Assembly (NCBI RefSeq): GCF_041429775.1
Contig: NZ_CP163421.1
Span: 868,001-932,000, forward strand
DNA length: 64,000 nt
Reading direction: 5' to 3'
Origin: Glycocaulis abyssi
Lineage (GTDB): Bacteria > Pseudomonadota > Alphaproteobacteria > Caulobacterales > Maricaulaceae
The notes below the pieces were generated by a model. That model did not search any database. It worked only from the letters and a program-made list of their open reading frames with translations, and was not told the origin of the DNA. Below, one piece after another: positions 1 through 64,000 of the stretch (the stretch's first letter is position 1; each line of letters begins with the position of its first letter). The position numbers were made by a program, and so were the translations under genes.

Positions 1-5
1 GCGTG

Positions 6-326
6 TTAGTTGCCGCCCGGACCGTCGCTCACTATCGCCTCATGGCGGAAGCCTTTAAGCGCATCGAGCACCGGACCGTCATAATTGGCCGGCGTGTCCG
101 CCCGGCCCGTGATCCACGCATAGACTTCCGTGTCCGGCGCGTCGAGCAGGCGCTCAAACTCGTCCAGCTCGGCCGGGCTAAGGCCCTCAAGGCGCGCCTC
201 GGCAAACCGGCCCATGATCAGGTCGGCCTCCTTGAAGCCGCGCCGCCAGGCCCGGAAGGTCAGGCGCTTCTTGCGGTCGGTCTCGTTGATGGACGGATTG
301 GGATCGGAAAACGGGTCATCACTCAT
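6..326 (-). CDS. sdhE: FAD assembly factor SdhE (succinate dehydrogenase assembly factor 2 family)
   Basis: A 106-residue protein of the small helical SdhE/SDH5 family, which promotes covalent attachment of FAD to the SdhA subunit of succinate dehydrogenase in the cytoplasm. The family's RGxxE signature is visible as RGFKE at residues 29-33, followed by the usual DLIMGRF helix and a tryptophan-containing third helix (VYAWITG). Family members are about 85-110 residues, so this is full length. The start ATG gives MSDDPF. In many alphaproteobacteria sdhE lies beside recG (and mfd); here the recG side is interrupted by an OLD-family gene. Product call is firm from the motif; it was not tested by a search. 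Confidence 0.9.
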   Translation of the reverse strand: MSDDPFSDPNPSINETDRKKRLTFRAWRRGFKEADLIMGRFAEARLEGLSPAELDEFERLLDAPDTEVYAWITGRADTPANYDGPVLDALKGFRHEAIVSDGPGGN

Positions 327-423
327 GGCGCGGGATATAGCGGGCGGGAGGGATGAGGCAAAGGGGGCTATTGATCTCCCTCACAGGCAAGGGCTAACTG
401 CGACAGCAACCGAAAGGTCCCTA

Positions 424-2139
424 ATGCCGGTATTGTATGACTTTGAAGCCGTATTAATTGAAAACTTCCGGGGCATTCCTGAGCTCGAACTTGAGCTGTT
501 CCCCAATACGCCAACCCACATTATTGGCCCTAATAATGCTGGAAAATCGACCGTATTATCTTCAATTGCCCTTGCGCTTCGATCTGCGGAATATTTTAAG
601 TATGAAGTTAGCCCATACGATTTTCATTATGAAGCTAGCGGCACCCCTAGACAAAGCTTCGAAGTTTCGGTCCGACTGAACTCTGAATCTGACGATCAGC
701 TACCTCATGTCCAGGGCGTCGGGAGCCCGCAGCCAGTTAAGCATCTAACCTGTCGCGGAAGAGTGGAGAGGGGAGATCGCCTGTCGCACCGCCATTTGCT
801 CCGCGGGCTTGATGGCAAGGACCTACTAATTGGTGGTCGCACTGGCCTATCGAAAGCCGACAAATCTCGGTTTGATGGCCATACCAACTTGGGATTTGAG
901 CGGCGATATGCACGCCACGACGACATTCGGGACTCGTTGCCCGAGGTCATGCACTTGACACCAAATAATATTAGTAAATCTTTATATTTTTGGAAAACTG
1001 GCCCTATTAACCGCCTTACAAATATAATTACTGATCGATTCTTGAGTGATGAGTGGGCATTAAGGGGCCGACAGATGCCCGACGCTATTCTTTCCGCTCA
1101 TAAATTCTTCCAGGAATCTGTAGAGGAATTTCCATTTTGGAAGAACGAGGTTGAGCCGATATTATCGGAACAATTGTCTAAATATGTTGGAACAGAAGCG
1201 TCTATTGGCATGAGCCCTACTTTGCAGGCAATTAGAGAATGGATTCAGCAGTCTTTATTGCTCTCCTTCGCCAGATCAGATGGCACACCCCCAATTCCTT
1301 TGGCTCACCAAGGCGATGGCTGGCAGAGCCTCGTGCGTTTAGCGGCATTGGAAACTCTCGATCAGCTTGATGCTGTGAAAAAGAATGGGACCGTACTGTT
1401 ATTTGAGGAGCCTGAAAGCTATTTGCATCCTCATCTTAGACGCCACCTTGCTAGCTTGTTACGCAAGCTCGCTTCGAACGGCTGGCTCGTGGTAACTGCA
1501 ACCCACGCGCCCGAGTTTGTTGATCTCCAGAAGGCAGATAATGTCGTGCGGCTGGAGCGACCCAAAGGGAAATTCCATCACAGAGTTCTGAATCGCGATT
1601 CAATAGATGACGCAATTAAAATACAAAGCTCGCTTGATGAAGGTGGGTCCAATGAGATTTTATTTGCTGAGCGGGTTATTCTTTGCGAAGGAAAAGATGA
1701 TAAGGCAGCATTGGCCAATCTACTTAACCTCTTCGAGATCGACATACATTCCCGAAATGTCAGCTTAATTTCTGCTGGTGGCGGAGAAACAGTGACTAAA
1801 TTTGTCGAGCTCCTCAACGCATGGGGAACGCCTTGGTTTGCGATAGTAGACCAAGATCACCCTGACGGCTTTGACCAAGACCCAAAAAGCGCAGCTCGTA
1901 TATCGAAGTTGGAAGCGCTTAAGCGAGACACAGATCAAATTCAAATGTGGGAAGGCGATTTGGAGCAGTGCTTTCTTATTAAGCGCGTGACTGGATCAAG
2001 AAAAGCCGAGCACAAAGCTGACCCGATATGGCAGTATTCCGTTTTCTCATCTAGATCAACAGACGATATCAAAAAAGAATTTCCCCAACTCTATAACGTG
2101 GTCTCGTTCATGGAGACATGGCTGGCGAAACGCGCCTGA
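424..2139 (+). CDS. OLD-family ATP-dependent endonuclease (AAA ATPase plus TOPRIM)
   Basis: A 571-residue protein with an N-terminal SMC/ABC-like ATPase and a C-terminal TOPRIM nuclease domain, the layout of OLD (overcoming lysogenisation defect) proteins, several of which act in phage defence. Walker A is GPNNAGKST at residues 35-43; the Walker B region reads LLFEEPESYLHP, followed by a histidine switch (TATHAP). The TOPRIM part shows ILCEGKDDKAAL and later IVDQDHPDG, supplying the acidic metal ligands. I chose ATG 424 because Walker A then sits where expected and the longer upstream reading frame is antisense to sdhE. The gene is clearly AT-richer than both neighbours. No UvrD-like helicase follows, so it is class 1-like rather than Gabija GajA. 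It ends 39 bases before recG. Confidence 0.85.
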   Translation: MPVLYDFEAVLIENFRGIPELELELFPNTPTHIIGPNNAGKSTVLSSIALALRSAEYFKYEVSPYDFHYEASGTPRQSFEVSVRLNSESDDQLPHVQGVGSPQPVKHLTCRGRVERGDRLSHRHLLRGLDGKDLLIGGRTGLSKADKSRFDGHTNLGFERRYARHDDIRDSLPEVMHLTPNNISKSLYFWKTGPINRLTNIITDRFLSDEWALRGRQMPDAILSAHKFFQESVEEFPFWKNEVEPILSEQLSKYVGTEASIGMSPTLQAIREWIQQSLLLSFARSDGTPPIPLAHQGDGWQSLVRLAALETLDQLDAVKKNGTVLLFEEPESYLHPHLRRHLASLLRKLASNGWLVVTATHAPEFVDLQKADNVVRLERPKGKFHHRVLNRDSIDDAIKIQSSLDEGGSNEILFAERVILCEGKDDKAALANLLNLFEIDIHSRNVSLISAGGGETVTKFVELLNAWGTPWFAIVDQDHPDGFDQDPKSAARISKLEALKRDTDQIQMWEGDLEQCFLIKRVTGSRKAEHKADPIWQYSVFSSRSTDDIKKEFPQLYNVVSFMETWLAKRA

Positions 2140-2178
2140 GACCTTCCCTCAGCCCGTCCCCCGCGCGAAACTGCCCCC

Positions 2179-4272
2179 ATGCGCCCTGAGTCCCTCTTTC
2201 CCCTGTTTGCGGATCTGACGAGCCTTGCCGGTGTCGGGCCGAAGCTGGCTGCGCTTCTCGAGAAGGTGTTTGGCGGAGGGCGGGTGAAGGATGCCGTCTT
2301 CACGCTTCCCACCGGGATTATCGACCGCTCGCGGCGGGTGACGATTGCCGAGTGTGGTCAGGGCGGCGCAGCAGGACTGGTGACGCTGGAAGTCACCATC
2401 GAAGCACATGTGCCGCCGCCGAGCCTGAAAACGCCCTACAAGGTGCGCGCGAGTGACGAGAGCGGCTTCCTCCATCTCGTCTTCTTCCACGCCCGCAAGG
2501 ACTATCTGATGCGCACCCTGCCGCCCGGCGAGAAGCGCATCGTGTCGGGCAAGGCGGAGCGGTTCGGCTCTGAAATCCAGATCGTCCATCCGGACCTGGT
2601 AGCGAAGCCCGGCGAGATCAGCGCCGATGATCTGATCCAGCCCGTCTACCCGCTGACCGCAGGGCTGACCGCCAACACCGCCAGAAAGGCCGTCAGGGCC
2701 GCGCTGGGGCGCATTCCTGATCTGCCGGAGTGGTTGAGCGCCGACATGCCTGAAGCGGCCTCCTGGCCGGTCTGGAGGGCCGCTGTGGAGGCGGTGCATG
2801 CGCCGCGCTCTGCTGCGGATCTGGAACCGGGCAATGCCGCGCGCACCCGCCTCGCTTTTGACGAGCTCTTGGCCCATCAGCTGGCCCTCAAACTCGCCCG
2901 CGCCAGCCGCAAGGCGCGCAAGGGCCGGGAGCTCACCGGATCGGGAGCGAAGGTGCAAGCCGTCATCGCCGCTGCGCCCTTCACGCCGACCGGTGCGCAG
3001 ATGCGGGCCTTCGAGGCCGCGAAGTCCGACATGGAAGCCGCCACGCGGATGATGCGCCTGGTCCACGGTGATGTGGGCTCGGGCAAGACCTTCGTTGCGA
3101 CCCTTTGCGCTGCCCATGCGGCAGAGGCGGGCGTGCAGACGGCGTTGATGGCACCGACCGAGATTCTGGCCCGACAGCATGCCGCCGTGCTGACGCCCCT
3201 GCTGGCGGCTGCGGGCATTCGCGTGGTCACGCTGACCGGACGCGACAAGGGCCGCGCGCGGGAAGATCTCACCGCCGCCATCGCCAATGGCGAGGCGCAT
3301 GTCGTGTGCGGCACCCATGCCCTTTTTCAGGACGCGGTGGAGTTTAATGATCTGGGCCTTGTCATCATTGATGAGCAGCACCGCTTTGGCGTGTCGGACC
3401 GCAAGCGCCTGACCTCCAAGGGTTCCATGCCCGATACGCTGGTGATGAGCGCAACGCCCATTCCGCGCACGCTGACCCTGGCCGTTTACGGCGATCTGGA
3501 TGTCTCGCGCCTCGATGAAAAGCCTGCAGGGCGCATCCCGCCGACCACGCGGGTCATTCCGGGCGAACGGCTGGATGATGTGATCGAAGGGCTGGGGCGG
3601 GCCGTGGCGAAGGGTGAGCGCGCCTACTGGGTCTGCCCGCTGGTGGAGGAGAGCGATATCTCCGACCTCGCGGCGGCAGAGGAGCGCCATCTCCTGCTCT
3701 CCAACGCCCTGCGCGCCCGCGTCGGCCTCCTGCATGGCCGCATGCCCGGCAAGGAGAAGGAGCGCATCGCGCGTGCTTTTCGTGACGGGGAGATCGATAT
3801 TCTGGTCGCCACCACCGTGATAGAGGTGGGCGTTGATGCCCCGGACGCGACCATCATGGTGATTGAACATGCAGAGCGCTTCGGCCTCGCCCAGCTGCAC
3901 CAGCTGCGCGGCCGCGTGGGGCGCGGCGACAAGCCCTCCTCCTGCCTGCTGGTCTATCACGGCAAGCTTGGCGAGACCGCGCAGCGGCGCCTGGAAATCA
4001 TGCGCGAGAGCGATGACGGCTTCTTCATCGCCGAGGAAGACTGGAAGCTGCGCGGCTCCGGCGATCCGCTGGGCCTGCGCCAGTCCGGCCTGCCGGATTA
4101 TCGCTTTGCAGACCTTGCGGCTCATGCGTCGCTGCTGCCGATTGCCAGTGATTACGCCAAGCTGGAAGCCTCGCGCGAGGAGCCGCTAAAGGGTCCGCGC
4201 GGCGAGGCACTGCGCACGCTTCTGTATCTGTTTGAGCGCGATGAAGGCGTGAAGCTGATGCGGTCTGCCTAA
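2179..4272 (+). CDS. recG: ATP-dependent DNA helicase RecG
   Basis: A 697-residue superfamily 2 helicase that remodels stalled replication forks and Holliday junctions. The order is an N-terminal wedge/OB domain (about residues 1-250), then the helicase core with Walker A GDVGSGKT at 297-304, the DEQH box at 398-401, MSATPIPRTL just after it, and the C-terminal motif with QLRGRVGRG. Length matches alphaproteobacterial RecG. ATG 2179 gives MRPESLFPLF, and the 39-base gap to the upstream OLD gene leaves room for a ribosome site. Its stop overlaps the stop of the convergent DUF502 gene by four bases. Nothing appears broken. Confidence 0.95.
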   Translation: MRPESLFPLFADLTSLAGVGPKLAALLEKVFGGGRVKDAVFTLPTGIIDRSRRVTIAECGQGGAAGLVTLEVTIEAHVPPPSLKTPYKVRASDESGFLHLVFFHARKDYLMRTLPPGEKRIVSGKAERFGSEIQIVHPDLVAKPGEISADDLIQPVYPLTAGLTANTARKAVRAALGRIPDLPEWLSADMPEAASWPVWRAAVEAVHAPRSAADLEPGNAARTRLAFDELLAHQLALKLARASRKARKGRELTGSGAKVQAVIAAAPFTPTGAQMRAFEAAKSDMEAATRMMRLVHGDVGSGKTFVATLCAAHAAEAGVQTALMAPTEILARQHAAVLTPLLAAAGIRVVTLTGRDKGRAREDLTAAIANGEAHVVCGTHALFQDAVEFNDLGLVIIDEQHRFGVSDRKRLTSKGSMPDTLVMSATPIPRTLTLAVYGDLDVSRLDEKPAGRIPPTTRVIPGERLDDVIEGLGRAVAKGERAYWVCPLVEESDISDLAAAEERHLLLSNALRARVGLLHGRMPGKEKERIARAFRDGEIDILVATTVIEVGVDAPDATIMVIEHAERFGLAQLHQLRGRVGRGDKPSSCLLVYHGKLGETAQRRLEIMRESDDGFFIAEEDWKLRGSGDPLGLRQSGLPDYRFADLAAHASLLPIASDYAKLEASREEPLKGPRGEALRTLLYLFERDEGVKLMRSA

Positions 4273-4982
4273 TCGTTCTGCCTTGGCGGCTCGCCCGCAG
4301 CCTCGCGCGCCTTGGCCTCGGCCTCGGTATGATCGAGCGTCTCGCCGGCGGGCAGCGCGCCTTCGGGCAGGCGGTCAGGGGTCACCAGGCCAAACGAGAT
4401 GATCAGCTTGGCCGCTTCCTCGATACTGATATCGAGCGGTATGGCTTTCGAGCGCGGAATGAAGAGCAGGAATCCGGAGGTCGGGTTGGGCGTGGTCGGC
4501 ACGAACACGCCAATCACCTCCTCCTTGCCCTTGCCGACATGGTGGCGGATCGCGCCCTTGCCGTGCGAGGCCACGAACGCCACCGCATAGCTGCCTGACA
4601 TGGGATATTCGACCAGCACCACTTCCTTGAAGGCATTGTTCTGCGCGCCCAGCACGGTCTCCACCAACTGCTTGAGCGCGCCATAGATATTGCGGATCAG
4701 CGGCACGGTGTTGACGATACGCTCGCCAATCGCCAGCAGGGTGCGCCCGAAGAAGTTCGCCGCCAGCGCGCCCAGCAGGGTCAGCGCCAGCACGGCAATG
4801 ATCACGCCCATGCCCGGCAGGGCGAAGGGCAGATAGGTCTCCGGGTTATAGCGCTCCGGGATCAGCGGCTTGATGGTGGAATCGACAAAGCTGATGAAGA
4901 TATAGATCAGCCAGATGGTGACGGTCACAGGTGTGGCGACCACAATGCCGGTAAGAAAACTGTTGCGAAGCCAGCGCAGCAC
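4269..4982 (-). CDS. DUF502 family integral membrane protein
   Basis: A 237-residue protein matching the DUF502 pattern: an N-terminal transmembrane segment at about residues 8-28 (FLTGIVVATPVTVTIWLIYI), a second one at about 56-78, then the family-typical stretch IPLIRNIYGALKQLVETV in the form VNTVPLIRNIYG. The C-terminal half is a predicted soluble domain ending in an Ala/Glu-rich tail. The family has no established biochemical role that I can cite; a membrane-associated function is all that can be said. It is convergent with recG and divergent from the DUF3089 gene, so it is probably transcribed alone. The start ATG (MLRWLRNSF) sets the first membrane helix close to the N-terminus, as in relatives. 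Confidence 0.85.
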   Translation of the reverse strand: MLRWLRNSFLTGIVVATPVTVTIWLIYIFISFVDSTIKPLIPERYNPETYLPFALPGMGVIIAVLALTLLGALAANFFGRTLLAIGERIVNTVPLIRNIYGALKQLVETVLGAQNNAFKEVVLVEYPMSGSYAVAFVASHGKGAIRHHVGKGKEEVIGVFVPTTPNPTSGFLLFIPRSKAIPLDISIEEAAKLIISFGLVTPDRLPEGALPAGETLDHTEAEAKAREAAGEPPRQND

Positions 4983-5102
4983 TAGATCCGTCTCCTGTCA
5001 CAAGGGGGGTTACCCAGCCCGGCGCGATGATGGCAAACTTGTAACGCGACTGCCAGCGCGCCTGGCGGTAAGTACACGCAAAATGAGGGGACAGACCGAT
5101 CC

Positions 5103-6302
5103 ATGCCGAAGCTGAGCGCGCCTGCCCGCCCCTTTACCGTGTTACTCGCGATTGCCGCTACAGGGCTGGCTGCGCTTCTGATCGCGGCAAGCTGGATCAT
5201 GCGCGACCAGATCTACCAGACCTTTCTTGATCCGGGCGTCCCCTTCCAGACCTATGAACCGCCTGCGGCGGCAGATTACACGGACCCCGATACCTGGGCC
5301 GTGCGCCCCGTTCTGGCGGCGCTGGATGAAGATGAGCCGGCGGTGTTTTTCGTCCATCCGACGCTGCACACGGGCGGCGATCACTGGAATGCCGCACTGG
5401 ACCGCAATAGCCACCGGGAGCGGCTGGAGCGGCTCTACCTGCCCAATTATGCCGGACCCTTCGCACAGGCCGGGGCGGTGTTCGCGCCGCGCTACCGTCA
5501 TGCCGCGCTCTATGCCTACATGAATAACCGCGAGGACTCCCTGCAGGCCCGTCTTCTGGCCTATGAGGATGTGCGCGCGGCATTCCGCCAGTTCCTTGCC
5601 GATATCGGTGAGGATCGCCCGGTCGTTCTGGTTGGTATCGGACAGGGCGGCGAACATGTGACCGGCCTGCTGCTGGACGAGGTTTCGCCCGATGAAAGCC
5701 TGATCGCCCGGCTGGTGGCCGCCTACATCATCGAGGCCCCGGTGGCAGCAGACCTGTTTGACGGCGCGTTGCAGGACTTGCCGCTATGTGACGCGCCGGA
5801 GGCTTTCCGCTGTGTCGTCACATACTCGGCCATCCAGGCCGACGAGACCGCGCGGATCGAGGCCATTACAGAGCGCAGCACGTTGTGGATCGACCGCGGC
5901 CGTCTGGGCCAGACGCCGGGCCGCGAGCTGGCCTGCGTGAACCCGCTATTGTGGAACCTCTCTGAGGACTATGCGCCTACCCGCCTGCATCGCGGCGGTG
6001 CAGCCGCCGAAGGGCTGGAGCTGGGCGAACGCCCCTCGCCGCTGGCCAGCCAGACGAGCGCACAGTGCCAGAACGGGCTTTTATTCGTCGATCAGCCGCG
6101 CTCACGCACGCTGCGCAGACCGTCGCGGCTGGCCGAAATCCGCCGCGTACCGCCCTTCAACCTGTTTTATGCTGATCTGGAAGCGGATGTGACGCGCCGG
6201 GCAGCATTGCTGGCTGAAACCCTCGCCGAGGAACGCCGCTGGGCGCCAGACCTGCCGGAGGCCGAGGAAGTCGTCGTGGTGCCGGTGCGTCCGGTCGACT
6301 AG
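5103..6302 (+). CDS. DUF3089 (alpha/beta-hydrolase-fold) membrane-anchored protein lacking the nucleophile serine
   Basis: A 399-residue protein with an N-terminal hydrophobic segment (about residues 10-32, signal anchor) followed by a DUF3089 domain, recognised by FFVHPTLH at 82-89 with HWN shortly after and by the strand-loop-helix VVLVGIGQGGEH. In DUF3089 and other alpha/beta hydrolases the nucleophile elbow is G-x-S-x-G; here residues 178-182 read GIGQG, so the serine position (180) is glycine. The rest of the fold seems intact, which suggests a non-catalytic or altered member rather than a pseudogene. It is likely periplasm-facing. It stands alone between a divergent DUF502 gene and convergent hldE, overlapping the hldE stop by four bases. 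Confidence 0.75.
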   Translation: MPKLSAPARPFTVLLAIAATGLAALLIAASWIMRDQIYQTFLDPGVPFQTYEPPAAADYTDPDTWAVRPVLAALDEDEPAVFFVHPTLHTGGDHWNAALDRNSHRERLERLYLPNYAGPFAQAGAVFAPRYRHAALYAYMNNREDSLQARLLAYEDVRAAFRQFLADIGEDRPVVLVGIGQGGEHVTGLLLDEVSPDESLIARLVAAYIIEAPVAADLFDGALQDLPLCDAPEAFRCVVTYSAIQADETARIEAITERSTLWIDRGRLGQTPGRELACVNPLLWNLSEDYAPTRLHRGGAAAEGLELGERPSPLASQTSAQCQNGLLFVDQPRSRTLRRPSRLAEIRRVPPFNLFYADLEADVTRRAALLAETLAEERRWAPDLPEAEEVVVVPVRPVD

Positions 6303-7765
6303 GCGCTGTGCGCCTTCATCTTTTCCACCAGCGCGGTGGTGGAAAATCCGGGCTGTAGGGGCGCAATCACGATCTCGCCGCCGCGAGACTTGATAAAGTC
6401 CGCGCCCGGCAGGTCTTCGGGCTTGTAGTCAGCGCCCTTCACCAGGACATCGGGAGCTATCGCGCGGATCAGTTCCTCGGGCGTGTCTTCTTCAAAGACC
6501 ACCACCCGGTCCACGCTCTCCAGCGCGGCCAGCATGGCCGCGCGGTGGGCAGCAGGGTTCACTGGCCGTCCCTCGCCCTTGAGGCGCGTTACCGACGCAT
6601 CGCTATTGAGCCCCACCACCAGCCGGTCACAGACCGATCGGGCATGGCGCAGAGAGGCGAGATGCCCGGGATGAAGAATGTCAAAGCAGCCATTGGTGAA
6701 GCCGACCTTCAGCCCGTCACGGTGCCAGGAGCTGACGGTGCTGGCGGCCTGCTCGCGCCCCAGAACCCGCCAGTCCACATCGCCTGCGCCGGGAATGGCG
6801 CTATCGAGCAATTCTTCGGGCGACACGGTGGCGGTGCCGGTCTTGCCGACCGCGGTACCAGCAGCGAGGTCAGCCAGTGCCATCGTATCGACAAGCGGAA
6901 GACCGGCCGCCACGCCGAGCGAAAGCGCGGCCAGCGCCGTGTCGCCAGCGCCGGACACATCATAGACAGAGCGCGGACGGGCGCGGTGATGGTGGACCTG
7001 GCCATTCTCGATCAGGCTCATCCCCTTGCCGCCACGCGTGACCACCAGCGCAGGGGTAGTGGACAGGCGCGACTTCAGGGCCGCAAGAGCCGCTTCCGTT
7101 TCCACATCCGTCCCAACCGGCAGGCCCACCTCGTCGGCAAGCTCCTGCGCGTTCGGCTTGATGAGCGTTGCGCCGCCATAACGTGAATAGTCCGCGCCGC
7201 GCGGGTCAACGCAGACCGGCTTGCCGGCGGCGCGCGCCAGCGAAATTACCTGCCGGCAAACATCGGGTGTCAGCATCCCCCTGCCGTAGTCAGACAGGAT
7301 GATAACATCTGCGCTGGCCAGCGCGGCGCTCACCGCTTCGATGACCGCGCGTTCGCTATCATGGCTGATCGCGGTGCCGGGATCGCAGTCCACACAGAAC
7401 ATTTGCTGGCTGCCGGAGACATAGCGTGTCTTGGTCGGCGTGCTCCGGCCGGGCTGGCGGATAAGGTTGCAGCCATCTGTGCCGCAGTCGGTCAGAAGCG
7501 CTTCAACCGCGTCGCCCTGCGGATCATTTCCGGCGACACTGATCACGCTGGCGCCGCCGCCCAGACTGATCAGATTGCGTACCAGATTGCCCGCCCCGCC
7601 CAGCATCATTTCCCGGCGGTTCTCCGACAGGATCGGCACCGGCGCCTCACGCGAAATGCGCTTCACCTCGCCATAGACGAAGGAATCCAGCAGCACGTCG
7701 CCGACCACAAGCGCGCGCTTGCCAGCGATTGCACCGAGCAGGATGGAGGCTTCCTGGCGCTGCAT
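6299..7765 (-). CDS. hldE: Bifunctional heptose 7-phosphate kinase / heptose 1-phosphate adenylyltransferase HldE
   Basis: A 488-residue fusion that makes ADP-heptose for the lipopolysaccharide inner core. The N-terminal ribokinase-type domain (about 1-320) phosphorylates heptose 7-phosphate at C1; its anion hole and catalytic Asp are seen in SGAGDT (271-276). The C-terminal nucleotidyltransferase domain carries FTNGCFDILHPGH (356-368), including the HxGH-type motif. Length and domain order equal E. coli HldE (RfaE). It lies 7 bases downstream of kdsA, so the two form a core-oligosaccharide operon. Start ATG (MQRQEASILL) is consistent with the family. Confidence 0.95.
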   Translation of the reverse strand: MQRQEASILLGAIAGKRALVVGDVLLDSFVYGEVKRISREAPVPILSENRREMMLGGAGNLVRNLISLGGGASVISVAGNDPQGDAVEALLTDCGTDGCNLIRQPGRSTPTKTRYVSGSQQMFCVDCDPGTAISHDSERAVIEAVSAALASADVIILSDYGRGMLTPDVCRQVISLARAAGKPVCVDPRGADYSRYGGATLIKPNAQELADEVGLPVGTDVETEAALAALKSRLSTTPALVVTRGGKGMSLIENGQVHHHRARPRSVYDVSGAGDTALAALSLGVAAGLPLVDTMALADLAAGTAVGKTGTATVSPEELLDSAIPGAGDVDWRVLGREQAASTVSSWHRDGLKVGFTNGCFDILHPGHLASLRHARSVCDRLVVGLNSDASVTRLKGEGRPVNPAAHRAAMLAALESVDRVVVFEEDTPEELIRAIAPDVLVKGADYKPEDLPGADFIKSRGGEIVIAPLQPGFSTTALVEKMKAHSA

Positions 7766-7772
7766 ACCGGAC

Positions 7773-8636
7773 CTAAAGCGCCATTACGGGGCTTGCCTTG
7801 GCCATGCGGTCAAACTCCAGCAAATCAGCTGCAATCGCCTCAAAATGCTTCAGCGGGATCATGTTCGGCCCGTCAGACGGTGCATTGTCCGGATCGGGGT
7901 GGGTTTCCATGAACACCGCCGCGACGCCAAGGGAGACCGCCGCGCGGGCCAGATACGGCACGAACTCGCGCTGGCCGCCGGACGAAGCACCCTGCCCGCC
8001 GGGTTGTTGCACCGAATGCGTCGCATCGAAAACAACAGGGCAGCCGATACTGGCCATGATCGGCAGCGCGCGCATGTCGGAGACCAGCGTGTTATAGCCA
8101 AAGCTCGCGCCGCGTTCGCAGGCAAACACATTCGGATTGCCCGCGCCGGTGATCTTGGCGACGACATTCTTCATGTCCCACGGCGCGAGGAACTGGCCCT
8201 TCTTCACATTGATCGCCTTGCCGGTTTGCGCCGCAGCGACCAGCAGGTCGGTCTGACGGGACAGGAAGGCGGGTATCTGCAGCACATCGACCGCCTGGGC
8301 GGCGATGGCGCACTGTTCGGCGGTGTGGATATCGGTGAGGACCGGAAGGCCCGTGGTCTCGCGGATTTCTGCAAAGATCGGCAGCGAGTCTTCAAGGCCG
8401 ATGCCGCGCTGGGCGCTGGCGCTGGTGCGGTTCGCCTTGTCAAACGAGGTCTTGTAGATGATCTGGCAACCCAGACGCTCGCCGATCTCCTTGAGCATGG
8501 CAGACACTTCCAGCCCGTGCTGGCGGCTTTCCAGCTGGCAAGGCCCGGCGATGAAGGTGAGCGGGCGGGTATTGCCGATCTCGAACGCGGGATGCGTGCC
8601 GCGAGCCAGCGTCACAACGGAATTGGGAGCGGTCAT
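7773..8636 (-). CDS. kdsA: 3-deoxy-8-phosphooctulonate (KDO 8-phosphate) synthase
   Basis: A 287-residue TIM-barrel aldolase that condenses phosphoenolpyruvate with arabinose 5-phosphate to give KDO 8-phosphate, the first step to the KDO of lipid A-core. The substrate motifs GPCQLES (31-37) and [11 protein letters not shown] (62-72) are present, as is the later GxxD-T(H)SVQQPGG loop. The first motif has Cys at the position that is Asn in the metal-independent E. coli enzyme, so this is probably the metal-dependent class (known family rule). Together with hldE it supplies core sugars. The start ATG is followed upstream by a 122-base gap holding the divergent photolyase promoter. Confidence 0.95.
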
Positions 8637-8682
8637 GGGCGGTCTGTCTTTCCTTGTCAGGTGCAGCGCGATCAGATTTCGC

Positions 8683-8712
8683 TGATCCGCGCCCCGGTTG
8701 GCCTCGTAATAG
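8683..8712 (+). promoter_or_regulatory. ECF-sigma-like promoter (TGATCC-N18-TAATAG) of the photolyase operon
   Basis: TGATCC at 8683-8688, an 18-base spacer, then TAATAG at 8707-8712, about 46 bases before the GTG start of the photolyase gene. The same layout with the same spacer recurs upstream of the facing operon at 17440-17469. It resembles, from memory, the TGATCC...TA promoters of the RpoE/ChrR singlet-oxygen regulon of Rhodobacter. Inferred from sequence only. Confidence 0.55.
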
Positions 8713-8758
8713 CTGACATAGGTATTCCCGTCATCCTTGCACTGCGGCTTTCATTATC

Positions 8759-10213
8759 GTGTCCACCTCAACTCATTCTGCTGGTTCTCCCGTCATCTGC
8801 TGGTTCCGCCAGGACTTGCGACGGGCCGACAATCCGGCCCTGCTGGCGGCGGCGAACTCCGGCGCGCCGGTGATCTGCCTTTACGTGCTCGATGACCAGA
8901 CGCCCGGCAAATGGGCCAGAGGCGGTGCGTCGCGCTGGTGGCTGCACCACAGCCTTGCCGCGCTTGATACCAGCCTGCAACGCCTTGGAGCACGCCTGAT
9001 CCTGCGCCGGGGCGATGCCTATGAGGTGGTGACGGGCCTGGCTAAAGAGCTGAACGCGCAAGCCGTGTTCTGGAACCGGTGCTACGAGCCCTTTGCCCGC
9101 CAGCGCGATGCCCGGATCAAGAACGATCTGAAAGACAGCGGCACTGCGGTGGAGACGTTCAACGCCTCCCTGCTTGTTGAGCCGTGGCATGTAACGACAA
9201 AGGATGGCGGGCCCTACCGCGTCTACTCGCCCTATTTCCGGGCGCTGGCCCCGCATTGTGACGATATCGCCCCCCTGCCTGCGCCTAGCTCCGTCACCGA
9301 CGGTTCGCAGGGCGTGCATTCCGACGCCCTTTCCAGCTGGTCTTTGTTGCCGTCCTCACCAGATTGGGCGACAGGGTTCAGCCCCGTCTGGACACCCGGC
9401 GAGGACGGCGCGCGGGCGAGGCTCGAAACCTTCTGCGAGGATGCGGCGCGCGACTATGCCGACACGCGCAACCTGCCGGGCACAGAAGGCACGTCGCGCC
9501 TGTCACCGCATTTGCATTTCGGTGAAATCTCCCCCCGACAGATCTGGCATCATGCTGTCAGCCACGTCCCGGCCGGAAAAGGCCGTGAGACCTTTCTGAA
9601 GGAGATCGGCTGGCGGGAGTTCTCCTACAATCTACTCTATCACTTCGATGACCTGCCTGAATCCAATTACCAGACTAAGTTCAATGACTTTCCGTGGAAT
9701 TGTGATGAAGCGGTTTTCCAAAAGTGGACGCGCGGACAGACTGGCTATCCGATCGTAGATGCGGGCATGCGCCAGCTCTGGCAGACGGGCTGGATGCACA
9801 ACCGGGTCCGCATGATCGTCGCCTCCTTTCTGACCAAACATCTCCTGATCGACTGGCGCCGGGGCGAGGAATGGTTCTGGGACACTCTGGTGGACGCAGA
9901 CCTCGCCAATAACGCCGCCAGCTGGCAGTGGGTCGCCGGATCAGGCGCGGACGCCGCGCCCTATTTCCGCATCTTCAATCCTGTCACGCAGGGCGAAAAG
10001 TTTGACGAATCCGGCAGCTATGTCCGCGAATGGGTGCCGGAGCTGGCGAAGCTGCCAGACAAATATATCCACACGCCATGGACGGCTCCGGCCGATATTC
10101 TGGGGCGCGCCGGAATAACGCTTGGCCGTGACTACCCCAGACCGATAGTGGACCACACCATGGCGCGCGAACGCGCACTGGCCGCCTTCTCCAGCCTCAA
10201 GGATGCCGCATGA
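8759..10213 (+). CDS. phr: Cryptochrome/photolyase family protein, class I CPD deoxyribodipyrimidine photo-lyase
   Basis: A 484-residue flavoprotein that repairs UV-induced cyclobutane pyrimidine dimers with light. The N-terminal Rossmann antenna domain starts VICWFRQDLRRADNPAL; the C-terminal FAD domain shows TSRLSPHLHFGEISPRQ, the WREFSYNLLY helix and the strongly conserved block MHNRVRMIVASFLTK followed by NNAASWQWVAGSG. The start is GTG at 8759; the protein then begins a few residues before the antenna domain, as in the family. It heads a four-gene operon and overlaps the next gene by ATGA. Promoter-like TGATCC...TAATAG lies just upstream. A cryptochrome role without repair cannot be excluded by eye. 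Confidence 0.92.
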   Translation: MSTSTHSAGSPVICWFRQDLRRADNPALLAAANSGAPVICLYVLDDQTPGKWARGGASRWWLHHSLAALDTSLQRLGARLILRRGDAYEVVTGLAKELNAQAVFWNRCYEPFARQRDARIKNDLKDSGTAVETFNASLLVEPWHVTTKDGGPYRVYSPYFRALAPHCDDIAPLPAPSSVTDGSQGVHSDALSSWSLLPSSPDWATGFSPVWTPGEDGARARLETFCEDAARDYADTRNLPGTEGTSRLSPHLHFGEISPRQIWHHAVSHVPAGKGRETFLKEIGWREFSYNLLYHFDDLPESNYQTKFNDFPWNCDEAVFQKWTRGQTGYPIVDAGMRQLWQTGWMHNRVRMIVASFLTKHLLIDWRRGEEWFWDTLVDADLANNAASWQWVAGSGADAAPYFRIFNPVTQGEKFDESGSYVREWVPELAKLPDKYIHTPWTAPADILGRAGITLGRDYPRPIVDHTMARERALAAFSSLKDAA

Positions 10214-11580
10214 GCTCAATCGACCCGATATTGAACCGGCCTGCACGCATTGCGGTGATTGGTGGCGGTGTGGCTGGTCTGGGTGCGGCCTGGGCGCTGC
10301 GCGGCCTGCATCAGGTCGTGCTCTACGAGAAGGATAGCCGTCTTGGCGGCCACGCCAACACCGTGCATGTCGATCACGCCGGACAGGAAACGCCGGTCGA
10401 TACCGGCTTCATCGTGTTCAACCGGCTCAACTACCCCAATCTGACCGCGCTGTTTGCCCATCTGGGCATTGAAACACACCGCACCGACATGAGCTTCGGG
10501 TTCAGCCTGGGCGGACGGTGTGAATGGTCCTCCAACGGGCTTGGCGGCCTCTTCGCCCAGCCCTCCAACCTGCTGCGCCCCTCCTTCATCGGCATGCTGC
10601 GCGATGTCTTGCGCTTCAACGCGCAGGCCGTGCGTGACCTTGAAGGCGGTGTGCTCACGGGGCTGTCTCTCGGCCAGTATCTCGATCTGTACGAGTTCGG
10701 TACCGCCTTCCGGGAACAATACCTCCTGCCCATGGGCGCGGCGATCTGGTCGGCCAGTGAAAGCGACATGGCCGCCTACCCGGCCGAAGCCTTTGTGCGG
10801 TTTTTCAGGAACCACCGTCTGGTCAACGCGAAACGTCCCAAATGGGAAACCGTCGCCGGGGGCAGCCAGACCTATGTCAACGCGCTGTGGCGCGACATGG
10901 AGGCGTCCGGCGTGCAGCGCCGCTCCGGCGCGGTCAGCGTCACCCGGCTGCGTACCGGCGGGGTCCGGATTGTGGACGCGGATGGCCATGCAGAACGCTA
11001 CGACGAGGTGATCCTGGCCTGCCACTCCAATGAAGCGCTGGCGCTACTCACCGATGCGGACGCTGACGAACGCGAAATGCTGGGCGCGATCCCCTACGCG
11101 CCCAACGTGGCGGTGCTCCACCGCGATGAGAGTTTTCTGCCCCGCCGCAAGGGCGCGCGGGCGGCTTGGTGCTATATGCGCGATGATAATACCGGCGCTG
11201 CTGCAGTAACTTACGACATGAACCGTCTGCAACACATCAATCCGGAACAGCCCATGCTGGTGACGCTGAACCCGTCGCGTGAGCCCGACCCGGCCAAAGT
11301 GCTGGGGCGCTATCACTACGACCACCCGCAATTCACACCCGCCGGTCTGGCGGCGCAGCGCATCTTCAATCGGGTGCAGGGCGTGCGCCATACCTGGTTT
11401 GCCGGCGCGTGGCTGGGCTATGGCTTTCACGAGGACGGGCTGCGCTCCGGCCTGCGCGTGGCCTTGCGCCTTGGCGGCGCGATTCCGTGGGCATTTGCCG
11501 ATGGCGACGTAAATGGCGGAGAATGGGGTGAGCGGCCGGGCATCGCCCTGCCAGATGTTCACGCCCTGCCCGCGGAGTGA
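10210..11580 (+). CDS. FAD-dependent oxidoreductase (amine-oxidase-like, cfa/DUF1365-associated)
   Basis: A 456-residue flavoprotein with an N-terminal dinucleotide-binding GGGVAG at residues 18-23, the acidic end of strand 2 (YEKDSRLGGHANT) and a C-terminal FAD loop (WLGYGFHEDGLRSG). It belongs to the predicted NAD/FAD-binding group that is regularly found with DUF1365 and cyclopropane-fatty-acid-synthase-like genes; that neighbourhood is exactly what follows here. By context it may act on membrane phospholipid acyl chains, perhaps as a desaturase-type enzyme like the one proposed for furan fatty acid synthesis in Rhodobacter; this is inference. The start overlaps the photolyase stop and its own stop overlaps the DUF1365 start. 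Confidence 0.85.
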   Translation: MSSIDPILNRPARIAVIGGGVAGLGAAWALRGLHQVVLYEKDSRLGGHANTVHVDHAGQETPVDTGFIVFNRLNYPNLTALFAHLGIETHRTDMSFGFSLGGRCEWSSNGLGGLFAQPSNLLRPSFIGMLRDVLRFNAQAVRDLEGGVLTGLSLGQYLDLYEFGTAFREQYLLPMGAAIWSASESDMAAYPAEAFVRFFRNHRLVNAKRPKWETVAGGSQTYVNALWRDMEASGVQRRSGAVSVTRLRTGGVRIVDADGHAERYDEVILACHSNEALALLTDADADEREMLGAIPYAPNVAVLHRDESFLPRRKGARAAWCYMRDDNTGAAAVTYDMNRLQHINPEQPMLVTLNPSREPDPAKVLGRYHYDHPQFTPAGLAAQRIFNRVQGVRHTWFAGAWLGYGFHEDGLRSGLRVALRLGGAIPWAFADGDVNGGEWGERPGIALPDVHALPAE

Positions 11581-12371
11581 TGATGACGCCGCCTGCCCGG
11601 CTTTTCCTCGGACATACCGTACACGAACGCACCCAGCCTTTCGTGCATCGCTTCCGCTATGCCATCGCCATGATGATGCTGGACCTCGACCAGCTGGAGG
11701 CAGCGGGCCGCCAGTCACGCCTGTTCTCGGTCGAACGCTTCAACCTGTTCAGCTTCCGCCAGCGCGACCACGGCCCACGGGACGGCACATCGCTCAAAGA
11801 GTGGGCGCTGGCCCGGCTTGCTGCGGCGGGCGTCGATACTGCCGTGTCGCGCGTCCGGCTATTATGCTCGCCGCGCGTGCTGGGCTATGTCTTCAACCCG
11901 ATTTCGCTCTATCTGGCTGACGATGCGGACGGAAACACGCTCGCGGTGATCTATCAGGTCCACAACACGTTCGGCGACGCCCACGCCTATGTCGCGCCCC
12001 TGGCGGGCAGCTGGCCGGCGAAACACAGCGCGCAGAAGCGTTTCCACGTTTCGCCCTTCTTCCCGGTATCAGGGCGCTATGACTTCACCTTGCGCGATGG
12101 CGATGACCAGCTTTCGCTCGTGATCCACAAGGCCGGGGACGCAGGCAAGGATTTCCTCGCAACCATGCAGCTACAGGCGCGAACCGTGTCCTCGCGAAGC
12201 TTGCTCAAGCTCTTCGTATTGCAGCCTTTTTCGACCTTGAAGACCATCTCCGCCATCCACTGGGAGGCGGTGCGGCTTTTCCTCAAGGGCGCGCGCTATC
12301 ACCGCCGTCCCCAGCCTCCGGCCGACGATACGATTATCGAGCAGCCGGATGCATCCAGGCGGACAGTTTGA
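11580..12371 (+). CDS. DUF1365 family protein
   Basis: A protein of about 263 residues with DUF1365 hallmarks: LFLGHTVHERTQPFVHRFRY near the N-terminus, then VLGYVFNPISLYL and the VHNTFGD segment, and a FHVSPFFPVSGRYDF block. The biochemical function is not known; the gene is nearly always beside an FAD oxidoreductase and a cyclopropane-synthase-like methyltransferase, as here, so a part in phospholipid acyl-chain modification is likely. The first ATG at 11580 shares bases with the upstream TGA; a GTG three bases earlier and an ATG three bases later are alternatives. Translation is probably coupled to the upstream gene. Confidence 0.88.
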   Translation: MMTPPARLFLGHTVHERTQPFVHRFRYAIAMMMLDLDQLEAAGRQSRLFSVERFNLFSFRQRDHGPRDGTSLKEWALARLAAAGVDTAVSRVRLLCSPRVLGYVFNPISLYLADDADGNTLAVIYQVHNTFGDAHAYVAPLAGSWPAKHSAQKRFHVSPFFPVSGRYDFTLRDGDDQLSLVIHKAGDAGKDFLATMQLQARTVSSRSLLKLFVLQPFSTLKTISAIHWEAVRLFLKGARYHRRPQPPADDTIIEQPDASRRTV

Positions 12372-12428
12372 GCGTAATCACTAAAAGGCGTAGAATTGGA
12401 CCGGCAGTCAGCCGGAAGGTATCTCCGA

Positions 12429-13679
12429 ATGACCGATGCAACACTTTCCAGTTTTGACCCTTCGCGTCCGCTTCAGGCTTGCCGGGACACGATTGCCCGC
12501 CTGCAGGGCGTGCCGCGCCTGTTCAAGGCGGGCCTTACCCTGCTTTTGAAGTTTGGCACTGGATCCCTGACCGTCGTGCTGCCTGATGGCCGTAGCCTGC
12601 GCTTTCAGGGCAAGGAGCCGGGCGCCGATGCGGTGATGGAGGTGCGCGATTACGCCATGGTCCGCCGCGTGTTCGCAGGCGGTGATGTCGGCTTTGCCGA
12701 ATCCTACATGGCGGGCCAGTGGACAACACCCAATCTTGCAGCAGTGCTGGAAGTATTTTCCGCAAACCTCGATAAAATCAACAATATCGAGAAGGGTGGC
12801 CCCCTCACCCGTATGGCGCACTGGGTCTGGCACCGCCTGCGTGCCAACACCAAGGCGCAGGCCCGCAAGAATATCGAGGCACACTACGATCTCGGCAATG
12901 CCTTCTATGAGCTGTGGCTCGACCCGTCCATGACCTATTCGGCTGCGCGCTTTACCGCGCCGGATCTCGGGCTGGAGGCCGCACAGAAGGAAAAATACGC
13001 CAGCCTTGCCCGGCTGATCGGGTTGAAGCCCGGCATGCACGTGCTGGAGATTGGCTGCGGCTGGGGCGGGTTCGCCGAATACGCGGCTGGCGAAATCGGC
13101 GCGACGGTTACATGCCTTACCCTGTCGCCTTCCCAGCGCGAATATGCCCTTGAACGCATGGAGCGCGCGGGTCTGTCAGACAGGGTGGAGATCAAGCTGC
13201 AGGACTATCGAGACGAGACCGGCAGCTATGATGCCGTCGCCTCCATCGAGATGTTCGAGGCCGTGGGCGAGGAATACTGGCCGTCCTACTTCGCCAAGGT
13301 GCGCGAGTGCCTGAAACCCGGTGGCAAGGCCGGCCTGCAGATCATCACGATCCGCGATGATCTGTTTGACAGCTATCGCAAGCGCGCGGACTTCATCCAG
13401 CGCTACATCTTCCCCGGCGGCATATTGCCAAGCGTGGAACGGCTGAATGGCGAGTTCGCCAAGGCCGAGTTGACTTCCGTTACGACCGAGATGTTCGGCG
13501 TGGACTATGCCGACACGCTGGCCCACTGGATGGAACGCTTTCAGGCTGCCTGGCCGCAGATCGAGCCGATGGGCTTTGATTTGCGCTTCCGGCGCATGTG
13601 GGAGTTTTATCTGGCCTATTGCGAGGCGGGCTTCCGCACCGGCCGCATCGATGTCGGCCAGTTCGTGCTGGAGCGCTAA
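12429..13679 (+). CDS. Cyclopropane-fatty-acyl-phospholipid synthase family SAM methyltransferase
   Basis: A 416-residue S-adenosylmethionine-dependent enzyme of the Cfa family, which modifies double bonds of membrane phospholipid acyl chains. Seen are AHYDLGNAFYELWLD at 151-165, the SAM-binding glycine motif LEIGCGWGG at 206-214, SIEMFEAVGEEYW, and YIFPGGILPS near the C-terminus. ATG 12429 is preferred over an upstream in-frame TTG because GGAAGG lies nine bases before it. It is the last gene of the photolyase operon and meets the convergent SDR gene end to end. Whether it makes cyclopropane rings or methylated/unsaturated products cannot be told from sequence alone. Confidence 0.9.
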   Translation: MTDATLSSFDPSRPLQACRDTIARLQGVPRLFKAGLTLLLKFGTGSLTVVLPDGRSLRFQGKEPGADAVMEVRDYAMVRRVFAGGDVGFAESYMAGQWTTPNLAAVLEVFSANLDKINNIEKGGPLTRMAHWVWHRLRANTKAQARKNIEAHYDLGNAFYELWLDPSMTYSAARFTAPDLGLEAAQKEKYASLARLIGLKPGMHVLEIGCGWGGFAEYAAGEIGATVTCLTLSPSQREYALERMERAGLSDRVEIKLQDYRDETGSYDAVASIEMFEAVGEEYWPSYFAKVRECLKPGGKAGLQIITIRDDLFDSYRKRADFIQRYIFPGGILPSVERLNGEFAKAELTSVTTEMFGVDYADTLAHWMERFQAAWPQIEPMGFDLRFRRMWEFYLAYCEAGFRTGRIDVGQFVLER

Positions 13680-14467
13680 TTCGCCGGCTTGTCCCAGCCG
13701 GTCTGTTTTCTTACTAGTCCCAGCGACCAGCCATAGGGCAGCGCGTAGATGGCTTTCAGCGCCCAGGTGAAGCGGCGCGGGAAGGTGATCTCGAACCGCT
13801 TGCTCCTCAGGCCCGATGCGATGCGCTTTGCCGCCGTCTCCGCACTGACCATGAAGGGTTTGGGGAAGGCATTGTCGTCCTGCGCGGGCGTCTCGACAAA
13901 GCCCGGCGTGATGACCTGACACAGCACGCCATAGCGGTGCAGCTCGATGCGCAGGCACGCCGCCATGTTCACCAGGGCCGCCTTGCTGGCTCCATAGGCC
14001 GACGAGGTCGGCATGCCGCCGAAGGATGTCGCCGAGGACACAATCGCGATCTGACCCGTCCTGCGCGCGCTCATGCGCGGGGTCAGCGCGCACAGGCACG
14101 CCGCCGTGCCCGACAAATTCACGTCAAATGTCTTCTTGTAGTCTTCAAAGGACGGGTTTTCGGCATTGATCGAGAGGTAGATGCCCGCATTCAGGACAGC
14201 GAGCCCAATCGGCCCGTGCGCTGCTTCAATGGCCTTCACAGCGTCTTCCACGCCCTTGGCATCGGTCAGATCGACCGCGTGCGCGATGATATGGCCCTTG
14301 CCGGAATGCCCCGCAGCGATCGTCTCCAGCTTGTCCGCGCTTCTGGCGGAAATCACGACCGTCCAGCCCTGGCCAGCCAGACGCTTCGCCAGCGCCGCCC
14401 CAATGCCTGAACTGCCGCCTGTTACCCAGGCAACACCGTCTGACGGTTTCATGGCGCGCGGTGTCAT
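13676..14467 (-). CDS. SDR family NAD(P)-dependent oxidoreductase
   Basis: A 263-residue classical short-chain dehydrogenase/reductase. The coenzyme motif TGGSSGIG is at 16-23, NAG at 93-95, the catalytic serine in the SSATS segment (144-148) and YGASK gives Tyr158 and Lys162. The C-terminal part (WALKAIYALPYGWSLGLVRK) looks membrane-associating, as in SDRs acting on lipids. It is the last gene of the minus-strand operon, its ATG overlapping the photolyase stop (ATGA). SDRs are common members of the cfa/DUF1365/photolyase neighbourhood, so a lipid substrate is plausible but unproven. Its stop overlaps the stop of the facing methyltransferase gene. Confidence 0.88.
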   Translation of the reverse strand: MTPRAMKPSDGVAWVTGGSSGIGAALAKRLAGQGWTVVISARSADKLETIAAGHSGKGHIIAHAVDLTDAKGVEDAVKAIEAAHGPIGLAVLNAGIYLSINAENPSFEDYKKTFDVNLSGTAACLCALTPRMSARRTGQIAIVSSATSFGGMPTSSAYGASKAALVNMAACLRIELHRYGVLCQVITPGFVETPAQDDNAFPKPFMVSAETAAKRIASGLRSKRFEITFPRRFTWALKAIYALPYGWSLGLVRKQTGWDKPAN

Positions 14468-16014
14468 GAGGCTTTCCTTTGTGTCCGGGCGATGCCGATG
14501 GATTCAAAAAAGCGGTTGGCGTCGCCGCGTATTGCCTCGCGGCGAGCGTCGCTGAACCGATTGAGGTTTGAAAGGATGGGTCCGAGGCGGCGATTGCCCT
14601 TCAGCCTCGCCTCATTCTCCAGCATGAAGTTCCAGTAGAGATAGTTGAACGGGCAGGCTTTTTCGCCGGACTTGGCTTTCACGTCATAGCGGCACTTGCT
14701 GCAATGATCGCTCATCCGGTCGATATAGGCGCCGCTCGCCGCATAGGGCTTGGTCGCCATGACGCCGCCATCGGCATAGAGCGCCATGCCGTGCGTGTTG
14801 GGCGCTTCCACCCACTCATAGGCATCGGCATAGACGGCCAGATACCATTCATTGACGGCCCTGGGATCAATACCGGCCAGAAGCGCGAAATTACCGGTCA
14901 CCATAAGGCGCTGGATATGGTGGGCGTAGGCGTGCTTGCGCGTGGTGTTCACCACATCGGCGATGCAGGCCATGTCCGTTTCGGCGGTCCAGTAAAACTC
15001 CGGCAAGGGCCGGTGCGCGTTCAGCGCATTGCGCTCCAGATATTCCGGCATTAAGTGCCAGTAGATGCCGCGCACATATTCGCGCCAGCCAATTATCTGC
15101 CGGATGAAACCCTCAACCGCGTTCAGCGGCGCCTTGCCGTCCTGCCAGGCCCTCTCCGCCTTGCGGCAGACTTCCATCGGGTCCAGCAGGCCGCAATTGA
15201 GGTAGAGCGACAGGACGGAGTGGAAGAGGAACGTTTCGCCGTCTTTGAGCGCGTCCTGATAATCACCGAAATCCGGCAAGGCGTTCTCGATGAACCAGCC
15301 CAGCTGTTCCAGCGCGCCTTCGCGCGTTTCCGCATAGCCAAAGGGCTCGATATCGCCGAACCCGTCCGGGAAACGCTCTTCGACCAGCGCCATGACATCC
15401 CGCGTTATCGCATCAGGTTCGACCCATGCGCGGCGCGGCAGTCTGATGTCCGCCGGCAGTGCCTTGCGGTTCTCCGCATCATAATTCCACTGGCCGCCTT
15501 CAGGCTCGTCCCCATCCATCAGCAGGCCGGTCTCCCGGCGCATCTCGCGGTAGAAATACTCCATGGTCAGGCGTTGCTTGCCGCTGGCCCAGCGGGCGAA
15601 GCGCTCATGCGAGCAGATGAAGCGGTCGTCGGCGCGCATCTCGACAGGCACATCGAACCTGTCCGGCCATTCGCGCATGATCTCCATCAGCCGGTACTCA
15701 CCCGGCTCAGTGTGCACGATACGCTGCAGGCCCGCCTCATCGGCCAGGGCGCGCGCCACCTCGCCTTCAAGGCTGTGGGCGTTGCCGGGATCATCGAGGC
15801 GCACATAGCGCACCCTCAGCCCCTCCTCTCGAAGGCTGTGCGCGAAATGGCGCATGGCGGAGAACAGGAAGGCGATTTTCTTGCGATGATGCGGGATGTA
15901 TGACGCCTCGTCATTGACCTCGGCCATCAGGATCAGGTCGTCAGGCTGGACGCCCCGCAAGGCAGACAGCTCGCGCGTCAGCTGATCGCCAAGGACAAGC
16001 CGCAGGGTGCGCAT
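14464..16014 (-). CDS. phrB: FeS-cluster photolyase/cryptochrome (FeS-BCP, prokaryotic (6-4) photolyase type)
   Basis: A 516-residue member of the bacterial iron-sulfur cryptochrome/photolyase group, which repairs (6-4) photoproducts. The N-terminus reads LRLVLGDQLTRELSAL, typical of the group (DUF523-like photolyase-related antenna domain). The four cluster cysteines are at 350, 438, 441 and 454, the same numbering I recall for the Agrobacterium PhrB [4Fe-4S] ligands, which also supports the start at ATG 16014 rather than the 21-residue upstream extension. That ATG overlaps the DUF6134 stop (TGATG). With the class I photolyase on the facing operon, the locus covers both main UV lesions. Confidence 0.92.
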   Translation of the reverse strand: MRTLRLVLGDQLTRELSALRGVQPDDLILMAEVNDEASYIPHHRKKIAFLFSAMRHFAHSLREEGLRVRYVRLDDPGNAHSLEGEVARALADEAGLQRIVHTEPGEYRLMEIMREWPDRFDVPVEMRADDRFICSHERFARWASGKQRLTMEYFYREMRRETGLLMDGDEPEGGQWNYDAENRKALPADIRLPRRAWVEPDAITRDVMALVEERFPDGFGDIEPFGYAETREGALEQLGWFIENALPDFGDYQDALKDGETFLFHSVLSLYLNCGLLDPMEVCRKAERAWQDGKAPLNAVEGFIRQIIGWREYVRGIYWHLMPEYLERNALNAHRPLPEFYWTAETDMACIADVVNTTRKHAYAHHIQRLMVTGNFALLAGIDPRAVNEWYLAVYADAYEWVEAPNTHGMALYADGGVMATKPYAASGAYIDRMSDHCSKCRYDVKAKSGEKACPFNYLYWNFMLENEARLKGNRRLGPILSNLNRFSDARREAIRGDANRFFESIGIARTQRKAS

Positions 16015-16694
16015 CAGGCAGCCGGATTGGCCTGCCGGACATAGCGGATGCGTTGGCCGCGCGCCTCGAACTCGCACCCCGCCCAGAAGCCGTTCTCATC
16101 ATACCAGAGATCGACGGTGAGCGTGCCTTCCAGCCGGATGCGGCGGGCCTGAATGGTGCCGCCATCGGCCTCGATCTGCTCCATTCCCATATCGGTGATG
16201 GTTACCTCCATCGCATCGCCATGCTCGGTATTGAGAATCCGGCGCAGATCTTCTTCATATCCACGCCAGTGCGAGGACGGGATGATGTCGCGCGGCAGTT
16301 CCTCGGTATGGCGTTCGCCCTCGGGAAGGACACCTTCGCTCACGATGCCGGAGCCATTGCGCGCCGCTGCAACCGGGAAGCGGTCGCCATCTTTAAGGGT
16401 CTCGCCCTCCAGCGTCACCAACTGCCCGCCCCGCCAGCGCTCTACCGAGTCGTGCTCGTAGCGGAACACGGTCAGCGGGCCGACACCGGCGCGTAGACGC
16501 ACTGAAATTTCGGCGGTCAGCTCCTCGCCGCTACGCGAGAACCGGACCTCGTGCGTACCGAAACTGGAATTACCGCGATAAACATTGAACTGGATCGTCT
16601 CACCGCCCCGCGGATCGGCGGGAATGGCGCCATGCGCCAAAGGCGCTGCGACGGCCAGCACCATGACACTGGCAAGAATGGCTAGCGGTTTCAT
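16014..16694 (-). CDS. DUF6134 family exported protein
   Basis: A 226-residue protein with an N-terminal signal peptide (about residues 1-22, cleavage after a HGA-like site) and a beta-rich body starting IQFNVYRGNSSFGTHEVRF, the pattern of DUF6134. The FRYEHDSVERW segment is also typical. It is predicted periplasmic, of unknown function; related proteins occur beside cfa, photolyase and SDR genes. It is second in the minus-strand operon, 49 bases after the ChrR-like gene and overlapping the FeS photolyase start. A lipid-binding or envelope role would fit the company it keeps, but nothing in the sequence proves it. Confidence 0.75.
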   Translation of the reverse strand: MKPLAILASVMVLAVAAPLAHGAIPADPRGGETIQFNVYRGNSSFGTHEVRFSRSGEELTAEISVRLRAGVGPLTVFRYEHDSVERWRGGQLVTLEGETLKDGDRFPVAAARNGSGIVSEGVLPEGERHTEELPRDIIPSSHWRGYEEDLRRILNTEHGDAMEVTITDMGMEQIEADGGTIQARRIRLEGTLTVDLWYDENGFWAGCEFEARGQRIRYVRQANPAA

Positions 16695-16743
16695 CAGGCA
16701 TACTCCCGGATTCTGAAAAAGCGCACGTCCACGGCCCGGCCGA

Positions 16744-17424
16744 TCAGTTCAGGCGGCGCAAGGGGCGTACAATCCGGTCTATCAAGCCATAGAGCGGATT
16801 GACCGGCTTCCATTCTCCCATGCTCACTGTCAGGCATATGCAGGCCACATTGCCCTGCACGGCTGGACGGTGGCGCATGCCAGGTGCCGCGCTGCAAAGA
16901 TCACCTGCCCGGTACAACGCGTGACCATCGTGAAAAGCTCCCGTCAGAACGAGGGTCAGCTCCTCGCCGCCATGATCGTGAGGCGGGATGCCGCCACCAG
17001 GCTTGAGAAGGACCAGGCTGGCTTCGGCCGTCTCGTCACTGACGGCGTCCAGGACAATTTCCTGCACGCCCCCAAGGCGGCGCGACCAGTTCAGCCCGCC
17101 ACTGGCCGAGCGTTCGATATAGGGGCTCAAGGCCCGTGGAAGGCCGGTGGAGGGATCAAGGGCCTGATCGTCGTCCGGTGCAGCCAACACCGGCTCTTCA
17201 GCGCGCGTCAGCACCGCGTCGAGGGCATTGGCAGGCATGGACGCAGGATGAAGGCTGGCCAGCAGTCCGCCAAAGCCCGTTTCCGCGGCGCGGACATAAG
17301 TGCTGGCTTGAGGGTTCAGCTCCGCCTGACATTCCGCCAGAAGGCGTATGGCGGCGGGGCCTGTACCAGCGGCATAATCGAACAGATGCGCGTCTTCTCT
17401 GGCAGGCACGGGGCAAAGCTCCAT
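16744..17424 (-). CDS. ChrR-like cupin protein with a degenerate anti-sigma zinc site
   Basis: A 226-residue ChrR-type protein. In Rhodobacter, ChrR binds RpoE through an N-terminal zinc domain and has a C-terminal cupin that senses singlet oxygen. Here the cupin keeps its metal set: HDHGGEE (His149, His151, Glu154/155) and His185. The N-terminal half starts like ChrR (LFDYAAGTGPAAIRLL) but the usual H-x3-C-x2-C is replaced: the C-P-x-C stretch reads NPQA (37-40), leaving one nearby Cys32. No sigma gene is adjacent. It heads the minus-strand operon behind a TGATCC...TATAGA element. It may be a sensor that no longer binds zinc, or may not be an anti-sigma factor at all. Confidence 0.75.
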   Translation of the reverse strand: MELCPVPAREDAHLFDYAAGTGPAAIRLLAECQAELNPQASTYVRAAETGFGGLLASLHPASMPANALDAVLTRAEEPVLAAPDDDQALDPSTGLPRALSPYIERSASGGLNWSRRLGGVQEIVLDAVSDETAEASLVLLKPGGGIPPHDHGGEELTLVLTGAFHDGHALYRAGDLCSAAPGMRHRPAVQGNVACICLTVSMGEWKPVNPLYGLIDRIVRPLRRLN

Positions 17425-17439
17425 CTGGTGTTTCGGAAA

Positions 17440-17469
17440 TCTATACGCGGTGGACCCTTGACCGGATCA
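17440..17469 (-). promoter_or_regulatory. ECF-sigma-like promoter (TGATCC-N18-TATAGA) of the ChrR-like operon
   Basis: On the minus strand TGATCC (17469-17464), an 18-base spacer and TATAGA (17445-17440) lie 15 bases before the ATG of the ChrR-like gene, implying a very short leader. Sequence and spacing match the element before the facing photolyase operon. The plus-strand complement contains TTGACC (17459-17464), which could serve the divergent cysK. Confidence 0.55.
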
Positions 17470-17520
17470 GCCAGACCGCTAGCCAGAACGCAGACATCTG
17501 ATTTTCAAAGAGGCCAAGCC

Positions 17521-18534
17521 ATGACAGCCCGCCACCCTGCCCGCTCTGTTATCGACCTGATCGGCAACACACCGCTGGTCCGCCTGAACGCTGCCAGTGA
17601 TGCGACGGGCTGCGAAATCCTTGGCAAGGCCGAATTTCTCAATCCCGGCGGCTCGGTGAAGGATCGCGCGGCGCTCGGCATTGTGCGGGCTGCCGAAAAA
17701 AGCGGGGCGCTCAAACCCGGCGGCACCATCGTGGAAGGCACGGCCGGCAATACCGGTATCGGGCTGGCCATGGTCGCCTCGGCGCTGGGATACCGCACAG
17801 TGATCGTGTTTCCGCGCACCCAGTCGAAGGAAAAGCGCGACGCGATCCTGCTGGCGGGGGCAGAGTTGATCGAGGTGGATGCCGTCCCCTACGCCAATCC
17901 CAATCACTATGCGCGCTATTCCGGTGCGCTCGCCGAGGAGCTGAACGCCAGCGAGCCCAACGGCGCCATCTGGGCCAACCAGTTCGACAACGTGGCCAAC
18001 CGGCAGGCCCATTTCGACACGACGGGACCGGAAATCTGGGAGCAGACAGGCGGCAAGATTGACGGCTTCGTGGCCGCCGTCGGCTCTGGCGGCACGCTGG
18101 CCGGGGTCGGCATGTATCTCAAATCAAAGAGCCAGAACGTGCAGATTGCGCTCGCCGATCCGGGCGGGGCCGCGCTTTACGGCTATTACGCGCATGGCGA
18201 GCTGAAAGCCGAAGGCAATTCCATCACCGAAGGCATCGGTCAGAGCCGGATCACGGCCAATCTGGAAGGCGCGCCGGTCGATCACGCCTTCCGCATCCCC
18301 GATGAGGAAGCGCTGGAAATCCTCTACGCGCTGATCCAGCACGAGGGGCTGTGTCTTGGCGGGTCGGCGGGGATCAATATCGCCGGTGCTATCCGCCTTG
18401 CCCGCAAGATGGGGCCCGGCCACACCATCGTGACCATTCTGTGCGATCACGGCGCGCGCTATCAATCCAAGCTCTACAACCCGGAATTTCTCAAGGAGAA
18501 GGGCCTGCGCGTCCCGCCCTGGGTGAAGAATTAG
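17521..18534 (+). CDS. cysK: Cysteine synthase A (O-acetylserine sulfhydrylase)
   Basis: A 337-residue PLP enzyme that makes cysteine from O-acetylserine and sulfide. The PLP lysine is Lys47 in NPGGSVKDRA; the substrate loop GTAGNTGIG, the phosphate-binding GSGGTLAG and the C-terminal CLGGSAGIN are all present. ATG 17521 is chosen because AGAGG precedes it at about ten bases and the protein then begins just before the family's first strand (IDLIGNTPLVRL); the longer open frame upstream is antisense to the ChrR-like gene. It is divergent from the ChrR-like gene and convergent with an amino-acid-binding protein gene, whose stop it overlaps. Confidence 0.93.
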   Translation: MTARHPARSVIDLIGNTPLVRLNAASDATGCEILGKAEFLNPGGSVKDRAALGIVRAAEKSGALKPGGTIVEGTAGNTGIGLAMVASALGYRTVIVFPRTQSKEKRDAILLAGAELIEVDAVPYANPNHYARYSGALAEELNASEPNGAIWANQFDNVANRQAHFDTTGPEIWEQTGGKIDGFVAAVGSGGTLAGVGMYLKSKSQNVQIALADPGGAALYGYYAHGELKAEGNSITEGIGQSRITANLEGAPVDHAFRIPDEEALEILYALIQHEGLCLGGSAGINIAGAIRLARKMGPGHTIVTILCDHGARYQSKLYNPEFLKEKGLRVPPWVKN

Positions 18535-19592
18535 CGGAAAGGCGGCGAATACATCAGCCCGCCTTCATTCCACTGGCTGTTCAGGCCCCGGCGCAGGTTC
18601 AGGCCGGAAGCGGTGCCCAGATTGCGTTCAAACAACTCGCCATAATTGCCGCCTGCTTCAATCGCGCGCAGAGCGAACTCCGCGTCCAAGAACAGGCCCT
18701 CGGCGAGCGGCCCTTCAGCGCCGAGAAGGCGGCGGATTTCCGCATTGCTGCCATTTTCGGCCATCTCGGCCGCATTGGCAGAGGTGATGCCGTATTCCTC
18801 CGCTGCGATCAGCGCATGAAGCACCCAGCGCACCGCATCGGCAAACTTCTGGTCGCGTGAGGCGACGACGGCGCTCAGAGGCTCCTTCGAGATCACATCG
18901 GGCAGGATCAGGTGCGCGTCCGGTTCGGACAATGTCATGCGCATGCCGGCAAGACCCGACAGATCATTGCTCAGCGCATCGCACTGGCCCCGCCCATAGG
19001 CGGTGATCCCGGCGCGCACCGTTGCCACCTCGACAAGCTGGAAGGTCAGATCATGGATTTGCGCATAGTCGGAGAGGTTAAGCGCCGTTGTGGTATCGCG
19101 CTGGACGCAGATACGCGCACCGTCCAGCTCGCGCGCGCTGGTGATGGCCAGATCGCGCGGCACCAGGAAACCCTGCCCGTCATAATAGTAGATGCCCGCA
19201 AACGAGAAATTCTCCTGCGCATCGCGCGTCAGGGTCCAGGTCGTATTGCGCAGCAGGATGTCCACCTCGCCCTCGCCGAGCGCGTCCAGGCGCGCCTGCG
19301 TTGTCAGCGGCACCAGCTGAACCCGGTCAGGACTGCCAAGGAAAGCGGCCGCATAGGCCCGGCACAGATCAACCTCGAACCCGCTCCACTCACCCTCTTC
19401 ATCCTGCCTGGCAAAGCCCTGAAGGCCCGTATCAACGCCGCATCGCAGCGTGCCGCGCTCCCTTAGCTCATACATCTGCGTGCCAAGTTCGGCGGTCTGG
19501 CTTTGCGATACGGTGAAGCCGAGCGCAAACGCCGTTGCAGCGCGCGCGAGGCGGCGCGGCATGAGAAAGTCGAAGAAAGCTGTTGGCGTCAT
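18531..19592 (-). CDS. Amino-acid ABC transporter substrate-binding protein (AapJ-like), orphan
   Basis: A 353-residue periplasmic binding protein of the polar amino acid family 3. After an N-terminal export region (hydrophobic to about residue 30) comes the family start RGTLRCGVDTGLQGFA, then WSGFEVDLCRAYAAAFLG and LLRNTTWTLTRD, the pattern of general L-amino-acid binders such as AapJ. No permease or ATPase gene lies nearby, so it must share a transporter encoded elsewhere or serve another role. Its position between cysK and metC suggests, only by context, a link to cystine or another sulfur amino acid. It is convergent with cysK and divergent from metC. Confidence 0.85.
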   Translation of the reverse strand: MTPTAFFDFLMPRRLARAATAFALGFTVSQSQTAELGTQMYELRERGTLRCGVDTGLQGFARQDEEGEWSGFEVDLCRAYAAAFLGSPDRVQLVPLTTQARLDALGEGEVDILLRNTTWTLTRDAQENFSFAGIYYYDGQGFLVPRDLAITSARELDGARICVQRDTTTALNLSDYAQIHDLTFQLVEVATVRAGITAYGRGQCDALSNDLSGLAGMRMTLSEPDAHLILPDVISKEPLSAVVASRDQKFADAVRWVLHALIAAEEYGITSANAAEMAENGSNAEIRRLLGAEGPLAEGLFLDAEFALRAIEAGGNYGELFERNLGTASGLNLRRGLNSQWNEGGLMYSPPFR

Positions 19593-19655
19593 GGTGCGGT
19601 CCGCCCTAAAGGCTGACAGACTATGGGTTTAGCGAAGAGGAGCGTCGGCGTCGAT

Positions 19656-20798
19656 ATGAAACGCGATACGCGCATCATCCATTCTGGGCGCAGCGATGAG
19701 GGTGATGGCCTCGTCAATCCGGCAATCAAGCGCGCCTCCACCGTGCTGGCTCCTTCCACGTCAGAGCTCTATGAACCCACAGGCTCGCGGCGGCATTATG
19801 GCCGTGGCGGCATCGCTCCCAACAAGGAGCTTCGTGACGCGATTCGCGGTCTTTATGATGCGGACCACTGCGCGCTGGCCCCGTCCGGTCTGGCCTCTGT
19901 CGTGCTGGCCATCCGCACAGCCCTCAAAGGTCCGGGCGTTGCGCTCATCAGTGATGGCGTGTACGGGCCGGTGCGCCGCTTCTGCGATGAAGAACTGCCC
20001 CGCCTGGGCGTGAAGCCGGTCTATTACGATCCGCGTATCGGCGCTGGCATTACTTCGCTCATTACATCAGATACCGCCCTTATTGCGCTGGAATCGCCGA
20101 GCTCTCTGACTCTCGAAATACAGGATGCCCCCGCCATCGCCAGCGCCGCCAGGGCTGCGGGCGTGCCGACCGTGATTGATGACACGTGGACGGCGGGCGT
20201 GCTGATGAACCCGCTGGAGATGGGGGTCGACTATGCCGCGCAGGCCCTGACCAAATATGTCGGCGGGCATTCCGATTTCCTGATGGGATCGGTAGCGGCG
20301 CGCGGCGAGGCCGCTAAACGTCTTGCCGACCGCGAGAAGCTTTATGGCCTGCATGTCTCGCCCGACGATGCCTTTTTGGCACTGCGGGGACTGCGCACCC
20401 TGCCCTTGCGGCTGGAACGCGCGGAGGCGGCGTCGCTGGAAATCGCCCGGCGGCTGGAGGCGCACCCGAAGGTCAGCCGTGTCCTGCACCCGGCTTTGCC
20501 CTCACACCCGGATCACGCGCTTTACGCCCGTGATTTCTCCGGCGCAGCCGGATGCTTCTCCTTCGTGCTGAAAGGCGTCAGCGCGCGCGAGGGCGAAGCC
20601 ATCGTGGACAGCCTCAAGCTTTTCGGCATCGGGTTTTCCTGGGGCGGGTATGAAAGCCTTGCCCTGTCTTGCGACCGCCAGATCAGGCGCACCGCCTTGC
20701 CTTGGAAGGCGGAAGGCGCGCTGTTGCGCCTGTCGATCGGGCTGGAGGATGTGGAAGACCTCTGGGCCGACCTGGAGCAGGCGCTGGCGCGTATCTGA
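19656..20798 (+). CDS. metC: Cystathionine beta-lyase
   Basis: A 380-residue PLP enzyme of the Cys/Met metabolism family. MetC cleaves cystathionine to homocysteine, ammonia and pyruvate on the way to methionine. The PLP lysine is Lys200 in ALTKYVGGHSD, with VIDDTW (173-178) before it, both typical of proteobacterial MetC. RRHYGRGG gives the phosphate-binding Tyr/Arg. ATG 19656 (MKRDTRIIHSG) has an upstream AGAGGAG; an in-frame ATG at 19623 would add 11 residues and lacks such a site. It is followed by the tRNA-Pro gene on the other strand. Related lyases (cystathionine gamma-lyase) are less likely given the motif set. Confidence 0.9.
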   Translation: MKRDTRIIHSGRSDEGDGLVNPAIKRASTVLAPSTSELYEPTGSRRHYGRGGIAPNKELRDAIRGLYDADHCALAPSGLASVVLAIRTALKGPGVALISDGVYGPVRRFCDEELPRLGVKPVYYDPRIGAGITSLITSDTALIALESPSSLTLEIQDAPAIASAARAAGVPTVIDDTWTAGVLMNPLEMGVDYAAQALTKYVGGHSDFLMGSVAARGEAAKRLADREKLYGLHVSPDDAFLALRGLRTLPLRLERAEAASLEIARRLEAHPKVSRVLHPALPSHPDHALYARDFSGAAGCFSFVLKGVSAREGEAIVDSLKLFGIGFSWGGYESLALSCDRQIRRTALPWKAEGALLRLSIGLEDVEDLWADLEQALARI

Positions 20799-20811
20799 CC
20801 GTACGGAAAAA

Positions 20812-20888
20812 TGGTCGGAGCGGCGGGATTCGAACCCACGACCCCTTGTCCCCCAGACAAGTGCGCTACCGGGCTGCGCTACGCTCCA
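20812..20888 (-). tRNA. tRNA-Pro (anticodon GGG)
   Basis: On the minus strand a complete 77-base cloverleaf with encoded CCA. The anticodon stem CTTGT/ACAAG encloses loop CTGGGGG, so the anticodon is GGG. The D arm reads GCGC-AGCCCGGTA-GCGC and the T loop TTCGAAT. The acceptor 3' strand is CGCTCCG with discriminator A; the 5' strand is TGGAGCG, giving an U1-G72 wobble where C1-G72 is usual for tRNA-Pro. Confidence 0.95.
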
Positions 20889-20982
20889 ACTCTTCCGTCT
20901 TCCTTCGCAAGGGGTGTGGAGCGAAGGAGCGGTCTTATAGGCTGGCGATTACGGCGTTGGCAACACGGCTTTCCAGCCCTGC

Positions 20983-21399
20983 CTAGCCGCGTGCAGCAAG
21001 CGCGGAATCGAGACGGGATTTGGCCCGCTCCACCTTCGCAAGGACGCGCTGGAGGGCCGGGACCGATCCGGCGGCCGGCACCGCGGCGCCTTCGCCAGCG
21101 TTGTCTGGCAACGGAACGGCCACTTCACCGCCATCAGACAGCGCGGCCACCTCGGCCACGCCGTGATCGCGCAGATATTTCTGCACGCCCTTGATGGTAT
21201 AGCCTTCGGCGTAAAGCAGGCGGCGCAAGCCCTTGAGCAGCGCGATATCCTGCGGCCGGTAGAGCCTGCGCCCGCCCTTGTGCTTGACGGGTTTGAGCTG
21301 GGCAAACTTGGTTTCCCAGAACCGCAACACGTGGGTCGGCAGGTCTACCTCGGCGGCAGCCTCCGAGATGGTGCGGTATGCGTCTGCGGACTTGGCCAT
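20983..21399 (-). CDS. MerR family transcriptional regulator
   Basis: A 138-residue regulator with an N-terminal MerR helix-turn-helix ([20 protein letters not shown], then WETKF and [21 protein letters not shown]). It has a short C-terminal part without an obvious metal or drug-binding domain. The gene directly follows ihfA, an arrangement widespread in alphaproteobacteria, where its target is not well defined. ATG 21399 (MAKSADAY) is 13 bases after the ihfA stop and places the helix-turn-helix near the N-terminus; the upstream in-frame extension overlaps ihfA and is not credible. It is the last gene of the plsX-fabH-ihfA run. Confidence 0.88.
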
Positions 21400-21412
21400 G
21401 CTTGCGCTTGTC

Positions 21413-21715
21413 CTATTTCGACAGCGCGGTGTCGATGCGCTCTTTGAGCACCTGGGACGGTTTGAATACCAGCACGCGGCGCGGATCGATCGGCACTTCC
21501 TCACCGGTCTTGGGGTTGCGCCCTACCCGGCCATTCTTGTCGCGCAGCTGGAACGAGCCAAAGGATGACAGCTTGACCGTCTCTCCCTTGACCAGCGTGT
21601 CGGAAATCATGTCGAGCACCGCCTCTACCAGCTGCGCCAATTCCTGGCGCGAGACGCCAACGTCCCGGTGGATCGCATCAGCCAGATCTGCGCGGGTAAG
21701 TGTCTTGCCCGTCAT
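21413..21715 (-). CDS. ihfA: Integration host factor subunit alpha
   Basis: A 100-residue HU/IHF-fold DNA-bending protein. The arm region reads [17 protein letters not shown] and the start [15 protein letters not shown] is typical of IhfA. It pairs with IhfB, encoded elsewhere, to bend DNA in replication, recombination and transcription. Length is standard. It lies between fabH (81 bases upstream) and the merR gene (13 bases downstream). Confidence 0.95.
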
Positions 21716-21796
21716 TGGAAACTCCCCCGATTAAAATCGATAACAAACGTTATGCCCTAGCGGGCGCGGCGGTCAACGTTAACCATACGTTTACGG

Positions 21797-22759
21797 TCAA
21801 TATCTTGCTAAGGCCGCACCCCAGGTGAAGCCGCCACCCAGCGCCTCCATCAGCACCAGATCGCCGCGCTTGATCCGGCCATCCTTCACCGCCGTGTCAA
21901 AGGCCAGCGGAATGGAGGCTGCAGACGTGTTGCCATGCTGCCCGACCGTGGAGATGACTTTCTCCACCGGGATGGACAGGCGCTTGGCCACGCCTTCCAG
22001 AATCCGCTGGTTGGCCTGGTGGGGCACGAACCAGTCAATCTCGCTGATCGGGATACCTGCCAGCTCCGACAGCTCCTCCATCGAGCCGGCAATCTTGCCG
22101 ACCGCGTGGCGGAAAACCTGATTGCCCTGCATGCGCAGATGGCCAACGGTCTTGGTGCGTGACGGCCCGCCATCGACATAGAGCAGATCGCAGAACTGCC
22201 CGTCAGAGCGCAGATGGGTTTTTATCAGCCCTTCGCCCTCGCCGGCCGATGACAGTACCATCGCCCCTGCCCCGTCGCCGAAGAGCACGCATGTGGTCCG
22301 GTCGGTCCAGTCGAGGATGCGCGAGAAGGTCTCGGCCCCGATGACCAGCGCGTTCTTCGCCTGCCCGGCCTTGATGAAATTGTCGGCCGTGGCCAGCGCG
22401 TAGAGGAAGCCTGAACATACCGCCTGAACATCGAACGCGGCGCCGTGGCGTATGCCCAGCTTCTCCTGCACCATGGTCGCGGTTGCCGGAAAGGTCAGGT
22501 CCGGCGTCGCGGTCGCCAGCACGATCAGGTCGATCTCACTGGCGTCCATGCCCGCATGGGCGAGCGCTGCCCGCGATGCGTGAGTGGCCAGATCGGAGGT
22601 GAACTCTCCCTCGGCGGCAATATGGCGCTGGCTGATGCCGGTGCGTTCGCGAATCCACTCATCGCTCGTGTCCACGAAACTCGACATCTCGGCATTGAGC
22701 ATAACCCGCTCTGGCAGGTAGGTGCCGATACCGGCGATACGGGATCTGATTGCGGTCAC
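21797..22759 (-). CDS. fabH: Beta-ketoacyl-ACP synthase III
   Basis: A 320-residue thiolase-fold enzyme that starts fatty acid synthesis by condensing acetyl-CoA with malonyl-ACP. The catalytic triad is visible: Cys115 in VQAVCSG, the His of VPHQANQR and the Asn of [21 protein letters not shown] near the N-terminus is family-typical. It overlaps plsX by four bases (ATGA), so the two are translationally coupled, joining fatty acid initiation with phospholipid precursor formation. Confidence 0.96.
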
Positions 22760-23832
22760 GCGCTCTCCTGCTGCCCTTCGGGCGTTTGCGCCACTGCGAG
22801 ACGGAGCTGCGCCGCCTCAAGCAATGCCAGGTTCTGCTCTATCTCATTCAAGAAGGCGCTGTCGGCCATTTCCAGCGCGATACGCAGTGCAGTGGCAAAC
22901 CCGGCTGCATTTGTGCCGCCATGGCTTTTGACCACCACGCCATTGAGGCCCAGAAACACGCCGCCATTGACATTGTTCGGGTCCATTCGCGCCCGTAGCT
23001 GGTCCAGCGCCCCCAGCTGGAGGAGGCTGGCAGCGACTTTGGCGATGATGGAGCTGGTCAGCGCCTCGCGCATCCAGCCGGCTACCAGCCGGGCCGTGCC
23101 TTCGGCAGTCTTCAGGGCGACATTGCCGGTAAACCCGTCCGTCACCACGACATCGGTTGTACCAAGCGAGATGTCGTCGCCCTCGACATAGCCACGATAA
23201 TTCATGTCCAGCCCAGCGGCGCGGATCAGGGCGTCGGCATCGCGTACGACGTCATTACCCTTGAGCTCTTCCTGACCGACATTGAGCAGGCCCACGCTCG
23301 GACGGGCTTCACGGTGCACGGCGCGGTGAAACGCCTCGCCCATGATCGCAAATTCCACCAGCTGGGCGGGCGTGCATTCCACATTCGCGCCAACATCAAG
23401 AACCGTGGAGAAGCCTTTGGGCACCGGCCAGCTTGCCGCAATCGCCGGGCGATGCACGCCCGCCTTCATGCGCAGGCACACCTTCGAGATCGCCATCAGG
23501 GCGCCGGTATTGCCCGCCGAAACGGCCACTTGCGCATCGCCATCGCGCACGGCCTGGACCGCGTTCCACATCGACGAGCCGCGCGAGCGGCGAACCGCTT
23601 CAGATGGCTTGGCCGACATATCAACCTGGCTATCGCTATGGCGTATCTCGGCGGCCGCAGCGACCTCAGGGTGCGCGTCGATCAGCGGCCGCAATTGGGC
23701 TTCATCGCCATGGAACAGGAGGCGCACTTTCCTGCGCCGCCCTTTCAGGAAGACTGCCGCGCCGTCAACGACTATGCCCGGCGCGTGATCGCCGCCCATG
23801 GCATCAAGAGAAAGTACCAGCTCTGAATTCAT
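22756..23832 (-). CDS. plsX: Phosphate acyltransferase PlsX
   Basis: A 358-residue enzyme that converts acyl-ACP and phosphate to acyl-phosphate for the PlsY step of phospholipid synthesis. Family signatures are seen: [13 protein letters not shown] at the start, then [10 protein letters not shown], and [14 protein letters not shown]. The start ATG ([16 protein letters not shown]) is supported by the position of the first motif. It is upstream of fabH with a four-base overlap. The DUF177 (YceD) or rpmF genes that often precede plsX are not present in the 116-base gap upstream. Confidence 0.95.
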
Positions 23833-23948
23833 AAAGGGATCCGGAAACGTAAATCCTGTCCCACCCCGGTTCCGCGAACGGTCCCAGCCGGAGCGAAGGC
23901 CCGCAACTTACCGATTGACCGGGCTGATGCAACATCCCGGCTCGGCTG

Positions 23949-24488
23949 CTAGGCCGCTGTGAGTGTCCCCAGCCGCCCCTCAAGCAGCTCATCGGCAGGC
24001 ATGGCCCTGATCTGCCGGTCGGCGTTGAAAGCATGCTGTGCCAGCGCTGCGGCGGCATCCGCGTGATCTGGCGCATCATCGAAGAGATTGCGCAGCAGCG
24101 CGGCGCACATCTGCGCCTCATCTCCGGCTTTCAGTGCCGCATCATAGGCCGCGGCCCGCCCGTAGAACGCCTCGGCCATGACCTTGATCTTCTTGCCGAC
24201 GCTCATGTCACCAATGCCCATTTCACGCAAGGCGGCGTCCATATCGTCAAACAGCCGGCCAAACAGTGCCTGTGACAGCTCCCGCCCCTGCTCGCCCTCC
24301 TCACGCAGCCTGCGCATCACCAGCGCGGCGTGCAGGACGAGCATGTCAAACCGGCCGTCTACCGTGTCGGGTACCCCGTGCTGCGCGTAGAGATGGGGGC
24401 GGCGCGCCTCGGCCAGAACGGCGTCATATAGCTGCCTGGCACGTACCTTCACCGGGTCGGGGCGGAACAGATTCAGTGGAAATCGCAT
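23949..24488 (-). CDS. Ubiquinol-cytochrome c chaperone (CBP3-like) family protein
   Basis: A 179-residue protein resembling the CBP3/UQCC1-type chaperone domain that helps assemble cytochrome bc1. Seen are MVLHAALVMRRL-like (DMLVLHAALVMRRL), QALFGRLFDDMDAALRE and the segment MGIGDMSVGKKIKVMAEAFYGR, the best-conserved part of the family. ATG (MRFPLNLFRPD) is chosen over a long GTG-started extension, which runs antisense through bamE. It is divergent from bamE and 116 bases upstream of plsX, an arrangement found in related alphaproteobacteria. The role in respiration is known for the family and inferred here. Confidence 0.87.
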   Translation of the reverse strand: MRFPLNLFRPDPVKVRARQLYDAVLAEARRPHLYAQHGVPDTVDGRFDMLVLHAALVMRRLREEGEQGRELSQALFGRLFDDMDAALREMGIGDMSVGKKIKVMAEAFYGRAAAYDAALKAGDEAQMCAALLRNLFDDAPDHADAAAALAQHAFNADRQIRAMPADELLEGRLGTLTAA

Positions 24489-24609
24489 TTGGCACTCCCT
24501 GAAGGCGGCACTAGACGCTAGGATGCGCGACAGGTAGGTCAAAAGGATCACGCGCGCCAGTAGGCGTGTGGACGCACCTGCAGGTGAGGCGACGGAGGCC
24601 AGAACGCGA

Positions 24610-25113
24610 ATGAACCGCAAATCCATGCAAATGCTGACTGTCGCCGGCGTGACGCTCGGCGCGATGGTCCTCACGGCCTGCAATCCGACACTGCGCACGC
24701 ATGGCTATCGCTATACCGATGGCGAGGTGCCGGAGATTCTGGTTGGTGAGGATAGTGAGGCGACGCTGCTGGCGACGCTGGGCAGTCCGTCAGTGCGCGG
24801 CACGTTTGAAGAGAACACCTGGTATTACATCACCGATACGCGCGAATATCTCGCCTATCTGCGTCCGAACACGCTGGCCCGCCGCATCATTGCCGTGCGC
24901 TTTGATGATGATGGTGTGGTCGCCGAGGTGAATGAGTATGACGCGTCCAATTCCCGGCAGGTGAACTATGTGTCGCGGACCACGCCGACGCGCGGACGCG
25001 AGCTTACCCTGCTCGAACAGGTGCTCGGCAATGTGGGCCGTCTGCCCACCGACCAGATTGCCGGTCAGGACAATTTGCCCGGCGGCGCCGGCGGTCCGCG
25101 GCGCAACGACTAA
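24610..25113 (+). CDS. bamE: Outer membrane assembly lipoprotein BamE (SmpA/OmlA)
   Basis: A 167-residue lipoprotein of the Bam complex that inserts beta-barrel proteins into the outer membrane. The signal peptide ends in a lipobox LTAC with Cys24. The SmpA/OmlA domain follows (ILVGEDSEATLLATLGSPSV, then TWYYITDTRE and VVAEVNEYDAS). ATG 24610 has GGAGG eleven bases upstream. The tail beyond residue 130 is low-complexity and Gly/Arg-rich. It is transcribed alone, divergent from the bc1 chaperone gene, and ends before a strong bidirectional hairpin. Confidence 0.93.
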   Translation: MNRKSMQMLTVAGVTLGAMVLTACNPTLRTHGYRYTDGEVPEILVGEDSEATLLATLGSPSVRGTFEENTWYYITDTREYLAYLRPNTLARRIIAVRFDDDGVVAEVNEYDASNSRQVNYVSRTTPTRGRELTLLEQVLGNVGRLPTDQIAGQDNLPGGAGGPRRND

Positions 25114-25144
25114 CGCTTCTTCTCAACAGGACGCGCGAGACAAA

Positions 25145-25174
25145 AAAAGCCCCGGCATCGCTGCCGGGGCTTTT
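25145..25174. terminator. Bidirectional hairpin terminator between bamE and hppA
   Basis: A perfect stem AAAAGCCCCGGCA / TGCCGGGGCTTTT around loop TCGC, giving a T-run on either strand. It lies 31 bases past the bamE stop and 22 bases past the hppA stop, so it can end both convergent transcripts. Confidence 0.9.
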
Positions 25175-25196
25175 GCGTGTTGGCACCTGTTACCGG

Positions 25197-27368
25197 TCAG
25201 GCAGCACTCGCCAGAACGGCGAGCAGCAGCAGCGCCACGATATTGGTGATCTTGATCATCGGGTTCACGGCAGGCCCTGCCGTGTCCTTGTAGGGATCAC
25301 CCACCGTATCGCCGGTCACGGCAGCCTTGTGGGCTTCAGAGCCCTTGCCGCCATGATTCCCGTCTTCGATATACTTCTTGGCATTGTCCCAGGCACCGCC
25401 GCCCGAGGTCATCGAGATGGCGACGAACAGGCCGGTCACGATCACGCCCAGAAGCATGGCACCGACAGCCGCCAGCGCATGCGCCTTGCCCGCTTCATTA
25501 AAGCCAAGCTCAGCCCCGCCGACGAACCAGATCACGAAGAACAGCACGATCGGCGACAGTACCGGAAGCAGTGACGGCACAATCATCTCGCGGATCGCGG
25601 CCTTGGTGAGCATATCCACCGCACGACCGTAATCGGGCTTGGTTTCGAAGGTCATAATGCCCGGATTTTCGCGGAACTGGCGGCGCACCTCGGCCACCAC
25701 CGCTTCAGCAGCCCGGCCAACAGCCATCATCGACATGCCGCCAAACAGGAAGGGCAGAAGACCGCCGAAGAAGAGACCCACCACCACGTACGGGTTGGAC
25801 AGGGCAAAATCGACCGCCACACCGGCGAAGAACGGATACTCGGCCGGGTTCTGCGCAAAGTAGCTCAGATCCTCTGTGAACGCGGCAAACAGCACCAGCG
25901 CGCCAAGACCCGCCGAACCGATAGCATAGCCCTTGGTGACGGCCTTGGTGGTGTTACCCACGGCGTCCAGCGTATCGGTGGTTTCACGCACTGAAGCGTC
26001 CAGATCGGCCATCTCGGCGATACCGCCCGCATTGTCGGTCACCGGACCGAACGCATCGAGCGCCACCACCATGCCAGCCAGCGCCAGCATCGTCGTCACC
26101 GCGATGGCGATGCCAAACAGACCCGCCAGATTGAAGGTGACCAGAATGCCGACAATGATCGTCAGCGCGGGCAGAGCGGTGGACTCAAGCGACACCGCCA
26201 GGCCCTGAATCACGTTCGTGCCATGGCCGGATTCAGACGCCTTGGCGACCGACTTCACCGGGCGGAAATCCACGCCGGTATAGTATTCGGTGATCCACAC
26301 GATTGCGCCGGTGACCAGAAGGCCCGCCACGCCGCACAGGAAAAGATCCAGCCCGTTGAAGGTGACACCGCCTGCCGTCGTGATGTCGGTCTCAAAGCCG
26401 ATCATCGACCATGTCACGGCGCCTACGCCGACAAGGGCGAGAACCGCCGAGGCGATGAAGCCCTTGTAGAGCGCGCCCATCACATTGCGCGAGCCTTTGG
26501 ACAGGCGCACGAAATACGTGGCGATGATGGAGGCAATGATGCACACGCCGCCAATGGCAAGCGGGTAGATCATCATCGTGTCGACACCGATATCGCCTGT
26601 CAGACCGCGGAAGAAGATCGAGGCGAGCACCATCGTCGCCACAACCGTCACCGCATAGGTCTCGAACAGGTCGGCAGCCATGCCGGCGCAGTCACCGACA
26701 TTGTCGCCGACATTGTCCGCGATGGTGGCGGCGTTGCGGGGATCATCTTCCGGAATGCCTGCTTCCACCTTGCCGACCATGTCACCGCCGACATCGGCGC
26801 CTTTGGTGAAGATACCGCCGCCAAGACGGGCGAAGATCGAAATCAGGGAGGCACCAAAGCCGAGCGCGACGAGGGAATCGATCACTGTGCGGCTGACCGG
26901 CTCAAAGCCCATCAGGCCGGTCAGCAGGAAATAGTAGACCACCACTGACAGCAGGGCGAGGCCCGCCACGAGCATGCCTGTTACCGCCCCGGACTTGAAC
27001 GCCATGTCGAGGCCGGCGGCCAACCCCGTGCGCGACGCCTCTGTCGTGCGCACGTTGGCGCGCACCGAAACCAGCATGCCGATAAAGCCGGCAGCACCCG
27101 ACAGGATTGCCCCGATCAGGAAACCGACCGCAACCTGCCAGCCCAGCAGGAAGAAGACGGCAACGAATACGACGGCACCGACCATCGCAATCGTGGTGTA
27201 TTGGCGCTTCAGATAGGCGTTTGCGCCTTCCTGGATCGCCTTGGCGATTTCCTGCATGCGTTCATTGCCCGCACTGGCGGACAGGATGGAGCGGACGGTC
27301 ACCGCGCCATAGATCAGGGCCAGTATACCGGCCCCGATGACCAGCCATAGCCACAGCTCAATGCTCAT
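25197..27368 (-). CDS. hppA: Membrane-bound H+-translocating pyrophosphatase (K+-independent type)
   Basis: A 723-residue integral membrane pump (about 16 helices expected) that couples pyrophosphate hydrolysis to proton export. The pyrophosphate-binding signature is [11 protein letters not shown] at 192-202 and [19 protein letters not shown] at 208-226. The K+-dependence determinant reads [10 protein letters not shown] (470-479): Lys474 rather than Ala marks the K+-independent subfamily such as that of Rhodospirillum. ATG 27368 (MSIELWLWL) is chosen because the first helix begins there; the 21-residue upstream extension is polar and lacks support. It stands alone, convergent with bamE. Confidence 0.95.
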
Positions 27369-27470
27369 AATTGGTTTCCCCGTTGAGTTTCTTGTTTTTA
27401 AGGGGAATGGCCGCGTAACCGGCAGGCGCAACGAATCGCGCTGCCTGCAGCCCCTCCCATTGACGGGCGG

Positions 27471-27499
27471 ACTATGCCCAATGGGGTGGAGCGGCGCAA
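27471..27499 (-). promoter_or_regulatory. Candidate sigma70-type promoter of hppA
   Basis: On the minus strand TTGCGC (27499-27494), 17 bases, CATAGT (27476-27471), about 100 bases before the hppA ATG. A short inverted repeat AGGGTT-CA-AACCCT sits just upstream (27508-27521). Matches are partial, so this is tentative. Confidence 0.35.
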
Positions 27500-27543
27500 T
27501 CGGTGTTAGGGTTCAAACCCTGATCGGGTACGGCGCCTGTGGA

Positions 27544-28026
27544 TCAGCGATAGCGCCGCAGTAGCCGTACGCCCCCCGCCAGAGGCTCAAGCCCGGTCAC
27601 TACACCGGGGCCGAGGCGGGCTGTAAGGGCGCGGTCCCAGTGGGCGTAGGTGTCACCGGTCGTGAAATCATCGCGTGACACCAGCGTGAACGGGTGTGCA
27701 TGCGCCAGAGCCACCATATCATGCACCATAAAGTGGAGCTGCGCGCGGATTTCCGGGATGCGGGCCTCATCATCCAGATGCAGACGGGCATTCAGGAAGG
27801 CATATCCGGCAAGACGTCCGTTCTCCACCAGCGGGACCGTGATGGACGGCAGATCCAGATGCGGGGTGTCGGGCGGTGCGAGCCGCTCGCCAGCCTGAAT
27901 GACCAGATCGCGCAGATCGTTCGGCACCACAAGCGCGGACGTGTTGTCCGGCGCAGACGGCGGCGCGGCTAGCGCGCACGGCGCCAGCAGCGCGAATGAT
28001 AGGAGTGCAGCAGCGAAGCGTTTCAT
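27544..28026 (-). CDS. Uncharacterised exported protein
   Basis: A 160-residue protein with a clear signal peptide (MKRFAAALLSFALLAPCALA, cleavage about residue 20) and a soluble body without a motif I recognise. The body begins with a segment predicted to be an alpha/beta repeat (ALVVPNDLRDLVIQAGERL), has a proline-rich stretch and ends LAGGVRLLRRYR. It is 24 bases downstream of thiL on the same strand, so it is probably the last gene of the riboflavin/nusB/thiL run. Codon use is like that of neighbours. Periplasmic location is inferred from the signal peptide; no function is proposed. Confidence 0.7.
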   Translation of the reverse strand: MKRFAAALLSFALLAPCALAAPPSAPDNTSALVVPNDLRDLVIQAGERLAPPDTPHLDLPSITVPLVENGRLAGYAFLNARLHLDDEARIPEIRAQLHFMVHDMVALAHAHPFTLVSRDDFTTGDTYAHWDRALTARLGPGVVTGLEPLAGGVRLLRRYR

Positions 28027-28050
28027 GCGGCAAACTTATCTGCCGACCTG

Positions 28051-29034
28051 TCAAAAATGGGTGAATCCGCCCGCCCCGTACTCCACCGGCGCACCGCCCG
28101 AAAAGACCTGCACCTTATCACCGGGGGCAAACACCCCCACGACCGTTGCGCCAAGACCGGCCTTGCGGAGCTCTGCCACAAATGTGTCGACCCGCGCCGG
28201 GGGAACCGCACAAGCCAGCTCGTAATCATCACCAAAGCTGGCGAGCGCCAGGCGCGCGGCCTGCGTGTCGTCCTGATCGCCCAGCCAGCGGCGCGCGGCG
28301 TCCGACAGTGGCAGCGCATCAAGATCAATCTCGAGTGAAAGCCCGCTTGCCACTGCCAGATGGCGACTGTCGGCAATCAGGCCGTCACTGATATCGATGG
28401 CCGCACCCGCATGGGCGTGAAGGGCATCGGCCAGTGCGAGGCGCGGAACCGGCAGTTCCAGCCGTTCGAGCAGGTAGGCCCGGTCCTCCGCTGAAGGGCT
28501 GAATTCCTTCTTCGCGATTCTCAGCCCCAGATACGCATCGCCAATCGTGCCGGACACCACCAGACAATCACCCGGTTTCGCGCCTGAGCGGGTCATGGCC
28601 TTGCCCGCAGGCACCTCGCCAAACGCGGTGACAGAGATCACCCACGGACCATCCGCCGAGGTCGTGTCGCCGCCGATAAGGGCGATATCGAAGATTTCCT
28701 GATCGGACGCCAGCCCGTCAGCGAACCCGTTGCGCAGCGTGTCGGTAGCGCTGCTCGGCCAGACCACACTCGTCATGTAGCCGACTGGCCTTGCGCCCAT
28801 CGCGGCCAGATCAGACAGATTCACGCGCAGGGCCTTGCGTGCCACCAATGCCGGGTCCGTGCCTTCAGGGAAGTGGCGCCCTTCCACCAGCGTATCGGCG
28901 GTAATGACCAGCTCGCGGCCCGCACGGACGGTCAGAACGGCAGCATCATCTGCCAGTCCAAGCGCCCCCTTGAAGCCCGCGGCCAGAGGGGCGAGGCGGT
29001 TCCTGATAAACCCGAACTCGCCCTTCCCGCTCAT
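28051..29034 (-). CDS. thiL: Thiamine-monophosphate kinase
   Basis: A 327-residue ATP-dependent kinase of the PurM fold that makes thiamine diphosphate from thiamine phosphate. The start GEFGFIRNRLAPLA and GLADDAAVL are typical, as are TADTLVEGRHFP (Asp ligands for Mg) and KALRVNLSDLAAMGA. AIDISDGLIADSRHLA gives the later metal-binding motif. It starts at the nusB stop (one-base overlap), a gene order (nusB-thiL) conserved in many proteobacteria. Length is standard. Confidence 0.95.
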   Translation of the reverse strand: MSGKGEFGFIRNRLAPLAAGFKGALGLADDAAVLTVRAGRELVITADTLVEGRHFPEGTDPALVARKALRVNLSDLAAMGARPVGYMTSVVWPSSATDTLRNGFADGLASDQEIFDIALIGGDTTSADGPWVISVTAFGEVPAGKAMTRSGAKPGDCLVVSGTIGDAYLGLRIAKKEFSPSAEDRAYLLERLELPVPRLALADALHAHAGAAIDISDGLIADSRHLAVASGLSLEIDLDALPLSDAARRWLGDQDDTQAARLALASFGDDYELACAVPPARVDTFVAELRKAGLGATVVGVFAPGDKVQVFSGGAPVEYGAGGFTHF

Positions 29035-29519
29035 CAGCTTTCCGGCGCGGCGTCTGCGGCCGGGCGGGCGGCTCTGGCAAAAGCGTCCAGCGACGCATTG
29101 ATAAAGGCCGGCTCCGGGCCTTCAAAGAAGGCATGAGCGATGTCGACATATTCGTTGATGACCACGCGGGTCGGCACATCGGTCCGGCGCAGCAGCTCAT
29201 AGCCCCCTGCCCGCAGGATCGCCCGCACCGTGGCGTCGAGGCGTGAGAGCTTCCAGCCTTCCTTCAGCGTGGAGGCCGTCATCTTGTCCACCTCATCCTG
29301 CGCCTGCACGACGCCGGAGAGCAGGTCTTCAAAGAAGTCTTCATCCGCCTCGATATACTCGCCCGGCTCGCCATCATGGCCAAAGCGATGATCGCGGAAC
29401 TGCCTGACCACGGTGCGCGCGCCGGTGCCGGACAGCTCCATCTGGTAGAGCGCCTGCACGGCCGACAGGCGCGCGGAGCGGCGAAGGCGTGCACGCTGGT
29501 CTGATGGCGTCTCGCTCAT
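29034..29519 (-). CDS. nusB: Transcription antitermination factor NusB
   Basis: A 161-residue all-helical RNA-binding protein that joins NusE in rRNA antitermination complexes. It shows RLSAVQALYQMELSG near the N-terminus and the family's RAILRAGGYELL and VVINEYVDIAHAF-type C-terminal motifs. It follows ribH directly (29519/29520) and overlaps thiL. Size is normal for alphaproteobacteria, with a short polar tail. Confidence 0.95.
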   Translation of the reverse strand: MSETPSDQRARLRRSARLSAVQALYQMELSGTGARTVVRQFRDHRFGHDGEPGEYIEADEDFFEDLLSGVVQAQDEVDKMTASTLKEGWKLSRLDATVRAILRAGGYELLRRTDVPTRVVINEYVDIAHAFFEGPEPAFINASLDAFARAARPAADAAPES

Positions 29520-29957
29520 CTAGCGCGACCCGAAGCGCTGTGCGGTCGCGATCATGGCAAGGGCCGCCTCGGCGGCGTCCTTGCCCTTGTTCTTCTCGCT
29601 GACATGCGCGCGCACACGCGCCTGGCGGATGTTCTCGACGGTGAGGATGCCATAGCCGAGCGGTACGCCCTTCAGCGACAGATCCATCAGACCGCGCGCC
29701 AACTCGCCGCACACATAGTCATAATGGCTGGTCTCGCCGCGGATCACGCAGCCCAGCGCCACATAGCCGTCATAGGGCTGCTTGCCCGCTTCGGCCATGG
29801 CGATCACGCCGGGGATTTCGAATGCGCCGGGCACTTCGATGATCTCGAAGCCTGCACCCGCTTCGGTCAGGGCGGCTGTCGCCCCTTCGACGAGCTGTTC
29901 GGTGATGTCCTCATAGAAGGGAGCAGCAATGATGAGCAGTTTCGGTTTTGCAGCCAT
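29520..29957 (-). CDS. ribH: 6,7-dimethyl-8-ribityllumazine synthase
   Basis: A 145-residue lumazine synthase, the penultimate step of riboflavin synthesis. Motifs are the FEIIEVPGAFEIP segment, ALGCVIRGETSHYDYVC with the catalytic His, and PLGYGILTVENIRQA. The family forms pentamers or icosahedral shells. It lies 16 bases after the ribB gene and touches nusB, within the riboflavin operon. Length is standard. Confidence 0.96.
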   Translation of the reverse strand: MAAKPKLLIIAAPFYEDITEQLVEGATAALTEAGAGFEIIEVPGAFEIPGVIAMAEAGKQPYDGYVALGCVIRGETSHYDYVCGELARGLMDLSLKGVPLGYGILTVENIRQARVRAHVSEKNKGKDAAEAALAMIATAQRFGSR

Positions 29958-29973
29958 GCTGGCTTCCTTCTCG

Positions 29974-31098
29974 TTATTCTGATCTGGTCAGCGCCTGCTG
30001 ACCGGCAATTTCCAGCCCGTACCCGTCCAGCGCCACAATGGTCTGCGGCGCGGTGGTGAGCAATTCCATGCGGCGTATACCCAGATCAATCAGGATCTGC
30101 GCACCCAGCCCGTATTCGCGCAAACGCCGCGCCTCGCGCTTATCAGGCGGGTCAGACGGGCTCGCACCAAAGCGTTCGGTGATCGCCGAGGGGTTGGTTT
30201 CGCGAATGAATACCATCACGGCGGCTCCCTCATGGGCCGCAAGACCGCCAATCGCTTCTTCGACCAGCCCTGCCCGGCCGCCCAGCGCGCCCAGCACGTC
30301 GTCCGCAAAGCTGACCTTGTGCATGCGCACCAGCGGCACATCGCCGGACCGGATATCGCCCTTCACCAGCGCGACGTGCTCAACCGCGTCCACCAGCGAG
30401 CGGTAGACGATCAATTTGAACGGCCCGCCATGGCGGGTTTCCACACTTGTTTCCAGCCGCCGCTCGATAAAGCGGTCATGCTGGCGGCGATAGGCGATCA
30501 GGTCAGCAATCGTGCCGATCTTGAGATTATGCGCGGCGGCAAATTCGACCAGCTCCGGCAGCCGGGCCATCGTCCCGTCCTCATTCATGATCTCGCAGAT
30601 CACGCCGGACGGGTTGGCACCGGCAAGACGGGCGACATCTACCGCAGCCTCAGTATGGCCAGCGCGCACCAGTACACCGCCATCGCGCGCCGTGATCGGA
30701 AAGATATGGCCCGGACTGACGATATCTTCCGGCCCGGTCGCCGGATCAATGGCCACCGCAACCGTGCGCGCGCGGTCATGGGCGGAGATTCCGGTGGTGA
30801 TCCCTTCGCGCGCCTCGATGGACACGGTGAAAGCTGTCGTGTGCCGCGAGCGGTTGCGCGGCGTCATCGGCTGGAGGTGAAGTGCCTCCGCGCGCTCGCG
30901 GGTCAGGGTCAGGCAGATCAGGCCACGCCCGTGCTTGGTCATGAAGTTGATGGCATCAGGGGTGGCGAACTGCGCGGGGATCACCAGATCGCCTTCGTTT
31001 TCGCGGTCCTCGGCATCGACAAGAATGAACATCCGCCCATTGCGGGCTTCCTCGATAATCTCCTCGGCGGAGGCGAGATTGAAACCGTTCGATGACAT
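29974..31098 (-). CDS. ribB: 3,4-dihydroxy-2-butanone-4-phosphate synthase with inactive-looking GTP cyclohydrolase II-like domain (RibBX type)
   Basis: A 374-residue two-domain protein. The N-terminal RibB domain (about 1-205) keeps its active-site blocks: DAEDRENEGDL (28-38), the cysteine-containing LICLTL and TTGISAHDRA, HxxAxVD-type RAGHTEAAVD (145-154). The C-terminal half aligns with GTP cyclohydrolase II (FKLIVYRS, EHVALVKGDI) but the zinc/catalytic segment normally carrying three cysteines reads HKVSFADDVLGALGGRAG at 260-277, with none. It therefore should make dihydroxybutanone phosphate but not open GTP, like the RibBX variants described in proteobacteria. A separate ribA must exist elsewhere. 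It overlaps the ribE stop by one base. Confidence 0.88.
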   Translation of the reverse strand: MSSNGFNLASAEEIIEEARNGRMFILVDAEDRENEGDLVIPAQFATPDAINFMTKHGRGLICLTLTRERAEALHLQPMTPRNRSRHTTAFTVSIEAREGITTGISAHDRARTVAVAIDPATGPEDIVSPGHIFPITARDGGVLVRAGHTEAAVDVARLAGANPSGVICEIMNEDGTMARLPELVEFAAAHNLKIGTIADLIAYRRQHDRFIERRLETSVETRHGGPFKLIVYRSLVDAVEHVALVKGDIRSGDVPLVRMHKVSFADDVLGALGGRAGLVEEAIGGLAAHEGAAVMVFIRETNPSAITERFGASPSDPPDKREARRLREYGLGAQILIDLGIRRMELLTTAPQTIVALDGYGLEIAGQQALTRSE

Positions 31099-31715
31099 CA
31101 GTGCGCGTCCTTCGGACCGGCTGCGGCGGCAAGGCGCGCGGCGTAGCGCGCCATGATGTCCACCTCAAGGTTTACCCGCATGCCCGGCTTCAGGCGCGAG
31201 AGCGTGGTGACGGCCGCTGTATGGGGAATAATCATCAGGTCGAAGGCGTTACCGGTGACGCCATTGACCGTCAGCGACACACCATCAACCGCAATAGAGC
31301 CCTTCTGTGCGATGAAGGGGGCCAGGTCTGCGGGCGCCTCTATTCTCAGCGCCATCCAGCCATCAGTGTCGGTGCGGGTCTTCACGGTGCCGACACCATC
31401 GACATGACCCTGGACAATATGTCCGCCCAGCTCGTCACCCACTTTAAGCGGCCGTTCCAGATTAATGGCGGTACCTGGCTTCCAGTCACCCAGCGTCGTG
31501 CGGGCAAGCGTTTCGGGCGAGACCTCAAGCTGATAGCGCGCGCCAGCCCCGTCCGGCTCGATATGAGTGACGGTCAGGCAGACCCCGTCATGGGCGATGG
31601 ACGCCCCCAGCACCAGATCATCAGCCGGCCACGGCCCGCGCACCGTAAAACGGCGCACCGGCCCGTCCTCGAGAGCAGCCAGCTCCCCGACGGCGGTGAC
31701 GATCCCGGTGAACAT
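31098..31715 (-). CDS. ribE: Riboflavin synthase (alpha chain)
   Basis: A 205-residue enzyme made of two tandem lumazine-binding barrels that dismutates ribityllumazine to riboflavin. The first starts MFTGIVTAVGEL and includes HDGVCLTVT; the second has GHIVQGHVDGVG and VDGVSLTVN. The internal repeat confirms the call. It lies 5 bases after the ribD-like gene and overlaps ribB, within one operon. Confidence 0.95.
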   Translation of the reverse strand: MFTGIVTAVGELAALEDGPVRRFTVRGPWPADDLVLGASIAHDGVCLTVTHIEPDGAGARYQLEVSPETLARTTLGDWKPGTAINLERPLKVGDELGGHIVQGHVDGVGTVKTRTDTDGWMALRIEAPADLAPFIAQKGSIAVDGVSLTVNGVTGNAFDLMIIPHTAAVTTLSRLKPGMRVNLEVDIMARYAARLAAAAGPKDAH

Positions 31716-31720
31716 CGCGG

Positions 31721-32386
31721 CTAGTTACCTTCGCGCTCGTAGCTTTCGTGCAGATCGCGTCCGATAACGCGAACCGATGTGCGCCGGAATTGGGGTGCGC
31801 TGGCCAGATTGCCAAGGCCGAGCGCTGCAAACACGTCCATTCCGTCGCCGCCAATAATCATCGGCGCGCGGAACCATTCCAGCCGGTGCACCAGCCCTGC
31901 TTTCACGGCAGCGCCCGCCAGCCGTCCGCCGGCCTCTATTAGCACACGTGAATGACCGGCCGAGCTGAGATACTGCAAGGCGGCCCGCAGGCTGACATGC
32001 CCGTCTGCGCCTTTTTCAACGCGCACCAGACGTGCGCCCCTGGCGCTAAGGGCCTTGGCGCGGGCTTCATCATCACTGGCATGGAAGATGATGGCAGGCC
32101 CTTCCTCGAACAGTTTCGCGCCCGGCAGGATGCGCAGGCTGGTATCCAGCACCGCCCGCTCCGGCTGCTCTGCCGCCTTCACCCCGCCCGGCCGCACGGT
32201 CAGCCTCGGATCGTCCGCCAGCACGGTACCGATCCCGGTCAGGATGACATCATAGCGCGCCCGCAGGGCGTGAACGGCGTCGCGCGCCTCGGCTCCGGTA
32301 ATCCATTGCGACTGGCCGGTAGAGGTGGCGATCTTGCCGTCCAGTGACGTCGCGAGCTTCAGCGTTACGTGAACAAACCGCGTCAT
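31721..32386 (-). CDS. ribD: RibD-type 5-amino-6-(5-phosphoribosylamino)uracil reductase, stand-alone C-terminal domain
   Basis: A 221-residue protein equal to the reductase half of RibD: HVTLKLATSLDGKIA at 6-20, then WITGAEAR, LTGIGTVLADDPRLT at 49-63 and LIEAGGRLAGA. RibD is normally about 360 residues with an N-terminal zinc deaminase (HxE...PCxxxxxC); that domain is absent, because nrdR ends exactly where this gene begins. The deaminase step must be supplied by another gene. It still sits in the normal ribD slot of the nrdR-ribD-ribE-ribB-ribH cluster. It uses an NADPH-dependent dihydrofolate-reductase-like fold (family knowledge). No frameshift remnant of the deaminase is seen. Confidence 0.88.
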   Translation of the reverse strand: MTRFVHVTLKLATSLDGKIATSTGQSQWITGAEARDAVHALRARYDVILTGIGTVLADDPRLTVRPGGVKAAEQPERAVLDTSLRILPGAKLFEEGPAIIFHASDDEARAKALSARGARLVRVEKGADGHVSLRAALQYLSSAGHSRVLIEAGGRLAGAAVKAGLVHRLEWFRAPMIIGGDGMDVFAALGLGNLASAPQFRRTSVRVIGRDLHESYEREGN

Positions 32387-32868
32387 TATGTGTCGTCCTC
32401 GCCATCCCCAAGCTCGTCGCCGAGCTTCTCGCCGCGAATAAACTCTGAAAAGTCGGCCACTTCGCGGAAATCACGATAGACCGACGCGTAGCGCACATAG
32501 GCAACCGGATCGAGATTGCGTAAGCCCTCCATCACCAGCTCGCCGATCCGGCGTGACGGGATATCCGGCTCGCCGCTGCTTTCCAGCCGCCGCACGATAC
32601 CTGAGATCATCTGCTCGGTGCGTTCGCGGTCAATCGAGCTTTTGCGGGCGGCCAGCAGAACCGAGCGCATCAGCTTGTCGCGCTCGAACGGCACGCGCTT
32701 GCCGTCCGACTTGATGACCTGCAGGTCACGCAGCTGGACGCGCTCGAATGTCGTGAAGCGCGCGCCGCATGAAGGGCATTGCCGGCGGCGGCGGATAGCC
32801 TGCCCGTCTTCCGAAGGCCGGGAGTCCTTTACCTGGGTATCAGGATGGGAGCAGAACGGACAGCGCAA
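32386..32868 (-). CDS. nrdR: Transcriptional repressor NrdR
   Basis: A 160-residue regulator of ribonucleotide reductase genes. The zinc ribbon has Cys3, Cys6, Cys31 and Cys34 and the remainder is an ATP-cone domain ([16 protein letters not shown] and later). NrdR proteins begin MRCPFC; here that requires a TTG start at 32868. This start is well supported by AGGAG eight bases upstream, overlapping the glyA stop; the 16-residue ATG-started extension lies inside glyA and breaks the family's N-terminus. It is 12 bases after glyA and touches the ribD-like gene. Confidence 0.93.
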
Positions 32869-32879
32869 GAACCGGACTC

Positions 32880-34184
32880 CTAGCCAAGCTCGGGATAGAT
32901 CGGGAAGCGCTTGCACATGGCGATAACTTCCTCGCGTACGCGCGCTTCGACCTGCGCGTCGCCGTCACGATTATCGGCCAGCGCATCCAGCACGTCAGCC
33001 ATCATCTCACCGACGCGGCGGAATTCAGCCACGCCAAAGCCGCGTGTGGTTCCTGCCGGCGCGCCAATACGCAGGCCCGAAGTGACGGTCGGCTTTTCCG
33101 GATCAAACGGCACCCCGTTCTTGTTGCAGGTCATGTGGGCGCGTTCCAGCGCCGCCTCGGAAATGTCTCCGGTCAGCTTTTTCGGGCGCAGATCGATCAG
33201 GGCCAGATGGCTGTCGGTCCCGCCGGACACCACCGCGTAGCCGGCATCAGACAGGGCGCCCGCCATGGCCCGGCAGTTCTCCACCACATTGGCGGCATAC
33301 TGCTTGAACTCAGGGCGCAACGCCTCGCCGAACGCAACGGCCTTGCCGGCAATGACGTGCATCAGCGGGCCGCCCTGCAGGCCGGGGAACACAGCCGAAT
33401 TGATCTTCTTGCCGATATCCACATCGCGCGAAAGCACCATGCCGCCGCGCGGGCCGCGCAGCGTCTTGTGCGTCGTGGTTGTCACCACATCGGCATGCGG
33501 CACCGGGTTGGGATAGACGCCTGCTGCCGCCAGCCCGGCGAAATGGGCCATATCGACCAGAAGCAGCGCGCCAGCCTCATCGGCGATTGCGCGGAATTTC
33601 TTGAAGTCGATCTCGCGCGGATAGGCCGAACCACCGGCAATAATCATTTGCGGGCGCAGTTCCAGCGCCTGCTCGCGCAGCTTGTCATAATCAATCAGCG
33701 CATCGCTCTCGCGCACACCATAATGATGCGCCTCGAACCATTTGCCGGACATGTTTGGCCGCGCACCATGGGTCAGGTGACCGCCGGCCGAAAGGTCGAG
33801 GCCGAGGATACGGTCGCCAGGTTTCAGCAGAGCCAGAAACACAGCCTGATTGGCCTGGCTGCCAGAATTGGGCTGAACGTTCGCATAGGCCGCGTCGAAC
33901 AGCTTCTTCGCGCGCTCAATCGCCAGCTCTTCGGCGATGTCGACAAACTCGCAGCCGCCATAATATCGCTTGCCGGGATAGCCTTCGGCATACTTGTTGG
34001 TCAGCGGCGAGCCCTGCGCCTCCAGAACAGCACGGCTGACAATATTTTCCGAGGCTATCAGCTCGATCTGATCCTGTTGCCGGCCAATCTCCTTTGCGAT
34101 GGCGCTGGCAATTTCGGGGTCCCGGCTGGCGAGCGTTTCGGTGAAAAACCCGTTGCTGGCGGTTTCCTGGGCTGCATCCGGCAT
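32880..34184 (-). CDS. glyA: Serine hydroxymethyltransferase
   Basis: A 434-residue PLP enzyme that interconverts serine and glycine and feeds one-carbon units to tetrahydrofolate. The PLP lysine is in [14 protein letters not shown]; other blocks are [26 protein letters not shown] and [13 protein letters not shown] 34184 ([10 protein letters not shown]) has an AGAGGGAG-type site upstream; the 27-residue longer frame is arginine-rich and not family-like. It heads the glyA-nrdR-rib cluster and is divergent from mucR across 284 bases that must hold both promoters. I saw no glycine riboswitch there. Confidence 0.95.
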
Positions 34185-34468
34185 CGGCGACTCCCTCTTG
34201 GCGATTTGTCGGTTGACCCTGAAATACGCCCTGGCGAAGCGCTTCACAACCACACACAACCGCACATGTTGAAAAGACGCACCATTCGCGGGGCGCAGAC
34301 TTTGCGTTCTCCTGGCCGCAGCCGGAAAACCGGGTTTCGATCCGGCGCGGTTTCTTCTGCATAAACTTACTGGTATTGGCAGACGCTATACTTGTTTGCT
34401 CAACCAAAGCAGTTTACACAAAGTGCATATTGGGTCCTATCAACAAAAGCGAATGTCAGGTGATGAAT

Positions 34469-34897
34469 ATGACCGAAGACAACACTCCCCCGATCGATCA
34501 GGAAGAAGTACTGCGGATGACCACCGATATCGTGGCATCCTACGTCGCCAACAATACCATTTCCGCCGACGGGGTTCCGGAAATCATCCGTCAGGTGCAT
34601 GGCGCCCTGCGTGAACTGACGGGCGTTGAAGCAAAGCCCGAAGCCAAGGCCAAGCCTGCGGTTCCGGTGTCCCGGTCTGTCACCGACGACTACATCATCT
34701 GCCTGGAAGACGGCAAAAAGCTCAAAATGCTCAAGCGCTATCTGCGCTCGCAATACGACATGTCGCCGGACGATTATCGCCGCAAATGGGGCCTGCCGTC
34801 GGACTATCCGATGGTGGCACCGGCCTATTCGCGCCGCCGGTCTGATTTCGCCAAGGAAATCGGCCTTGGCCGCGGTGGCCGCAAGTCACGCAAATAG
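34469..34897 (+). CDS. mucR: MucR/Ros family transcriptional regulator with altered zinc-finger ligands
   Basis: A 142-residue Ros/MucR-type protein, a class of alphaproteobacterial DNA-binding regulators often tied to envelope, motility and cell-cycle genes. The N-terminal oligomerisation part (DIVASYVANNTISADGVPEII) precedes the DNA-binding domain YIICLEDGKKLKMLKRYL, YDMSPDDYRRKWGLP, SDYPMVAPAYSRRRS. The classic C-x2-C...H...H set is mostly lost: Cys-x2-Asp, and KRY and SQY where Ros has KRH and THH. ATG 34469 is chosen since AGGTGA lies five bases before it; an ATG two codons earlier is possible. It ends just before a strong terminator. Confidence 0.9.
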   Translation: MTEDNTPPIDQEEVLRMTTDIVASYVANNTISADGVPEIIRQVHGALRELTGVEAKPEAKAKPAVPVSRSVTDDYIICLEDGKKLKMLKRYLRSQYDMSPDDYRRKWGLPSDYPMVAPAYSRRRSDFAKEIGLGRGGRKSRK

Positions 34898-34915
34898 TAT
34901 CTGGCTCTTTACGGG

Positions 34916-35161
34916 TCAGACGATGACGCCCCGGCCTTTTGGCCGGGGCGTTTTTTGTTTGCCATCAGCATTCAGGCCCAGACGGCGCGCCAGCTTGCGC
35001 AGGGCCACCCGTTCCAGATCATGCCGGGCCGTGCGCGCAGGGCCGAACACGATCACCTCGGTTCCTGTCGCGGCATCGATGGCCGCCAGCCGGACCGAAT
35101 CAGCCAGCCCCTGATATTCAAAGATGATCTCCCGGCCGGGCAGTCCGCCGCGGCCAGACAT
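34916..35161 (-). CDS. DUF6898-like small protein
   Basis: An 81-residue protein with the pattern of a short alphaproteobacterial family (I believe DUF6898): EIIFEYQGLADSVRLAAIDA, then TGTEVIVFGPA and LERVALRKLARRLG. Its ATG overlaps the hemA TGA by one base (TGATG), so it is co-translated with hemA. The function is unknown. The last dozen codons (TPRPKGRGVIV) are encoded by the hairpin that terminates mucR on the other strand, so the C-terminus may be a recent read-through extension beyond residue 67. The family name is from memory and should be treated as tentative. Confidence 0.7.
   Translation of the reverse strand: MSGRGGLPGREIIFEYQGLADSVRLAAIDAATGTEVIVFGPARTARHDLERVALRKLARRLGLNADGKQKTPRPKGRGVIV
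34927..34956 (+). terminator. Rho-independent terminator of mucR
   Basis: A perfect ten-base stem CGCCCCGGCC / GGCCGGGGCG around loop TTTT, followed by six T residues, 29 bases after the mucR stop. It lies inside the 3' end of the opposing small gene. Confidence 0.92.
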
Positions 35162-36375
35162 CAGGCGACCTTCGCGTTCGCGTATTTCGCATAGACCACC
35201 TGCAGCGCATCAATCAGCTGATCGAACATCTCGTCGGTGTGCAGCGGTGACGGGGTGAAGCGCATGCGCTCGGTGCCTTTTGGCACAGTCGGGTAGTTGA
35301 TCGGCTGCACATATATCCCGTGCTCGTCCAGCAGCGCGTCGGTGATCCGCTTGCACAGCACAGGATCGCCGATATGCACCGGAACGATATGCGTCTCGGA
35401 CTCCATCACCGGCAGCCCCGCCGCCTTCATGCGGGCTTTAAGCGTGGCGGCGCGCTCCTGATGCGCATCACGCAGATGGGAGGCGGATTTGAGATACTCC
35501 ACGCTGGCGCGCGCACCCGCGGCCAGCACAGGCGCCAGCGAGGTCGTGAAGATGAAGCCGGGCGCCCGTGAGCGGATGGCATCGCAGATCACCGAGTCTG
35601 CCGCGATATAGCCGCCCATGACGCCAAACGCCTTGCCGAGCGTGCCTTCGATAATGTCGAAACGGTGCATCAGCCCGTCACGCTCTGCCACCCCTGCCCC
35701 GCGCATACCGTAAAGGCCGACCGCGTGAACCTCATCGAGATAGGTCATGGCATTATACTTGTCGGCAAGATCGCACACCGCTTCGAGCGGGCCGATATCG
35801 CCATCCATGGAATAGACCGACTCAAGCGCAATGAGCTTGGGCGCATCCAGCGGCGCGGCTTTGAGCAGCTCTTCAAGATGGGCCACATCATTGTGCCGCC
35901 AGACATGCTTCTCGCAGCCCGCCTGGCGCACGCCCTCGATCATTGAGGCGTGATTGAGTGCATCGGAATAGATGATGAGGCCGGGCAGGATCTTGCCGAG
36001 TGTCGCCAGCGTCGCCTGATTGGCGATGTAGCCGGACGTGAAAAGGAGCGCGGCTTCCTTCTGGTGAAGGTCTGCCAGCGAGCGCTCCAGCTCGACATGA
36101 TAATGAGTCGTGCCGGAGATATTGCGCGTGCCGCCAGAGCCGGCACCGACATCGTCAATCGCCTGCTTCATCGCGCCGGTTACGCACGCGCTCTGGCCCA
36201 TGCCCAGATAGTCATTGGAGCACCAGACGGTGACTTCACGCATGCTGCCATCGCCAGCGCGGTAGCGCGCCTTGGGAAACTCGCCCTTCTTGCGCAGCAG
36301 ATCGGCGAACACGCGGTAGCGGCCTTCCGCGCGGACGCGGGCGACCGAAGCCTTGAACGCTGCTGCGTAATCCAT
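35161..36375 (-). CDS. hemA: 5-aminolevulinate synthase
   Basis: A 404-residue PLP enzyme that condenses glycine and succinyl-CoA, the first step of haem synthesis in alphaproteobacteria (C4 pathway). The PLP lysine is Lys248 in EGTLGKAFG, preceded by [24 protein letters not shown] and [15 protein letters not shown] are also diagnostic. Lys248 has the numbering known for Rhodobacter ALAS, which supports the start. It is followed by an overlapping small gene and lies about 4 kb from hemB, the next pathway enzyme. Confidence 0.96.
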
Positions 36376-36505
36376 GTCGTGTTCTCCTGACCGCTCTGAT
36401 GGCGGCTATCGGCGCGGGCTATTGCGCATCGTATATGGACTGGTTTCATGCATACCGGAAGGCGGACCGATTGTCGCGCCTTCTAGTTGAAACTGTTTCG
36501 CAATT

Positions 36506-37402
36506 TCATTCCGTCCTGTTGGCGGCGATCATTTCGATGATCCCTGAGAAATCTTTCTCATTCCCGCCGGATTCGGTGAACAGGGTGTAGAGCCTCTCGG
36601 CATGGGCACCGAGCGGAATGGCGGCGTCCGCCGATTGCGCGGTTTCGAGCGCAAGGCGCAAATCTTTCAGCATCATGGGCGCGGCGAACCCCGGCTTGTA
36701 GCCCCGGTTCGAAGGCGCGGCTGGCACCGGCCCCGGAACCGGGCAATAGCTGGTCATCGACCAGTTCTGCCCCGACGCCTTGGACGAAATATCGAAGAAG
36801 CGCTGCGGATCCAGGCCCAGCTTCTGTGCCAGCGCAAACGCCTCGCAGGTGCCGATCATGTGGATGCCCAGCAGCATATTGTTGCAGATCTTGGCGGCCT
36901 GCCCCGCCCCGGCATCACCGGCCCGGATAACGGCCTTGCCCATCTTCTCAAGATAGGGTCTTGCCGCCTCGAACGCGCTTTCCGGTCCGCCCACCATGAA
37001 GGTCAGCGTGCCACCCTCGGCGGCGGCGACACCGCCAGATACCGGCGCATCGACGAATTTGATCCCGGCCGTGGCCGCCGCTTCACCAACAGCGCGGGCC
37101 GAATCCACGTCGATGGTCGAGCAATCCATCAATATCGCGTCAGGCTTCACATGGGCGATGATCCCCTCCTCGCCCTCATAAATGCCCCGGACATGCTTGC
37201 CGGCGGGCAGCATGGTCACGACCGCGTCAACGCCAGAGACGGCCTCCAGCACGCTTGATGCAGCCTTGCCGCCCTGGCCGGAAAACACCGCGACCGCGTC
37301 CTGATTGAGGTCAAACCCGCGCACTTCATGGCCGGCCTTGACCAGATTCACGGCCATGCCCGAACCCATATTGCCCAGTCCGATAAAGGCGATGACGGCC
37401 AT
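36506..37402 (-). CDS. mmsB: 3-hydroxyisobutyrate dehydrogenase
   Basis: A 298-residue beta-hydroxyacid dehydrogenase that oxidises 3-hydroxyisobutyrate to methylmalonate semialdehyde in valine degradation. The NAD motif is FIGLGNMGSGMA (6-16 region), the substrate motif FVDAPVSGGVAAAEGGTL, and the catalytic lysine lies in GAGQAAKICNNMLLG. It sits 30 bases downstream of the 3-hydroxyisobutyryl-CoA hydrolase gene, which makes its substrate, so the specific call over the broader family is well supported by context. Confidence 0.93.
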   Translation of the reverse strand: MAVIAFIGLGNMGSGMAVNLVKAGHEVRGFDLNQDAVAVFSGQGGKAASSVLEAVSGVDAVVTMLPAGKHVRGIYEGEEGIIAHVKPDAILMDCSTIDVDSARAVGEAAATAGIKFVDAPVSGGVAAAEGGTLTFMVGGPESAFEAARPYLEKMGKAVIRAGDAGAGQAAKICNNMLLGIHMIGTCEAFALAQKLGLDPQRFFDISSKASGQNWSMTSYCPVPGPVPAAPSNRGYKPGFAAPMMLKDLRLALETAQSADAAIPLGAHAERLYTLFTESGGNEKDFSGIIEMIAANRTE

Positions 37403-37432
37403 GATATTTCCTCCGGCGATTACGGTTATTGT

Positions 37433-38482
37433 CTAGTCGAGAAAGCTCTGTTCGCGGTCCGCTTCCAGCGGAACAAACATCGCCTCCACGTCTTCGGGGC
37501 GCATTTGCGGACCCCATTTGGGTGCATTGTCCTTGTCGATGATCACCGCGCGCACCCCTTCGTAGAAGTCCGAACCCTCCACCAGCAGGCGCATGGACAC
37601 GCGCAAATCCTGCTGCATCACGGTGCGGAAATCAGCCTGTGCGCCCTTGCGCAGCGCCGCCAGCGTTATCGCGCAGGAGGTGGGCGATTTCGAGTTGAGG
37701 ATGGAAAGCTGCTTGGCCGACCATGCATCACCAGCCGCTTCGACGCGCGCTTTCATCGCGGCCAGCTCATCACCGGCGAACGCCGCATCGATGAGCCCGC
37801 CCAGATGCGCCAGATCAGACTCGCCCGGATCACCCGCGTGCGCCTCCAGAATATCTTCCAGCGCCTCGCCATCATTGTCGAGTTCTGCGCTTTCCAGCGC
37901 CGCGATGAGGGCTTCTTGCCGGTCTGAGGGCACATAATGGGTCGCTACACCCGCAGCGAGGCTGTCAGCGGCTTTCAGGCGCGCGCCGGTCAGCCCCATC
38001 CACATGCCGGTTTCGCCCTTCAGGCGCGGCAGGAAATACGCGCCGCCAACATCCGGGTGGAAGCCGATGCCCGTCTCCGGCATGGCAAACATGGTCCGGT
38101 CGCCCGCCACGCGGTGCGAACCGTGGACCGAAATACCGACCCCGCCGCCCATGGTGATGCCGTCAATCAGCGCGATATAGGGTTTGGGATATTCAAAGAT
38201 CAGCGTGTTGAGCTGGTATTCGTCGCGCCAGAATGTCCAGGCTTCGTCGCCGCCTGCCTTGCCGCTTTCCGCCAGCATGCGGATATCGCCGCCCGCGCAG
38301 AAACCCTTCTCACCTGCCCCGTCGACGACCACCGCTTTCACCGCGTCATCCTCGCGCCAGTCGAGCAGCGCCTTGATGAGACCATCCACCATCTCCTGAT
38401 TGAGCGCGTTCAGCGCCTCAGGCCGGTTCAGCGTGATCCGGCCAACGGAGCCGGTTTTGCGGGCGTTTATGAGGGAGGTCAT
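37433..38482 (-). CDS. 3-hydroxyisobutyryl-CoA hydrolase (enoyl-CoA hydratase/isomerase family)
   Basis: A 349-residue crotonase-fold enzyme. Features of the HIBCH group are GFCAGGDIR (60-68), MGGGVGISVHGSHRVAGD and the diagnostic PETGIGFHPDVGGAYFLPRL region, with the extra C-terminal part that makes it about 350 residues rather than the 260 of ordinary hydratases. It releases free 3-hydroxyisobutyrate from its CoA ester in valine catabolism. Its neighbours, mmsB downstream and an acyl-CoA dehydrogenase upstream beyond vapBC, fit this pathway. Confidence 0.9.
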   Translation of the reverse strand: MTSLINARKTGSVGRITLNRPEALNALNQEMVDGLIKALLDWREDDAVKAVVVDGAGEKGFCAGGDIRMLAESGKAGGDEAWTFWRDEYQLNTLIFEYPKPYIALIDGITMGGGVGISVHGSHRVAGDRTMFAMPETGIGFHPDVGGAYFLPRLKGETGMWMGLTGARLKAADSLAAGVATHYVPSDRQEALIAALESAELDNDGEALEDILEAHAGDPGESDLAHLGGLIDAAFAGDELAAMKARVEAAGDAWSAKQLSILNSKSPTSCAITLAALRKGAQADFRTVMQQDLRVSMRLLVEGSDFYEGVRAVIIDKDNAPKWGPQMRPEDVEAMFVPLEADREQSFLD

Positions 38483-38506
38483 CGGGCCGGAAATCCTTAT
38501 ATGCGT

Positions 38507-38923
38507 CTAGCGGAGGTCGATGAAGGGCGCGCCAAGCGCCTCGCAGGCTGCTAACAGCCCGGCATCCCGGCTGGCAAGGGCCGCGTCCAGCGTCACCGCC
38601 AGCGACAGGTAGGCATAGTCGAACAGGGAGAGGTTTGCATCGAAGGCAGGCGTTACCGATGCCTGAACCTGTTCAACTGCGGGCGCCTCCTGCAGAAATA
38701 TCTCGAGCGCGTCGATCGCGCGCAGGTCCGCCTCCAGACTGCGGCCGGAGCGCTGCGCGTAGCGCATGAGGACATTGGTCGTTTCCCACGCGAAAATGTA
38801 GGGCGCGGTCAACGTGTATGCATCCAGCCTGTCGAAGAGAGCAGCGGTGCGGGTGGTCGCATGTGACGGGATCACAAAGGCAATCGCCGCCGAAGCGTCG
38901 AGCACGATCAGTTCGTCATTCAC
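38507..38923 (-). CDS. vapC: Type II toxin, VapC-like PIN-domain ribonuclease
   Basis: A 138-residue PIN-domain protein. The acidic metal-binding residues of the fold are seen as Asp9 (VLDASA), Glu47 (WETTNVL), Asp102 (LFDYAYLSLA) and Asp120 (ASRDAGLL). VapC toxins cleave tRNA or rRNA when not bound by their antitoxin. The start ATG overlaps the antitoxin stop (ATGA), the usual coupled layout. The module lies between genes of valine catabolism on the same strand. The RNA target cannot be read from sequence. Confidence 0.9.
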   Translation of the reverse strand: MNDELIVLDASAAIAFVIPSHATTRTAALFDRLDAYTLTAPYIFAWETTNVLMRYAQRSGRSLEADLRAIDALEIFLQEAPAVEQVQASVTPAFDANLSLFDYAYLSLAVTLDAALASRDAGLLAACEALGAPFIDLR

Positions 38924-39195
38924 GAGCGGCCAAGCTCTTTAAGCTCTTCCCAGCTCACCGCATCCAGCTCCGGATCAGTTGGCTGGGTCTCGTGCAGCTT
39001 GCCAAAAACCTTTTTCAGTTCCGCCTGCGAGAGCCGCCGCCGGGACGGTTCCGGCCGGACGGCGCCGGGCGAGCGCAGAACCGTCGCCAGCGGCTTGCCG
39101 TGGCGGGTAATGGTGATGGGCTCGCCGGTCTTCTCCAGCTCATCGAGCAGGCGGGAGAGATGGGTTTTCGCCTCAAGCACGCCGACATATTTCAT
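38920..39195 (-). CDS. vapB: Type II antitoxin, Phd/YefM family (VapB partner)
   Basis: A 91-residue antitoxin with the Phd/YefM N-terminal fold, MKYVGVLEAKTHLSRLLDEL followed by GEPITITRHGKPLATVL, and a C-terminal toxin-binding tail (LKKVFGKLHE, then WEELKELGRS). ATG 39195 is preferred over an in-frame TTG five codons upstream because it matches the family's first strand. A perfect 13-base inverted repeat lies just upstream and probably forms the autoregulatory operator. It overlaps vapC. Confidence 0.9.
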   Translation of the reverse strand: MKYVGVLEAKTHLSRLLDELEKTGEPITITRHGKPLATVLRSPGAVRPEPSRRRLSQAELKKVFGKLHETQPTDPELDAVSWEELKELGRS

Positions 39196-39209
39196 CGTGG
39201 CACCCGTCA

Positions 39210-39256
39210 ATTCTGACCAGAAGTCTGACCATAATAGCGCAAATTCTGGTCAGAAT
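39210..39256. promoter_or_regulatory. Inverted-repeat operator candidate upstream of vapBC
   Basis: ATTCTGACCAGAA at 39210-39222 and its exact reverse complement TTCTGGTCAGAAT at 39244-39256, with a third TCTGACC copy in the spacer at 39224-39230. The cluster begins 14 bases before the antitoxin ATG, where Phd-type antitoxins usually bind to repress their operon. Confidence 0.65.
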
Positions 39257-39361
39257 CCATTGTGGGCTGGCAATGCCGCTCTTCATCGCTTCCCGGCGCA
39301 AATTAGCCCAGCCCATTTCTCGATCGCGGCAGGTGCGCGGAAGCCCAGAAGCTCCAACCTC

Positions 39362-39447
39362 GTCACCCCCACGAAGGTGGGGGTCCATAGATCATGGAGC
39401 GAAGGCAGTTGTCGTCAGCTCTGGGTTCCCGCCTGCGCGGGAACGAC
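39362..39447. repeat. Palindromic intergenic repeat unit (REP-like)
   Basis: Two hairpins in a row: CCCCCAC-GAAG-GTGGGGG followed by TCCATAG, then CTCTGGG and GTTCCCGC-CTGC-GCGGGAAC. The hairpin-TCCA...TCTGGG-hairpin layout recurs in different sequence at 55455-55514, as in REP/MITE-like families of alphaproteobacteria. It fills most of the gap between vapB and the acyl-CoA dehydrogenase gene. Confidence 0.6.
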
Positions 39448-39459
39448 GAAGATGAAACC

Positions 39460-40596
39460 CTACCTGAGCACATCCTTCGCGATGATGACGCGCATGATCT
39501 CGTTAGTGCCTTCAAGGATCTGGTGGACACGCAAATCGCGCACGATCCGCTCGATTGGGTAGTCCTTCAGATAGCCATAGCCACCATGCAGCTGCAGGGC
39601 GTCATTGGCGATTTTGAAGCCAAGATCGGTCGCGAACCGCTTCGCCATCGCGCAGTATTTCGGCGCGGACGGATCGTTTGCGTCCAGCGCTGCGGCCGCG
39701 CGGTAGAGCATGAGGCGCGAGGCTTCCAGCTCGGTGGCCATATCGGCCAGCTTGAATTCATTAGCCTGAAACGCGGAGATCGGCTTGCCGAACTGCTTGC
39801 GCTCTCTGGTGTAGGCCACGGCCAGATCGAAGGCTTCTGACGCACCGCCGAGCGAGCACGCGCCGATATTGATGCGCCCGCCATTGAGGCCCTTCATGGC
39901 GAGGGTAAAGCCCATGCCCTCTTCTGCCAGGCGGTTTTCCACCGGCACGCGGCAGTCCTCGAACGTGACGACGGCTGTGGGCTGCGAGTTCCAGCCCATC
40001 TTCTTCTCGTTGGCGCCGAACGAGAGCCCCGGCGTACCCTTCTCCACCACGATTGTGGAAATCCCCTTTGGCCCGTCCTCGCCCGTGCGGCACATGACGA
40101 CATAAAGGTCCGACACCCCGCCGCCGGAGATGAAGGCTTTCGCGCCGTTAAGCACATAATGGTCGCCATCGCGCACAGCCTTGGTGCGCAGGCTGGCGGC
40201 GTCCGAACCCGCTCCGGGCTCGGTCAGGCAGTAGGAGCCGATAATGTCCATGGCCGTCAGGCGCGGCAGCCAGCGCTGGCGCTGCTCTTCGCTGCCCCAG
40301 CTATCGATCATCCAGCTGACCATGTTGTGAATGGAGATGAAGGCAGCCGTGGAGACGCATCCGCGCGAGAGTTGTTCAAAGATCAGCGCGGCATCGAGGC
40401 GGCTCATGCCAGAGCCACCCACATCGTCGCGCGTGTAAATGCCGGCAAAGCCCATTTCAGCGGCTTCTTTCAGGACATCGACCGGGAAATGCTTTTCCTC
40501 GTCCCAGCGCGCGGCATTGGGCTTTAAACGGTCATCAGAGAATTTGCGTGCGGCGTCCTGAATCAGCGCCTGCTCTTCCGTCAGCTCGAAATTCAC
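39460..40596 (-). CDS. Acyl-CoA dehydrogenase, isobutyryl-CoA dehydrogenase-like
   Basis: A 378-residue FAD enzyme of the acyl-CoA dehydrogenase family. It has [15 protein letters not shown] for [26 protein letters not shown], and the C-terminal [15 protein letters not shown] and ILEGTNEI with the catalytic glutamate region. The start is GTG at 40596 (VNFELTEEQ), with a strong AGGAGG six bases before it; the longer frame runs into the hemB promoter region. Proximity to the HIBCH and mmsB genes suggests isobutyryl-CoA (valine branch) as substrate; other short branched substrates are possible. Confidence 0.9.
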
Positions 40597-40647
40597 GGCA
40601 AACCTCCTGACAAGCTCTAATGGTCTTTGGCACGCGAGATAGACGAT

Positions 40648-41631
40648 ATGGCCCTGTTTCCCAATACCCGCCTGCGCCGCACGCGCAGCCAGCCCTGGAT
40701 ACGCGATCTGGTTCGCGAGACCCATCTGACCCCGCACGATCTTATCTGGACCATTGTCGTATCAGACAGCGCCGACCCTATCGAGCCGGTCGAGGCCATG
40801 CCCGGCACGGTGCGCATGAGCGTTGCCGAAGCCGCCAAGGCCGCAAAGCGCGCACGCGATCTCGGCATCCCCGCCATTGCCGTCTTCCCGCATATCGATC
40901 CATCGCTGAAGGATAATTCCGGTACCGAAGCGCTAAATCCTGATGGCCTCGTCATGCGGGCGGTGAAAGCCATGAAGGACGCCGCGCCGGAGGTTGGGAT
41001 CATCTGCGATGTCGCGCTCGATCCCTTCACCGATCATGGCCATGACGGCGTGATGGAAGGCGGCGTGATCCTCAATGATGCGACCGTCGACCTCCTCATC
41101 GCGCAGAGCCTTGCCCAGGTTGAGGCAGGCTGCGATGTGCTGGCCCCGTCCGACATGATGGATGGCCGCATCGGCGCGATCCGTAACGCGCTGGAGGAGG
41201 CCGGCCATACCGATACGCTGATCCTCTCCTATGCCGCGAAATACGCATCAGGCTTCTACGGGCCCTACCGCTCCGCCATCGGCTCGGCGGCACTGCAGGG
41301 CGACAAGAAGACCTATCAGATGGACCCGGCCAACACCGATGAGGCGCTGCGCGAGGTGGCCATGGATATCGAGGAAGGCGCCGACATGGTGATGGTCAAG
41401 CCGGGCCTTCCCTATCTCGATATCGTCACCCGTGTGAAGGAAGCGTTCGGCGTGCCGACCTATGCCTTCCAGGTTTCCGGCGAGTACGCGATGATCATGG
41501 CGGCGGCGCAAAACGGCTGGATTGATGGCGAACGGGTGATGATGGAGACCCTTACCTGCTTCAAGCGCTCGGGCGCGGACGGCATCCTCACCTATTTCGC
41601 GCCCACGGCTGCGGAGATTCTGGGGGAGTAG
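40648..41631 (+). CDS. hemB: Delta-aminolevulinic acid dehydratase (porphobilinogen synthase)
   Basis: A 327-residue TIM-barrel enzyme joining two aminolevulinate molecules into porphobilinogen. The Schiff-base lysines are in SYAAKYAS and [10 protein letters not shown]. The metal-site segment reads [15 protein letters not shown], with Asp/Ala where zinc enzymes have Cys, so this is the Mg2+-type or zinc-independent alphaproteobacterial form. ATG 40648 ([11 protein letters not shown]) is chosen over a TTG seven codons earlier. It is divergent from the acyl-CoA dehydrogenase gene and convergent with the TRIC gene. Confidence 0.95.
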
Positions 41632-41639
41632 AGCCCCTC

Positions 41640-42272
41640 CTAATCAATCTTCCCGATCGGCGGCAGGGACCAGCCAAAGAGGATGGCCGCGCCCCGTATG
41701 ACGAAAGCGAGCGCAGCGGCTCCGAGCGCGGCGACACTCGTCATCACGCCCATCTGCACCGCGATGATATAGGCCGAAGCCCCCGCCAATGCGGCGAGCG
41801 CATAGATTTCGGCGCGCAGGATGAGCGGCACCTCGTTGACGATGATGTCTCGCAACAGTCCGCCAAACGCCGCGCTCATCACGCCGGTCAGCGCGGCGAT
41901 GGACCAGTGCGCCCCGGCGGCAAGACCGGCCTGCGCGCCGATAACGCAAAAGACGCTAAGGCCCGCCGCATCGGCCCAGACCAGAGCTTTCAGCCGGATA
42001 CCCTTGCCGGACGTGACCAGCGCCGAGGCATAATAACCCGCCACACCGCCGATCAGCGCCAGGGCGAGATATTCCGGCGCATTGACCCAATAGACAGGCA
42101 GGCTGCCCAGGATCATGTCACGCAGCGTGCCGCCGCCCATACCCGTCACGGCGCCAAGGATCGCCGCCCCGAACGGATCCAGCCGGTTGCGCGCGGCAAT
42201 GATGCCGCCCGAAACGGCGAACAGGAACACGCCGGCATGATCGAGAATGGAAAAGAGAAGCTCGACGCTCAT
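41640..42272 (-). CDS. Trimeric intracellular cation (TRIC)-type channel family protein (UPF0126/YadS-like)
   Basis: A 210-residue membrane protein with about seven transmembrane helices arranged as two repeats. Repeat motifs are AVSGGIIAARNRLDPFG with GMGGGTLRDMILG in the first half and VMSAAFGGLLRDIIVNEVP in the second; the GGxxRD signature is typical of YadS/TRIC proteins, potassium-permeable channels in studied members. It overlaps the start of no other gene but its ATG overlaps the upstream reductase stop by four bases, so they are coupled. Substrate is not deducible. Confidence 0.88.
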   Translation of the reverse strand: MSVELLFSILDHAGVFLFAVSGGIIAARNRLDPFGAAILGAVTGMGGGTLRDMILGSLPVYWVNAPEYLALALIGGVAGYYASALVTSGKGIRLKALVWADAAGLSVFCVIGAQAGLAAGAHWSIAALTGVMSAAFGGLLRDIIVNEVPLILRAEIYALAALAGASAYIIAVQMGVMTSVAALGAAALAFVIRGAAILFGWSLPPIGKID

Positions 42273-43129
42273 TCGCGGTTCAGCCGGGCGATGACGCTGG
42301 ACGTATCCCAGCGCTTGCCGCCCATGGCTTCCACTTCGGCGTAGAACTGGTCGACCAGCGCGGTTACGGGCAATTTGGCGCCATTGGCGCGCGCCTCTTC
42401 AAGCGCGATACGCAGATCCTTGCGCATCCATTCGACAGCAAAGCCGAAATCGAACTTGCCCTGATCCATGGTCTGCCAGCGGTTTTCCATCTGCCAGCTC
42501 TGTGCCGCGCCCTTTGAGACCGCGCTGATGACAGTTTCCACATCCAGCCCGGCGGCTTGTGCGAAGTGAATACCTTCAGACAGCCCCTGCACCAGCCCCG
42601 CAATGCAGATCTGGTTGACCATCTTGGTCAGCTGACCTGCACCGGCGGGGCCCGCATGCACGATGGCCTTGGCATAAGACTGCATGACGGGTTCAGCCTT
42701 GGCGAATGTGTCCTTGTCGCCCCCGCACATGATGGAAAGCTGGCCGTTCTCCGCCCCCGCCTGCCCGCCTGACACCGGCGCATCGACAAAACCGATACCC
42801 CTTGCGCTGGCCGCCTCATGGAGTTCGCGCGCCAGCTTGGCGGAGGCGGTCGTGTGGTCCACGAGCACCGAGCCCGGCTTCATGTGTTCGAGCAACGGAA
42901 GGGCGACGGCGCGTACATCAGGATCATCGCCAAGGCACATGAAAACGATATCGGCGCCGCTGGCGGCCTCTTCAGGCGTGCTGGCTGCAACGCCTGCATG
43001 CTGGTCCGCCCACGCCTTCGCCTTGGCGCCGGTACGGTTCCAGACCCGCACCTCATGGCCCGCAGCCTTGAGATGTCCGGCCATCGGAAAGCCCATTACG
43101 CCCAGTCCCAGGAAGGCAGCAATCGTCAT
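42269..43129 (-). CDS. NAD(P)-dependent beta-hydroxyacid dehydrogenase (3-hydroxyisobutyrate / tartronate semialdehyde reductase-like)
   Basis: A 286-residue paralogue of MmsB. It shows FLGLGVMGFPMAGHL for the coenzyme, FVDAPVSGGQAGAENGQL for substrate and GAGQLTKMVNQI with the catalytic lysine. The substrate could be 2-hydroxy-3-oxopropionate, 3-hydroxyisobutyrate or another short hydroxyacid; valine genes are 4 kb away and not in the same operon. ATG 43129 (MTIAAFLGLG) is chosen over a 29-residue extension antisense to nothing useful but not family-like. It is coupled to the TRIC-type gene downstream. Confidence 0.87.
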   Translation of the reverse strand: MTIAAFLGLGVMGFPMAGHLKAAGHEVRVWNRTGAKAKAWADQHAGVAASTPEEAASGADIVFMCLGDDPDVRAVALPLLEHMKPGSVLVDHTTASAKLARELHEAASARGIGFVDAPVSGGQAGAENGQLSIMCGGDKDTFAKAEPVMQSYAKAIVHAGPAGAGQLTKMVNQICIAGLVQGLSEGIHFAQAAGLDVETVISAVSKGAAQSWQMENRWQTMDQGKFDFGFAVEWMRKDLRIALEEARANGAKLPVTALVDQFYAEVEAMGGKRWDTSSVIARLNRE

Positions 43130-43151
43130 GGATAGTCTCTCCTGAAGCGCT

Positions 43152-43622
43152 TCAGTGCGCCGCTGCAAATACCGAACGGTGGAATACCAGCGCCGGGGCA
43201 GTGCGTGGCCGGTCAAAGGCCGCTACCCGCCCGACTATGATGATGTGGTCGCCGCCCTCGTGCACGGCGTCCAGCGTGCATTCGAACCGGGCAATGGCGT
43301 CTCTTACCAGCGGCACGCCGGTTGTGCCCTCGGTCCACTGCCCGCCTGCCCGTCCCAGATCATCGTCGCGCGCGCAGGCCAGCGCCAGCGCTTCCTGATC
43401 CGCCCCCAGCACATTGATGGCAAAGCGCGGCGCAGAAGCGAACTGGTCATAGCGCAGGCTGGCCCGGTCCAGCGACCACAGCACCAGGGGCGGCTCCAGC
43501 GAAACGGACGCAAAGGAATTGATGGTGAGAGCGCGGGCGCGCCCCTCCTCCAGCACCGTGACCAGAGCCACGCCGGTAGGGTAACAGCCAAGAGCGTCGC
43601 GAAAGGTGCGCGCAGTTTCCAA
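43152..43622 (-). CDS. Flavin reductase family protein
   Basis: A 156-residue split-barrel FMN-binding reductase. Motifs are FRDALGCYPTGVALVTV near the N-terminus, ALTINSFASVSLEPPLVLWS, and FAINVLGADQ. Such proteins supply reduced flavin to two-component monooxygenases; no monooxygenase gene is nearby, so the partner is unknown. It is 22 bases upstream of the hydroxyacid dehydrogenase gene and divergent from motB. Confidence 0.9.
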   Translation of the reverse strand: METARTFRDALGCYPTGVALVTVLEEGRARALTINSFASVSLEPPLVLWSLDRASLRYDQFASAPRFAINVLGADQEALALACARDDDLGRAGGQWTEGTTGVPLVRDAIARFECTLDAVHEGGDHIIIVGRVAAFDRPRTAPALVFHRSVFAAAH

Positions 43623-43707
43623 AATTTGCCTCCGTCCGGGCCTTCAACCCGCCCTTAACCCTGTTCGTATAGCTTGACGATAGAACAACAAGAAATGCGG
43701 GTGTGAG

Positions 43708-44604
43708 ATGACTGCCGGTCGACCGATCATCATCAAAAAAATCAGGAAAGCCGCACATGGTCATCATGGCGGCGCGTGGAAAGTGGCATATGCCGATTTC
43801 GTCACCGCGATGATGGCCTTTTTCCTGCTGATGTGGCTGATTAATTCGGTCGATCAGGAGCAGCTGCGCGGCGTGGCCGACTACTTCTCCCCCTCTACCG
43901 TCAGCACGGATAATTCCGGGTCTGCGCCCTTGCGGCTGATGCCGCCGCGCGGCGATCAGGGCATCTCCAGCCCGGATATGGCGTTTCTGGAGCGCAATCC
44001 AACCTCCCATGCCCCCGGTTCGGGATCGGACGATACGCCCGATGATGGCCGGGGCAGCCCGCGCGACGTCGCGCAGGACGCGCTGACCAGCGCTCTGGCA
44101 CGCCGCGAGCAGGCCGAGTTTGAAAGCGCCGAAATGTCACTGCGTCAGGCGCTGGAAGAAATGCCGGAGCTGGCCGAGTTGTCGCGTCACCTGATTATCG
44201 ATCAGACACCCGAAGGGCTGCGTATTCAGCTGATCGACGAAGAAGGCCGCCCGATGTTCAATGCGGGCGCAACCCGGCCCAATGAGCGCGCCATCGTGCT
44301 CTTGCGCGCGGTTGCCGATGTGGTGGATCGCCTGCCCAACCGCATCACGATCTCCGGTCACACCGACGCCTCCCCGGTTCCGGCCAGTGCGCCGTCGAAC
44401 TGGGAGTTGTCGTCTGCCCGCGCCAATTCTGCGCTACGCGTATTGCAGGAGCGCGGCATTTCCGATGACCGGGTTTCCGATGTGCGCGGCAAGGGCTCTG
44501 CCGAGCCTCTCTTCCCCGACGATCCCTACATGGCCGGCAATCGCCGCCTGTCGATCGTGCTGCTGCGCGAAGCGCCCGTCCTGCCGCCCGGCGGCGCGCT
44601 GTAG
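43708..44604 (+). CDS. motB: Flagellar motor stator protein MotB
   Basis: A 298-residue inner-membrane protein with an N-terminal helix and a C-terminal OmpA-like peptidoglycan-binding domain. The proton-conducting aspartate is Asp30 in VAYADFVTAMMAFFLLMWL, and the OmpA domain shows ISGHTDASPV, LSSARANSALRVL and GNRRLSIVLL. The linker is proline- and Asp-rich. motA is not next to it, as is also the case in Caulobacter. The stator anchors to the cell wall and converts ion flow to flagellar torque. Confidence 0.94.
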   Translation: MTAGRPIIIKKIRKAAHGHHGGAWKVAYADFVTAMMAFFLLMWLINSVDQEQLRGVADYFSPSTVSTDNSGSAPLRLMPPRGDQGISSPDMAFLERNPTSHAPGSGSDDTPDDGRGSPRDVAQDALTSALARREQAEFESAEMSLRQALEEMPELAELSRHLIIDQTPEGLRIQLIDEEGRPMFNAGATRPNERAIVLLRAVADVVDRLPNRITISGHTDASPVPASAPSNWELSSARANSALRVLQERGISDDRVSDVRGKGSAEPLFPDDPYMAGNRRLSIVLLREAPVLPPGGAL

Positions 44605-44714
44605 GCTCCCGCGCCTTGTGTGAAAACTGGCTGTTCCGGTGGAACTGCGCTGAGGCTACACTGATTTCAATCCTGACGCGGATTCGCCGCCGGTATTGAG
44701 GGATCAGAATTGCC

Positions 44715-45443
44715 GTGACGCACCCGTTCACCACGCGCCAGTTGCCGTTTTTCCTGACGGCGCCAACGCCCTGTCCCTATCTGCCAGGGCAGCTGGAGCG
44801 CAAGGTGTTCACGCGTGTGGACCCGTCTGATGGCCCCGGCCTCAATGATGCGCTGACCCATGCCGGTTTCCGCCGCTCGCAATCCATTCTCTACCGGCCG
44901 GCCTGTGAGCGCTGCTCGGCCTGCAAGTCGGTGCGCATACCCGTTGCCGACTTCAGCTTTTCACGGTCCCAGCGGCGTATCCTGAAGCGCAATGACGATC
45001 TCAGGGCCGATATCCGCCCGGCTGATGCCACTACCGAGCAATTTGCCCTGATGAGCCGCTATCTGGAATCGCGTCACGGCGATGGTGACATGGCGGGTAT
45101 GCACTTCCTCGACTATGTCGGCATGGTCGAAGATGGCATGCAGCGCACGCACATCACCGAATACCGCGATGCCTCCGGCCATCTCGCCGCCGCTGCCCTG
45201 GTTGATGAATTGCCCGACGGGCTATCACTGATCTACAGCTTTTTTGACCCCGACCGGGCCGGTCTCAGCCCCGGCAAATTCATGATTCTCGATCATGTCC
45301 GGCGCGCCAGAATGGCCAGCCTGGCGCACGTCTATCTGGGCTACTGGGTCAAGGGCAGCGCCAAGATGGACTACAAGGCGCGCTATTCCCCGCTGGAAGT
45401 CCTTGAACCTGCAGGCTGGCGGCGGTTAGAGGCTGGCGGGTAG
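44715..45443 (+). CDS. bpt: Aspartate/glutamate leucyltransferase (Bpt, arginyltransferase family)
   Basis: A 242-residue aminoacyl-tRNA-protein transferase that adds leucine to N-terminal Asp/Glu, marking proteins for ClpS/ClpAP degradation. The family's cysteines are present: PCPYLPG (Cys20) and CERCSAC (64-70), followed by SQRRILKRNDDL. C-terminal blocks are YSFFDPD and HVYLGYWVKGSAKMDYKARY. The start is GTG 44715. It stands alone between motB and the TRAP operon. Confidence 0.93.
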   Translation: MTHPFTTRQLPFFLTAPTPCPYLPGQLERKVFTRVDPSDGPGLNDALTHAGFRRSQSILYRPACERCSACKSVRIPVADFSFSRSQRRILKRNDDLRADIRPADATTEQFALMSRYLESRHGDGDMAGMHFLDYVGMVEDGMQRTHITEYRDASGHLAAAALVDELPDGLSLIYSFFDPDRAGLSPGKFMILDHVRRARMASLAHVYLGYWVKGSAKMDYKARYSPLEVLEPAGWRRLEAGG

Positions 45444-45524
45444 GTTAAACCCTGCTATGGAAGGGCAAAGGCCCGTCCGTGAATCGGGCCATCGCGCCAG
45501 ACAGGCGCATTCGGGGAGATAATC

Positions 45525-46640
45525 ATGGATCGCAGGACATTCCTGAGCGGTGCCACCATCGCGACCGCCGCAGCCGCAACCGCCTGTTCACAGGAAACAC
45601 CGGGGGATGTGGCCGCTCCGGCTGTAAACCGGCGGCGCACCCGCCGTCTGCGCATGGTCACCACCTGGCCTGCCAATTTTCCAGGGCTTGGCACCGCTGC
45701 GGACACGACCGCGCGCCTGATCGGTGAAATGTCCGGCGGCGAGCTGGAAGTGCAGGTCTATGGCGCGGGCGAGATAGTCGGCGCATTCGAGGTTTTCGAC
45801 GCTGTCTCCAACGGCGTTGCCGACATGTATCACGCCGCCGAGTATTACTGGCAGGGCCGCTCTCCCGCCTATAATTTCTACTGCGCTGTACCGATGGGTC
45901 TGACGGCTACCGAGATCATGGCGTGGGTGGAGTTTGGTGGCGGTCAGGAATTGTGGGACGAGCTGTCGGCCCAGTTCAACATCAAGCCCTTCCAGGCTGG
46001 CAATACCGGCCACCAGATGGGCGGATGGTTCAAGCGCGAGATCAACGCGCTGTCGGATTTCAGGGGCCTGCGCGTGCGCATGCCCGGCCTAGGCGGCGAT
46101 GTGATCCGGGCGCTCGGCGGCGCAGCGGTCGCGCTCTCCGGCGGTGAAATCTATCAGGCCCTCCAGTCCGGTGCGATTGACGCCACCGAATGGGTCGGCC
46201 CGTGGAACGATCTGGCCTTCGGCTTCTATCGCGAGGCGCCCTATTATTACGGCCCCGGCTTCCACGAGCCGGGTTCCGCGCTCGCCATCGGTGTCAATCT
46301 GGGCGTCTGGGAGAGCCTGCCGGCCCAGCATCAGGCCATTGTGCGCGCCGCCTGCCGCGCGGCCAACAACCAGTCGATTGCCGAGTTTACGCATCACAAT
46401 GGTATCGCACTGCAAACCCTTATCGAGGATCACGGCGTCCAGCTTCGCAATTTCTCCGACGAGATATGGCGCGAGGTCGGCCGGGTCAGTGAAGAGGTTG
46501 TCGCCAACGCGGCCAATGCCGACGCCATGTCCCGGCGCGTCTATAACAGCTATGTCCAGTCGCGGCGGCGTTCGCGCGAATGGGCCAACGTATCCGAGAC
46601 GCCCTATCTGCAGATGCGCGAACTCGTGCTCGGCGGCTAG
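45525..46640 (+). CDS. dctP: TRAP transporter substrate-binding protein (TakP-like)
   Basis: A 371-residue extracytoplasmic solute receptor. The N-terminus MDRRTFLSGATIATAAAAT followed by ACSQ looks like a Tat-type signal ending in a possible lipobox cysteine. The mature part (MVTTWPANFPGLGTAADTTA, later QAGNTGHQMGGWFKREI and GAIDATEWVGPWND) resembles the TakP subgroup, which binds 2-oxoacids in Rhodobacter; that substrate is an inference. It heads a dctP-dctQ-dctM set with a three-base gap to dctQ. Confidence 0.88.
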   Translation: MDRRTFLSGATIATAAAATACSQETPGDVAAPAVNRRRTRRLRMVTTWPANFPGLGTAADTTARLIGEMSGGELEVQVYGAGEIVGAFEVFDAVSNGVADMYHAAEYYWQGRSPAYNFYCAVPMGLTATEIMAWVEFGGGQELWDELSAQFNIKPFQAGNTGHQMGGWFKREINALSDFRGLRVRMPGLGGDVIRALGGAAVALSGGEIYQALQSGAIDATEWVGPWNDLAFGFYREAPYYYGPGFHEPGSALAIGVNLGVWESLPAQHQAIVRAACRAANNQSIAEFTHHNGIALQTLIEDHGVQLRNFSDEIWREVGRVSEEVVANAANADAMSRRVYNSYVQSRRRSREWANVSETPYLQMRELVLGG

Positions 46641-46643
46641 ACC

Positions 46644-47438
46644 ATGACCATGAAGGCGGGAGACTGGCTGCTCATCGCGCTCATTGTGCTGACACTGGCG
46701 CTGATCGGTGCCGAGCAGATCAGCCCGGGCGCGGTGCAGGGCTGGTTCGCATCCGGGATCGTCCTGCGCGGGCAGTATCTGGACACTGCTCTGGACTGGG
46801 CGGGCTGGGCACTGACGCCGGTCCTGGCCCTGCCAGTTCTTGCGGCTGTGTGGACCATAATCGCCGCTCCGCCCGCCCTGATGACGGTGGCACTGGTCTA
46901 TATCAGCCGCGTTATTGACGCCGTGAACCGGGCCATTGGCGACGCGGCGCGCTGGTTTGCGCTGGCGCTGGTGCTTGTGACCAGTCTTGTTGTCATTCAG
47001 CGTTATGTTTTCGGTGTTTCGATCACAAAGTTGCAGGAAAGCATGATCTATTTTCATGCCCTGCTCTTCCTGCTGTCGAGCGCAGTGACGCTGCTCGCAG
47101 GCGGGCATGTCCGCGTCGATATTTTCTACTCGCGCCTCTCTGCCAGGGCGAAGGCGTGGACCGATATCGCCGGCGTCTATCTGGCCCTGATCCCGATGTG
47201 CTGGCTGATCCTGGACACGTCACGCTCCTATGTGGGCGGCGCGTGGCGGGTCATGGAGCGCTCGCGCGAGAGCGACGGCCTGCCGCTTGTCTTTGCATTG
47301 AAAACCGCCATCCCGGTCTTCGCGGTGATGATGATCGCGCAAGGGGTCTCGATGGCGGCCAGAGCAGCGCTGACGCTCGGCGGCAAGGACACTCCGGAGG
47401 AGGGCCAGCGCGAGGACGTGCCGAAGGCAGCGCTGTGA
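46644..47438 (+). CDS. dctQ: TRAP transporter small permease subunit (DctQ)
   Basis: A 264-residue membrane protein of the DctQ family, which pairs with DctM to form the Na+-driven permease. It is longer than the common 160-180 residue form: an N-terminal extra membrane region (about 1-95) precedes the core beginning near WFALALVLVTSLVVIQRYVF, with GGHVRVDIFYSRLSARAKAW as the typical inter-helix loop. The C-terminus is charged. The TGA overlaps the dctM ATG (TGATG). Confidence 0.9.
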   Translation: MTMKAGDWLLIALIVLTLALIGAEQISPGAVQGWFASGIVLRGQYLDTALDWAGWALTPVLALPVLAAVWTIIAAPPALMTVALVYISRVIDAVNRAIGDAARWFALALVLVTSLVVIQRYVFGVSITKLQESMIYFHALLFLLSSAVTLLAGGHVRVDIFYSRLSARAKAWTDIAGVYLALIPMCWLILDTSRSYVGGAWRVMERSRESDGLPLVFALKTAIPVFAVMMIAQGVSMAARAALTLGGKDTPEEGQREDVPKAAL

Positions 47439-49012
47439 TGGATATTCTGTTCACCGCCCTGCCCTTCCTGATGTTCATAACGGCCGTCGTGGCGCTGCTG
47501 CGCGGCTTCCCGGTGGCCTTCACGCTCGCCGGTGTCGCCATCCTCTTTGCGCTGATCGGGCTGGCGCTGGACGCGTTTGATCCGCTGCACTTGCGCGCAT
47601 TCCCCCAGCGCATCTATGGCAACATCATGGAGATGGACAAGTCCATCCTCGTGGCCGTGCCGCTCTTTGTGTTCATGGGCGTGATGCTGGAAAAGTCGCG
47701 CGTTGCCGAGGAATTGCTCGAAGCCATGGGCGCGCTCTTCGGCTCGCTGCGCGGCGGGCTGGGCATCTCGGTGGTAATCGTCGGCGCATTGCTGGCAGCA
47801 TCCACCGGCATCGTAGGCGCCACGGTCGTCACGATGGGGCTTCTGTCCCTGCCGACCATGCTCCGGCGCGGCTATGACCCGGCCCTGGCCAGCGGCTCCA
47901 TCGCCGCGTCCGGCACGCTGGGCCAGATCATTCCGCCGTCCATCGTGCTGATCCTGCTCGGCGACCAGCTCGGCTCCGCCTATGCGCGCGCGCAGCGTGA
48001 ACAGGGCATTTTTTCGCCGGACATCCTGACCGTGGGCGATCTGTTTGCAGGCGCACTGGTACCCGGCCTGCTGCTGGTCAGCGCCTATATCATCTACCAG
48101 ATCGTCATCGCGATTACCCGCCCTGCCGCCTCGCCTGCCATCCCCAAGGAGGAGCTGAACGCGGACATCTTCAAGATCGTGCGCGCACTGGTGCCGCCGC
48201 TTGGCCTGATCATCGCCGTCCTCGGCTCCATACTCTCCGGCCTTGCCACGCCAACCGAAGCCGCCGGTGTTGGCGCACTCGGCGCGACCCTGCTGGCGGG
48301 TTTCCGCAATGCCGGTGCCAGCACCAATCCGCGATCAGGACGATGGCTGGTAGCGATAGGCGCGATCAGCCTGCTGGCGCTGATCGCTGCCGCCGTCCTG
48401 TTAAATCTGCGTGCCGGAACAGACGGGTCAACGCGCCTCTTTGCGCTGGCGCTCGGCGCACTGGCAGCAATCGGCACCGCCGGCGCGATCATCCGCCTGT
48501 TCCGCACCGGGGTGTTGGACGAGGTGATGACGCAGACCGCGCGCATCTCCTCCATGGTGTTCGTGATCCTGATCGGTGCTTCCCTGTTTGCGCTGGTATT
48601 CCGCGAGCTGGGCGGCGATGGCAGCGTGCGCGCCATGCTGGAGGCGGTGCCAGGCGGGGTGTTTGGCGCGGTGCTGGTGGTAATGCTCATCATGTTCGTG
48701 CTGGGCTTCTTCCTCGACTTTATCGAGATCACCTTCGTGGTCGTGCCGATCGTTGCGCCCATCCTGTTCCTGATGGGGGTGGACCCGATCTGGCTGGGCG
48801 TATTGATGGCGTTGAACCTGCAGACCAGCTTCCTCACCCCGCCTTTCGGATTTGCGCTGTTTTACCTGCGCGGGGTTGCCCCGCCTTCCCTGCCGACCAG
48901 CGCCATCTATCGCGGGGCCATACCCTTCGTTATCATCCAGCTTTTCGCAATCGCGCTGGTGGCGGCCCTGCCCTGGCTCGCGACCGCCCTGCCCAGAATG
49001 CTCTATGGCTAG
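47438..49012 (+). CDS. dctM: TRAP transporter large permease subunit (DctM)
   Basis: A 524-residue polytopic permease (12 or more helices). Typical DctM blocks are AVPLFVFMGVMLEKS, GIVGATVVTMGLLSLPTML, GTLGQIIPPSIVLILLGD and LTPPFGFALFYLRG. About 90 residues longer than the usual form because of an extra hydrophobic insertion at roughly 300-375, between LATPTEAAGVGALGA and TARISSMVF. ATG 47438 overlaps the dctQ stop. Its 3' end overlaps the start of the next, unrelated transporter-like gene by eight bases. Confidence 0.92.
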   Translation: MDILFTALPFLMFITAVVALLRGFPVAFTLAGVAILFALIGLALDAFDPLHLRAFPQRIYGNIMEMDKSILVAVPLFVFMGVMLEKSRVAEELLEAMGALFGSLRGGLGISVVIVGALLAASTGIVGATVVTMGLLSLPTMLRRGYDPALASGSIAASGTLGQIIPPSIVLILLGDQLGSAYARAQREQGIFSPDILTVGDLFAGALVPGLLLVSAYIIYQIVIAITRPAASPAIPKEELNADIFKIVRALVPPLGLIIAVLGSILSGLATPTEAAGVGALGATLLAGFRNAGASTNPRSGRWLVAIGAISLLALIAAAVLLNLRAGTDGSTRLFALALGALAAIGTAGAIIRLFRTGVLDEVMTQTARISSMVFVILIGASLFALVFRELGGDGSVRAMLEAVPGGVFGAVLVVMLIMFVLGFFLDFIEITFVVVPIVAPILFLMGVDPIWLGVLMALNLQTSFLTPPFGFALFYLRGVAPPSLPTSAIYRGAIPFVIIQLFAIALVAALPWLATALPRMLYG

Positions 49013-50108
49013 TCAGACACCCGCCAACGATCCGCACACCCCCACACCCGCCGAACGCGCGGCCCTGCAACGCGGCGTGATCGTCGTCATCGCGCTGGCA
49101 TTGACCGTGCTGCTGGTCTGGATGGTGAAGGACTATCTGAGCGCGGTGTTCCTGGCGGCAGTGCTGGCCCTGATGCTGACCCCGGTCCAGAACGCCATGA
49201 CCGGCAAGCTGGGCGGCCGGACGCGTTTATCAGCAAGCCTGCTGATGGTGTCTGTTGTTCTGATAGGCATGGTACCGCTTGGCATTCTGGTCGTGATTGT
49301 CGTGCGCGAAGCGATGCAGGTGGGCGAAGCCCTCACCCCCTTCGTGCAGGAACAGGTAGCCGCCTGGCGCGAGGCCGGTGGCGGCGTACCCGAATGGGTG
49401 CCCTGGCGCGAGGAAGTGATCCGCTATCAGGGCGAGATCGCCAGCCAGATCGGCAGCTTCGCCTCCACCGCGGGCCGCATCTTCATCAATGCGATGACAT
49501 CGGCGGCCGGCTCGACGCTGATGGTTTTCCTGAACCTGATCGTCTTTCTCTACGCACTCTACTATTTCCTGGTGCATGGGCGCGCCATGACGGCAACGAC
49601 ACTCAAACTCCTGCCCCTGCGCCCGCGCGACCGCCTATTGCTGGCAGGGCGCGCCGTTTCGACCATCCGCGCCACCATCAAGGGCACGCTTGTCATCGGG
49701 CTTGTGCAAGGCACCGTCACAGGGCTGGCGCTCGCCATAGCAGGCGTACCCGGTGCGCCTTTCTGGGGCGCGCTGGCGGGGCTGCTATCGGTCATTCCGG
49801 GCATTGGCACGCCGCTGGTCTGGGGACCTGCCGCCGCCTGGCTGATCTATCAGGGCGAAATGGCCGCCGGCATAGCACTCGGCGTGTTCGGCTTTGTCGT
49901 GATTATGAATATCGACAATTTCCTGCGCCCGCGCCTGGTCGGCAGGGACGCAAAGATGAGCGATCTCATGGTCCTCATCTCCACCCTCGGCGGCCTGACC
50001 CTGTTCGGCGCCATGGGCATCATTATCGGCCCGATGATTGCCGCCCTCTTCAGCGCGGTCTGGCACGTCTATGCGCGCGCCTACGCCCCCTTGCTGGGCG
50101 TGAGGTAG
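49005..50108 (+). CDS. AI-2E/PerM family transporter-like membrane protein
   Basis: A 367-residue protein with the AI-2E family transporter pattern: two N-terminal helices (VIVVIALALTVLLVWMVKDY and AVFLAAVLALMLTP), a soluble coiled region, then five more helices with LSVIPGIGTPLVWGPAA and the late LRPRLVGRDAKMSDLMVLIS motif. The family includes TqsA and putative permeases; the substrate is unknown. ATG 49005 lies eight bases inside dctM, so it is coupled to the TRAP operon, though PerM proteins are not known TRAP subunits. Confidence 0.9.
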   Translation: MASQTPANDPHTPTPAERAALQRGVIVVIALALTVLLVWMVKDYLSAVFLAAVLALMLTPVQNAMTGKLGGRTRLSASLLMVSVVLIGMVPLGILVVIVVREAMQVGEALTPFVQEQVAAWREAGGGVPEWVPWREEVIRYQGEIASQIGSFASTAGRIFINAMTSAAGSTLMVFLNLIVFLYALYYFLVHGRAMTATTLKLLPLRPRDRLLLAGRAVSTIRATIKGTLVIGLVQGTVTGLALAIAGVPGAPFWGALAGLLSVIPGIGTPLVWGPAAAWLIYQGEMAAGIALGVFGFVVIMNIDNFLRPRLVGRDAKMSDLMVLISTLGGLTLFGAMGIIIGPMIAALFSAVWHVYARAYAPLLGVR

Positions 50109-50117
50109 AGAAGTTTC

Positions 50118-50224
50118 CCCTCGTCCTTCGAGACGCTTCGCTGCGCTCGCCCTCAGGATGAGGGAAAACATCCGTCGCCCTCATGCTGAGGAGCGGCTGA
50201 AAGCCGCGTCTCGAAGCGCGAGGG
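50118..50224. repeat. Pair of 47-base repeats in inverted orientation
   Basis: Copy 1 at 50118-50164 and copy 2 at 50178-50224 are reverse complements at both ends: 14 bases at one end (CCTCAG-x-ATGAGGG) and about 17 of 19 at the other (CCCTCG-xx-CTTCGAGACGC), while the 14-base centres differ and each can form a small hairpin. They occupy the gap between convergent genes and could fold into one long stem that ends both transcripts. The motif resembles a common alphaproteobacterial intergenic repeat. Confidence 0.8.
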
Positions 50225-50231
50225 CGAAACC

Positions 50232-51233
50232 CTAGACCGCAGGCACGGCCCCGGCGCGCGGCGGTGGCCGGTTGCCGCCCGCATAGCGCTCCAGCGCGGC
50301 GATGCGCTTGTCCATCGGCGGGTGAGTGGCAAACAGCCCCGCAAACCCGCTAGAGCGGTCATGCAGGAACATCTGGCGCACCTCGGCAGGCGCGCCCTCC
50401 ACATCCGGATTGCCGGACACCTTCATCAGCGCGGAGATCATCGCGTCAGGATTCTTGGTCAGCTCCACCGCGCCCGCATCGGCCATGTATTCGCGCTTGC
50501 GTGACAGGGTGAAGCGGATGGCTATCGCCAGCACCCAGGCCAGCGCCGCCATGGCCAGCGCGACAAGGATGAACACGCCCGCATTGCCGCCCGATCCGCG
50601 CCTGCCACCGCCAGCCCGGCCAATCGCACCATGCAGCATGCCGCGCACCATGATCTCCACGGTGAAGGAGATGATGCCAACAAAGATGATGGAGATAACC
50701 AGCAGGCGCACATCGCGGTTGATGATGTGGGTCAGCTCGTGGGCCAGCACCGCTTCCAGCTCATCGCGATTGAGCTTTTCCATCAGGCCGCGTGTGACGG
50801 TCACAGCCGCCTGCTTCTCGGTGAGGCCGGACGCATAGGCATTGAGCGCGGGTGTTTCGATGATCCGCAGGGCGGGCATGGTCAGCCCGCGCGAAATGCA
50901 CAGATTTTCCAGCAGATTGTAGAGCTCCGGCTCATCATTGCGCGAAACCTTCTTCGCGCCGGTGCTCGCATCAATGATTTTCTGATGGAAGAGCCAGGCA
51001 ATGCCAAACCAGATCACCACGCCGATCAGCACGAACGGCGTCACCATGGGCATGGCGTAGGCAGCCTCAGCGAAGGCAGCGCCGAAATCGGGCTCATAGG
51101 CTGAATAGCCAATGACCAGCACAGTCCCGGCATAGACCAGGCCCAGGATCAGGACAGGAAACCCTGCCAGCAGCAGGATGGATTTGAGATTATTGTTCCA
51201 GATATGGCTGCGAAGGCCGGTCGCTGCGAGCAT
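50232..51233 (-). CDS. M48 family zinc metalloprotease (HtpX-like)
   Basis: A 333-residue membrane protease. The zinc motif HELTH is at 165-169, with the third ligand expected in the later REYMADAGAVELT region; two N-terminal membrane helices (about 19-44 and 64-83) and a further pair around 180-240 fit HtpX topology, with a glycine-rich loop between. The C-terminus has the FATHPPMDKRIAALE block. It lies directly downstream of a lemA gene, a pairing common in bacteria and linked to envelope quality control. The ATG (MLAATGL) is 25 bases after lemA. Confidence 0.92.
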   Translation of the reverse strand: MLAATGLRSHIWNNNLKSILLLAGFPVLILGLVYAGTVLVIGYSAYEPDFGAAFAEAAYAMPMVTPFVLIGVVIWFGIAWLFHQKIIDASTGAKKVSRNDEPELYNLLENLCISRGLTMPALRIIETPALNAYASGLTEKQAAVTVTRGLMEKLNRDELEAVLAHELTHIINRDVRLLVISIIFVGIISFTVEIMVRGMLHGAIGRAGGGRRGSGGNAGVFILVALAMAALAWVLAIAIRFTLSRKREYMADAGAVELTKNPDAMISALMKVSGNPDVEGAPAEVRQMFLHDRSSGFAGLFATHPPMDKRIAALERYAGGNRPPPRAGAVPAV

Positions 51234-51258
51234 GACTGGCCTCCGCGCGCGCCTGTTC

Positions 51259-51807
51259 CTAGAACTTCACCGACGGTGCAGCACGCTCCGACGCGGCAAT
51301 CTCGAAGAACTCGCGCGACTTGAAGCCGAACGGGCCGGCCAGCACCACTGCCGGAAACTGCTCGATGGCCGTGTTGTATTCGGACACCGCGTTGTTGAAG
51401 AAGCGGCGGGCGGCGGCGATCTTGTTTTCCAGATCGGCCAGCTCGCGTTGCAGCGACAGGAAGTTCTGGTTGGCCTTCAGGTCCGGATAGGCTTCAGACA
51501 GCGCAAAGAGCTGGCGCAGAGCCCCGGTCAGCATGTTCTCGGCAGCGGCGAGATCCTTCATGCCGGTCGCATCAATCGCCTGCTGGCGCGCCTTGATGAC
51601 GTTTTCCAGCGTCTCTTTCTCGTGGGTGGCATAGCCCTTCACGGTCTCGACCAGGTTCGGCACGAGATCATAGCGCTGCTTCATCTGCACATCGATATCG
51701 CCCCAAGCCTGGTTCGTCGTCTGACGCAGCGCCACAAGGCGGTTGTAGATGAGGATGATGGCCAGGCCGATAACGGCAAGGATGACGAGGATGATGACAA
51801 ATTCCAT
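51259..51807 (-). CDS. lemA: LemA family protein
   Basis: A 182-residue protein with one N-terminal transmembrane helix (residues 2-21, EFVIILVILAVIGLAIILI) and a helical-bundle body. Family blocks are IYNRLVALRQTTNQAWGDID and QRYDLVPNLVETVKGYA, then ENVIKARQQA and the C-terminal FNNAVSEYNTAIEQFP. The function is not settled; it sits upstream of the M48 protease and probably acts with it at the membrane. Confidence 0.93.
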   Translation of the reverse strand: MEFVIILVILAVIGLAIILIYNRLVALRQTTNQAWGDIDVQMKQRYDLVPNLVETVKGYATHEKETLENVIKARQQAIDATGMKDLAAAENMLTGALRQLFALSEAYPDLKANQNFLSLQRELADLENKIAAARRFFNNAVSEYNTAIEQFPAVVLAGPFGFKSREFFEIAASERAAPSVKF

Positions 51808-51901
51808 GGAATTATCCTTCCCGTGAGGAGGTGGCAGGGCTTGAGCCTTTGATAATTAAACCCAACCGCCCGGCACGCCAAGCCTGTTGGGCGCTGGTGG
51901 C

Positions 51902-52354
51902 TTAAGTGGTGGTTTCCAGAAGACTGGCGCGGTACAAGTCCTTCTCACGTCCCATTAGTCTGAACAGACGTATCAGCTCGCTGCGGCTGGCGACCTGGAC
52001 GGGCATGGCACCCGTGCCGAGGCTGATGCTTTCATGCACCTCCACCGGCCACCACTTACCCTCACGGCATACTTCCAGCCCGGCCATGATCTCGACCGGC
52101 ACTTCGCCAAAGCTGGCGTTAAGGAACTGACGGGAGCGGAACAGTTGAGATGACTCGGACAGTTTTCGCGTGACATCGGCGCGCTCCAGAAGCGCTAATG
52201 CATCCCGGTCGGATACCAGCACATCAATGTCAGCCAGCGGCCCGTCTTCGATGCCGTAGAGATAGAGTCCGGCGCCGCCATAAATCGCCCATGGATCGCG
52301 GCAGGCTTTCATGGCGTCCGCCAGTGCAGTTAGCGTCCCGGCAAGGCCAGCCAC
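51902..52354 (-). CDS. Nucleotidyltransferase-fold protein (uncharacterised)
   Basis: A 150-residue protein with features of the minimal nucleotidyltransferase fold: AIYGGAGLYLYGI (23-35) and the metal-binding DID at 42-44 followed by VLVSDRDAL. The rest resembles stand-alone AbiEii/MNT-like proteins (GEVPVEIMAGLE, SRSELIRLFRLMGREKD). No HEPN or antitoxin partner is adjacent; parC lies three bases upstream in transcription order and could drive it. A possible role in nucleotide transfer is inferred from the fold only; the third acidic residue may be the Glu in VPVEIM. Confidence 0.6.
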   Translation of the reverse strand: MAGLAGTLTALADAMKACRDPWAIYGGAGLYLYGIEDGPLADIDVLVSDRDALALLERADVTRKLSESSQLFRSRQFLNASFGEVPVEIMAGLEVCREGKWWPVEVHESISLGTGAMPVQVASRSELIRLFRLMGREKDLYRASLLETTT

Positions 52355-52356
52355 CC

Positions 52357-54609
52357 CTAAACCTGCCCTCTCGGCGCGAAGCGCCCGGCGCGCGAAAAGC
52401 CCTTCGGTGCGAGGCGTCCGGCCTGCGCGCGCTTGCCAAGGAAGAGCTTCCAGTCTTCCACCGGGTGCTTGCGCCCTGCCCCGTCGGTCCAGGTCAGGCC
52501 CTCTTCAGCGGCAAACACCGCAACATCGCTGACCTCCCCGCCCTTGCCGCCGAGCAGGCGAACGCCCTTGCCGCGCGTCATTTCCGGGACTTCCTCCAGC
52601 GGGAAGACCAGCAGCTTGCGGTTCTCGCCAATGACGGCAGCAGAATCGCCTGTTGCTTCGGTGACCACAATCACTTCCGCGCCCTCGACGAGGTTCACAA
52701 GCTGGCGGCCTGCGCGCTTGATCGCCGGCAATTCAGCTTCCGGCACAACGAAGCCATGGCCGGAACTCGACGCGATCAGCAGCTTGCGGGCCGGATCGTG
52801 CTTCACGAGCGCCAGCGGGGCTGAACTTTCATCGAGATCGATCTGCAGGCGGACCGGCTCGCCAAAGCCGCGCCCGCCGGGCAGTTTCGAGGCATCCAGC
52901 GTGAACACCCGGCCATCGGTGGCAAAAAGGAGGAGCTTGTCGGTCGTCTCGCAGCGCACGGCAAAGGCGGTCTCGTCGCCATCCTTGTGTTTCAGCCCTG
53001 AGAGGTCGTCCACATGGCCCTTGAGCGCGCGTATCCAGCCCTTCTCGGACAGCACGACCGTCACCGGCTCGCGCACCACCAGCGCTTCTTCCACGCGGTC
53101 GGCAAGATCATCTGCTGGCGCATCGGCAAAATGGGTGCGGCGGCGGCCAATCGCGGTGCGCGGGCCGAAGCTCTCGCGCACGGCAGCGATCTCGCCATCC
53201 ACCTTCGCCCATTGCTGCTCGTCGCTGGCGAGCAGGGATTTGAGCGCGCTGCGTTCGCCGGCCAGACGATCTGACTCGGCACGCAGCTCAATCTCCTCCA
53301 GCTTGCGCAAGCTACGCAGGCGCATATTGAGGATCGCCTCGGCCTGCCGCTCTGAAAGCTGGAATTCCGCCATCAGATCGGGCTTGGGCTCGTCGCTCTC
53401 GCGGATAATGGCGATCACCCGATCGAGGTTGAGGAAGCAGATGATATAGCCCGCCAGCACTTCCAGCCGGTCTTCCACCTGCGCCAGACGGCGTGTGGCG
53501 CGGCGCACCACCACTTCGCGGCGATGGTCGAGCCATATCTGCAAGACCTCTTTCAGGCTCATCACGCGCGGCGCGCCCTTGGGGTCCAGCACGTTGAGGT
53601 TCAACGGGAAGCGCACTTCCAGATCGGTCGCACGGAACATGGATTCCATCAGCACGGCCGGATCGACGGTGCGCGCGCGCGGCTCCAGCACAAGGCGCAC
53701 ATCCTCCGCGCTTTCATCCATCACATCGGCGAGCAGCGGCAGCTTTTTCGCTTCCATCAGGCTGGCAATGCGTTCCACCAGCCGCGCCTTCTGCACCAGA
53801 TAGGGAATCTCCGTGACGACGATGCGCCAGGTGCCGCGCCCCTGATCTTCCACCTCCCATTTGGCGCGCAGGCGGAAACCGCCCCGGCCCGTCTCATAGG
53901 CTTCAAGGATGGAGGCGGCAGGCTCCACGCATATGCCGCCGGTGGGAAAGTCCGGCCCTTTGACGAATTTTGCCAGTGCGCGCACGTCTGCATCAGGCTT
54001 GGCGATCAGATGGCGCGCGGCATCGCAGATTTCAGCCGCGTTATGAGGCGGGACGCTCGTCGCCATGCCGACCGCAATACCCGTCGCGCCATTGGCCAGA
54101 AGGTTCGGGAACGCGCCCGGCAGCACGACCGGTTCTTCCTCCGACCCGTCATAGGTCTTGCGGAAATCGACCGTGTCCTCGTCCATATCCGCCAGCAGCA
54201 GGCGGGCCGCTTCGGTCAGGCGCGCTTCGGTATAGCGCATGGCCGCCGCGCTATCGCCGTCCACATTGCCGAAATTGCCCTGCCCCTCAATCAGCGGATA
54301 GCGGGCGGCAAAATCCTGCGCCAGGCGCACCAGCGCGTCATAGACGGACTGGTCGCCATGCGGGTGGTATTTACCGATCACATCGCCGACCACGCGCGCT
54401 GACTTCTTGAACGCGGCATCGGGATCAAGCTTTAGAAGGCGCATGGCGTGCAGGAGACGCCGGTGCACAGGCTTCAACCCGTCACGGGCATCGGGCAGCG
54501 CGCGCTGGGTAATGGTGGAAAGCGCATAGGCCAGATAGCGCGAGGACAACGCATCCTCGAAGCGCTCAGGGAAAATGCGTCCTGCCTCACCAACCGGTTC
54601 GTGTCCCAT
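52357..54609 (-). CDS. parC: DNA topoisomerase IV subunit A
   Basis: A 750-residue type IIA topoisomerase subunit that decatenates daughter chromosomes with ParE. The catalytic tyrosine is Tyr126 in AAMRYTEAR; the start [17 protein letters not shown] and [16 protein letters not shown] are typical. The quinolone-determining serine of E. coli ParC corresponds to Gln87 here, a form I believe is usual in this class. The C-terminal beta-propeller follows from about residue 500. It is followed closely by the nucleotidyltransferase-fold gene and lies downstream of recO. Confidence 0.95.
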
Positions 54610-54659
54610 GCCCTGCCTCTGTCACTGATTCTGCTGGCGGCCAGTATAGGGCGTTCAGC

Positions 54660-55388
54660 CTAAAGTCTGCCCGCCGATTCCAGCCGCTCGATCATGCGCG
54701 TGCGCGCTTCGGGAAATACCTTGTCAGTGGGCCACAATACGCGCCGCTCCATGAAGTGAGCGGTCAGTTTGAGGCCCGCAGCTATATCGCCCGGCGAGAC
54801 TTCGCCAGAGCCTGCCATGAAGCCCGGCAGGGCCAGCAGACGGTCAGCATATTCCGCGCCGGCCTCGGCACAGACCGCGCGCCCGGTGCGCGGGCTTACA
54901 TATTTGAGATCATGGGTCTGGCCGGTCGCAGCGCACTTTTTCAGATCCATGCCATAGCCCAGATCAGCCAGCAGGCCCGCCTCCCAGCGGATATAGAGCG
55001 CGGGCCAGATATCGAGATCGTTCAGGGAGGACACCAGCACCTCGAACGCGCCATGCACCGCCGGATGCGCCTCACGCTCTGGCAGGGCCAGCACCGCCAT
55101 CGCGCAGGCGGCATTGAGGCCCGATAGCGCCAGCGGGTCATCCATCAGCGCGCCGGCGTCCAGCGATTCCGCTTCCAGCGCGTAATTGCCCAGATGCTCG
55201 TCGAGGCGTGCCCGCCAGACCGCCCGCACGGCATTGCCCGGCTGCAGAACCGGCCGCATGGCCTTGGAGCGCCCGCCACGCACCAGACCGGGATGGCGGC
55301 CATGCTCCGGGGTCAGCAGCTCCACAATAGCGCTGGTCTCGCCATAATTGCGCACGGCGATGATGCGGCCTGTATCAGTCCATTCCAT
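54660..55388 (-). CDS. recO: DNA repair protein RecO
   Basis: A 242-residue recombination mediator that helps load RecA. It has the N-terminal OB-fold (GRIIAVRNYGETSAIVELLT, EHGRHPGLVRGGRS) and the helical C-terminal part with one pair of cysteines (KKCAATGQ and GRAVCAEAG). It lies in the alphaproteobacterial order rnc-era-recO-parC. The 156-base gap to era holds a palindromic repeat. Length is normal. Confidence 0.92.
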   Translation of the reverse strand: MEWTDTGRIIAVRNYGETSAIVELLTPEHGRHPGLVRGGRSKAMRPVLQPGNAVRAVWRARLDEHLGNYALEAESLDAGALMDDPLALSGLNAACAMAVLALPEREAHPAVHGAFEVLVSSLNDLDIWPALYIRWEAGLLADLGYGMDLKKCAATGQTHDLKYVSPRTGRAVCAEAGAEYADRLLALPGFMAGSGEVSPGDIAAGLKLTAHFMERRVLWPTDKVFPEARTRMIERLESAGRL

Positions 55389-55454
55389 GGCAATAGTCTT
55401 GGCCGCTTTTTACGCCCGTCATCGTTCTTGGCAGAGCCCCACCCATCAACAGCG

Positions 55455-55514
55455 TTTTCCCGGCGGAAGCCGGGATCCAGAAAAAGTCTGGGCACCGGCT
55501 TTCGCCGGTGAAAC
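55455..55514. repeat. Palindromic intergenic repeat unit (REP-like)
   Basis: CCCGGC-GGAA-GCCGGG followed by ATCCAGA, then TCTGGG and CACCGGC-TTTC-GCCGGTG. The two-hairpin layout matches the unit at 39362-39447. It lies in the era-recO gap. Confidence 0.5.
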
Positions 55515-55544
55515 GCCAGCCAATGGCCGAATAAGGAAGTTTCC

Positions 55545-56492
55545 TCACGCATCAAACTCCAGGCCGAGCGCGGAATAGCGCGCGCGCTCCTCGCTCCAGC
55601 CGGGGCGGACTTTCACGTGCAGGAAGAGGTGAACCTCGCGCTCCAGATCGGCGGAGAGCTCCTTGCGGGCGAGCTCGCCAATGGTTTTCAGCGTCTGGCC
55701 GCCCTTGCCGATGACCATCGGCTTGTGGCCTTCGCGCTCCACATAGATCGTCTGCTCGATACGCACCGAGCCGTCCTTGCGGTCCTGCCAGCTATCGGTC
55801 TCCACGGTGAGGCCATAGGGCAGCTCGTCATGCACGCGCAGGAACAGTTTTTCGCGCGTAATCTCGGCAGCCAGCAGACGCATGGGCAGATCGGCGATCT
55901 GGTCCTCATCATAGAAGAACTCGCCTTCGGGCATCAGCGCGACCAGGCGCGCGGCGAGATCCTTCACCCCGCTCCCATTGCTAGCAGAGACCATGAAGAC
56001 CTCGCTATAAGCGCCTGTGTCATGGAGGCTTTGAGCGAGCGCCAGCAGCTCGTCGCGCTTGATGAGATCAATCTTGTTGAGCGCCAGAATGGCCGTCCGA
56101 TTGGCGTTTTTAAGCCCTTCGATCACGCGGCGCGTATCTTCGTCGGCGCGCGCGTCCTGCCCGCCTGTACGGCCCTTCAGCACGCGCGACGCGGCAGCCG
56201 CATCGACCACGTGGACGATGGCATCGGCGTCATCCGCCCCGGCCCAGGCTGCTTTCACCATCGCCCGGTCGAGGCGGCGGCGCGGCGCGAACACGCCGGG
56301 CGTATCGACCAGCACGACCTGCGTGCGGTCTTTCATCATCACGCCGCGTATCTGGAAGCGCGTAGTCTGCACCTTGTGGGTGACGATGGAGACCTTCTGG
56401 CCGACCAGCGCGTTCACCAGGCTGGATTTGCCCGCATTGGGCGCGCCCATCACGGCGACAAAGCCTGCGCGGGTGGTGTCCTTACTGGTCAT
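55545..56492 (-). CDS. era: GTPase Era
   Basis: A 315-residue GTPase with a KH domain that binds 16S rRNA and is needed for 30S maturation. G1 is GAPNAGKS (16-23), G3 DTPG, G4 NKID; the C-terminal KH domain contains VIGKGGQTLKTIGELAR. ATG 56492 (MTSKDTTRAG) is preferred over a 23-residue extension inside rnc. It overlaps the rnc stop by eleven bases, so the pair is coupled. Confidence 0.95.
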   Translation of the reverse strand: MTSKDTTRAGFVAVMGAPNAGKSSLVNALVGQKVSIVTHKVQTTRFQIRGVMMKDRTQVVLVDTPGVFAPRRRLDRAMVKAAWAGADDADAIVHVVDAAAASRVLKGRTGGQDARADEDTRRVIEGLKNANRTAILALNKIDLIKRDELLALAQSLHDTGAYSEVFMVSASNGSGVKDLAARLVALMPEGEFFYDEDQIADLPMRLLAAEITREKLFLRVHDELPYGLTVETDSWQDRKDGSVRIEQTIYVEREGHKPMVIGKGGQTLKTIGELARKELSADLEREVHLFLHVKVRPGWSEERARYSALGLEFDA

Positions 56493-57171
56493 GGGCGTGT
56501 TCCCGTTTGAGCATGGCGTCTGCGGCGGCACGCTGGGCGGCCTGTTTGGTCGCGCCTTCACCCATAGCAGGTTCCAGCCCGTCTATCGTCACTTCCACCG
56601 TGAAATGCGGACGATGATCCGGCCCTTTGCGCGATACCAGCTTGTAGGCCGGCGCTGACAGGCTTTTGCGGGCGGCCCATTCCTGCAGATAGGATTTCGC
56701 ATCCTTGGTCTGGCGGGTCAGCTGGGCCAGCTCCTCCTCCCACGCGGCGGCGAAAAAGGCGCGCGCGGCCGGGAGACCTCCATCCAGATAGATAGCGCCG
56801 ATCAGCGCCTCGCAGGCATCGCCGAGAATGGATTCCTTCTCGCGTCCGCCCAGACGTTCTTCGCCCGGCGATAGCAGCAGCGCATCGCCCAGCCCCAGCG
56901 AGCGCGCCACGCGGGCGCACGCGCCCTTGTTGACCAGCGCATTCAGCCGGTGGGCCAGCCCGCCCTCGCTAAGCCCTTCAAACATGGCGTAGAGCTGCTC
57001 GGCCACCAGAAGCCCCAGCACGCGGTCGCCCAGAAACTCCATGCGTTCATTGGAATCGGTGCGGCGGCGACCATCACCATGGCTCGCATGCGTCAGCGCG
57101 ATTTCCAGCAGGCCGGGATCGGTGAATTTGTAGCCGATGGCCTCTTCAAGCTGCTTGAGCCGGTTCGTCAT
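56482..57171 (-). CDS. rnc: Ribonuclease III
   Basis: A 229-residue double-strand-specific endoribonuclease for rRNA and mRNA processing. The signature NERMEFLGDRVLGLLVAEQL carries the metal-binding Glu/Asp, the second site is GDACEALIGAIYLDGG, and the C-terminal dsRNA-binding domain ends AAQRAAADAML. It overlaps acpS (four bases) and era. The order acpS-rnc-era is widespread among alphaproteobacteria. Confidence 0.96.
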   Translation of the reverse strand: MTNRLKQLEEAIGYKFTDPGLLEIALTHASHGDGRRRTDSNERMEFLGDRVLGLLVAEQLYAMFEGLSEGGLAHRLNALVNKGACARVARSLGLGDALLLSPGEERLGGREKESILGDACEALIGAIYLDGGLPAARAFFAAAWEEELAQLTRQTKDAKSYLQEWAARKSLSAPAYKLVSRKGPDHRPHFTVEVTIDGLEPAMGEGATKQAAQRAAADAMLKREHAHDQ

Positions 57172-57581
57172 GCCCCCGGCTCCGCCTTCGGGATGGCTTC
57201 CAGGATCGCGAATGCCTGCGCCCAGGGATAATCATCGGTCAGGGTCAGATGGACGGTGAAATCCATGCCTTCGGGGGTCAGCGCGCGCGCACGCTCCAGC
57301 GCCTTGCCCGACAGATTCATCGTCGGCTTGCCGCCCTTGAGATTGATGACTTCCAGATCGCGCCAGATCACGCCCCGGTATATGCCGGTGCCCAGCGCCT
57401 TGGCGGTCGCTTCCTTGGCGGCAAAGCGTTTGGCGTAAGTGTCCACCTCGCGCAGGCGGCTTTCGGCCTTGGCGCGCTCGCCTGCGCTGAAAACCCTGTT
57501 CTTGAACCGGTCGCCAAACCGCTCGATCGACCGCTCAATGCGGCGGATATCGATGATGTCTGTGCCGATGCCGATTATCAC
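57168..57581 (-). CDS. acpS: Holo-[acyl-carrier-protein] synthase
   Basis: A 137-residue phosphopantetheinyl transferase that activates acyl carrier protein. The Mg-binding Asp8 is in GIGTDIIDIRRIE, and Glu lies in FAAKEATAKALGTG. It lies between pdxJ and rnc with four-base overlaps on both sides, the classical pdxJ-acpS linkage. Length is standard for AcpS-type enzymes. Confidence 0.96.
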   Translation of the reverse strand: MIIGIGTDIIDIRRIERSIERFGDRFKNRVFSAGERAKAESRLREVDTYAKRFAAKEATAKALGTGIYRGVIWRDLEVINLKGGKPTMNLSGKALERARALTPEGMDFTVHLTLTDDYPWAQAFAILEAIPKAEPGA

Positions 57582-58324
57582 GCGACCTTCTCCGCGCGCG
57601 CTTCGTCCATCAAAGCGCGCATGCGTTTCACAGCCGTTTCCAGCCCGGTAAAGATCGCCTCGCCGATCAGGAAATGGCCGATATTCAGCTCGGCCAGCTC
57701 CGGTATGGCCGCCACAGGCTTCACATTTTCGAACGTCAGGCCGTGGCCGGCATGCGGCTCGATCCCGCGCCGGGCTGCCTCTCTGGCCGCTTCCTGCAGG
57801 CGTTCCAGCTCGCGCGCCACGCCCGCCTCATCGCCATCAAGCCAAAGCTCGGCATAGCGCCCCGTGTGGAGCTCCACCACCGGCGCGCCCAGCACTTCGG
57901 CTACCGCGATCTGTACCGGGTCCGGCTCGATGAAGAGCGAGACGCGGCACCCAGCGTCTTTCAGGCGGCGCACAATCGGCGCGATTGTGTTGTGCAGGCC
58001 CGCCACGTCCAGCCCGCCCTCGGTCGTGCGTTCCTCGCGCTTTTCCGGCACCAGGCAGGCGGCATGCGGACGGAAACGCTCGGCGATTTCGGCCATCTCG
58101 CCGGTCGCGGCCATTTCCAGATTGATCGGCAGGCGGGTGGCCGAGCGGATAGCCTCCAGATCGCTATCGCGGATATGACGCCGGTCTTCGCGCAGATGGA
58201 TGGTGATGCCGTCCGCGCCCGCGCTTTGCGCTACTGCCGCTGCGCGCACGGGATCGGGATGCGCGCCGCCCCGGGCGTTCCTTATGGTCGCGACGTGATC
58301 GATATTTAGGCCCAGACGCAACAT
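57578..58324 (-). CDS. pdxJ: Pyridoxine 5'-phosphate synthase
   Basis: A 248-residue TIM-barrel enzyme that closes the pyridoxine ring from 1-deoxyxylulose 5-phosphate and aminoacetone phosphate. The N-terminus LRLGLNIDHVATIRNARG and the blocks TIHLREDRRHI, CLVPEKREERTTEGG and ELHTGRYAEL are diagnostic. ATG 58324 is chosen because it starts just before that first block; the longer frame reads into pyrE. It is five bases after pyrE and overlaps acpS. Confidence 0.95.
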   Translation of the reverse strand: MLRLGLNIDHVATIRNARGGAHPDPVRAAAVAQSAGADGITIHLREDRRHIRDSDLEAIRSATRLPINLEMAATGEMAEIAERFRPHAACLVPEKREERTTEGGLDVAGLHNTIAPIVRRLKDAGCRVSLFIEPDPVQIAVAEVLGAPVVELHTGRYAELWLDGDEAGVARELERLQEAAREAARRGIEPHAGHGLTFENVKPVAAIPELAELNIGHFLIGEAIFTGLETAVKRMRALMDEARAEKVA

Positions 58325-58329
58325 CGGCC

Positions 58330-58920
58330 TTACGCCTCCAGCCCCCGGCTGCCGGGCTTGATGGCCGGAATGCGCTCCAGCTCCGGCGGCAGCGCATCCT
58401 CGGCATAGGCCGGGAACGCCACCGTCGCGAGCGCGATCAGCGGCACGCCGACATCCGCACGCCCGCCGGAGCGGTCCACCAGGCAGCATTCAGCCACCAC
58501 TTTCGCGCCGGTCTTCTCTATCGCGGAGATGCACTCGCGTGAGGAGAGGCCCGTTGTCACGATGTCCTCGACCACCAGCACGCGGTCGGCCGCCGTCAGC
58601 TGGAAGCCACGGCGCAGGCGGAACTCGCCATCCTCGCGCTCGACAAACAGGAAGGGCAGACCCAGCTGGCGCGCCGTTTCATAGCCTGGAATAATCCCGC
58701 CCAGCGCCGGCGAGACGATCGCGGTGATATTGTCCTGCACCTTCGCGCGCACCGCCTCTGCCATGGCTTTGCACAGCTTCTCGGTGCGAGCAGGCTCCCG
58801 GAAGACCAGCGCCTTTTGCAGAAAGACCGGGCTGCGAAGCCCAGAGGACAGGATGAAATGGCCCTCCAGCAAGGCACCCGCCTCGCGGAACTCGTCCAGC
58901 ACTTCGTCTGCGGTCATCAT
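58330..58920 (-). CDS. pyrE: Orotate phosphoribosyltransferase
   Basis: A 196-residue enzyme that joins orotate to PRPP to give orotidine 5'-phosphate in pyrimidine synthesis. The PRPP-binding motif is [14 protein letters not shown], and [11 protein letters not shown] plus [12 protein letters not shown] are family blocks. It follows the (p)ppGpp synthetase gene by 26 bases. Length and motifs are standard. Confidence 0.94.
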
Positions 58921-58946
58921 GTCCGGCCTCCCGATAAAACGCGACG

Positions 58947-61166
58947 CTACTCGTAGCGGGCGCGCTCGGCACTGACTACCCGGTCACACGTCTTCAGTGC
59001 AGCGACGATATTGGACAAATGGCGCACGTCCACCACTTCGATATCGAACGCCATGTCGAAGAAATCGCGTGAACGCGACAATGTCTTGATATTGGTGATG
59101 TTGCCGCGTGCCTCGCCAACCGCGCCCGCAATCTCGGCCAGCACGCCCGGCTCATTGCGCACCGTCGCCAGCACCCGGCCCACCGAAACGGCATTCGACC
59201 GCGCTTCAGGTGTCCATTTCAGGTCGATCCAGTTGTCGCCGGAGGCCGGGTCTTCCTCTTCCAGCTCGGCCAGGCGTTCGCAGTCAATGACGTGCACTTC
59301 AACGCCGGAGCCTTCGCGCAATATGCCGACAATCCGGTCACCGGGCAGAGGCGAGCAGCACGCGGCAAAATGCAGTGACACGCCGGGCGTCAGCCCGCTG
59401 CCATGCACGTAAAGCGCGCCCTTTTCATCGTCGATCAGCTCGCGCTGGCTCGGATCGTTCGGGTTCTTCTCGCGCTGGCCGGGAAAGACGGCGTCGAAAA
59501 GCTGGGTTGAGGTGATCTGGCCGCGCCCCAGCGCCTGATAGAGCTCCGGCGCGGATTTCAGGTCGAGCCGGGCGAGCGCTTCACTGAGCATATTTTCCTT
59601 GAACGCCTTGCCCTCGCGCTGGAAGGCGTGTTCGGCAATCACCTTGCCGAGCCGCTCAAACTCCTGCAGCTGCGTCTCACGGATCAGCTTGCGGATGGCG
59701 GCCTTGGCGCGGCCCGTGACCACCAGGTCTTCCCACCCGGCGGGCGGCTGGCGCACCCCGCCCTTGATGATCTCCACCGTATCGCCATTACGCAGACGCG
59801 TTCTCAGCGGACGCTCGCGCCCGTTGATGCGCACACCCACCGCGCCTGCGCCCAGCTCGGTGTGGACCGCATAGGCAAAGTCCAGCGGCGTTGCGCCCTG
59901 CGGCAGGGCAATCAGCTCGCCCTTGGGTGTGAAGGCGTAGACCTGGTCTGTGAGCATCTCCAGCTTGGCATGCTCCAGGAACTCGTCCGGATCACCGCCC
60001 TGCTCGAGGATCTCGACAAAGGCGCGCAGCCGGCTGAGCGGATCGCCGCCCGCCTCCCGCGCTGATTTGGGATCATAGCCGTATCGCCCGGCCTTGTAGC
60101 GCCAGTGTGCGGCCACGCCGGTCTCGGCCACCGCCTCCATCGCCTCGGTGCGTATCTGCAGCTCCATGCGCACATTGTGCGGACCGACAATCGTGGTGTG
60201 CAGCGATCGGTAATTATTGGGCTTGGGTGTGGAGATATAGTCGTGGAAGCGCTCGGGCACCGAGCGCCAGTTCTGGTGGATCACGCCCAGTGTCCGGTAG
60301 CATTCATCCGGCGTGTTCACGATCACGCGGAAGGCATAGATGTCGGCGATGTTGTCAAACGAGGTGCCCTTGCGCTCCAGCTTGCGCCAGATCGAATAGG
60401 GCCGCTTCTCGCGCCCGAACACGCGGCAGTCTATGCCCGCCTCCTCCAGCCGCTGGGACAGAAGCGAGGACATGGCGGCAATGGCAGAGGCCCGCGTGGT
60501 GCGCAGCGCGGCCAGCCGGCGGGTGATCGACTCGTACGCATCGGGATTGATGTTGCGGAAAGCCAGGTCTTCCAGCTCCACGCAAATCCGGTTCACACCG
60601 ATACGCCGGGCCAGCGGCGCGTAAATCTCCAGCGTTTCGCGGGCGATGCGTTCGCGCTTTTCCGGCTTGGGCATGAAATGCAGCGTGCGCATATTGTGTA
60701 GCCGGTCGCACAGCTTCACCAGCAGCACGCGGACATCATCGGTGATGGCCAGCACGAGTTTCTGGAAGTTTTCGGCTTGGCGGGTGCGCTTGTTGATCAG
60801 CTCCATCTGGCTGAGCTTGGTCTCGCCATCAACAAGCCGGGCGACATCATCGCCAAACAATTCTGTTATTTCTTCTAGGGTTGCATCCGTATCTTCAACT
60901 GTATCGTGAAGAAGGCCCGTGCAGACGGTCGCCACATCAAGATGCAGATCGGCCAGCAGCATCGCAACTGCCACCGTGTGCCCGTAATAGGGCTCACCCG
61001 AATGGCGTTTCTGGTGGGAATGCTTGTCGCGCGAATACTCATAGGCGCGCCGGATAAGGTCCGCATCCGCATTGGGATGATAGGCCCTTACCCGCGCAAT
61101 GAGATCATCGGCGCTTGGGATACTTCCCGGCGCTTCGGCGGACGCGCTGAGCGCTACCCCGCCCAA
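58947..61166 (-). CDS. spoT: Bifunctional (p)ppGpp synthetase/hydrolase (Rsh, RelA/SpoT family)
   Basis: A 739-residue alarmone enzyme. The hydrolase HD pair is His87-Asp88 in [10 protein letters not shown]; the synthetase domain has [13 protein letters not shown] and [15 protein letters not shown]; a TGS domain ([21 protein letters not shown]) and a C-terminal ACT domain follow. With both catalytic domains intact it is the single long Rsh typical of alphaproteobacteria. The start is TTG 61166, four bases after rpoZ; no later start precedes the HD domain, and it has no clear ribosome site, implying coupling. rpoZ-spoT is a conserved pair. Confidence 0.94.
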
Positions 61167-61169
61167 TGC

Positions 61170-61535
61170 TTACAAACGGCCGTCTGCCGGCCCGTCCCGA
61201 TCGCTCTGAAGGGCGCGCAGCATGGCCGCTTCGTCCATTTCCGGAGCCGGAAGCGCGCGCGGAGCTTCAGCCGCATCATGGCGCGCATCCTCCTCGTCTT
61301 CATCGGCGGGAATGACACGCTCCAGACCGGCGACCAGGCTTTCCGACAATGCGTCGAGATCGAGCTTTTCCTCTGCAACCTCGCGCAGGGCCACCACCGG
61401 GTTCTTGTCGTTGTCCCGGTCAATCTGCAGCTGGGAACCGGCCGCGATATTGCGGGCGCGGTGCGCAGACAGAAGGACCAGCCGGAACCGGTTGGGGATT
61501 TTTTCGATGCAGTCTTCGACAGTAACGCGAGCCAT
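61170..61535 (-). CDS. rpoZ: DNA-directed RNA polymerase subunit omega
   Basis: A 121-residue omega subunit. The N-terminal core [20 protein letters not shown] followed by [11 protein letters not shown] is the family signature; the C-terminal 50 residues form an acidic and alanine-rich tail usual in alphaproteobacteria. It assists RNA polymerase assembly around beta prime and, in studied species, forms part of a ppGpp site, which fits its linkage to spoT. ATG 61535 is chosen; the longer frame is not conserved. Confidence 0.94.
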
Positions 61536-61643
61536 GAGCGTGGACGCTCCCAATGCAAACAGGGGGGTCGGGGGTAATAGCGAACCCTCCTGATACCTTA
61601 GTGCGGCTCCCGCTTCAAGCGCGGCGCTGCGCTGCACAAAGGT

Positions 61644-62162
61644 TCAGCTCCCAGCGGCAAACCTGCCAAGGCGCGTCGTCGCTTCAACATCCGCGCGGGC
61701 GAGCGCCTCTGTAAGGGCGGCAATCCCCTCACCTGTCGCGGGGTGAGCCCAGCCCGGCGCGATCTCGGCAAGCGGCAACAGAACGAAGGCGCGCTGATGC
61801 GCACGCGGATGCGGCAGGAGCGGCCCCTGCCCCTCACCGGCTATAAGTCCATCAAAATCAATGATATCCAGATCAAGCGTGCGCGGCGCATTGCGCACGG
61901 CCCGCACCCGTCCGAACTGCCCCTCCACCTCATGCAGGCAGGCAAGCAACTCACGCGGCGTCAGGCGCGTTTCCACTTCGGCCACAGCATTCACATAAGC
62001 CGGGTCTGCCGGATCCGGCCAGGCAGGTGACCGCCAGAGCGAGGAGCGCGCAACAAGCCGGACACCTTTGGCCTCAAGCGCATTTCCCGCCTCGCAGAGC
62101 AACGCGGCTGGCTGTATGCTGCCAAAGGCTTGGTTTGAGCCAAAAGCGATGTAGATACTCAA
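61644..62162 (-). CDS. folK: 2-amino-4-hydroxy-6-hydroxymethyldihydropteridine pyrophosphokinase
   Basis: A 172-residue folate pathway kinase. The start IYIAFGSNQ, LWRSPAWP, FVNAVA-like AYVNAVAEVET and the catalytic NAPRTLDLDIIDFDG are clear. The start is probably TTG 62162 (TTG AGT ATC TAC), since it gives the normal N-terminus; an ATG at 62213 would overlap the start of the divergent NYN gene. The TTG lacks a strong ribosome site, so the start is less sure than the product. Confidence 0.9.
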   Translation of the reverse strand: MSIYIAFGSNQAFGSIQPAALLCEAGNALEAKGVRLVARSSLWRSPAWPDPADPAYVNAVAEVETRLTPRELLACLHEVEGQFGRVRAVRNAPRTLDLDIIDFDGLIAGEGQGPLLPHPRAHQRAFVLLPLAEIAPGWAHPATGEGIAALTEALARADVEATTRLGRFAAGS

Positions 62163-62206
62163 AACACTGCCTATTTCAGTTCGCGATAAGCCCCTTAAGG
62201 AGCCCC

Positions 62207-62788
62207 ATGACATTCTATCCCAATGAGCGCATCGGCCTTTTTATCGACGGTGCCAACCTCTATTCCGCAGCCCGCGCCCTCGATTTTGACATCGACTACC
62301 GCAAGCTACTCGAAGAATTCAGGAAGCGCGGCCGGCTGGTGCGGGCCAATTATTACACCGCGCTTCTGGAGAATGATGATTACACCCCAATCCGCCCCCT
62401 CGTCGACTGGCTGGATTATAACGGGTTCTCCATCGTCACGAAGGCGGCGCGCGAATATACCGACGAGCATGGCCGCCGCCGCATCAAGGGCGATATGGAT
62501 GTCGAGATCGCCGTCGATATCTTTGAGGCGGCTGGCTATCTCGACCATATCCTGCTGTTCTCCGGTGATGGCGATTTCCGCAAAGTGGTCGAGGCCGTGC
62601 AGCGCAGAGGCGTGCGGGTTTCGGTCGTGTCCACGCTGAAATCCCAGCCGCCCATGATCGCCGACGATCTGCGCCGTCAGGCCGACAATTTCATCGAGCT
62701 GGCCGAGCTTGGCCGTCTTGTTGGCCGCGAGCGCCGCGCCCGCGAAGACTTCGTACCGCCAACCGCCGGCGATGACGATGAAGCATAG
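62207..62788 (+). CDS. NYN domain (LabA/DUF88 family) protein
   Basis: A 193-residue PIN-like NYN nuclease-fold protein. The acidic residues are in LFIDGANLY (Asp14), KGDMDVEIAVD (Asp95, Asp97, Asp103) and FSGDGDF (Asp120, Asp122), all intact. LabA-type proteins are thought to be RNases, with regulatory roles in some bacteria. ATG 62207 has AAGGAG four bases upstream. Its 3' end overlaps the uracil-DNA glycosylase gene, and it is divergent from folK. The target is unknown. Confidence 0.9.
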   Translation: MTFYPNERIGLFIDGANLYSAARALDFDIDYRKLLEEFRKRGRLVRANYYTALLENDDYTPIRPLVDWLDYNGFSIVTKAAREYTDEHGRRRIKGDMDVEIAVDIFEAAGYLDHILLFSGDGDFRKVVEAVQRRGVRVSVVSTLKSQPPMIADDLRRQADNFIELAELGRLVGRERRAREDFVPPTAGDDDEA

Positions 62789-63428
62789 CGTCCCGGCCGA
62801 GCCGCAACCCGATTGCCCGCTCTGTCCGCGCCTTGTCGCCTACCGGCAGGAAAACGCCCGTCAGGAGCCGGGCTGGTTCAACGGTGCCGTACCCTCCTTC
62901 GGTGACGCCAACGCGCGCCTGCTGATCGTAGGGCTGGCGCCGGGGCGTACAGGGGCGAACCGCACCGCCCGGCCGTTCACCGGCGACTGGGCGGGCGATC
63001 TGCTCTACGCGACCATTGATGCCTATGGCTTTTCAAAAGGCACCTATAAGGCCGACCCAGCTGATGGCCTGACCCTGCACGATGCGATGATCACCAATGC
63101 CGTGCGCTGCGCGCCGCCGCAGAACAAGCCGGTGGGCAAGGAAATGGCCAATTGCCGCCCCTTCCTGGCCGCGCGCATCGCGGCCTTGCCCAGGCTGAAA
63201 GTGGTGATCGCTCTGGGGCGTATCGCGCATGAGAACACGCTGCGCGCGCTGGGCCAGCGTCCAGCGGGTTTCAAGTTTGCCCACGGGGCGGAGCATGAGG
63301 TGGAAGGCCCGCAAGGCCCCCTCACCCTGATCGATAGCTATCACTGCTCACGCTACAACACGAACACGGGCCGGCTGACAGAGCCCATGTTCCATGCTGT
63401 GTTCGAGAAGGCCAAAGCGCGGCTTTAG
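62772..63428 (+). CDS. Uracil-DNA glycosylase, FeS family (type 5/UDGb-like)
   Basis: A 218-residue DNA repair enzyme that removes uracil. Four cysteines suited to a [4Fe-4S] cluster are at 15, 18, 113 and 128. Motif A reads [19 protein letters not shown] (from residue 54), the UDGb form, and the C-terminal motif is [15 protein letters not shown]. The GLAPG...RPFTGD arrangement separates it from type 4 enzymes (GEAPG). The ATG at 62772 is inside the NYN gene by 17 bases; an ATG two codons later is an alternative. It is convergent with smpB, overlapping its stop by four bases. Confidence 0.9.
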
Positions 63429-63895
63429 CCGAAATCTTTCATCAGGCGGGCCTTGGAGCGGTTCCACTCACGCTCCTTGATGGTTTCGCGCTTGTCGATG
63501 GTCTTCTTGCCCTTGGCGAGGCCAATCAGGAGCTTGGCGAGACCCCGGTCGTTGAAATAGAGCCGCAAGGGGATGATCGTGCGTCCCTCACGCTGCACCG
63601 CGCCGGCCAGCTGGGCCATCTGCTTCTTGTGGAGCAGCAGCTTGCGATGACGGCGCGGCTCGTGATTGAAGCGATTGCCGCCCTCGTAAGGGGGAAAATC
63701 GGCATTGATCAGGTAGAGCGCGCCATCGCGCTCCACGCTGACATAGGCTTCGGCAATATTCGCCCGGCCCTGACGCAGGGATTTCACCTCGGTGCCGACC
63801 AGCATCAGGCCAGCTTCCATCGTGTCCTCGATCTCGTAATCGAAGCGCGCACGCCGGTTGACGGCGATAAGCCCGTTATCGTCGCTCTTGCTCAT
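63425..63895 (-). CDS. smpB: SsrA-binding protein SmpB
   Basis: A 156-residue partner of tmRNA in trans-translation rescue of stalled ribosomes. Blocks are [44 protein letters not shown] and the C-terminal basic tail [20 protein letters not shown] 63895 ([15 protein letters not shown]) overlaps the dapA stop (ATGA); the longer frame lies within dapA. dapA-smpB is a frequent pair in this class. Confidence 0.96.
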
Positions 63896-64000
63896 ATCAG
63901 CGACAACTCTTCCATCACCGACCTGATCCGCGCCTTCACCGCGTCCGGGCATGCCACCAGCGGCAGACGCACTTCGGCTGAGCACAGGCCCAGCAGGCTC
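63892..64000 (-). CDS. dapA: 4-hydroxy-tetrahydrodipicolinate synthase, C-terminal fragment (cut by window end)
   Basis: The last 35 codons of a gene that continues beyond the window. The translation ends [20 protein letters not shown] followed by [15 protein letters not shown], which matches the C-terminus of alphaproteobacterial DapA (LGLxSPEVRLPL...). DapA condenses pyruvate and aspartate semialdehyde towards lysine and peptidoglycan. The TGA overlaps the smpB ATG. Identity rests on a short stretch and on the common dapA-smpB order. Confidence 0.75.

Follow-up and report, generated by a model that had tools for sequence, protein, structure and literature searches.

A predicted RpoE/ChrR-type photo-oxidative stress regulon in Glycocaulis abyssi that includes an orphan ChrR paralogue

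Gene content and organization of the locus

The locus lies in a window of 64,000 nucleotides from Glycocaulis abyssi (contig NZ_CP163421.1, positions 868,001 to 932,000; all coordinates below are those of the window) and consists of two four-gene operons on opposite strands, each of which is located downstream of a TGATCC-N18-TA sequence. The operon on the plus strand begins with phrA, coding for a class I (CPD-type) photolyase (8759-10213; PF03441 and PF00875; best solved-structure match 4u63, E 5e-174), which is followed by the genes for an FAD-dependent amine-oxidase/desaturase-type protein (10210-11580; PF01593), a DUF1365 protein (11577-12371; PF07103, E 2e-75) and a SAM methyltransferase of the CFA/CMAS family (12396-13679; PF02353) that scores under the cut-offs of the NCBIfam cyclopropane-synthase models. 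The operon on the minus strand is headed by the gene for an orphan ChrR paralogue, referred to here as ChrR2 (16744-17409), in which profile matches and alignment reveal a zinc-less anti-sigma-like domain and a cupin domain. It continues with the genes for a probably secreted DUF6134 protein (16014-16694; PF19630) and an FeS-BCP/(6-4)-type photolyase (14464-16014; PF04244), and its last gene codes for a short-chain dehydrogenase (SDR; 13676-14467; PF00106). Residues 5-511 of the 518 residues of the FeS photolyase align to PhrB (4dja, E 9e-188), and its similarity to PhrB/CryB is therefore full-length. The probable start of this photolyase is the ATG at 16014, which has one base in common with the stop codon of the DUF6134 gene; for ChrR2, a possible GTG start at 17409 is preceded by GGAG at 17422-17419, and a longer open reading frame begins from the ATG at 17424. 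The eight genes converge tail to tail at 13676-13679, as claimed in the initial annotation, with the stops of the CFA-like gene (13679) and the SDR gene (13676) overlapping by 4 nt.

The three lipid-related genes of the plus-strand operon are contiguous and, by domains and order, they correspond to ufaD, ufaO and ufaM of Rhodopseudomonas palustris (RPA2571-2569), described as furan-fatty-acid genes (PMC7380195). Due to this match to UfaD-UfaO-UfaM, furan fatty acids are predicted from the gene content to be a likelier product of these genes than cyclopropanated lipids, and the cyclopropane-synthase-like function suggested for them earlier is less likely. The two species share the three gene types and their order; they differ in that here phrA precedes the ufa-like genes within one operon.

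Specificity of the promoter element

In Rhodobacter, the RpoE regulon is characterized by a TGATCC-type promoter. The twin promoters of this kind that had been proposed for the locus, with equal spacers and on opposite strands, are both exact, viz. TGATCC (8683-8688), N18 and TAATAG (8707-8712) before the phrA operon on the plus strand, and TGATCC (17469-17464), N18 and TATAGA (17445-17440) before the ChrR2 operon on the minus strand. However, the motif as it was originally written is too common to be informative by itself. Although the window contains 10 copies of TGATCC-N17-19-TA compared to 2.6 expected from shuffles, this pattern has 134 matches genome-wide, and as 41 of these have the N18 spacer and 93 have N17 or N19, there is no excess of N18. 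The motif in this form was consequently dropped as a means of finding the regulon.

Comparison among relatives led to a refined element, TGATCC-N16-CGTA, in which the CGTA at the -10 position is invariant; in the window the predicted ECF11-type promoters with this element span 8683-8712 (plus strand, CGTA at 8705-8708) and 17440-17469 (minus strand, CGTA at 17447-17444). The refined element is present in 7 copies in the 3.05 Mb genome from which the window is taken (G000) and in 4 to 14 copies per genome in 19 genomes, for which the reversed-pattern controls gave 0 to 3. It is found upstream of ChrR2 in 27 of the 28 ChrR2 loci (19, 1 and 8 loci from three comparison sets), the exception being L085 with TGATCT, and upstream of phrA in 15 of the 16 loci where this region was testable, being absent in L078. 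The lack of an N18 excess among the 41 genomic copies of TGATCC-N18-TA could be taken to indicate that the TGATCC sites are chance matches within upstream regions. However, the spacer and CGTA are exactly retained across genera whose ChrR2 proteins exhibit only 32-45% identity, and in the same loci TGATCC-N18-TA is found in 0 of 63 control regions, each comprising the 150 nt before a control gene (kdsA, 0/14; cysK, 0/16; SDR, 0/17; CFA, 0/16). Based on the invariance of CGTA and the conservation across relatives, a chance origin of these sites is extremely improbable.

The sigma factor and the extent of the regulon

The expectation that the sigma factor is encoded elsewhere in the genome, and is of the ECF11 type, agrees with the presence of an RpoE-ChrR pair of the Rhodobacter sphaeroides type about 1.28 Mb from the block. 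The sigma factor's best solved-structure match is R. sphaeroides RpoE (4e-40, the next best being 5e-26), and the ECF11 label is assigned on the basis of this best match rather than a group model. The gene directly after it codes for ChrR1, which passes the NCBIfam model TIGR02451 (132.9 bits versus a cut-off of 124.5) but has no zinc cysteines in its anti-sigma domain. The strict site is absent from the 300 nt upstream of rpoE in all 13 ChrR2-bearing genomes tested (of 28), as well as in G080, which lacks ChrR2. A weight matrix built from 32 sites gave scores of -7.2 to 4.6 before rpoE in 14 inner genomes, none of them above the background of random 330-nt windows, for which the median score was -0.9 and the 95th percentile 7.6. 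In four outgroup loci, rpoE does carry the motif and there it adjoins ufa genes. The absence of the motif before rpoE itself, together with the 13 sigma-70 region-2 matches in this genome, could suggest that the promoters are read by another alternative sigma factor. However, in the outgroups the motif is located before rpoE-chrR itself and the targets are the same as the known RpoE targets, and this interpretation is thus very unlikely in comparison to recognition by the RpoE-like sigma factor.

Among the remaining strict sites in G000 are those upstream of an rpoH gene, of a fasciclin gene and of a conserved small-RNA-like gene, the RNA matching no Rfam family at gathering scores. The strict promoter also precedes rpoH and the fasciclin gene in congeners, and rpoH, the fasciclin gene and phrA in other genera. 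Thus, the system shares with the R. sphaeroides RpoE-ChrR (ECF11) regulon its sigma factor and ChrR homologues, the TGATCC-type promoter noted above for Rhodobacter, and a target set. The RpoE targets tabulated for R. sphaeroides in PMC7074977 include phrA, ufaM/cfaS, ufaD, ufaO, an SDR, rpoH and a fasciclin gene, and the core ones (viz. phrA, the ufa genes, the SDR, an rpoHII-like gene and the fasciclin gene) all have counterparts here. Based on the strict sites before rpoH, the fasciclin gene and the conserved RNA, the block very probably belongs to the known RpoE regulon. The earlier description of the block as a compact photo-oxidative regulon hence holds in so far as the recurrent promoter and known targets point to one ECF-type regulon, but the block is only a part of it. 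Two other strict sites in G000 are weak candidates: 2302322- lies inside rpoH on the opposite strand, and 1303337- (cytochrome b561, then YceI) encodes the b561 C-terminus, due to which its conservation may be at the protein level. Among 20 stretches around strict sites from six genomes (G081, G094, G026, G082, G097 and G010), 5 precede phrA, fasciclin or rpoH genes, 6 precede or are close to genes for recurrent small proteins, which by visual grouping fall into two kinds, and the other 9 appear to be chance or ambiguous occurrences. In G003, most of the block is retained and no strict site is present.

Characteristics of ChrR2

ChrR2 has no adjoining sigma gene, and its score against TIGR02451 (105.4 bits) is under the cut-off of 124.5. 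The ChrR2 proteins form one clade (100/99), are under purifying selection (dN/dS 0.19-0.30), evolve faster than the remainder of the block and possess a signature (D16, P23, A25) distinct from ChrR1. The ZAS motif, H/C-X24/25-H-X3-C-X2-C (PMC6432622), is not retained in the ChrR2 of the window, where Q, N and A replace H31, C35 and C38. Of the 42 ChrR proteins in the alignment, 41 have neither of the two zinc cysteines, and all 42 retain the cupin ligands H141, H143, E147 and H177. The residues of the N-terminal helices are conserved among the ChrR2 proteins. The AlphaFold single-chain model of ChrR2, based on only three sequences (window, L045 and L046), has a pLDDT of 33 and a pTM of 0.18.

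In R. sphaeroides, ChrR is described as requiring its zinc ligands for sigma binding (PMC6852236). The missing zinc cysteines, the lack of an adjoining sigma gene, the faster evolution and a complete set of four cupin ligands in each of the 19 ChrR2 proteins compared are consistent with ChrR2 being, within the same regulon, no longer a sigma-binding protein but a cupin sensor or enzyme (e.g. for oxidised lipids or peroxides) with vestigial N-terminal helices. However, the N-terminal domain of ChrR2 is nearly as conserved as the cupin (mean pairwise identity 0.47 and 0.54, respectively), and as ChrR1, which adjoins the sigma gene, is also zinc-less, cysteine loss alone should not be interpreted as proof of lost binding. 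We consider this role of ChrR2 unlikely. RseA and RskA, which are class I anti-sigma factors, are not known to carry a ChrR-type cupin, and they differ in this regard from ChrR1 and ChrR2, which are ChrR-family proteins without zinc cysteines. The likeness is that the helical bundle of RseA and RskA is functional without zinc (PMC7406223, PMC6852236). Zinc-less domains are reported to make up about 28% of soluble anti-sigma domains (PMC7406223), which lowers the newness of a zinc-less ChrR, although no orphan or zinc-less ChrR was seen, by title or abstract, among the matches listed from the open PMC literature. A further possibility is that ChrR2 is an antagonist of ChrR1, acting by a mixed dimer or by competing for the turnover machinery, and prolongs the response rather than ending it. 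A role of this kind, which is nonetheless improbable, could accommodate its promoter (which predicts induction), the divergence of its anti-sigma-like domain and a conserved signature that differs from ChrR1.

Interpretation of the regulon and its evolution

Taken as a whole, the block probably forms the central part of a photo-oxidative stress regulon of the RpoE/ChrR (ECF11) type, with feedback by ChrR2. The regulon part of this explanation is, from the sequence evidence, highly probable, while the prediction that ChrR2 is an inducible second anti-sigma factor providing negative feedback is about evenly balanced, although it is the likeliest of the roles considered for this protein. According to this explanation, exposure to singlet oxygen or an organic peroxide would, as in Rhodobacter, cause ChrR1 to free RpoE, and both operons would then fire simultaneously; ChrR2 would build up and subsequently re-capture RpoE, the contact being made by the conserved helices of its N-terminus. 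In this manner, a switch that amplified itself, the sigma factor belonging to its own regulon, would have given way to a circuit in which sigma is supplied independently and negative feedback follows with a delay. The strict promoter, conserved at both operons and present in only 7 genomic copies, argues for the explanation, as do the match of the sigma factor to RpoE, the shared targets, the single clade and purifying selection of ChrR2 with its conserved helix residues and cupin ligands, and the contrast between rpoE in the ChrR2-bearing genomes and in the outgroups, whereas the lack of the phrA promoter in L078 and of any strict site in G003 count against it. Counting specifically against the feedback step are the missing zinc ligands of ChrR2, its score below the TIGR02451 cut-off, its faster evolution, and its absence from G080, where the block and promoter are retained and ChrR2 is thus not essential to the module.

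In comparison to R. sphaeroides, rpoE-chrR is here outside its own regulon and an orphan ChrR2 is inside it, and the zinc cysteines of the anti-sigma domain are missing from ChrR1 as well as from ChrR2. Here a strict promoter is predicted to control the FeS photolyase gene directly, whereas R. sphaeroides cryB is listed as an RpoHII target (PMC7074977). The rpoE-chrR locus of R. capsulatus includes cryB, so that an FeS photolyase/cryptochrome lies beside ECF11 regulation as it does here (PMC7074977); however, the sigma pair adjoins cryB in that species and only the ChrR paralogue adjoins the FeS photolyase in the present case. The regulon itself is known, and what appears unusual relative to Rhodobacter is the sigma pair without a regulon promoter and the orphan ChrR2 heading a target operon. 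For this branch of the Maricaulaceae, it is possible, although we lean slightly against it, that the ECF11 circuit was inverted, with the sigma operon moved out of its own regulon and thereby deprived of positive autoregulation, the zinc-less ChrR2 serving as an inducible brake, and stress being sensed without the zinc-thiolate switch that has been proposed for ChrR. The last of these is suggested by ChrR1 and ChrR2 both lacking the zinc cysteines in the presence of the cupin site and ufa genes.

Significance

In practical terms, this work defines the promoter as TGATCC-N16-CGTA and predicts the regulon of Glycocaulis and related bacteria. Whether ChrR senses singlet oxygen through its anti-sigma zinc site or its cupin is still debated (PMC6852236, PMC6432622). 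If a singlet oxygen response exists in these organisms, then the 41 of 42 ChrR proteins that are zinc-less, with cupin ligands, furan-lipid genes and promoters retained, would represent a natural knock-out with which this question could be tested. The locus may also represent a readable case in which an autoregulated sigma switch was rewired to an inducible orphan anti-sigma factor, for which the outgroups, showing the older arrangement, and the relative without ChrR2 (G080) provide points of comparison.

Gene content and promoters of the block

The eight genes of the block form two convergent operons, as the initial annotation had described, and their last genes overlap by 4 nt. The promoters that it proposed before both operons are found where it had placed them. 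The forward-strand promoter is followed by phrA (8759-10213) and the genes for a FAD amine-oxidase-type protein (10210-11580), a DUF1365 protein (11577-12371) and a CFA-like methyltransferase (12396-13679). On the reverse strand, the first gene downstream of the promoter encodes a ChrR-like protein, ChrR2 (ORF 17424-16744), and it is followed by a DUF6134 protein (16694-16014), a DPRP/FeS photolyase (ending at 14464) and an SDR (14467-13676). The segment that separates the GTG start of phrA from its promoter (8716-8758) shows strong conservation within the genus (GTCATC..TTGCACTGCGGC), is not coding in frame, and is possibly a regulatory leader.

The promoter motif as first proposed, TGATCC-N18-TA, was correct in its positions but not specific, as there are 41 matches to it in the 3.05-Mb genome (134 for TGATCC-N17-19-TA) and N18 is not enriched. 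Due to this weakness, the relatives were compared, and their promoters, which share the same spacer and an invariant CGTA, define the stricter element TGATCC-N16-CGTA. This strict element precedes ChrR2 in 27 of the 28 loci identified as ChrR2-type matches in a search of 137 genomes of the family (Glycocaulis belongs to the Maricaulaceae, Caulobacterales; PMC11559359), the exception (L085) having TGATCT. It also precedes phrA in 15/16 loci having the region, being absent in L078; loci L077 and L082, which are cut by an end, are left out of this count, and the genome of L082 has a strict site near the expected phrA start. Upstream of four control genes in the same loci TGATCC-N18-TA was found in 0/14, 0/16, 0/17 and 0/16 cases. 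The Glycocaulis abyssi genome has 7 copies of the element, and across 19 genomes there are 4 to 14 copies per genome, against 0 to 3 when the pattern was reversed.

The order kdsA, phrA, ufaD, ufaO, ufaM, SDR, FeS photolyase, DUF6134, ChrR2, cysK is retained in most ChrR2 loci with long flanks. The phrA-ufa operon is missing from the locus in L075, L080 and L081 (the genome of L081, G094, has phrA with its own promoter elsewhere), and next to the photolyase in L084, L085 and L137 an SDR was not detected. The regulon is not universal: in one genome (G003) most of the block is present, with ChrR2, phrA and strict sites all lacking.

Predicted functions of the lipid genes and photolyases

UfaD (FAD desaturase), UfaO (DUF1365) and UfaM (SAM methylase) are described as making methylated furan fatty acids, and the ufa genes of R. 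palustris are numbered in the order D-O-M (PMC7380195). These three gene types are found in the window as well, again in D-O-M order, the likeness being one of gene type and order; the window's methyltransferase does not reach the cut-off of any of the four cyclopropane/mycolic synthase models (NCBIfam) that it matches. Because of both observations, furan fatty acids are the better prediction for the product. ChrR turnover in R. sphaeroides is reported to require furan-fatty-acid genes as well (PMC6852236). Repair of both UV lesion types, which had been suggested earlier, is reasonable by homology, since the FeS enzyme matches PhrB, a (6-4) photolyase, and CryB over almost its entire length, and phrA matches class I enzymes.

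The sigma factor and other members of the regulon

The sigma factor, anticipated to be encoded elsewhere, is indeed located ~1.28 Mb from the block. Among 13 sigma-70 region-2 matches in the genome, the sigma gene at C1:2160728 has a second ChrR (ChrR1) after it, and its best solved-structure match is RpoE of R. sphaeroides (4e-40; next 5e-26). A second ChrR-type match is present in 27/28 ChrR2-bearing genomes, the exception (G027) being 69% complete, and an RpoE gene adjoins it in 13/13 such loci examined.

In G. abyssi, further strict sites lie 43 nt before the start of a sigma-32-type rpoH, 97 nt before a fasciclin-domain secreted protein, before a structured RNA, within rpoH on the opposite strand, and, ambiguously, where cytochrome b561 ends ahead of YceI. 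In G008, G009 and G011 the sites at rpoH and fasciclin are present again, and the structured-RNA site in these and G012. Of 20 stretches around strict sites examined in other genera, 5 have the site ahead of one of these genes or phrA, viz. phrA, fasciclin and rpoH (G094), rpoH (G026) and fasciclin (G097). The RpoE targets listed for R. sphaeroides include rpoE, chrR, phrA, cfaS (RSP_2144, ufaM), RSP_1091/1090 (ufaD/ufaO), an SDR, rpoHII and a fasciclin gene (PMC7074977); phrA, the ufa genes, SDR, rpoH and fasciclin are common to both sets, an overlap too specific to be accidental.

The candidate small RNA (L119:2165-2035; C1:2239534-2239664, minus strand; homologues L139-L149) is ~100 nt long, has two stem-loops with C-rich loops, and occurs in 23/137 family genomes; it has no match in Rfam. 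In the 12 loci inspected, a strict RpoE-type promoter is present in 5/5 from the same genus and 0/7 from other genera; the consensus fold of 12 sequences shows double changes in 5/20 pairs, with 8/240 cells broken. Strict promoters also precede two kinds of small membrane-type proteins (L154, L163, L165, L168; L150, L164) of ~100-140 aa in G081, G082, G010 and G026, grouped by eye, which are possible further members.

Divergence of ChrR2 and proposed rewiring of the regulon

No RpoE-like gene was detected beside ChrR2 in the 28 loci (flanks of 1.5 kb for eight loci and more for the others), and the 19 ChrR2 sequences in the tree form a single clade (support 100/99). Among three genomes compared, ChrR2 is under purifying selection (dN/dS 0.19-0.30) and evolves faster than the other seven block genes (0.04-0.16), ChrR1 (0.12-0.19) and RpoE (0.05-0.07). 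DUF6134 is found directly after ChrR2 or, in G080, directly after the promoter, and it is thus a steady, uncharacterised member of the regulon. In G080, where ChrR2 was not detected, the block and both promoters are retained and DUF6134 comes first; as the ChrR1 of this genome places among those of the ChrR2-bearing group (inner ChrR1), at an open fork in the tree, loss of ChrR2 is the likelier reading.

In the ligand numbering used in PMC6852236, 41/42 aligned ChrR-type proteins lack both zinc cysteines, C35 and C38, with L066 alone retaining them, and H31 is retained in 4/19 ChrR2, 3/14 inner ChrR1 and 5/9 outer sequences. ChrR2 has its own conserved N-terminal helix residues (D16, A18, G20, P23, A25 and L29, in at least 85% of sequences) and, in 16/19, a cysteine adjoining the place of H31. 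The four cupin ligands are retained in 42/42 proteins. In the mechanism that we propose, singlet oxygen or peroxide would induce both operons jointly, with ChrR2 acting as a delayed brake, its binding of RpoE being the main doubt; alternatively, ChrR2 could have a cupin-only function or be an antagonist of ChrR1. For this mechanism the promoters, gene content, sigma factor, missing autoregulation motif and ligand loss come from sequence, and the literature supplies the RpoE-ChrR response and what the Ufa genes do.

A strict promoter within 300 nt of rpoE is absent in 13/13 ChrR2-bearing genomes tested and in G080. Upstream of rpoE, L002 (690-790) and its relatives L047-L051 have conserved TTTCAAGGC and TTAAGGTGCA-like stretches, a putative control region of rpoE itself. 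In the outgroup loci L060, L061, L066 and L086, rpoE-chrR is divergent to ufa genes with strict promoters on both sides, and L044 likewise has two strict sites between RpoE and a FAD gene; neither a strict site nor a ufa gene occurs in the stretch examined of the outer loci L062 to L065 and L083. Among the sampled ChrR proteins just one has both zinc cysteines; its cluster (L136 12871-15486, genome G136) has two divergent strict-promoter pairs and likely pictures the older layout. In the simplest history, the sigma operon moved out of the cluster and its autoregulation was lost, and a ChrR copy either remained at the head of a target operon or arrived there; which copy moved is not settled by the tree, because long outer branches meet in it (a program warning). 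The initial finding is true and was mostly read correctly: the regulon is ordinary, and its wiring is the new part.
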